Source: a virus
IMG/VR virus record: IMGVR_UViG_3300027971_000184
Coordinates: 1 to 27,360 of that record
Length of the DNA: 27,360 bases
Direction: 5' to 3' (one strand)
Under the pieces are notes generated by a model, which ran no database searches, was not told the DNA's origin, and was given only the letters and a program-made list of their open reading frames with translations. Shown in pieces: positions 1 to 27,360 of this stretch. Made by a program: the position numbers and the translations under genes. Position 1 is the first letter of the stretch, and every line of letters starts with the position of its first letter.

Positions 1-292
1 CATATGGAAGTTTTAATGCTGGACCACCACCGACAGCATCATCTGCTGTTGCAAGTGTGCGTCCAGGCAATTCAGCCTTTTCGCACCTAAAACTAAAAGT
101 ATCTTTAATGTCCGGTAAAGAACCAGATAGTCCTCCCGTAACTTTAGTATATCCAACTAGTGTTGCGTTGAAAAGATTAGGACGAACTAAATTTCCAATA
201 CCAGCCCTAAATTTTGAAAGACTGAAAGATGCGCCGTTCTCCATTTTTTTTGCCCTTATTGTAACTGTATCTAATTTTAATTGCGTTGCCAT
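1..292 (-). CDS. gp19: Tail tube protein, gp19-like (partial, C-terminus beyond left edge)
   Basis: The first 97 codons of a gp19-type tail tube subunit, which polymerises into the hollow tube inside the contractile sheath and conducts DNA. The reading frame starts at ATG 292, directly after the TAA of the preceding gene, with an AGGAAG ribosome binding site about 8 bases upstream (inside that gene). Visible hallmarks are a SLSKFRAGIGNLVRPNLF segment near residues 24-41 and CEKAELPGRTLATADDA near residues 73-89, followed by a glycine-proline stretch and KLPY. This LPGRT-type motif is characteristic of T4 gp19 relatives. The T4 protein is 163 aa, so roughly 40% is missing off the left edge. 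The gene is the last visible one of a leftward group with gp4. An internal Met at codon 17 is a less likely start because it has a poorer ribosome binding site. Confidence 0.9.
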   Translation of the reverse strand, partial: MATQLKLDTVTIRAKKMENGASFSLSKFRAGIGNLVRPNLFNATLVGYTKVTGGLSGSLPDIKDTFSFRCEKAELPGRTLATADDAVGGGPALKLPY

Positions 293-895
293 TTATGATC
301 TTCCTACTTTTTTACGAGATTCTTCCCAAACACGTCCTGTGTCTGCTTTTCTAAATGATTCAGTCGGTAAGAACAAAGCGATATCCCATTCGTTTACTTG
401 TATTTCTAAAAACTTAGAACGAACATGCTCCCTTAAGTATTTTTTAAGAGTTGGCTTGAAGTATCGATACTTAGCCGCAGATTGTAAAATCTCATATGAT
501 ATTCTAATTCTTGTCGTATCATCATAGTTTTTGTTTGTCAATGTCGAATACAATCCATCCATTAACTTTGCTCTCAATACTGGAGGCAAATAGTGAAAGT
601 TGATCCCTAAGAATCCATCACTCTCAAACTTAACAGGAAATATCAATGGAAAGGTGTCGTAATACGGCAACTCTTTTTTCCATTTAGGATCGTACTTAAA
701 TGCGTACATGTATCCAAATTCCATGCCGTCAGTTTTTCTAGCACTATCTGTTCTTTTCTCAAATGTGCTAGGAGTTATGTTTGACATTAACTTTCCTGCG
801 GCATCTCTATACCAAGTTCTCGCCGCCTTGCTTTTAGCAGGCACGATTCCCTTAGAAACGCCTTGTTGTAATATGTTATCGAATATTGTAGCCAT
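293..895 (-). CDS. Conserved T4-like phage protein of unknown function, 200 aa
   Basis: A 200-aa protein between gp4 and the tail tube. Residues 1-45 are basic and probably helical. The core holds the runs YMYAFKYDPKWKKELPYYDT, FPLIFPVKF and GINFHYLPP (about residues 62-105), and the C-terminal part is rich in Lys/Arg and aromatic residues, ending in a VNEWDIALFLPTESFRKA segment. I recognise this YYDTFPL...NFHYLPP pattern as recurring in marine T4-like phages, but I cannot tie it to a named T4 protein. Position next to gp4 would fit a head-completion or DNA-end-binding role such as gp2, which neighbours gp4 in T4; that is inference only. The start ATG lies 8 bases after the gp4 stop, with only a weak GAGA ribosome binding site, which suggests coupling to gp4 translation. 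The stop is flush with the tail tube start. No signal peptide or membrane segment is seen. Confidence 0.72.
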   Translation of the reverse strand: MATIFDNILQQGVSKGIVPAKSKAARTWYRDAAGKLMSNITPSTFEKRTDSARKTDGMEFGYMYAFKYDPKWKKELPYYDTFPLIFPVKFESDGFLGINFHYLPPVLRAKLMDGLYSTLTNKNYDDTTRIRISYEILQSAAKYRYFKPTLKKYLREHVRSKFLEIQVNEWDIALFLPTESFRKADTGRVWEESRKKVGRS

Positions 896-902
896 GTTCT
901 AT

Positions 903-1346
903 TTATCTCAAATCTTTGTCAGTAATGATTTTAAATTCCCATTTTCTGTCTTTTGCATACTCTGTAGCCGCTTTCCATTTTGCTTGATTGACACCCCATG
1001 TTGCGACTTCATTTAAAAATCGTCTTGTTGGTTTACCAGTCGGCGTGTCTTTTCGTTTTGGAGGTTGTGTTTGTATTGCAGGTTTAATCTCAATTAAAAC
1101 TGTTTTAATTTCACCATTGCGATCTTTGTATTTCATCCAGAAGTCTACAAAATAACGATGATATCGATTGTCAAGTGGTGACACGTATGGAACTACAACT
1201 TCTTCAGAATTCCATTCTAGTATAGAAGAATTTTCATCACAATAAACCATAAAACGTCTTTCTAATAGACTACGATAGATTATATTTGTTGGATCACCTT
1301 TGTACTTTTTATAGTTTTTAGGCTTAAATTTACCTTTGTATGACAT
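903..1346 (-). CDS. gp4: Head completion protein gp4 (nuclease-like fold)
   Basis: A 147-aa homologue of T4 gp4 (150 aa), needed to finish DNA-filled heads before tail joining. The N-terminus (GKFKPKNYKKYKGDP, residues 5-19) and IIYRSLLERRF match the T4 protein in pattern. The later NSSILEWNSEEVVVPYVSP and YHRYFVDFWMKY segments and the C-terminal KWKAATEYAKDRKWEFKIIT also fit. The arrangement Glu29, Asp68 and Glu86-Ile-Lys88 (IEIKP) looks like a TnsA/restriction-endonuclease type PD-(D/E)xK active site, consistent with a nuclease that trims packaged DNA ends. The start is fixed by alignment to T4 gp4. No Shine-Dalgarno sequence precedes it, and a TATAAACT element ends only 4 bases upstream, so a very short or leaderless transcript is possible. 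The gene is divergent from gp48. Confidence 0.9.
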   Translation of the reverse strand: MSYKGKFKPKNYKKYKGDPTNIIYRSLLERRFMVYCDENSSILEWNSEEVVVPYVSPLDNRYHRYFVDFWMKYKDRNGEIKTVLIEIKPAIQTQPPKRKDTPTGKPTRRFLNEVATWGVNQAKWKAATEYAKDRKWEFKIITDKDLR

Positions 1347-1351
1347 AAATA
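1344..1351 (+). promoter_or_regulatory. Candidate late promoter element CATAAATA for the gp48 operon
   Basis: CATAAATA differs by one base from the T4 late promoter core TATAAATA. It ends 25 bases before the gp48 start, leaving room for a leader carrying AGGAG at 1367-1371. It overlaps the start codon of divergent gp4, whose ATG is the complement of CAT at 1344-1346. Position supports promoter function, but the first-base mismatch lowers confidence. Confidence 0.5.
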
Positions 1352-1376
1352 GTTTATAATTTCAATAGGAGTAGTA

Positions 1377-2468
1377 ATGGCAACAGAAGATGCTATATTT
1401 GGCATTCCAACAGGAGACGCATATTATCCGTCTGCTGGTACTATAGTTTTTGGTGCCGAATATGGAAACCAAGATTTCGTTGTGCCTATGGCTAAATTTA
1501 CATTTTATGACGCTAAAGGCGTCACTATGTCAGGATTCAACGCACCAACTATTTATGTGCGACTTGGAGGCACATTCAATTCTTCTTTGCTTAATGGTTG
1601 GCAAGAAGCACAAGGTATTATGGGTAACCCAACTGGCCCGAGTATATTTGAAGATAAATTAGGGGAAACACTAGGTAAATTAGGTTCTTCATGGATCGAA
1701 GGTTTGCAGAAACAAATTGTGCAAGGTGTTGCTGGTGCGACAGGATATGTTGCAAGTGCTGGACAATCAGGTAAACCTCAGATTGAATTCTTGCAAAGAA
1801 TTATGTTGAACAATTTTCAACAATTGATTTATCAAGGTCCATCATTTAGAAGATTTCAGTTGCCGTTTAATATGAAACCACACGATCAAACTGAAGCAGA
1901 AAATATGTTGTCAATTATTTCATCATTCAGAGTTGCATCATCACCTAGAACAGGATCGGAAGCAACTATTAGTGATGTAATTGATACATTTGGTCGACAT
2001 AATACTGATGGTGAATTAGAAAGAAGTGGAAATGAATCACCACCTAAAGAAGATGATGAATTGTATAAAAGTGATCCAGCATTGTATCAACAAGCATTGA
2101 AAGATTATTTTAATAGACAAGCAGTTTTATCAACGGATGCTGAAGGTGCGATTGATCAAATTGTTAAAAATAGTGGACAAATATTCACGTTTGGTTATCC
2201 AGATATGGTCAAGTTTGAGTTAGTTCTTTACAGAAATTCTGATGGCAATTCTGAATTATCTACATTGTTCAGATCAGAGTTTTGCATGATTGAAAGCGTA
2301 TCTGTAGATTATGGCGCACAAAACAAAATGACATTCTTTGACGGCAAAGGAAATAATACTCAATATTTCCCAACAGATGTTAACTTAACAATTTCATTAA
2401 GAGAATCTGTTCTTATTACTGCACCTAAGGCTACACAACAATACTTAAGCGGAACGGTATTACTATAA
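1377..2468 (+). CDS. gp48: Baseplate tail tube cap, gp48-like
   Basis: A 363-aa protein, essentially the length of T4 gp48 (364 aa), which sits on the baseplate hub and helps start tail tube polymerisation. The N-terminus carries AYYPSAGTIVFGAEYG and VVPMAKFTFYDAKG. The middle has QLIYQGPSFRRFQLPFNMKP (about residues 151-170) followed by AENMLSIISSFR. The C-terminal third has FGYPDMVKFELVLYRN, then CMIESVSVDYGAQNKMTFF and LTISLRESVLI. The GPxFRxF...F.P.s..EA....II..FR and GYPDMVKF...IE.V.VDY arrangement is the tube-cap/tube-initiator signature shared with gp54 and gp19 folds. A charged, Gly/Ser-poor insertion around residues 210-255 looks like a surface loop. A good AGGAG site 5 bases before the ATG decides the start. 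The TAA overlaps the next ATG by one base. Confidence 0.88.
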   Translation: MATEDAIFGIPTGDAYYPSAGTIVFGAEYGNQDFVVPMAKFTFYDAKGVTMSGFNAPTIYVRLGGTFNSSLLNGWQEAQGIMGNPTGPSIFEDKLGETLGKLGSSWIEGLQKQIVQGVAGATGYVASAGQSGKPQIEFLQRIMLNNFQQLIYQGPSFRRFQLPFNMKPHDQTEAENMLSIISSFRVASSPRTGSEATISDVIDTFGRHNTDGELERSGNESPPKEDDELYKSDPALYQQALKDYFNRQAVLSTDAEGAIDQIVKNSGQIFTFGYPDMVKFELVLYRNSDGNSELSTLFRSEFCMIESVSVDYGAQNKMTFFDGKGNNTQYFPTDVNLTISLRESVLITAPKATQQYLSGTVLL

Positions 2469-2998
2469 TGAGCATATTTACTCTATACCCAAAAGTATCA
2501 TACAAGGTAAACGAATACGATTATCTTAGAGCAATTGACATAACACAGTCTGCTAAAATTAAAAGTTTTTTAAAAGACTATCGTGGTATCTCTTACAATC
2601 CTTATACTGTTAAGGATGGAGAGAAACCAGACTATGTTGCGTATAAATTTTATGGCGACTCAAATTTAGATTGGGTTGTTTTGTTATCAAATGACATTTA
2701 TAACATTTATGAAGAGTGGCCTAAGAATAGTTCAGAGTTGCAAGAATATTTAATTCAAAAGTACGGCAGTCTTGGATATACATTAAACACAGTTAAATAT
2801 TACTATGACACCGACAAAAATATTATCGATCTAACATCATATCAAAATTTGAGCGTTTCTGCGAGAAGTTCTGAAACTGTATATGAATATGAATTGAGAT
2901 TGAATACAAATAAATCAAGAATTAAACTTGTCAGACCAAATCTTATTGGTTCGTTACAGACAGAATTAAAATCTTTATTGTATAAACCAGTAAAATAA
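2468..2998 (+). CDS. gp53: Baseplate wedge protein gp53
   Basis: A 176-aa homologue of T4 gp53 (196 aa), a LysM-like wedge subunit that clamps neighbouring wedges around the hub. Diagnostic stretches are DYLRAIDITQSAKIKSFLKD (residues 18-37), PYTVKDGEKPDYVAYKFYGD and LDWVVLLSNDIYNIYEEWP. The D.V..k.Yg...l.WvvLl.N.i....eWP pattern is the core of the family. The C-terminus YEYELRLNTNKSRIKLVRP is also typical. Its start codon shares one base with the gp48 stop, so the two are probably translated in tandem. It precedes the hub gene by one base. Nothing is truncated beyond modest shortening at the C-terminus. Confidence 0.92.
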   Translation: MSIFTLYPKVSYKVNEYDYLRAIDITQSAKIKSFLKDYRGISYNPYTVKDGEKPDYVAYKFYGDSNLDWVVLLSNDIYNIYEEWPKNSSELQEYLIQKYGSLGYTLNTVKYYYDTDKNIIDLTSYQNLSVSARSSETVYEYELRLNTNKSRIKLVRPNLIGSLQTELKSLLYKPVK

Positions 2999-2999
2999 A

Positions 3000-4490
3000 A
3001 TGGCAATTTTAACAACAAATACTCGCAATAGACTTGAACAAAGTAGCGATGCGGCAATTGCTGGTTCTTCTAATGCTGAAATGAATAGCAATAAAGTTCA
3101 AATAAGACAAGACTCAAGTGTACCAAACGATATTGGTGGTTCATTTGAGATTAAGAAGATTGCATTGTTAATGAATAGCGGAGATGAAATTGATATCAAA
3201 GGTTATTTTTCAAATTTAATCGTAGAAGAAAGTATTTTTTCGTCAAGCATTAGCGGGCAATTGACTATTGATGATACTGCTGGAGGTTTAGAAAAGTTTG
3301 CAATTCATGGTGGTGAAACACTTATATTGAAAATGTGCAAACCAAATAGTACTGATATCATCATATGGAGAGAAGACTTAATTGTACATAAGATTTCGAA
3401 GAGTCCGGTCTCGCCATTGAATTTGATGAGTAAGTTTGATATATTTTTCACATCAAAATCAAATGTCAACTCACTAAAGAAAAACTTATTCAAGAGTTAT
3501 AAGAACACAACAATCTGGGAAGTAGTCAACTCAATCTATAAAGAAATGAGTGTAAATGATATCATTGCAGAAGATCCAAAAATAACTTTAACAAGTCCGT
3601 TTATCAGCACTGGTGTGCCTCCACATAGAGCAATTGACTATCTTGCACAACGATCATGCAGTAAAGATAAGTACTTTGTATTTTTTGAAAGATTTGTTCC
3701 AGTTTTTGGTAACTATGCTGATGGTAAACCATTTACAACTACCCATTACTTTGGTAGTGTGGAGAAATTATTAAAAGATGCTCAGAATGTTCCACCTAAA
3801 ACTATTGTGTTCGCACCAAAAATCACCGCAATGTTTGAGGGTGCTACAATTCGTGCATCTAGATATGAAAGATTAGAAAACTTTAATCATATGAATGGTA
3901 TGATGTTAGGATTTTACAATAGCACAATATCGTCAATCAATCCTATCAAGAGAAGTTATAAAGTTCAAAAATTAAGTTATACTGATGATACGACTGAAAC
4001 AAAAGATTTCTATTCAAATAAACTTTTCAATAGTTTAAATATTTTCAATACATACGATGATAAAAAGAATGAAACACCAGGTCGAAAAATGATTCTATCA
4101 AGTATTAATGAATCTGTCAATAGAGATTCTTGGTTGAGTAATCACATCTATGGGCAACTATCAAAAAGCATGTTTAAGATTTCAGTAGACATTCAAGGTG
4201 GTACAAATACAATCGGCATCGGCAATGTAGTCAATTTTGCAACACCAAGTCAGATTTCTGTAATGTTGAATCCTCAGTCAGCATTTCCGGAACTTGATCC
4301 AATTTACTCTGGTAGATATCTTGTGACTACAGTTATACATGCAATGTCATCAAGTCAATATATAAAAACAATGCATTTGAGTAGAGGATCATCACCATTA
4401 AATTTTGATAAGCACACGGAGTACGATGCAACATTCGAAGACATTAAAGCGGACATTAGAACCGCACTAGGAAATAGAAGGACAAAATGA
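3000..4490 (+). CDS. Baseplate central hub protein (gp27/gpD-like)
   Basis: A 496-aa protein whose position between gp53 and the gp5 spike, and whose layout, fit the central hub ring that holds the spike. Residues 50-110 form a first barrel (ALLMNSGDEIDIKGYFSNLI, then ISGQLTIDD). Residues 140-215 have the helical VNSLKKNLFKSYKNTTIWEV part and the PPHRAIDYLAQRSCSKDKYF motif with a following FFERF. The last third has VDIQGGTNTIGIGNVVNFATP and DPIYSGRYLVTTVIHAMSS. An iD.l..r......y.FFer segment, then a late barrel of the form v.g.t..i.iGnvV.F and D...SGrYLvt.v.H, is the common hub fold (T4 gp27, Mu gp44, P2 gpD). It is about 100 aa longer than T4 gp27. Its TGA overlaps the following start (ATGA). 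Confidence 0.82.
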   Translation: MAILTTNTRNRLEQSSDAAIAGSSNAEMNSNKVQIRQDSSVPNDIGGSFEIKKIALLMNSGDEIDIKGYFSNLIVEESIFSSSISGQLTIDDTAGGLEKFAIHGGETLILKMCKPNSTDIIIWREDLIVHKISKSPVSPLNLMSKFDIFFTSKSNVNSLKKNLFKSYKNTTIWEVVNSIYKEMSVNDIIAEDPKITLTSPFISTGVPPHRAIDYLAQRSCSKDKYFVFFERFVPVFGNYADGKPFTTTHYFGSVEKLLKDAQNVPPKTIVFAPKITAMFEGATIRASRYERLENFNHMNGMMLGFYNSTISSINPIKRSYKVQKLSYTDDTTETKDFYSNKLFNSLNIFNTYDDKKNETPGRKMILSSINESVNRDSWLSNHIYGQLSKSMFKISVDIQGGTNTIGIGNVVNFATPSQISVMLNPQSAFPELDPIYSGRYLVTTVIHAMSSSQYIKTMHLSRGSSPLNFDKHTEYDATFEDIKADIRTALGNRRTK

Positions 4491-5437
4491 AACTTTCATT
4501 TACAGAATACTTAGATTTAAAAGACTACAAAGCACATCAACTTGTAGAGAAACAAATTCTATACAACAAAGGCGCACGTTATGGACAAATTGTTTTTCTT
4601 GCTGGTGGTGCTGGTTCTGGCAAAGGGTTTGCTATTCAACACTTTATGCAAGGGTCCGAATTCAAAATACGTGACGTTGACGAATTGAAAATTGCATTTC
4701 AAAAACTAGACGCAATTGAAAAATTCACAACTAAAGATTTGCTTGACAAGTATGGAGATAAAATTTCAACAAAGGATCAAGAACTCATTCAAAGAGAGAT
4801 GATAGGCAAGAATCTTAGAATGGGTGATTTGAATTTAAGAACTCCGACACACGTATACATGTTGCACGTTCTTGTACGTGCTACTGGCGCAAAAGACAAA
4901 ACATTAGACTTAATGCTTGCTGGCGCTGAAAAAGGTCAATTACCAAATCTTATTTTTGACAGCACATTCAAAGAAGTTGAAGACATGACAAATGTTTTGC
5001 CAAAACTCTTTAAAGCAGGATACGAACCAAAGAATATTCACGTATCTTGGGTTCTAACTAATTATCAAATTGCAATAAAGAACAATAAGTCGAGAGCAAG
5101 AGTTGTGCCTGAAGATATTCTTTTAGCGACACACAAAGGGGCTGCCGAGACTGTTTACAATCTAGTGACAACTGCAATGCCACCATCTGTTCAAGGCGGA
5201 ATTTATGTCATTCTAAATAATCCAGAGAATACAGTTTTCATTGTTGATCCTAGAACAAACAAACCATATAGAGATAAAAAAGGAAATCCTGTAATCAAAG
5301 ACTTTAAGTATCTTACACTTAAAGAACCAGGAAAACCTGCAAAAACAGAACTTGATGTAAAGAAACAATTGCTCACATGGATACGTGATAATGTACCACC
5401 AGGCGCTGTTGATACATCAGAATTAGACAAGTTATGA
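4487..5437 (+). CDS. P-loop kinase-like ATPase (zeta-toxin/nucleotide-kinase type) inside the hub operon
   Basis: A 316-aa protein with a clear Walker A motif, FLAGGAGSGKGFA, at residues 37-49. An RDVDELK segment follows near 62-68, where P-loop kinases often place a substrate-contacting acid. IFDSTFKEVEDM near 162-173 and a basic NNKSRARVVPEDILLATHKG stretch near 200-219 resemble the lid and substrate loop of zeta-toxin or polynucleotide-kinase-like proteins. The substrate cannot be told from sequence. The C-terminal part (VFIVDPRTNKPYRDKKGNP) is predicted beta. The N-terminus MKLSFTEYLDL is reminiscent of the capsid-targeting peptide of T4 internal proteins (MKTYQEFIAE), and L19-V20-E21 would suit gp21 protease; this is speculation. 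It overlaps both neighbours by ATGA, so it is firmly built into the hub operon. It is not one of the essential T4 baseplate parts. Confidence 0.8.
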   Translation: MKLSFTEYLDLKDYKAHQLVEKQILYNKGARYGQIVFLAGGAGSGKGFAIQHFMQGSEFKIRDVDELKIAFQKLDAIEKFTTKDLLDKYGDKISTKDQELIQREMIGKNLRMGDLNLRTPTHVYMLHVLVRATGAKDKTLDLMLAGAEKGQLPNLIFDSTFKEVEDMTNVLPKLFKAGYEPKNIHVSWVLTNYQIAIKNNKSRARVVPEDILLATHKGAAETVYNLVTTAMPPSVQGGIYVILNNPENTVFIVDPRTNKPYRDKKGNPVIKDFKYLTLKEPGKPAKTELDVKKQLLTWIRDNVPPGAVDTSELDKL

Positions 5438-5667
5438 AACGATTTAAAGATTACGTTAAAGGAACTACTCTATCAAAAGAAGAGTGGGAAGAAGAAGTTT
5501 ACGGTCCAGAACTTGTTGAAGTATTAAAACAAGTAGATGGTAAGTGGGCTTTAGTTTCTAAGAAGACTGGAAAGCCTCTGAGATATTACAAAGGCGAAGG
5601 TAAGCCATCAGACGAATGGGTTGCAAGTCAAGAAAGACAAATACAATATTTTAAGCACTTGGGTTAA
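5434..5667 (+). CDS. Small conserved phage protein, 77 aa
   Basis: A 77-residue charged protein beginning MKRFKDYVKGTTLSKEEW. Its core, WALVSKKTGKPLRYYKGEGK followed by PSDEWVASQERQIQYFKHLG, forms a compact motif that I recognise at the C-terminal ends of small marine phage proteins. It has no function I can name. The N-terminal amphipathic MKRFKDYV resembles that of its upstream neighbour. It overlaps the kinase-like gene by ATGA and abuts gp5 with no spacer, so it is very probably translated and co-regulated with both. It could be a partner of the kinase-like protein or an independent virion component. Confidence 0.72.
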   Translation: MKRFKDYVKGTTLSKEEWEEEVYGPELVEVLKQVDGKWALVSKKTGKPLRYYKGEGKPSDEWVASQERQIQYFKHLG

Positions 5668-6591
5668 ATGAGAAATTTTTTAGGACATGATGGTTTTATT
5701 TGGTGGGTTGGAATTGTTGAAGACATTCAAGACCCACTCAATCTCGGTAGATGCAAAGTCAGATGTTTTGGATATCATCCAGAAAAAAGCACAGATTTAG
5801 TTCCTACTGAAGATTTGCCTTGGGCGACTTCAATTCATCCAACAAATACTTCAAACTTATATGCAAGTCTGAAGTTGGGTGATTGGGTTTTTGGATTCTT
5901 CTTAGATGCATTGTCTGCACAAGAACCAGCAATTTTAGGATACTTTCCTACTGTACCGGATACAACAGAAAAGTATTTTAGCGATGAACTCACTACTACA
6001 CGTAATTTCAATAGAGTTAATACTGCAAACAATTCTGCAAATACAGTTTGTTGGGAGATTGGCAATAACATAGTTGAAATTGTTAAGCAATCTTTAACTG
6101 AAGCAAATGGACACATATTAATTCAGCACAAAACTGGTGCAAAAGTTAATATTGATTCTGATGGAAAAATTTCAATTTATTCGCCAACAAATGATATTTC
6201 AATTGAAGCGCCAAATGGTGATATCAATTTAAATGCAAAAAACATTAATTTAAATGCAACAGAAACGGTAAGTGTCATATCAACTTTAGCGACAAGCATT
6301 GTTGCTGGTGGACTTGCTTCTATTACTGCTGGTGGTGCATTCACAGCAACCGCTGGATTATATGCAAGTGTCAAAGCACTTGCTGGCGCATTAAATTTAC
6401 AGTCATCATCTGGAACGGTAATTACCGCACCTTCGGTTAATGTAACTGGATTGTTAAATGTTGCTGGTGCAATAACAGGTGCAGTTTCCGTAACTGCTCC
6501 GATTATAACTACGGGAACGGTAGGCTTAGGCACTCACGTTCACACAGGAGTTCAAACTGGACTTGGAAGTACTGCTGTTGGTACAGGATAA
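5668..6591 (+). CDS. gp5: Baseplate spike protein gp5-like, without lysozyme domain
   Basis: A 307-aa trimeric spike candidate that plugs the hub and punctures the outer membrane. Residues 10-95 form the OB-fold: WWVGIVEDIQDPLNLGRCKV, later LPWATSIHPT, LGDWVFGFFLD and EPAILGYFP. Residues 130-200 (GNNIVEIVKQ, GAKVNIDSDGKISI, NDISIEAPNGDINLNAKNIN) are short repeating strands of the C-terminal triple-stranded beta-helix, continuing through an Ala/Gly/Thr-rich part. The T4 lysozyme domain that normally separates these parts is absent, as in marine T4-like phages. Near the end, GTHVHTG places His290-x-His292 where P2 gpV-type spikes bind an apical metal ion. The start follows directly on the preceding TAA without a strong ribosome binding site. 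A spacer of 69 bases follows. Confidence 0.88.
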   Translation: MRNFLGHDGFIWWVGIVEDIQDPLNLGRCKVRCFGYHPEKSTDLVPTEDLPWATSIHPTNTSNLYASLKLGDWVFGFFLDALSAQEPAILGYFPTVPDTTEKYFSDELTTTRNFNRVNTANNSANTVCWEIGNNIVEIVKQSLTEANGHILIQHKTGAKVNIDSDGKISIYSPTNDISIEAPNGDINLNAKNINLNATETVSVISTLATSIVAGGLASITAGGAFTATAGLYASVKALAGALNLQSSSGTVITAPSVNVTGLLNVAGAITGAVSVTAPIITTGTVGLGTHVHTGVQTGLGSTAVGTG

Positions 6592-6621
6592 TATTCAAAG
6601 GCTACACAGTCAGTATAACAC

Positions 6622-6649
6622 TTGTCAATTATTATGTCAACACTATAAA
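6622..6649 (+). promoter_or_regulatory. Candidate sigma70-type promoter before the 58-aa histone-like gene
   Basis: TTGTCA (6622-6627) and TATAAA (6644-6649) are separated by 16 bases. Each box matches five of six consensus positions. The pair lies in the 69-base gap between gp5 and the small basic gene at 6661. If used, initiation would fall very near the AAGGAT ribosome binding site, leaving a leader of only a few bases. In AT-rich DNA such matches arise by chance, so confidence is low. Confidence 0.3.
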
Positions 6650-6660
6650 GGATCATTACC

Positions 6661-6837
6661 ATGACAAATCACGAAAACTTATCATCATTGTTTGAAACAT
6701 ATCTTTCTGAGAACGAAAAGTTTGAAGACAAAGGAAACAAAGCCGCAGGAACAAGAGCAAGAAAAGCATTAGCAGAGTTAACTAAGGCAGCCAAAGAGCG
6801 AAGAAAAGAAATTCAAGACGCTAAGACTGCCGAATAA
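6661..6837 (+). CDS. Small basic histone H1-like (Hc1-like) protein, 58 aa
   Basis: A 58-aa reading frame with an AAGGAT ribosome binding site 8 bases before the ATG. The first 20 residues are acidic and polar (LSSLFETYLSENEKF). The rest, EDKGNKAAGTRARKALAELT followed by KAAKERRKEIQDAK, is a single long basic amphipathic helix. KGNKAAxxRxR...L.KxAKxxRKE is the pattern of the chlamydial histone H1-like Hc1 family N-terminal part. A DNA-binding or nucleoid-condensing role is therefore plausible but not proven; helical scaffolding is the alternative. The gene sits alone between gp5 and gp25 in a block where genes otherwise overlap. It contains GGCAGCC, one of only four GCWGC sites in the window. 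Confidence 0.7.
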   Translation: MTNHENLSSLFETYLSENEKFEDKGNKAAGTRARKALAELTKAAKERRKEIQDAKTAE

Positions 6838-6858
6838 ACAGGATAAATAAAAGAAAAA

Positions 6859-7245
6859 ATGGCTACTTTAAACTTTTACAAAGACCTTTCACTAGACTTC
6901 ACCCCTCATCCTGTGAGTGGTGATGTTCGCCCTATTGTGGATGATTTAGCCATTAGACGTTCGATAACAAATTTGATTAGAACATCTAGAGGTAGTAGAC
7001 CATTCTATCCACAATACGGATGCACAATCTCTAGTCTTTTATTCTCTAATGCAGATATTTTTACTAAGAATACTATGAAAGATAGTGTGTATGACGCACT
7101 TAGCAAATTTGAACCTAGAATTGATGTTATTAGCGTAGAGCCTACATTTGATGATGACAATGGCGTTTCTTTACAAATTAAATATAAAATAAAGAATACG
7201 AATACAGTTTCAAGCATAACAACAATAGTTAAGAGGGCTGCCTAA
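6859..7245 (+). CDS. gp25: Baseplate wedge protein gp25 (GPW/gp25 family)
   Basis: A 128-aa protein matching T4 gp25 (132 aa), the wedge subunit that primes sheath assembly. Key stretches are DLSLDFTPHP at the N-terminus, DDLAIRRSITNLIRTSRGSR (residues 28-47) and FYPQYGCTISSLLFSN (49-64). The RS..Nli.T..GsRpf.P.yG..i...LF arrangement is the family signature and includes the EPR-type core in FEPRIDVISVEP. The start has only an A-rich leader (AAAGAAAAA) as ribosome binding site. Its TAA overlaps the gp6 ATG by one base, so the two wedge proteins are coupled. Confidence 0.94.
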   Translation: MATLNFYKDLSLDFTPHPVSGDVRPIVDDLAIRRSITNLIRTSRGSRPFYPQYGCTISSLLFSNADIFTKNTMKDSVYDALSKFEPRIDVISVEPTFDDDNGVSLQIKYKIKNTNTVSSITTIVKRAA

Positions 7246-9059
7246 TGGCTTCAGATAATAATTTAAAAGTAGACGAACTTAATTTTGATTCGATCAAAAC
7301 TAATTTTAAAAGTTACTTAAGAGCGCAAGATCAATTCAGAGATTACAACTTTGATGGTTCTGGCATGTCTGTTCTGTTGGATTTGCTTGCATACAATACA
7401 TACTACAATTCATTCTATCTGAACATGGTAGCATCTGAAGCATTCTTACCGACAGCACAAAAACGTAATTCGGTTGTTAACTTAGCAAAAGCATTAAACT
7501 ATACACCAAGATCAACTAGCGCATCTACAATTAGCGGTACTGTTACTGGTACTGTTACTGGTGCACCATCTTCAATTACAATTCCAAAATACACAGAATT
7601 TAATGGTAAAGTTGACAATACGACATTCAAATTTTTAACTGAAGAAGCGATTACATTATACGCAGTTGATAGTTATGTTGGAACTGTAAGTTTAAAAGAA
7701 GGCGCAAATCTTACTAGAAGATATACAGTAAATACTTCAGATGCAGAACAAAGATTTTTAATACCAAATCCAAACGTAGATACAACAACAATTGCAGTAT
7801 CAGTTTTAAATTCATCAACAGATAGCACATCAAGAACATTTGTTCAACCAGACAATTTGGTTGAAATTGAAACTACATCTCAAGTTTATTTTCTTGAAGA
7901 AGCAGAAGACGGACAGTTTGAAATTAAATTTGGTGATGGCATCTTTGGTGTATCACTCGATAGCGGCAATATTATTGTCATTGAATACATCGTGACAAAT
8001 GGTTCAGACGCAAATGACGTTTTAAATTTAACATACAATGATTCAATTACAAATGTGACTACAATTACATTTAGTGCAACAGATTCTTCCACTGGTGGTG
8101 CAATTAGAGAATCAATTTCATCTATTCGTTTCAATGCACCAAAATCATATCAAGCACAAAATCGTGTAGTTACAGCAGAAGATTATAAAACTCTACTATT
8201 GAAACAGCCTACAGTTGATTCTGTAGTTGTTTGGGGTGGTGAGGACAATGACCCGCCAACATATGGTAAAGTTTACATTGCAGTAAAACCGGCTGTTGGT
8301 AATGCATTGACTTCAACAGAAAAGAATAACTTAATCAATACTGTTATCAAACCTAAAAAAGTTTTAACTGTAACAACAGAGATTGTTGATCCAGAATACG
8401 TCTATTTGCTTATTGATATTACGGCAAAGTATAATTCAGATTCAACAACTCTGACAGAAGGTGCATTGAATTCTTTGATTGAAAATGTTGTGACTGATTA
8501 CAATACTTCAGAAATTAATTCGTTCTCAAAATATTTTAGATTCTCAAAACTTAATCGTCTAATCGACTTTGCTGACAGATCAATTTTAAATAGTGATTTG
8601 ACTGTAAGAATGAGAAGAGAACAAGACGTAACATTGAATGTTGCAACACGATATGAAATTGATTTTTCAAATCCAATTAATTCTGCAACAGATGGTAGAC
8701 TTTCATCTCAAGCATATGCAACAGGAAATAAACTAACATCAAATGCATTCACTTACAATGGATTGGATAATTGTTTCATTGAAGAAAATAATGGTATCAT
8801 TAGAATTTACAGAATTGCATCAGGCACAACAATTGGTGTGTTGAATAATGCAGGTTCGTTAAACTACACAACAGGTAAAGTTATTCTCACATCATTTGCG
8901 CCAACTGCATTTGCTGATGGAAGTAACACATTGAAGTTAACTGCAATACCAGCAAACAAAGATATTCTTCCATTGAGAAAGCAAATCATTCAGATACGTG
9001 ATGCTGACGTAAACATAACAATGTTGGACGATAAAACAATTAGTTTGGTAAATAGATAA
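7245..9059 (+). CDS. gp6: Baseplate wedge protein gp6
   Basis: A 604-aa homologue of T4 gp6 (660 aa), which with gp25 and gp53 builds the inner ring of the baseplate. The N-terminal region carries FKSYLRAQDQFRDYNFDGSG (about residues 22-41), MSVLLDLLAYNTYYNSFYLN and EAFLPTAQKRNSVVNLAKAL, the most conserved part of the gpJ/gp6 family. The middle contains FEIKFGDGIFGVSLDSGNII and then RFNAPKSYQAQNRVVTAEDY. In that last stretch, AP..yqaQnRvVTaeDYk marks the gpJ-like core. The C-terminal 100 residues are beta-rich and may contact neighbouring wedge proteins. It is intact from start to stop, with two bases between its stop and the next start. Confidence 0.94.
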   Translation: MASDNNLKVDELNFDSIKTNFKSYLRAQDQFRDYNFDGSGMSVLLDLLAYNTYYNSFYLNMVASEAFLPTAQKRNSVVNLAKALNYTPRSTSASTISGTVTGTVTGAPSSITIPKYTEFNGKVDNTTFKFLTEEAITLYAVDSYVGTVSLKEGANLTRRYTVNTSDAEQRFLIPNPNVDTTTIAVSVLNSSTDSTSRTFVQPDNLVEIETTSQVYFLEEAEDGQFEIKFGDGIFGVSLDSGNIIVIEYIVTNGSDANDVLNLTYNDSITNVTTITFSATDSSTGGAIRESISSIRFNAPKSYQAQNRVVTAEDYKTLLLKQPTVDSVVVWGGEDNDPPTYGKVYIAVKPAVGNALTSTEKNNLINTVIKPKKVLTVTTEIVDPEYVYLLIDITAKYNSDSTTLTEGALNSLIENVVTDYNTSEINSFSKYFRFSKLNRLIDFADRSILNSDLTVRMRREQDVTLNVATRYEIDFSNPINSATDGRLSSQAYATGNKLTSNAFTYNGLDNCFIEENNGIIRIYRIASGTTIGVLNNAGSLNYTTGKVILTSFAPTAFADGSNTLKLTAIPANKDILPLRKQIIQIRDADVNITMLDDKTISLVNR

Positions 9060-9061
9060 AA

Positions 9062-11821
9062 ATGTACGATCCAAATTTCAATCCATCATTAAAGATTGAT
9101 TCGTTCTTAGGCGATACTTTTTTCGCAGAGAACGAAAGATTTTTGCTTTTTCTAAAAGCATACTATGAATGGTTGCAGACAACTAAAATTACCTACACAA
9201 CAAAGACTGGTACGTTTCGAAGAGATGAAACTGTAACAGGATCAATTAGTGGTTCGACAGGTACAATTAAACAAGTTGCAACAGGTGACTTAATCATATT
9301 ATTGACTTCAGAGTTGCCATTTGAAATTGGTGAAACTATTACTGGCGCAACTTCAGGTGCGACATTAGTTATTGATACAATCAAAGACAATGTTATCAGA
9401 GCATCTGGACAATTATTAGAAAACAGAACAATTGAACACTCAGTTGATAAGTACGTTGATTATCTTAGAGAAGAATTGTATGATAGTATTCCAAAAGAGT
9501 ATTATGGAAACAAAAGACTTCTTGCTTTAAAATTTAAAAACTTCTTTGAATCAAAAAGTAACGAACAGTCATATCGCTTTCTATTCAAATTATTGTATGA
9601 TGAAGATGTTGAATTTTATTATCCAGGCGAAGACGTTTTACGTATTTCTGATGGTAATTTTGAAAAGACTGAAGTTGTACGTGCAGTAGTAACAGATAGA
9701 ATTTTTGAATTCTTAGAAAAAACAATACGTGGTGGAACATCTGGCGTTCTTGCAAACGTTGTAGACATTAAGAAGTTCTTTATTGGTGCAGTTGAAATTG
9801 CAGAGTTGACGCTTAAATTAGTAAGCGGAACATTTAGTGCGGGTGAGACAATTGTAGACATTGACGATGCTACATTAACCACATCAATTTATGGATTAAT
9901 TACAGGATTCACTATCAATGATGGTGGTTCTGGTTATAGCGTGGCAGATCAAATCACTATTGCTGGTAATGGTAGTGAAGCAGAAGTTGTTGTATCTTCA
10001 ATTAGTGATTCGCCAATTAGCGCACTTAAAGTTAATACAGTCGGACATGGTTATAGATTAAATACCTCTGCATCAATTAATAATACCGGCACTGGTGGTT
10101 CTGGTTTAATTGTTAGAGTTACTGAAATTGCAAATTCATACTCAGTCACTAGCGGAAACAATACTTACACAGTCGGTGAAGTTACTAGAGTTTCTGTTAT
10201 TAATCGTGGTAGCGGATATACTAAATCACCAACAATCACTTTGCAAGATTCTACAATTGCATCATTAGGATTATTGTCTTCCAATTTAATTACGATTGCA
10301 AACACTGGATCGAATTATGGTGTTGGAAATACACTTATATTCACTGGTGGTGCCGGTGCAAATGCCGCAGGTCAAGTTGCATCCGTCACAGAAACAATAA
10401 CATACGATTTTCTATTTGAAGATGGCTATAAAATGCTATCCGAAAATAGTTACTACGACATTATCAAAAACGAAGATTGGAGCGTTAAAGGTCCAATCAA
10501 ACGTATTGAGTTGACTAATTTTGGTACAGGATATACAACAGCAAGTTTGCCAACAATTACTGTTAGTTCTACTACAGGCACTAGCGCAAATCTAATTGCA
10601 ACAAACATTCAAGGTAAGAGTTCAACGCTTCAAGTTGATACTGCAAATAACGTTGCTGGTGTTGGTTCAATACGTGCATTACAAGTTAAGAATTTTGGTA
10701 TTAATTATTCTGCCGCAAATGCAAATGCAACATTAGTTGGTGATGGCAATGCAAATTTAACTCCAATCATTACTGGTTTGGGTATCAAAGAAGGTAATTG
10801 GATTAATGATGATGGTAAATTAGATTACAAATATTTACAAGATTCATATTTCTATCAAGACTTCTCTTATGTGATTAAGAGTGGTATTGCATTTGTTGAA
10901 TACGTTGATACTGTTAAGAGCATTATTCACCCTGCTGGTCTTCAATTCTTTGGTGAAATTCTTCTCAAGAATTCTATTGACGTTCATGCGGATATTGTAT
11001 CGGAGATTAGAGAATATGTAATCAAGATTGGCACTAAAGTTGCGGTTGTTGAATCAACATCACTTGCACTTACAGTACCAAGAACAAGATTGTTGATATC
11101 TTACAAAAATGTTTTCGGCGCTTATGGTATAACGTGGGGACAATTGGAGATGACGCCGTTTGCGACATTCCCAATTTCTGCACTTGCATCAAATTCATTT
11201 AGTCAATACTATCTAACTTCTACTGTAACAGAAAGTTCAACTTCTAGAATATTTAATCTACAGATGAATGCATCAATGTCATCTACAGTCGGTGATGCAT
11301 ATGCAGTAACACGTTCTCCGAGTGCAGTAAATAATGCAATAACATCACGTACTGAAATGGATATTCATCGTGGTGGTAGTATAACATCATCTGGATATGG
11401 ATTTAGAAATTTCGGTGACTATCCAATCTCAACATATGCATCTACGCCAATTTCTACATACGCAGATACAATATTTGATTTACAAGTCAGACAAGACATT
11501 ACAGTTACAGATGATATAACTAAGTATGTAAAAATTGCAGGAACAGTAACTTCTTCTAATGGTGGTATATTAGGCACAACAACAATTTCAACATTGAGTG
11601 GAACTCCGATTAGTACATTCTCTGCGAAAACGTTTACCGATGCAATTAACACAGTTACAGGTTCTGGAACAACATTCTCGACACAATTCATCACTGGTAG
11701 CATTATGCTAGCCAATAATGAATTCTTAACTGTAAGCGGAATTTCAAGTAATACATCTATGGTTATTGCTAGAGCACCAGCATTACCATTTACAAACGTG
11801 ATTGCATACAAAGTTGCTTAA
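9062..11821 (+). CDS. Large baseplate wedge/structural protein with GSGY beta-repeats, 919 aa
   Basis: Lies where T4 has gp7, but I see no gp7 sequence signature. Residues 1-45 (SLKIDSFLGDTFFAENERFL, then YYEWLQ) form an anchoring region also found in marine phage wedge proteins. Residues 50-110 repeat a T.GsxSGatg element. Residues 120-215 are helical (YVDYLREELYDSIPKEYYGN, KNFFESKSNEQSYRFLFKLL). Residues 280-575 contain six copies of a roughly 35-45-residue beta module of the form I.n.GsGY....i.i.g.g..a.a.v. Residues 585-640 hold YKYLQDSYFYQDFSYVIKSG and HPAGLQFFGEILL, strongly conserved in my memory of marine T4-like phages. Residues 862-905 resemble the V.GSGT.F module repeated in the 2047-aa protein. 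It is probably the structural counterpart of gp7, by position only. A 109-base gap and a late promoter follow. Confidence 0.72.
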   Translation: MYDPNFNPSLKIDSFLGDTFFAENERFLLFLKAYYEWLQTTKITYTTKTGTFRRDETVTGSISGSTGTIKQVATGDLIILLTSELPFEIGETITGATSGATLVIDTIKDNVIRASGQLLENRTIEHSVDKYVDYLREELYDSIPKEYYGNKRLLALKFKNFFESKSNEQSYRFLFKLLYDEDVEFYYPGEDVLRISDGNFEKTEVVRAVVTDRIFEFLEKTIRGGTSGVLANVVDIKKFFIGAVEIAELTLKLVSGTFSAGETIVDIDDATLTTSIYGLITGFTINDGGSGYSVADQITIAGNGSEAEVVVSSISDSPISALKVNTVGHGYRLNTSASINNTGTGGSGLIVRVTEIANSYSVTSGNNTYTVGEVTRVSVINRGSGYTKSPTITLQDSTIASLGLLSSNLITIANTGSNYGVGNTLIFTGGAGANAAGQVASVTETITYDFLFEDGYKMLSENSYYDIIKNEDWSVKGPIKRIELTNFGTGYTTASLPTITVSSTTGTSANLIATNIQGKSSTLQVDTANNVAGVGSIRALQVKNFGINYSAANANATLVGDGNANLTPIITGLGIKEGNWINDDGKLDYKYLQDSYFYQDFSYVIKSGIAFVEYVDTVKSIIHPAGLQFFGEILLKNSIDVHADIVSEIREYVIKIGTKVAVVESTSLALTVPRTRLLISYKNVFGAYGITWGQLEMTPFATFPISALASNSFSQYYLTSTVTESSTSRIFNLQMNASMSSTVGDAYAVTRSPSAVNNAITSRTEMDIHRGGSITSSGYGFRNFGDYPISTYASTPISTYADTIFDLQVRQDITVTDDITKYVKIAGTVTSSNGGILGTTTISTLSGTPISTFSAKTFTDAINTVTGSGTTFSTQFITGSIMLANNEFLTVSGISSNTSMVIARAPALPFTNVIAYKVA

Positions 11822-11891
11822 AAATGCATTCTAAATAATGGTATTCGAGAGCAAAATTTAATAGTGAACTAATAATTCTCTATCAAACGAT

Positions 11892-11899
11892 TATAAATA
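11892..11899 (+). promoter_or_regulatory. T4-type late promoter TATAAATA before gp8
   Basis: A perfect TATAAATA core in the 109-base gap after the 919-aa gene, ending 31 bases before the gp8 start. The resulting leader would contain TAGGAGTC, a strong ribosome binding site. The rest of the gap (11822-11891) is AT-rich with no open frame or clear hairpin. In T4-like phages this element is read by the sigma-like gp55 with co-activator gp33 and sliding clamp gp45; those genes are not in this window. Confidence 0.8.
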
Positions 11900-11930
11900 A
11901 ATAAAAACAAATGAAATTTTAGGAGTCTTT

Positions 11931-13208
11931 ATGGCATCAATAGTAACGAACAAATTCAGAATCCACAATGCACAATCATTCGTGGAAGGGTTTGATGAGG
12001 CATCAAATACAACAATTTACCTCACAATCGGTAGAAACAAAGCGTTTCCTGACGATAATAGTCCTCCAACTCCAGTAAACTCAATTGCAAATACCGAGTA
12101 TACTCCATGGAGGGAAGCATATGGCGCAAAGCGTGTCAATGCATCCGACACAACTCATGCAATTCCAAGAAACAATTGGACTTCAGGTACAGTATACACT
12201 CAATATGATGACACAAATACAACATTATTTGACTATGCGTTTTTTGTGATTACAGAAGACTACAATGTTTACAAATGTTTGTTCAGTAACGGTGGTGCCG
12301 CATCTACAACAAAGCCAACAGGTGTTTCAACATCTAAGTTTACAACAGCAGACGGCTATATTTGGAAATACATGTACACAGTTTCAACTGCTAAAGCATT
12401 GAAATTTGTAACAAACGATTATATTTCAGTTCAAACACTCACAGCAGATGGCGGTGAAGATCAATGGGACGTTCAAGCGGCCGCAGTTGATGGTGGTATT
12501 GACGTTATTTTAGTAACAGCAGGCGGTTCTGGATATGCTTCTGCACCCGCAGTTACAATTACTGGTGATGGTACTGGCGCAACAGCAACATGTACAATTA
12601 GCGCAAACGCAGTTAATAAAGTTACTGTAACAAGTCCAGGTTCTGGATACACAACAGCAAACGTTACATTTGGTTCTGGTGCGGCTACAGCAAGAGCAAT
12701 CATTAATCCAAAAGGTGGACATGGCGCAGATGCAGTAGAAGAATTAGGTGGAAAATATGTTATGCTTAACGTTCGCTTAGACGGCAACGAAGCAAACACA
12801 TTCTCTACAGCAAACGAATTTAGACAAGTTACTTTGATTCGTGACCCATACGAATATGGCACATCAACAAGAGCATTGTCATCATTGTATCGTCAGACAT
12901 TCAAGTATCAATTGAGTGGCGTATCAGGAACATTCTCTGTTGACGAAACAGTAACAAGCGGTTCTAACACAGCAACAGTTGTTGAGTGGACTTCACCATT
13001 CCTATATACAACGTTACCTGTTAATTTAGCATTTGCAAATGGCGCAACTGTAACTGGTGGAACATCTAGTGCAACTGCAACAATTGCGGCAATCACAACA
13101 CCAGGACTAAAACCATACACAGGTGACATTGTTTATGTTGAAAATCGAGTGCCTATTGCTAGAGCAACCGATCAGATCGAAGACGTTAAATTGATTATCC
13201 AATTCTAA
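11931..13208 (+). CDS. gp8: Baseplate wedge protein gp8-like
   Basis: A 425-aa protein, longer than T4 gp8 (334 aa) but close to the gp8 version of marine T4-like phages. The N-terminal half carries TNKFRIHNAQSFVEGFDEAS, TIYLTIGRNKAFPDD and TEYTPWREAYGAKRV, then HAIPRNNWTSGTVYTQYDD and EDYNVYKCLFSNGGAAS. A GYIWKYMYTVS stretch near residues 143-153 follows. This PR.nWtsGtvY.qYDd...n.YKCL pattern is the gp8 hallmark. Residues about 192-240 hold two copies of the GSGY beta-repeat also found in the 919-aa protein, and residues about 335-385 carry a further beta module. A strong ribosome binding site (TAGGAG) and the late promoter upstream fix the start. The 2047-aa gene follows after 9 bases. Confidence 0.86.
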   Translation: MASIVTNKFRIHNAQSFVEGFDEASNTTIYLTIGRNKAFPDDNSPPTPVNSIANTEYTPWREAYGAKRVNASDTTHAIPRNNWTSGTVYTQYDDTNTTLFDYAFFVITEDYNVYKCLFSNGGAASTTKPTGVSTSKFTTADGYIWKYMYTVSTAKALKFVTNDYISVQTLTADGGEDQWDVQAAAVDGGIDVILVTAGGSGYASAPAVTITGDGTGATATCTISANAVNKVTVTSPGSGYTTANVTFGSGAATARAIINPKGGHGADAVEELGGKYVMLNVRLDGNEANTFSTANEFRQVTLIRDPYEYGTSTRALSSLYRQTFKYQLSGVSGTFSVDETVTSGSNTATVVEWTSPFLYTTLPVNLAFANGATVTGGTSSATATIAAITTPGLKPYTGDIVYVENRVPIARATDQIEDVKLIIQF

Positions 13209-13217
13209 GAAAATTAA

Positions 13218-16200
13218 ATGGCAAATACAAATCCAAGTGGGTTGGACTTAAACGTAAGTCCATATTATGACGATTATAATGAAGACAAAAAGTTTTCGAG
13301 AGTACTCTTTATTCCTGGACGTGCTGTTCAGGCTAGAGAGTTAACTCAAGCGCAAACACTTCAGCAAGTACAAACACGTAGATTTGCTGAATACTTTTTC
13401 AAACAAGGCGCACTTGTTGATGGTTGTGAACAAAATTTAGATTTGAATGTAAATTACGTAAAGATCAACTCCACATATAACGGCACAGAAGTTGCAGTAA
13501 GTAATTTTGATGGTAAATATATTTACGGCGCAAACACTGGCATCAAAGCATATGCTGGACTTGTTAGTGACATAGAAGGTGAAGATCCAAAAACGTTCTT
13601 CATTAACTATCAGAAAAATGGTTCAATTGTTCTGACTGTTAACAATGCGGCAACAAATCTTGGAGTTGGTAACACAATTACATTCTCAACAGGAAATACT
13701 GCGACAATCGAAACTGGATTTATTGATCCAATTTCTGGTGCAAACAAAATTCTTGTTTCGAATGTATCTGGAACGTTAACTGTAACGACAGCATTGACAG
13801 TATCAAACACTGGCGCAACAATCCCACTTAATGTAACTGCGGTTAGCGATAAAACTGCAAATACTGTATTTGACAATAATGAAACTTTGTTTACTGAAAG
13901 CGTAACATCTAGAAAATACGCACAGTCATTGACAACAGACGCAACTCAATATGTTGCAAATGCTGGACTTGCAACAGAAGAAACATACACAAAAGGATCA
14001 AAATTAACACTATCAGACGGTATCATTTATATCTCTGATTACTTTGTTAAGCACGATAGTCAAACAATTATTCTCGACAAGTATACAAATATACCTTCAT
14101 ACAAGGTTGGTATTGTTCCAAACAAATCATACACTGATTATCTTGAAGACCCTACACTTGTTGATAACGCACAAGGCACGCCAAACTTTCAAGCGCCTGG
14201 TGCAGATAGACTTAAGATCGATACAGTATTGACAAAAATTGCGCTTGATGCAACAACAGATGAAAATGAATTCATCAAGATTTTAGAAATAGAAAATGGT
14301 ATTGCTAAAAAACGTAAAGTAACTGGCGTTGAAAGTAAACTTGAAGACGCAATGGCACAAAGAACATTCGAAGAATCTGGAGACTATGCAGTTTCCGATC
14401 CTATCGTTACTGTGCGTGAACACTTATTGCAAAGCACAAATGGTGGTAGATATACTTCAGCCGAAAATGGTAACAACAGTTTACTATTGCTTGAAGTAGA
14501 CCCATTTACGTGTTATGTTTCTGGATATAGAAATCAACTTATTGCAAGAACACCAGTTGACTTGGTTAAAGGTTTGACAACTCAATACGTTGAACAAACT
14601 AAAACTCAAATGAACTATGGACAGTATGTTGAAGTCAAAGAATTAGTTGGTGCTTGGGACTTAATGGAAAGCACTAAGATTGATTTGTACGATACAGTAC
14701 AATCGGTTATTACCGCAAACACATATTCTACTGCTACTGTAACTGGTTCTAAAATTGGTGAAGCAAGAGTTAGATCAATTGAGTATGTGAGCGGTTCTCA
14801 AGGTACTGCTGATGCAAGATATTACTTGTATTTGTATGAAGTCACAATGACAACATCTGGTAAAGTATTTTCAGATGTAAGATCAATTTATGACTCCGCA
14901 ACACCAAAACGTTTCTGCGATATCGTATTAGATGCAAACGGCAATGCAGTATTAGGTGAAACATCATATAATTCTATGATTTTCCCATTGCCATATAATG
15001 CAATAAAAACAATTAGAAATACAGTACAAGATATTGAAACTGGTTTTAGATTTAAGAAAACATTCTCAGTAACATTTAGTTCTGGCGTTGCTACAATTGC
15101 AACAACTGATTCTGCCGAGAATTTTGTTGGTACTGGTTTGCTAAGTAGTACTCAAGAAAATGAATACTACATGGTTGTTATCAACAACGCTGGTGCTAAC
15201 GTTGAAACATCTACATTAACTGGTACTGTATCTGCGACTAATGGATCGATTATTGTAACCGGTTCTGGCACAGCATTCACAACATCATTGAATGTTGGCG
15301 ATATTATCAAGTTCAACAGTCAGTCCCGTGTGATTCAGGCTATTTCAAACAATACGTATTTGACATTAGCGCAAGCGGCTAGTGCAACCACAGTCGCAAA
15401 CACATTTACTAAGATTCTTCCAACTGGCGTACCAATTTCATTAACCTCTTATGGTGGTTCTGGTGCCGCAAGAACAGTTAACGTTTCTTCTCCTGGTACA
15501 GTTGTTATTGATATTAAAGAGTCTGCAACATTTACTGCTGAAGTTATTGCTTCAATGGACAGAACAAATGCGAGAGAGAAAAGAAAAACACTTGTTGCCA
15601 ATGCAACAGCAAATGTAAATCCAAATACACATACAAGTGGTAAAGCAGGTCCATTTGGATTAGGTATTGCTGACGTTTATCAATTACGTGCTGTTTATCA
15701 GTCTTCAGACTTTAATACAGCCGCTTCAACAAGCAACACAAACGTTACTGCATATTACACACTAGACAATGGTCAGCGTGACTATGCTTATGAACACGCA
15801 ACGATTACACCAGATACAGGATACACTCCAACTGGTAGATTGCTTGCAGTATTTGATCACTTTACACATGACACTACACAGGGTCTTGGATATTGTTCAG
15901 TTGATTCATATCCAGTTGACGATACTGCAACATCTAATACGACAATCAATACTGCCGACATTCCTAATTTCATATCTCCAAGCACAAATAAAACATTTAT
16001 ATTGAGAGACAGTATCGATTTTAGACCAATCAAAACAGCAAACACTTCATTGAATCCTGCTGATCTTGCAACATATCAAGTTCCAACTGGTGGTCTACAT
16101 ATACCAAAACCAACTTCAGATTTTGACGCAGATTTAATTTATTACAAAGGTAGAATTTCAAAAGTCTTCATTAACAGTCGTGGTGCTTTTGGTGTTAACG

Positions 16201-19200
16201 ATGGCGTACCATCCGCAACATCTGCACAAAAATCTTTGACACCACCTAAATTGCCTGATACTCTAGAGTTAGCAGAGATTACAGTTCCTCCATATCCTTC
16301 ACAACCACAAGATGTGAGAATTAAACTCTTGAGAAACAAGAGATATACAATGAAGGACATTGGACAGTTGAATGATCGTGTTGACAAGTTAGAATACTTT
16401 ACTGCATTAAACTTCTTAGAGAAACAAGCAACAGAAAAAACTGAATTAGATGCTGATGGTATTGATAGATTTAAAAATGGTATTCTTGTTGATCCGTTCA
16501 CTGGTTTTGCAGTTTCAAATGTATTAAGTCCTGATTGGGCGGCCGCCATCAATAAACCAGAACGTTATTTGACTTGCTTGCAAGAAAATACTAACGTTAT
16601 TGGTATGCAATACAGCACAACAGTATCAACTGCTACATTGAATACTGGTAGCAAAATTATGCTACCATACACATCAGAAGCAGTTGCGGGGTTAACACAA
16701 CCTTATGCATCAAAACAATTGCTTCTTGCCGGTGAATTGAACTTTATTTGGACGGGTGATATGGAAGTCACACCTTTTGGTGATAACTTCGTAGAAACAT
16801 CTTCTGATGCAACAAAAAATATTGTATATGATGATACCGGTGACGCAGACAATTGGAGAGCATTAACAAACGCATGGAATACTGAAGTTGCGCCACTAAG
16901 AGAGCATTGGCTTGGCAATACACAACAAACAAATCAAGTTGCTGGTTCACAACAATCAACAATGGATGGAAACTTTCTTGTCACTACTGCCGCTTTTCAA
17001 ACAACGCAATCAGTATTTAATCAACTTGCCGGCGGTTCATTATCAACAACACCAAAACAAAGCGTAACTGGCGATAGAGTTGTTGACGTTAAAGTTGCAT
17101 TGTACATGCGTTCAAGAGACTTTATCATTAATGCAACTGGTATGAAAGATCAGGCTAGAGTTTATGCATTTTTTGATGGTGTTGATGTTACTGCTAATTG
17201 TAAACAAATTAAGTTAACTGGCACAAAAACACTTGCACAGATTAATAATACAAACTTCAGCAATGCTGGTATTATAAGTGGTGCAGGAACAGATTATACT
17301 GTAGTAGCAGATGGTGCTTCATCACAAGCATTTCGTATTTTGAATAACGAGATTTACTTGTTGTTCAGAGTTCCTGCAAATAGTTTTAATGTTGGCCAAC
17401 GTGAATTCTTGATTACTGATAGTCCAACAAATTCTGAAGGTACAACATTAACATCAGCAAGAAAATCAATTTTTTCTTCTGGTGTATCTCAAGTTAAGAG
17501 TCAGATTGCAATTAACTCACGCCCGTTCAATGTGTCATTCAATGATACAAACAACATTCAAGTCGTTGGTAGAAAAGTAGTTTCATCAACTAGAACAGAA
17601 ATTTCTAGACAATTTGTGCCACCTCCACCACCTCCAAGAAACTGGGATCCAGTATCACAAAGTTTCTACGTAGACTCGGAGACATACCCACAGGGGTTTT
17701 ATGTTGCGTCAATTGATTTATATTTCAGAACAAAATCTACGAATAACAATAGAAATGTACGTGTAGAAATACGTGAGATGATTAATGGATATCCAGGACC
17801 ACAAGTAATTGGTACTGGTGATCATGCACTTGTGAATAACGCAAATATCAATGTGAGTGAAACTGCAAGTTTAGCAACAACATTCACATTTAGAAATCCA
17901 ATCTATTTGTCTCCAGGAAACGAATACGCATTTACAATCAAGCCAGAGAATAACGATCCAGATTTTGCAATTTGGGTGGCAGAACTTGGTGCGATTGACG
18001 TTACAAATCCAGAAACAAATACTCGAATTGAATCTGCATATAACACAGGTGTATTGTTCACATCTTCAAATGATAAAACATGGACTGCTAGACAAAATCT
18101 TGATGTTAAATTCACAATGAAGATTTGTAACTTCGGTACAACTTCTAAAGTTGCATACCTCACAAATCTTGGAACAACAACAGCAATTCCATACGATGCA
18201 TTACATCCATTTATTGGAGACCAAGTATTGCCGGGAACAAATATTCTTTATGAAATTGTAACTGCCGATGCTTCATACAATCTTGATGCAACATATCGTG
18301 AAATTAAAAACTTTGAGAGACTTATTCTTCCATCAAGAAAACAAATTTCTACGACAGCAAACGAAACGATTCAAAATATTAAATCGCTTGCTTTAAGAGC
18401 AACGTTGAGTACAACGAATGAATATATTACGCCATACATTGATAACGAAAACATCGGTTTCAATCTGACACGTAATATTATCAATAACAATCTAAGCACA
18501 GCAATTACTGGTACTGTCACATATTCTTCAAGCAATAACATTGTTGTTGGTTCTGGAACAGATTTTTCTAATACAGTTTTTGCTGGTGAGTATGCGTACT
18601 TTGGTGATGAGTATCGTAGAATTCAATCAGTTACAAATAATGTATACATGACTGTATCTACGAATTTTACTACAACAAATGCGGCAAGTCAAACTATGAC
18701 GATTCGCAATGAAGAGAATCCTTCTGGACCATATGCATCTGATTCTAGATATATAACTAGAGTTGTTACATTGAACGATGGATTTGAAGCGGCAGACTTA
18801 AGTGTTTATCTGAGAGTAAATCGTCCACCAGGAACAGGCATTCAAGTTTATTGCAAACTATTAAATGAAAACGATGCAGATAGTTTTGATAACAAGTTCT
18901 ATACTCTAATGAGTTTAGATGGCACAGAGACTTTCACGTTAAATGCTGATGAGTTTAAAGAAGAACGTTATATTGTTCCTTCTCTAGCAAAAACCGGTGG
19001 TTCTGAAAAGTTAAGTGGTACAATTGCAGTTTATAGTGCAAACACACAAGTCAATGGTACTTCTACTAAGTTCTTAGAACAATTGAAGATTGGTGACACA
19101 ATTGCAGTTGGTACAGCAAGAACAGAACGTGTGATTGCAACTATTGCAAACAATACGAATATGACTGTTGAGAGTGCGTTTGGTGGTACGTCAACTGGAC

Positions 19201-19361
19201 AAGACTTCTACAAAGTGCTAAATAATCAAGTTGCATATACGACACCTGATGGCAGAACATTTAATGGATTTAAATACTTTGCAGTAAAAGTAGTGTTTAC
19301 GTCAAGCAGTCCGAATCAAGCACCTAAAGTTAAAGATTTGAGAGCAATAGCATTAGCATGA
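13218..19361 (+). CDS. Giant DUF4815-type baseplate/tail protein, 2047 aa
   Basis: The largest gene in the window. The N-terminus (residues 20-85) has KKFSRVLFIPGRAVQARELT, QAQTLQQVQTRRFAEYFFKQ and GALVDG, followed near 275-345 by YISDYFVKHDSQTIILDKYT and LVDNAQGTPNFQAPGADRLK. This D...G..N..ApGAdRl arrangement marks the DUF4815 family of phage tail proteins. A run of six prolines at residues 1468-1473 (17619-17636) separates the body from a C-terminal part. That part begins RNWDPVSQSFYVDSETYPQG and contains DLYFRTKSTNNNRNVRVEIR and WVAELGAID. Three copies of a 55-60-residue module with V.GSGT.F...l..Gd.i and V..I.nNt.mtv lie near residues 666-723, 1762-1817 and 1932-1990. It probably forms outer baseplate or fibre-attachment structure in place of gp9-gp12. 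The stop overlaps the next gene (ATGA). Confidence 0.84.
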   Translation: MANTNPSGLDLNVSPYYDDYNEDKKFSRVLFIPGRAVQARELTQAQTLQQVQTRRFAEYFFKQGALVDGCEQNLDLNVNYVKINSTYNGTEVAVSNFDGKYIYGANTGIKAYAGLVSDIEGEDPKTFFINYQKNGSIVLTVNNAATNLGVGNTITFSTGNTATIETGFIDPISGANKILVSNVSGTLTVTTALTVSNTGATIPLNVTAVSDKTANTVFDNNETLFTESVTSRKYAQSLTTDATQYVANAGLATEETYTKGSKLTLSDGIIYISDYFVKHDSQTIILDKYTNIPSYKVGIVPNKSYTDYLEDPTLVDNAQGTPNFQAPGADRLKIDTVLTKIALDATTDENEFIKILEIENGIAKKRKVTGVESKLEDAMAQRTFEESGDYAVSDPIVTVREHLLQSTNGGRYTSAENGNNSLLLLEVDPFTCYVSGYRNQLIARTPVDLVKGLTTQYVEQTKTQMNYGQYVEVKELVGAWDLMESTKIDLYDTVQSVITANTYSTATVTGSKIGEARVRSIEYVSGSQGTADARYYLYLYEVTMTTSGKVFSDVRSIYDSATPKRFCDIVLDANGNAVLGETSYNSMIFPLPYNAIKTIRNTVQDIETGFRFKKTFSVTFSSGVATIATTDSAENFVGTGLLSSTQENEYYMVVINNAGANVETSTLTGTVSATNGSIIVTGSGTAFTTSLNVGDIIKFNSQSRVIQAISNNTYLTLAQAASATTVANTFTKILPTGVPISLTSYGGSGAARTVNVSSPGTVVIDIKESATFTAEVIASMDRTNAREKRKTLVANATANVNPNTHTSGKAGPFGLGIADVYQLRAVYQSSDFNTAASTSNTNVTAYYTLDNGQRDYAYEHATITPDTGYTPTGRLLAVFDHFTHDTTQGLGYCSVDSYPVDDTATSNTTINTADIPNFISPSTNKTFILRDSIDFRPIKTANTSLNPADLATYQVPTGGLHIPKPTSDFDADLIYYKGRISKVFINSRGAFGVNDGVPSATSAQKSLTPPKLPDTLELAEITVPPYPSQPQDVRIKLLRNKRYTMKDIGQLNDRVDKLEYFTALNFLEKQATEKTELDADGIDRFKNGILVDPFTGFAVSNVLSPDWAAAINKPERYLTCLQENTNVIGMQYSTTVSTATLNTGSKIMLPYTSEAVAGLTQPYASKQLLLAGELNFIWTGDMEVTPFGDNFVETSSDATKNIVYDDTGDADNWRALTNAWNTEVAPLREHWLGNTQQTNQVAGSQQSTMDGNFLVTTAAFQTTQSVFNQLAGGSLSTTPKQSVTGDRVVDVKVALYMRSRDFIINATGMKDQARVYAFFDGVDVTANCKQIKLTGTKTLAQINNTNFSNAGIISGAGTDYTVVADGASSQAFRILNNEIYLLFRVPANSFNVGQREFLITDSPTNSEGTTLTSARKSIFSSGVSQVKSQIAINSRPFNVSFNDTNNIQVVGRKVVSSTRTEISRQFVPPPPPPRNWDPVSQSFYVDSETYPQGFYVASIDLYFRTKSTNNNRNVRVEIREMINGYPGPQVIGTGDHALVNNANINVSETASLATTFTFRNPIYLSPGNEYAFTIKPENNDPDFAIWVAELGAIDVTNPETNTRIESAYNTGVLFTSSNDKTWTARQNLDVKFTMKICNFGTTSKVAYLTNLGTTTAIPYDALHPFIGDQVLPGTNILYEIVTADASYNLDATYREIKNFERLILPSRKQISTTANETIQNIKSLALRATLSTTNEYITPYIDNENIGFNLTRNIINNNLSTAITGTVTYSSSNNIVVGSGTDFSNTVFAGEYAYFGDEYRRIQSVTNNVYMTVSTNFTTTNAASQTMTIRNEENPSGPYASDSRYITRVVTLNDGFEAADLSVYLRVNRPPGTGIQVYCKLLNENDADSFDNKFYTLMSLDGTETFTLNADEFKEERYIVPSLAKTGGSEKLSGTIAVYSANTQVNGTSTKFLEQLKIGDTIAVGTARTERVIATIANNTNMTVESAFGGTSTGQDFYKVLNNQVAYTTPDGRTFNGFKYFAVKVVFTSSSPNQAPKVKDLRAIALA

Positions 19362-19603
19362 TCACACCTAACAAATTGAAAATTATCGATCCCGTTCGTG
19401 GGTTTACCGAACGTGAAGCAGGTTCTAAAGCAATTCTAAATACGGATGTAGATTCTCTTTTGAAGTATAAAATCCAAAAGAGACAATTTTCTGATATAAA
19501 TAGAAGTAAACAAGAATTGAGTTCAGTTAAAATTGAAATCGATCAAATCAAATCTGATTTGGGTGAAATAAAGCAATTGCTGTTACAAATCACTAAAAAG
19601 TAA
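19358..19603 (+). CDS. Small coiled-coil structural protein, 81 aa
   Basis: Starts inside the stop of the 2047-aa gene (ATGA), so it is probably coupled to it. Residues 1-30 contain IDPVRGFTEREAGSKAILNT, which I recognise loosely from small proteins next to tail fibre genes of marine T4-like phages. Residues 45-80 (KQELSSVKIEIDQIKSDLGE, IKQLLLQITKK) have a regular heptad pattern of Val/Ile/Leu, predicting a parallel coiled coil and so an oligomer. A role as a trimeric connector or chaperone between the giant protein and the fibre genes downstream is inferred from position. No function is known to me. Confidence 0.7.
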   Translation: MITPNKLKIIDPVRGFTEREAGSKAILNTDVDSLLKYKIQKRQFSDINRSKQELSSVKIEIDQIKSDLGEIKQLLLQITKK

Positions 19604-19612
19604 GAGAGAAAC

Positions 19613-20461
19613 ATGACAATATTACAAGTACAATTAGCAAACACGTTTAACGAGTTTAGATCAACGTTCAATGATGCGGCAAACGCAATCAATTACTTTG
19701 ACACTACGTTATTAACTGGTACAATTACCGCAAATACTAGCGCAACTATTTCGGGAACTACAGATTCTAGTTCTACGACTACAGGTTCTTTGAAAACCGC
19801 TGGTGGTTTGGGTGTCGTTAAAAGCGTTTACATTGGGCAAAGTGCAGATATTGCCGCAAACGTTAATATTCAAGGCACTACGCAATCAACGTCTGCAACA
19901 ACAGGTTCTTTAAAGACTGCTGGTGGTGCAGGTATTGCTAAAAACTTATATGTTGGTGGCGTACTTGATGTACTTGATGTTACGCAATCGACAAGTCCTA
20001 CTACTGGTTCATTGATGACTGATGGTGGTGCTGGTATTGCTAAGAATTTGTATGTCGGTGGTGACATGCAAGTTACGGGTAACGTGACAATTCTTGGTAC
20101 TAACACTTCTATCAGTACGACACACATTAACGTTGAAGATAACATGTTGCAAATTGCTAACAACAATACTGCAAATACACTTGATCTTGGTTTTTTTGGA
20201 CAGTATAGTGATGGGGCTGCCAATTTACACTCAGGTTTCTTCAGAGATGCTTCTGATGGCTTTTGGAAACTGTTTAAGGGATATAACGTTGAACCCTCAA
20301 CAACAATTAATTTGACTGCTAACGGATATCTATACGCAAACTTAGCAGTTGATACAATTTCTGCACAGACTGCATTGGTACTAGGTACTACAACGTATAC
20401 AACTCAGACAATTGCAACTCCAGGAAAAGCGATTGCAATGGCAATTGTCTTTGGCGGATAA
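19613..20461 (+). CDS. Fibre-like virion protein with three internal repeats, 282 aa
   Basis: A GAGAGAA ribosome binding site precedes the ATG. Residues 1-32 (LQVQLANTFNEFRSTFNDAA) are helical and could trimerise or attach the protein. Residues 49-75, 89-115 and 124-150 are three copies of a unit of the form T(Q)STSxTTGSLKTxGGxGIAKNLYVGG, which in related phages makes short beta-turn fibre segments. Residues 170-215 (HINVEDNMLQIANNNTANTL, FFGQYSDGAANLHSGFFRD, then GFWKLFKG) make a globular region with the recurring IELG.f..y..........G.frd..dg.w.lf pattern of marine phage fibres. It is probably a fibre or fibre-tip protein. A late promoter follows its stop by 8 bases. Confidence 0.75.
   Translation: MTILQVQLANTFNEFRSTFNDAANAINYFDTTLLTGTITANTSATISGTTDSSSTTTGSLKTAGGLGVVKSVYIGQSADIAANVNIQGTTQSTSATTGSLKTAGGAGIAKNLYVGGVLDVLDVTQSTSPTTGSLMTDGGAGIAKNLYVGGDMQVTGNVTILGTNTSISTTHINVEDNMLQIANNNTANTLDLGFFGQYSDGAANLHSGFFRDASDGFWKLFKGYNVEPSTTINLTANGYLYANLAVDTISAQTALVLGTTTYTTQTIATPGKAIAMAIVFGG
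19757..20062 (+). repeat. Three direct repeats within the 282-aa fibre-like gene
   Basis: Three imperfect copies, about 81 bases each, lie at 19757-19837, 19877-19957 and 19982-20062. They encode TGSLKTAGGxGxxKxxYxG-type units. Copies two and three are closest in sequence (shared GCTAAxAAxxT followed by TATGTxGGTGG). The spacing is uneven: 39 bases between copies one and two, 24 between copies two and three. Confidence 0.8.
19961..19978 (+). repeat. 9-base perfect tandem duplication (GTACTTGAT)x2
   Basis: GTACTTGAT occurs twice in tandem and is followed by GTT, encoding Val-Leu-Asp-Val-Leu-Asp-Val at residues 117-123. It lies in the linker between repeat copies two and three, consistent with recent slippage. 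Confidence 0.85.
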
Positions 20462-20469
20462 AATTTTTT

Positions 20470-20477
20470 TATAAATA
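20470..20477 (+). promoter_or_regulatory. T4-type late promoter TATAAATA before the 120-aa gene
   Basis: A perfect TATAAATA core preceded by a run of seven T, ending 27 bases before the ATG at 20505. The leader would carry GAGGAAC as ribosome binding site. It would drive the adhesin group 20505-23389. Confidence 0.78.
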
Positions 20478-20504
20478 GTTAAAAATACTTAGAGGAACAT
20501 CAAA

Positions 20505-20867
20505 ATGGCAGATTTAAACATAGTAAACGTATCGACAATTAACGGACGCACAGCGGCCGCTAACTTGACAAGCACAAGTACAGTAAGTGTCGTAACAAAT
20601 ACATACGGTAACAGCAAAACATTTAAAATTAACACTATTTTGCTTGCAAACAAAGGCGCAAATACTGTTTCATCAAATGTTAGTTTCGTAAGATACGCAA
20701 GTTCTAACACATCATATCCAGTTGTGTTCAATCTTGACGTACCACCAAAAGCATCAATTGATGTGTTGAGCAAATCATTCTATCTTCAAGAAGGTGATGT
20801 TGTTACAGCAAATACATCATCTGGTTCTGACGTAGTAATTATAGTAAGTTATGAGGAGATGGCATAA
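20505..20867 (+). CDS. Conserved small virion-type protein, 120 aa
   Basis: A 120-aa beta-rich protein. It starts MADLNIVNVSTINGRTAAAN, continues with FKINTILLANKGANTVSSNV and ends PPKASIDVLSKSFYLQEGDV followed by VIIVSYEEMA. The pattern (hydrophobic strand, AN.g....V.v, then VP..asi.vl...fyL.EGD.......s...vivSYEE) is one I know from structural proteins near the tail fibre genes of marine T4-like phages. It resembles a small beta-sandwich that may decorate a fibre. It is driven by the late promoter 27 bases upstream and its TAA overlaps the start of the glycine-rich adhesin gene, which suggests paired function. The codons for Ala17-Ala19 form a GCGGCCGC octamer. Confidence 0.72.
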   Translation: MADLNIVNVSTINGRTAAANLTSTSTVSVVTNTYGNSKTFKINTILLANKGANTVSSNVSFVRYASSNTSYPVVFNLDVPPKASIDVLSKSFYLQEGDVVTANTSSGSDVVIIVSYEEMA

Positions 20868-21925
20868 TGGCACAAGGCGGAATTCCTACAACAAAAGAAC
20901 GAAGCGGCATTTGGAATTTAAAAAATATTCGAAATGCACAAAACAACGCTGAATACGGACAGTCAAACCTATACGACATTGAGTTACTACTAATCGGTGG
21001 TGGCGGTGCTGGTGGCGGTTGGACTACGGGCGGTGGCGGTGGAGCGGGTGCAGTTGTTTACGCAAACGGACTTTCTGTTAGAAGCGGTTGTGCATACCCA
21101 ATCACAATTGGTTCGGGTGGGGCGCCCACCCATCAAAATGACACAATCAATTCTGGCGGTGCAAACTCAACGTTCACGTACACTGGCGGTGCGCTTTATC
21201 CAGGAAGTAACGTAGTCATCACAGCACTCGGTGGTGGCGGTGGTGGTAACGGACCAGGACTTCCTGGCTCTTATTACGGACCAATAGGTGGTGGTAGCGG
21301 CGGCGGTGGGGGGGGATATAAAACTGGAATGACTTCACCTGCATTTGGCTCCGGAAGTAATCCATACGGATGTCCAGACATAGGTGATGGTAGAGCGCAC
21401 TGGCCATCAAATTTTGGATTTTTACCTGGAATTCAAGGATTTGGTAATGATGGGGGTAATAACACCACTCAAAGTGGTGGCAATGGTGGTGGAGGTGGTG
21501 CTGGAACCCGAGGAAGTGATGCAAGTTGCACAGGCAATGGAAATGGCGGTAGAGGTTTAGTATTCTCGATTTCAGGCTCAACAGTAGGCTATGCAGGCGG
21601 TGGTGCTGGTGGAGGATTCAACTCCAGTTCGATTAATCAAGGCGGTACCGGCTTTGACGGTGCTTCTCCTGTATGGGCACAAGGTCCGGTTCCGGGTGGT
21701 AATCCTGGTTCTTGTGCGCCATGTGCGCCATGTGCAAATAGAGGTGCTGGCGCATCTGGCGTGAATTCATTCAGCACTTGTCATACTGGCGCAACAGGTG
21801 TTGCTATTATTAAATATGCTGGATTTCAAAGAGGATCAGGCGGAAATACATGTGTAACATGTGTTGGCTCAGTAGCAGTAAATACTATTCACACATTTAC
21901 TGGTTCTGGAACATTTACAGCATAA
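20867..21925 (+). CDS. Glycine-rich tail fibre adhesin with clustered cysteines, 352 aa
   Basis: A receptor-binding protein candidate. After a short leader (residues 1-40), YDIELLLIGGGGAGGGW begins a glycine-rich body with repeated GGGG and GGAG runs through residue 275. This composition is typical of polyglycine-II sandwich adhesin domains, as in the gp38 tips of T2-like and S16 phages, and of many marine phage fibres. GATGVAIIKYAG near 307-318 and the final TIHTFTGSGTFTA are the usual closing strands. Nine cysteines lie at residues 75, 169, 221, 283, 286, 289, 305, 329 and 332. The last six form CAPCAPC plus C and CVTC, which could bind metal or make disulphides. The start overlaps the previous stop. 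Its G+C and GGT/GGC use are higher than neighbours because of the glycines. Confidence 0.8.
   Translation: MAQGGIPTTKERSGIWNLKNIRNAQNNAEYGQSNLYDIELLLIGGGGAGGGWTTGGGGGAGAVVYANGLSVRSGCAYPITIGSGGAPTHQNDTINSGGANSTFTYTGGALYPGSNVVITALGGGGGGNGPGLPGSYYGPIGGGSGGGGGGYKTGMTSPAFGSGSNPYGCPDIGDGRAHWPSNFGFLPGIQGFGNDGGNNTTQSGGNGGGGGAGTRGSDASCTGNGNGGRGLVFSISGSTVGYAGGGAGGGFNSSSINQGGTGFDGASPVWAQGPVPGGNPGSCAPCAPCANRGAGASGVNSFSTCHTGATGVAIIKYAGFQRGSGGNTCVTCVGSVAVNTIHTFTGSGTFTA
21713..21739 (+). repeat. 9-base tandem repeat encoding CAP-CAP-CAN in the adhesin
   Basis: TGTGCGCCA occurs twice exactly (21713-21721, 21722-21730), followed by the related TGTGCAAAT. It encodes Cys283-Ala-Pro-Cys286-Ala-Pro-Cys289-Ala-Asn. 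Slippage would add or remove one CxxC step at a time. Confidence 0.85.
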
Positions 21926-21940
21926 CTTAGGATAAAAGAA

Positions 21941-22366
21941 ATGGCAAATTTTGCAAAATTAGATGAAAACAATGTTGTAATAGATATGCTTGTTGTTCGC
22001 AATGAAGATATGTTAGATGCAAATGGCAACGAAGTTGAACAAAAAGGTATTGATCTATTAACAGCATTGACTGGACACTCTCATTGGAAACAATATTCAG
22101 TATGGACCGAATATGGTGAACACAAACAAGGGCGTACTCCAATAAGAAAAAATGCGGCTGGAAGAGGAATGACATATGATGCAACAAGAGATGCATTTAT
22201 TCCTATTAAGCCGCCAGATTGTGTATCTTGGGTTTTCAATGAAGACAAGGGTGCTTGGGAGCCTCCAATACCTCGCCCTCCATTATCACCAGATACAAAA
22301 GGTCCTGCAATGTGGGTTGAAGCCTTAGGAAAATGGATTACACATGAAGAGTATTTTGCCAACTGA
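21941..22366 (+). CDS. Conserved marine phage protein, probable fibre-associated, 141 aa
   Basis: A 141-aa protein starting MANFAKLDENNVVIDMLVV, with a RNEDMLDANGNE stretch, then GHSHWKQYSVWTEYGEHKQG, RKNAAGRGMTYDATRDAFIP and DCVSWVFNEDKGAWEPPIP. The MA.FAklDenNvV...vVv.Ned..D..G.e, kqtS.....g......rkn.Ag.G.tYd...daFippkp..sW..ned...WepP pattern is a very common small protein family of marine T4-like phages, encoded near tail fibre genes. I know of no proven function. The C-terminus here is longer than usual and ends in MWVEALGKWITHEEYF. It lies 15 bases after the adhesin, with GGATAAAAG as ribosome binding site. Confidence 0.75.
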   Translation: MANFAKLDENNVVIDMLVVRNEDMLDANGNEVEQKGIDLLTALTGHSHWKQYSVWTEYGEHKQGRTPIRKNAAGRGMTYDATRDAFIPIKPPDCVSWVFNEDKGAWEPPIPRPPLSPDTKGPAMWVEALGKWITHEEYFAN

Positions 22367-22403
22367 TTGCCCAACAATAATATATTAAATTGAGGATGAT
22401 AAT

Positions 22404-22802
22404 ATGACTAGAAGTGCTGAATATTTAATTGCGAATCAACAAAATATTGATGGCAAAAGTATGAGATACGGTATAGAAACTGCAATTGAAGCATTACGAC
22501 CTGGCGCAAAATATGTGTTAAGTGGTGGCAAAGAAAAATTCTTAGGTTGGAGATGCCCAAATAATTCTGAGCCTCCAACTTGGGAAGAAGTTTTAGAAGA
22601 ATTTGAAAGACAAAAATCAATTGCAGATCACTATCAATATGTCTTTGACAGAACTGAAGAATATCCTGACGGATACAAACAACTAGAATTATTATGGGAT
22701 GCAATTGATCAAGAACTTGATTTGAAAGATTCTGAATGGTATCAACAAATCAAACAAATCAAACAAAAATATCCAAAACCAAGAACCGAAGCACCTGAAT
22801 AA
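22404..22802 (+). CDS. Small conserved phage protein with C-terminal YPDGYKQL...KYPKP motif, 132 aa
   Basis: A 132-aa acidic protein. The N-terminal half reads MRYGIETAIEALRPGAKYVL, then GWRCPNNSEPPTWEEVLEEF. The C-terminal third reads EEYPDGYKQLELLWDAIDQE followed by WYQQIKQIKQKYPKP. The R..yP....QLd.LwhaiD.......fy..ik.iK..yPKP motif is widespread at the ends of small tail-associated phage proteins, though no function is established. A GAGGATGA ribosome binding site precedes the ATG, and the upstream spacer is 37 AT-rich bases. It is followed after 14 bases by the oxygenase gene, so this and the two flanking genes probably form one transcript. Confidence 0.72.
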   Translation: MTRSAEYLIANQQNIDGKSMRYGIETAIEALRPGAKYVLSGGKEKFLGWRCPNNSEPPTWEEVLEEFERQKSIADHYQYVFDRTEEYPDGYKQLELLWDAIDQELDLKDSEWYQQIKQIKQKYPKPRTEAPE

Positions 22803-22816
22803 GTAAGGTTTATATT

Positions 22817-23389
22817 ATGCAAAAAAACTTACAAGCGTATTTGAAAAGAATACCCAAATTTCTATCGGCCGAAGTTTGTGATGAAACGATAAAAGACAAT
22901 GAAAATTCAAATTGGGAAGAACATCATTGGGCTAGTTATTCTGAAAAAACTGAGAGTGAAAATGCTTTAAGGGGTTATAAAGAATTAGATGTATGTCATG
23001 CGAATCCAAAAACATACAACTACATTTTTGAAAGAATTCATAGTGCGATACATTCATACTATACACATCTTGATCTTCCTTGGTGGAAAACGTGGAATGG
23101 TTATACACCATTAAGATTTAATAAGTATTCTGAAAACACAATAATGTCAGAACATTGTGATCATATCACTAGTGTATTTGACGGCACTAAAAAAGGCATT
23201 CCAACGCTAACAGTTTTGGGTATGCTTAATGATGAGTTTGAAGGTGGTGAACTTGTTCTTTGGCAAGATACAGTTATACCATTTGAAAAAGGTGATCTAC
23301 TAATTTTCCCATCAGTCTTTTTATATCCACACAGAGTTGAACCCGTAACAAAGGGCGTTCGACATTCTTTTGTTTCTTGGGTTTGGTAA
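22817..23389 (+). CDS. 2-oxoglutarate/Fe(II)-dependent oxygenase (prolyl 4-hydroxylase-like)
   Basis: A 190-aa dioxygenase of the P4Hc/2OG-FeII superfamily, which uses 2-oxoglutarate, O2 and Fe(II) to hydroxylate a substrate. The iron ligands are visible as His113-Cys-Asp115 in SEHCDHITS and His172 in LYPHRVEPV. Arg182 in GVRHSFVSWVW is placed to bind the 2-oxoglutarate carboxylate. The core strands LTVLGMLNDEFEGGELVLW and FEKGDLLIFPS fit the double-stranded beta-helix. Such genes are common in cyanophages and pelagiphages but their targets are mostly unknown. It lies directly after the adhesin group, so a virion or host surface protein is a possible substrate; DNA or a metabolite is the alternative. 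The gene looks intact with all catalytic residues. It is followed by the gp13 promoter hairpin. Confidence 0.88.
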   Translation: MQKNLQAYLKRIPKFLSAEVCDETIKDNENSNWEEHHWASYSEKTESENALRGYKELDVCHANPKTYNYIFERIHSAIHSYYTHLDLPWWKTWNGYTPLRFNKYSENTIMSEHCDHITSVFDGTKKGIPTLTVLGMLNDEFEGGELVLWQDTVIPFEKGDLLIFPSVFLYPHRVEPVTKGVRHSFVSWVW

Positions 23390-23397
23390 CTAGATAT

Positions 23398-23430
23398 ATC
23401 TCCTTTTATAAATAGAATGAAAAAGGAGAT
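23398..23430 (+). promoter_or_regulatory. Perfect 10-bp hairpin enclosing the late promoter and sequestering the gp13 ribosome binding site
   Basis: ATCTCCTTTT (23398-23407) and AAAAGGAGAT (23421-23430) are exact inverted repeats around a 13-base loop. The right arm holds the AAGGAG ribosome binding site of gp13, whose ATG is at 23434. The loop holds most of the late promoter core. RNA reading through from upstream can fold and hide the ribosome binding site. RNA begun at the late promoter starts near the right arm and lacks the left arm, so the site is free. T4 genes such as e (lysozyme) and the I-TevI gene are known to be controlled this way. Confidence 0.8.
23407..23414 (+). promoter_or_regulatory. 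T4-type late promoter TATAAATA before gp13
   Basis: A perfect TATAAATA core that begins on the last base of the left hairpin arm and ends 19 bases before the gp13 ATG. The expected start of transcription falls at about 23420, leaving a leader of roughly 14 bases that contains AAAAGGAGAT. Confidence 0.82.
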
Positions 23431-23433
23431 GAA

Positions 23434-24177
23434 ATGGCAAAACCCGCATCAAGAGAAGAATTCAAAGAATACTGTCTCCGTAAATTAGGCAAACCAGTCA
23501 TTGAGATTAACGTAGATGACACTCAAGTAGAAGATAGAGTTGACGAAGCACTTCTATATTGGCAAGACTATCATTTTGATGGGTCTCAAAAAACTTACAT
23601 TGCACATCAAGTAACTGAACAAGATGTTACAAACAAATATGTTGATATTCCATCTACAATAAATGGCGTCATCAACATATTCAACATTGGCGACAGTTAT
23701 TCAACAAACAATCTGTTTAACATGCGATATCAAATTGCATTGAACGATCTGTACGCATTCAATACCACAAACTATGCACCATACTTTATGGCACTTCAGA
23801 ACGTTGCGCTTGCTGAAGAATTGTTTGTGGGTAGACAATCTCTAAGATATAATCGTCACGGCAATCGTTTATACATCGACATGGCATGGGCAGAAAAAAC
23901 TACAATTGGTGAATACATTATCATTGAAGCATACGAAGGTGTTGATCCTGATGTGTACACAGACGCATGGGCTGATTGGTGGTTACAAGACTATACAACA
24001 GCACTCATTAAAAGACAATGGGGCGATAATCTTAAGAAGTTTGAAGGACTTTCAATGCCAGGAGGCGTAACATTTAACGGGCAAAAGATTTATGATGAAG
24101 CGGTTGATGCAATCACTAAACTAGAACAAGAAATGATTTCTTCATTTAGTTTGCCTGTTACAGATATGTTTGGATAA
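23434..24177 (+). CDS. gp13: Neck protein gp13
   Basis: A 247-aa neck protein (T4 gp13 is 309 aa), which with gp14 forms the collar between the packaged head and the tail. The N-terminal helix has EFKEYCLRKLGKPVIEINVD and DRVDEALLYWQDYHFDGSQK, a strongly conserved opening of the family. The middle has DIPSTINGVINIFNI. The C-terminal half has YIDMAWAEKTTIGEYIIIEA and WADWWLQDYTTALIKRQWGD, then FEGLSMPGGVTFNGQKIYDE. The LPGG.tfnGq.i..EA...i..Le.e pattern is the usual C-terminal hallmark. Ribosome binding is by AAGGAG in the hairpin described above, so expression is probably restricted to late-promoter transcripts. The gp14 start follows two bases after the stop. Confidence 0.88.
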   Translation: MAKPASREEFKEYCLRKLGKPVIEINVDDTQVEDRVDEALLYWQDYHFDGSQKTYIAHQVTEQDVTNKYVDIPSTINGVINIFNIGDSYSTNNLFNMRYQIALNDLYAFNTTNYAPYFMALQNVALAEELFVGRQSLRYNRHGNRLYIDMAWAEKTTIGEYIIIEAYEGVDPDVYTDAWADWWLQDYTTALIKRQWGDNLKKFEGLSMPGGVTFNGQKIYDEAVDAITKLEQEMISSFSLPVTDMFG

Positions 24178-24179
24178 TC

Positions 24180-24992
24180 ATGGCTCGAAATAGATTTTTC
24201 AATCAGTACACTAGAGTTGCGGGAGAGCAATCTGTACTGGAAGACCTTATTATTGAATCCATAAAGATATATGGTGTTCAGGGATATTATCTTCCTAGAA
24301 ATTATCCTGGTCTAGATCAACTCTACATGGAAGATGTAAATTCAAAGTTTGAAGATGCACTTGACATAGAGATGTTCATTAAGAGTTATGATGGATTTCA
24401 AGGACAACAAGATTTTATGTCAAAGTTTGGTTTACAAATTGACGAATCTATCACATTTGTTGTATCACAAAAACGTTTCACTCAAGCACTCAAACCAAAT
24501 CTTATAACAGAGTATGGATATTCATACTTAGATGAAACTGGAAGTATATTACTTACCGAAGAAGGTTATGATTACGATTCTATTATAAGACCAAGAGAGG
24601 GTGATTTAATTTGGATACCAATGCTTGGTTACATGTATGAAATTAAATTTACAGAAAATATTGAAAACTTCTTCCAGTTAGGTAATCTATACACATACGA
24701 AATGCGTTGCGATAGATACGAATATTCTAACGAAGAACTCAATACAGAAATTACTGATATTGATAATATTGAAACTCAATACAGTCTTTCAACAACAAAC
24801 AATGACAAATTATTGGACGAAAACTCTGAGTTGTTCTTGCTTGAAGATGGAACGTTTATCGTCAACGAAGGCAATGTTGTTCTTGCAGTTGAAGCACAAG
24901 CAGACAATGAATTCATCGGACAGAAGATCATTAATGATGATATTCTAGATTTCTCAGAACAAAATCCATTTGCGGATTCAAGGACTTACTAA
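24180..24992 (+). CDS. gp14: Neck protein gp14
   Basis: A 270-aa protein close to T4 gp14 (256 aa), the second neck component, which closes the portal vertex and provides the tail docking site. Diagnostic stretches are RNRFFNQYTRVAGEQSVLED (residues 3-22), ESIKIYGVQGYYLPRNY (27-43) and FIKSYDGFQGQQDFMSKFGL (63-82). FVVSQKRF and IRPREGDLIWIPM follow. The pattern eqsLledLi.EsIkiyG....YlPR......d...gEd..s.f..a..iE.yi.....f.G is the gp14 signature. A 30-residue acidic stretch around residues 178-205 may be a flexible loop. It is tightly packed between gp13 and gp15. Confidence 0.91.
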   Translation: MARNRFFNQYTRVAGEQSVLEDLIIESIKIYGVQGYYLPRNYPGLDQLYMEDVNSKFEDALDIEMFIKSYDGFQGQQDFMSKFGLQIDESITFVVSQKRFTQALKPNLITEYGYSYLDETGSILLTEEGYDYDSIIRPREGDLIWIPMLGYMYEIKFTENIENFFQLGNLYTYEMRCDRYEYSNEELNTEITDIDNIETQYSLSTTNNDKLLDENSELFLLEDGTFIVNEGNVVLAVEAQADNEFIGQKIINDDILDFSEQNPFADSRTY

Positions 24993-24994
24993 CT

Positions 24995-25720
24995 ATGATG
25001 TTCGGTCACGATTTTTATCACGGCACATTAAGACGTTATGTCATAATGTTTGGCAATCTATTTAATGAAATTCAAGTTGAACGATATGACTTGAATGGCA
25101 ATAAAACACAGACATTGAATGTGCCTATTGAGTATGGTCCAAAGCAAAAGTTTGTTACAAGAATTATTGCAGACCCAACATTGAACCGTGAAATTTCAAT
25201 CACGGTGCCTAGACTTGGGTTCGATTTTACGTCAATGTCATATGCGCCAAGTAGAAAATTAAATAGCGCACACAAATACACCCTAGGACAAGATACAGGC
25301 GGCACAGATTTTAACTTTGCATACACGCCAGTACCATATGACTTTAACTTTTCATTGTATGCATTCGTAAAAAATGCAGAAGATGGCACACATATTATGG
25401 AACAAATTGTTCCATTCTTCACACCAGATTGGACTGTAACAATGAAGATGATTCCTGAATTGGGAATCAACATGGATATACCAATTGAGTTAACGAATGT
25501 AACTTCAGATGATACTTATGAAGGAGACTTTGATTCACGTAGAGTTATAACTTGGCAACTAGATTTTATTGTTAAAGGCTATCTATTTGGACCAGTTAAG
25601 AAATCTAAATATATTGATAGGGCAGATATTACTTCTAAGATTGAAAATCTTGATGTGTCTATACAAACATTCACTGGTGACTATAACTTTGACATTACAA
25701 AAACAACAACTGAATCATGA
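24995..25720 (+). CDS. gp15: Tail sheath stabiliser and completion protein gp15
   Basis: A 241-aa protein (T4 gp15 is 272 aa) that forms the hexameric cap at the top of the tail and binds the neck. The start region FGHDFYHGTLRRYVIMFGNL, then LNVPIEYGPKQKFVTRI, PRLGFDFTSMSYAPSRKL and PVPYDFNFSLYAFVKNAEDG are the conserved parts. IVPFFTPDWTVTMKMIPELG and WQLDFIVKGYLFGPVKKSKY follow. The YHgtlRkyv..FG.lFn.I, VPi.YgpkqkfL.R, P....f......Y...RK pattern is characteristic. Two in-frame ATGs (24995 and 24998) are possible starts; the first is taken because it is nearest the gp14 stop. The last codons overlap gp16 (ATGA). Confidence 0.91.
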   Translation: MMFGHDFYHGTLRRYVIMFGNLFNEIQVERYDLNGNKTQTLNVPIEYGPKQKFVTRIIADPTLNREISITVPRLGFDFTSMSYAPSRKLNSAHKYTLGQDTGGTDFNFAYTPVPYDFNFSLYAFVKNAEDGTHIMEQIVPFFTPDWTVTMKMIPELGINMDIPIELTNVTSDDTYEGDFDSRRVITWQLDFIVKGYLFGPVKKSKYIDRADITSKIENLDVSIQTFTGDYNFDITKTTTES

Positions 25721-26157
25721 AAACTCCTATTGACACTAAATTGAATGACATTTTTGACATGCAAACTACTGTCATAGAACAAACATTGCCTACTGTAAAA
25801 GAAATAACTCCAGTTGCTAAACAAACTGATATGTCATCAGATAGACCTAGTGATGAATCAATTGATGCAGATTACGAATATGCAAGAGAGAATTTAAAAT
25901 TGTTCATTGAACAAGGCAAAGTTGCTATGGAGAATATCATATATCTTGCAAAAGAGGGTGAATCTCCAAGAGCATATGAAGTTGTTGGACAGTTGATTAA
26001 AACACTTTCAGATACAAATAAAGATTTGCTAGACTTAGGTAAAAAAGTTAAAGACTTAAAGAGTAAAAAAGACGATACACAACAACCACAACATGTGACA
26101 AACGCATTGTTTGTCGGAAGCACAGCAGAATTGCAAAAATTGATTAGCAGAAGATGA
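25717..26157 (+). CDS. gp16: Small terminase subunit gp16
   Basis: A 146-aa protein (T4 gp16 is 164 aa). It recognises the concatemeric phage DNA and regulates the large terminase. The first 45 residues are variable and polar. Residues 48-115 form the long antiparallel helical hairpin (DADYEYARENLKLFIEQGKV, then AKEGESPRAYEVVGQLIKTL and NKDLLDLGKKVKDLKSK) that builds the oligomeric ring. The DyeyaRenl..li..G..ai......a.es.hPRayEVv..li k.....nkdLl.l.kk...L pattern matches the T4-like family. The C-terminal NALFVGSTAELQKLI is the segment thought to touch the large subunit. It overlaps both neighbours by ATGA. Confidence 0.9.
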   Translation: MKTPIDTKLNDIFDMQTTVIEQTLPTVKEITPVAKQTDMSSDRPSDESIDADYEYARENLKLFIEQGKVAMENIIYLAKEGESPRAYEVVGQLIKTLSDTNKDLLDLGKKVKDLKSKKDDTQQPQHVTNALFVGSTAELQKLISRR

Positions 26158-27360
26158 GTTCAAAATCCTACTTAGGAAATTCAAATTTAAAAGCATCAGG
26201 TGTTCCTCTCAATTTCACGAAAGATGAAATTGAAGAATATTTGAAATGCGCTGATGATCCGATATACTTCATTGAAAGTTATTGTAAGATTGTCACGCTA
26301 GATCACGGGCTTCAGCCATTCAAACTATACGATTGTCAAAAGAACAAAGTAAAAATTATCCATGAGAATCGTAAAGTTATTCTTATGGAAGGGCGTCAGC
26401 AAGGTAAAACAACAACATCGGCCGCATATATTCTTTGGTACACATTGTTTCAAGGAAGCAAGACTGTAGCGATTCTAGCAAACAAAGCAACAGCCGCTAG
26501 AGAAGTTTTGTATCGTTATCAAATCATGTACGAGAATCTTCCTACATGGCTTCAGCAAGGTGTCACGACATGGAACAAAGGTGACATTGCTTTAGAGAAT
26601 GGTTCAATCGTATTCACAGCCGCAACAAGTACATCAGGTATTCGTGGTAAGTCAGTTAACTTATTGTACGTTGACGAAGCCGCTATTATACCAAATAATG
26701 TAGCAGAACAATTCTTTACTTCAGTTTATCCAACAATTTCTGCTGGCGAAACAACAAAGATTCTACTAAGTTCTACACCACTAGGATATAACCACTTCTG
26801 GAAGTTCTGGAATGATGCTGAGAATGATAGAAACGGATTTGTTAATCTGTTTATTCCGTATTGGGAGATTCCTGGTCGTGACGAAGCATGGGCGACTGAA
26901 CAGCGAAGATTGCTTGGTGAATTAAAGTTCAATCAAGAGGTTTTATGTAACTTCTTGGGGTCTAGTCTCACGCTAATTGCTTCTGACGCTATTGCACAAA
27001 TGTCGGCAGATGCGCCGATTTACAGCAAAGATGGTTTAGACATTTACGAACGTGCTGATAAGACTCATGCTTACTGTATTGTTGCAGATACCGCTAAAGG
27101 CGTTGGTGGCGACTACTCAGCATTTCAGATTATAGACATAACTCAAATGCCCTACAAAATAGTAGGAAAATACAGAAATAATGAAATTAGCCCATTGTTG
27201 TATCCGTCTGTTCTTTACAGAATTGGAACAGAATACAATCAAGCATACGTTCTAATTGAAATCAATTCGTCAGAACAAGTTGCAGACATTCTTTATGGAG
27301 AATATGAATATGAGAATATCATATCAGTTAATAGAACTCCTCAAGGACAGGTTGTAAATG
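26154..27360 (+). CDS. gp17: Large terminase gp17 (partial, C-terminus beyond right edge)
   Basis: The first 402 residues of the DNA packaging motor (T4 gp17 is 610 aa). The ATPase domain shows Walker A as MEGRQQGKTTT (about 78-88, Lys85), Walker B as LLYVDEAAII near residues 171-180 and the coupling motif LSSTPLG. The nuclease domain begins near residue 300 with VADTAKGVGGDYSAFQIID, where Asp312 is the first metal ligand, followed by LIEINSSEQ with Glu369; the third acidic residue should lie past the edge. FIESYCKIVTLDHGLQPFKL near residues 39-58 is the adenine-binding and N-terminal segment typical of T4-like terminases. It starts inside the gp16 stop (ATGA). Four Ala-Ala pairs here all use GCC as first codon. 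Confidence 0.97.
   Translation, partial: MSSKSYLGNSNLKASGVPLNFTKDEIEEYLKCADDPIYFIESYCKIVTLDHGLQPFKLYDCQKNKVKIIHENRKVILMEGRQQGKTTTSAAYILWYTLFQGSKTVAILANKATAAREVLYRYQIMYENLPTWLQQGVTTWNKGDIALENGSIVFTAATSTSGIRGKSVNLLYVDEAAIIPNNVAEQFFTSVYPTISAGETTKILLSSTPLGYNHFWKFWNDAENDRNGFVNLFIPYWEIPGRDEAWATEQRRLLGELKFNQEVLCNFLGSSLTLIASDAIAQMSADAPIYSKDGLDIYERADKTHAYCIVADTAKGVGGDYSAFQIIDITQMPYKIVGKYRNNEISPLLYPSVLYRIGTEYNQAYVLIEINSSEQVADILYGEYEYENIISVNRTPQGQVVN

Follow-up and report, generated by a model that had tools for sequence, protein, structure and literature searches.

Why would the late promoter of a core structural operon lie in the loop of a hairpin that holds the ribosome-binding site (RBS) of the operon's first gene? 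The question is raised by the gp13 locus of IMG/VR record IMGVR_UViG_3300027971_000184, of which positions 1-27,360, the whole stretch of 27,360 nt analyzed here, are referred to as the window. The gene of a gp13-like neck protein (23434-24177, + strand), recognized by tblastn through a full-length match at 56% identity to the neck protein of phage DLP6, is followed by gp14-, gp15- and gp16-like genes (24180-26157, +) and by gp17, encoding the large terminase subunit, whose start is at 26154 (+) and whose end lies beyond the window. On its 5′ side lies a co-directional 2OG-Fe(II) oxygenase gene (22817-23389, +; Pfam PF13640, E=1.5e-12), whose stop codon is 7-8 nt 5′ of the left arm of the hairpin. 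This arm, ATCTCCTTTT (23398-23407, +), is complementary to the Shine-Dalgarno region of gp13, and the right arm, AAAAGGAGAT (23421-23430, +), includes the gp13 Shine-Dalgarno motif GGAG (23425-23428), located 5 nt 5′ of the gp13 ATG at 23434. The T4-type late promoter core TATAAATA (23407-23414, +) occupies the hairpin loop, its first base coinciding with the final base of the left arm. A sequence-only reading of this DNA had described this arrangement, with ten perfect base pairs and one G-U pair, and its positions turned out to be exact: the arms are 100% complementary over 10 bp, and an extra U-G pair joins 23397 with 23431. From T4 spacing, late RNA is predicted to begin at 23419-23421 (+).

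Folding with and without the left arm, as the sequence-only reading had proposed, separated the two RNA forms clearly. The RNA carrying both arms (23360-23460) folds at -26.2 kcal/mol with z = -3.56, and 0 of 200 shuffled sequences folded as well, whereas RNA starting at 23419 or 23421, and hence without the left arm, has no notable fold (z about -0.1 to -0.5). The computed cost of opening the region from the Shine-Dalgarno sequence to the AUG is 11.5 kcal/mol in the read-through RNA and 3.3 kcal/mol in the late RNA, and for the right arm with its GGAG (23425-23428) it is 10.9 kcal/mol compared with 1.7 kcal/mol without the left arm, in agreement with the earlier claim that the gp13 Shine-Dalgarno sequence is sequestered in read-through RNA only. 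For the T4 e gene, a proven case, the same computation gave 14.8 versus 1.9 kcal/mol for the opening from Shine-Dalgarno sequence to AUG. When the left stretch was shuffled 20,000 times, a 10-bp match to the right side arose 26 times; random 18-mers of the window gave one in 21 of 50,000 cases.

Several other roles for this region were considered and set aside. There is no T run 3′ of the stem (GAAATGGC stands there) and a standard terminator scan calls none, so the hairpin is not an intrinsic terminator; Rfam returned no match above the gathering score in the window or in the relatives L001 and L023. The same late-promoter octamer stands before an RBS at 1344, 11892 and 20470 in the window, and the left arm was rejected as an extended promoter element, being absent from these sites and from every other late promoter in the window. 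It was also rejected as the Shine-Dalgarno sequence of a leftward gene, comparable to the divergent T4 26/51 pair, the minus strand having no suitably spaced start codon. The palindrome AGATATATCT does lie at 23392-23401 (no strand given), where the sequence-only reading had placed it, but the competing fold suggested for it was dropped: the palindrome is probably irrelevant, and we consider it incidental, because the closest relative, L001, lacks it and retains both arms. On the + strand, the standard scan found no terminator-like site in 21804-23433. A terminator-like fold of about -11 kcal/mol at the oxygenase 3′ end, present in the window and in L001 according to our own scan and not called by the standard one, was disregarded because this stretch encodes the end of the oxygenase domain.

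We think that the hairpin probably acts as a translational insulator of gp13 that senses from which promoter an RNA originates. Read-through RNA from the upstream gene would carry both arms, the gp13 Shine-Dalgarno sequence would be paired and initiation blocked, whereas RNA from the gp13 late promoter would start at the right arm and keep the Shine-Dalgarno sequence open; it would be spared because the promoter sits between the arms. Translation of the neck, packaging and terminase operon would thus follow its own promoter and be independent of the variable tail or cargo gene that happens to stand upstream. The 2-nt gaps or 4-nt overlap between the genes that follow gp13 make a coupled operon plausible and, judged from this anatomy, a shut-off of gp14-gp17 through coupling to gp13 is plausible as well. 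This reading builds on the anatomy and the fold difference, and further on paired arms of unrelated sequence, arms that match gp13 despite changes of the upstream gene and an association with co-directional upstream genes, all computed here; what we infer is where the late RNA begins, that read-through RNA exists and how translation is affected.

Alternatively, the hairpin could be a timing switch, in which early or middle RNA reaching gp13 stays silent until the late promoters fire. The anatomy is the same as that of T4 e and I-TevI, where the longer early or middle RNA is silenced (PMC3014915, PMC2988022), and the sequence-only reading had expected gp13 to be delayed during development. The analysis does not support this expectation. 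In the window, gp13 is preceded by genes for the baseplate, the tail and cargo, the late octamers mentioned above stand before three of them, and nothing points to early transcription; most likely, therefore, any read-through RNA is late as well, which weakens the case for a delay. In relatives, too, the upstream gene is often tail-fibre-like. We regard a timing switch at this locus as unlikely.

The comparison with T4 is instructive also for the insulator reading. As in T4 e, the late promoter is situated between the arms, the right arm is the Shine-Dalgarno sequence, the late RNA is without the left arm (as predicted here) and the computed opening energies of long and late RNA differ to a similar degree. 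In T4 e, the hairpin guards against early lysis from early or middle RNA, whereas here the upstream genes are of the late type and the hairpin is at the head of a neck and packaging operon. RBS-sequestering hairpins have also been described for T4 I-TevI, I-TevII, I-TevIII and segB and for Aeh1 mobE (PMC2988022), the T4 genes e, soc, 49, 39, 25 and 26 are listed with a sequestered RBS, and several of the described structures have a late promoter inside (PMC3014915, PMC2988022). As in I-TevI, I-TevII, I-TevIII, segB and mobE, the RBS of gp13 would be sequestered in read-through RNA and freed by the late promoter, but those are homing endonuclease genes in early or middle units and gp13 is a core structural gene; with T4 soc, 49, 39, 25 and 26 it shares a structured initiation region of a late gene in long transcripts. 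An early or middle source of the read-through RNA is typical of the T4 cases, not part of the mechanism, and is not seen here, where tail and cargo genes with late octamers lie upstream. Applied to T4 as a positive control, our scan recovered e, mobC and the divergent leaders at 106061 (+) and 106010 (-); it did not detect soc and so overlooks some known cases. Among the T4 precedents that the sequence-only reading had invoked, e and I-TevI match in their anatomy, while soc is listed with a sequestered RBS and was nevertheless missed by the scan.

In the divergent T4 leaders (106010-106061, L391), each gene's Shine-Dalgarno sequence is the anti-Shine-Dalgarno sequence of the other, and a late promoter lies in the loop of either hairpin, on the strand of that hairpin; this pair differs from the gp13 element in being divergent, with each arm serving both strands. 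Directly 5′ of T4 gp13, the same scan found no late promoter. At the T4 wac/13 junction (L390:33850-33945), a GC-rich hairpin, GGGGCCGCAAGGCCCC, is located directly 5′ of the gp13 Shine-Dalgarno sequence. A limited search of the open literature found no description of a promoter-in-loop hairpin at gp13, and the element is probably a known mechanism in a new place and with a different purpose. The T4 hairpins of this type protect a lysis gene, homing endonuclease genes and a number of other late genes. In many uncultured T4-like phages, the device stands, with arms of unrelated sequence, before an operon of core structural genes, which suggests a simple rule by which variable genes can be plugged in before essential operons without disturbing them.

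The gene slot just 5′ of gp13 is variable among hairpin bearers. The nearest gene encodes a 2OG oxygenase in the window and L001, a kinase-like protein in L003, a papain-like protease in L023, the sialic acid synthase NeuB in L208 and tail-fibre-like proteins in L124, L225, L231 and L235, and the left arm thus matches gp13 and not the neighbour. This bears on translational coupling, in which ribosomes arriving at the upstream stop codon would melt the left arm and gp13 would be made in proportion to the upstream protein. The 7-8 nt between stop codon and arm in the window, and 0-10 nt in many relatives, would suit such a role. Yet hairpin bearers have gaps of anything between -15 and +29 nt, an arm at +18 to +29 should be out of reach of a terminating ribosome, and a fixed ratio to the product of a non-conserved gene makes little sense. 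Coupling is weakened by both the varying distance and the inconstant neighbour, and we consider it quite improbable.

With the hairpin as an insulator, the operon could be shielded by two routes, a terminator that would stop incoming transcription or a hairpin that would leave the incoming RNA untranslatable for gp13. Among tree rows that are related to each other, one or the other element was present in 35/84 with a co-directional upstream gene versus 2/23 where that gene is oppositely oriented (Fisher p=0.002), and in the clade of the window in 22/29 versus 1/9 (p=0.0009). The few phylogenetically independent pairs nearly all point in the same direction, too few for significance (median p=0.125). 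Hairpin and terminator never occur together in the window clade, and they replace each other in two sister pairs, with the hairpin in L008 and a terminator in L170, and with the hairpin in L124 and a terminator in L119, whose gp13 proteins are identical. Relatives that keep the promoter and the Shine-Dalgarno sequence and have lost the left arm, which the sequence-only reading had named as the finding that would tell against it, are indeed many. The outcome is mixed: those in the window clade mostly have a terminator or an upstream gene of opposite orientation, but overall 49 of the 84 co-directional gp13 loci have neither element at the thresholds used here, and insulation is therefore not obligatory. 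In cyanophage Syn1 (L386, GU071105; ~545-595), an intrinsic terminator before gp13, AGTCCCTGCCTG-ATAAATA-CAGGTAGGGACT-TTTTG, has the late promoter core as its loop.

We compared ~200 distinct gp13 upstream regions in all, and four IMG/VR scans yielded 171 distinct ones. In about 136 of these 171, NATAAATA is found within 60 nt of the ATG, and a late octamer of the same type precedes gp13 in most relatives. The left arm was complementary to its own RBS (p<=0.05 versus shuffling) in 22.6% of the regions from the four scans. The arms differ in sequence between lineages and still pair, for instance GAAGATTCCTTGTTG/CAACAAGGAATCTTC in L023, GAATTTCCTCCA/TGGAGGAAATTC in L003 and TCACCTCTGA/TCAGAGGTGA in L456, and the late octamer lies between the arms in relatives as well. 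L001, whose gp13 is 95% identical to that of the window, has kept both arms, the left one with a one-base insertion, and the 7-8 bases between stop codon and left arm differ between the two. A pattern search in 15 relatives found no exact copy of the left arm plus promoter.

The search for compensatory change that the sequence-only reading had suggested hence returned different arms with the pairing kept, and an arm-swap permutation over 104 clusters supports this result: 13 own duplexes reached -12 kcal/mol or lower, compared with a permuted mean of 1.27 and a maximum of 7 in 10,000 permutations, and the mean own duplex energy of -6.82 was below that of every permutation (minimum -5.84). A further 38 distinct leaders came from an extra scan of one marine clade, and 55% of these had an arm at p<=0.05. 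A double change within this clade distinguishes L423, with AACTCCAGTCATT/AATGACTGGAGTT (AGTC/GACT), from L439, with AACTCCAACCATT/AATGGTTGGAGTT (AACC/GGTT); in the marine-clade alignment both sides have changed at 3 pairs, and the true register scored above all slid registers, although some double-change measures in this clade, clade B, were not beyond shuffles. The dyad might also be a protein operator at the promoter, or an element of RNA processing or mRNA stability. Either role would be compatible with an inverted repeat flanking a promoter, and I-TevI represses its own late promoter via an overlapping operator (PMC2988022). However, a fixed operator is disfavoured by arms that differ in sequence between lineages and yet remain complementary, and the stem lacks the T run of an intrinsic terminator. 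Stems of 6-18 bp are also short for RNase III, and we judge these functions very improbable.

Within genomes, the arm is largely confined to gp13. In 13 records, the window and 12 relatives, 127 late octamers stand before an RBS and an open frame, and the arm was present at 7/10 sites classed as gp13 by sequence pattern, one of the three arm-less ones (G008:22157) looking misclassified, versus 3/117 other sites, the latter being the meaningful figure because several records had been picked for an arm at gp13. A fortuitous match of AT-rich DNA to a Shine-Dalgarno sequence, although short matches of this kind are common and 7% of swapped arms reach -9 kcal/mol, is extremely improbable in view of the arm-swap permutation, the recurrence in many lineages, the specificity for gp13 within the same genomes and the retention of the arms in the window and L001. 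The distribution among relatives is patchy, and 13 changes of state are counted for the hairpin along the gp13 tree, so the trait was often gained and lost. In the cultured phages DLP6, Cr30, phiM12, phiN3, Melnitz, P-TIM40, pf16, RHph_I1_18, P-RSM1 and P-SSM2, no late promoter was found directly 5′ of gp13; HTVC008M and Moby have the octamer and no arm (HTVC008M tested, Moby by eye), and in Mosig the octamer is accompanied by an AU-rich arm that is weak (p=0.28). That most cultured relatives lack a late promoter directly before gp13 counts against the insulator reading.

A second leader with a late promoter in a hairpin loop was noticed at the portal gene gp20 of relatives. There, the late octamer is enclosed by TTACGCA/TGCGTAA, followed by GCGTAATAG, a terminator and the start codon. 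The terminator reads GGGGG-CTATTACG-CCCCC-TTTT, and its loop can pair with GCGTAATAG, a possible antiterminator. An example is L553 (IMGVR_UViG_3300009163_000099, ~610-700), and others are L315, L331, L348 and L362 and 54 further distinct leaders (L555-L632). The pattern was present in 55/55 distinct leaders fetched, one of which is truncated by the end of its contig; the motif occurs exactly once per record in 7 of 15 records, and the leader matches no Rfam family. In computed folding, the antiterminator is favoured with the polymerase at the loop and the terminator in the finished RNA, and the leader looks like an attenuator that would tell read-through RNA from promoter-started RNA. We tentatively raise the possibility that phages of this clade generally insulate by enclosing the late promoter in a hairpin loop, a device that would sense the origin of the RNA and act on translation at gp13 and, through terminator and antiterminator, on transcription at gp20; if this were true, core operons would ignore RNA coming from variable neighbours. 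Both partners of the gp20 pairing have changed in L331 (TGTAG/CTAC), and in L601, L609, L622 and L631 the pairing is kept through G-U.
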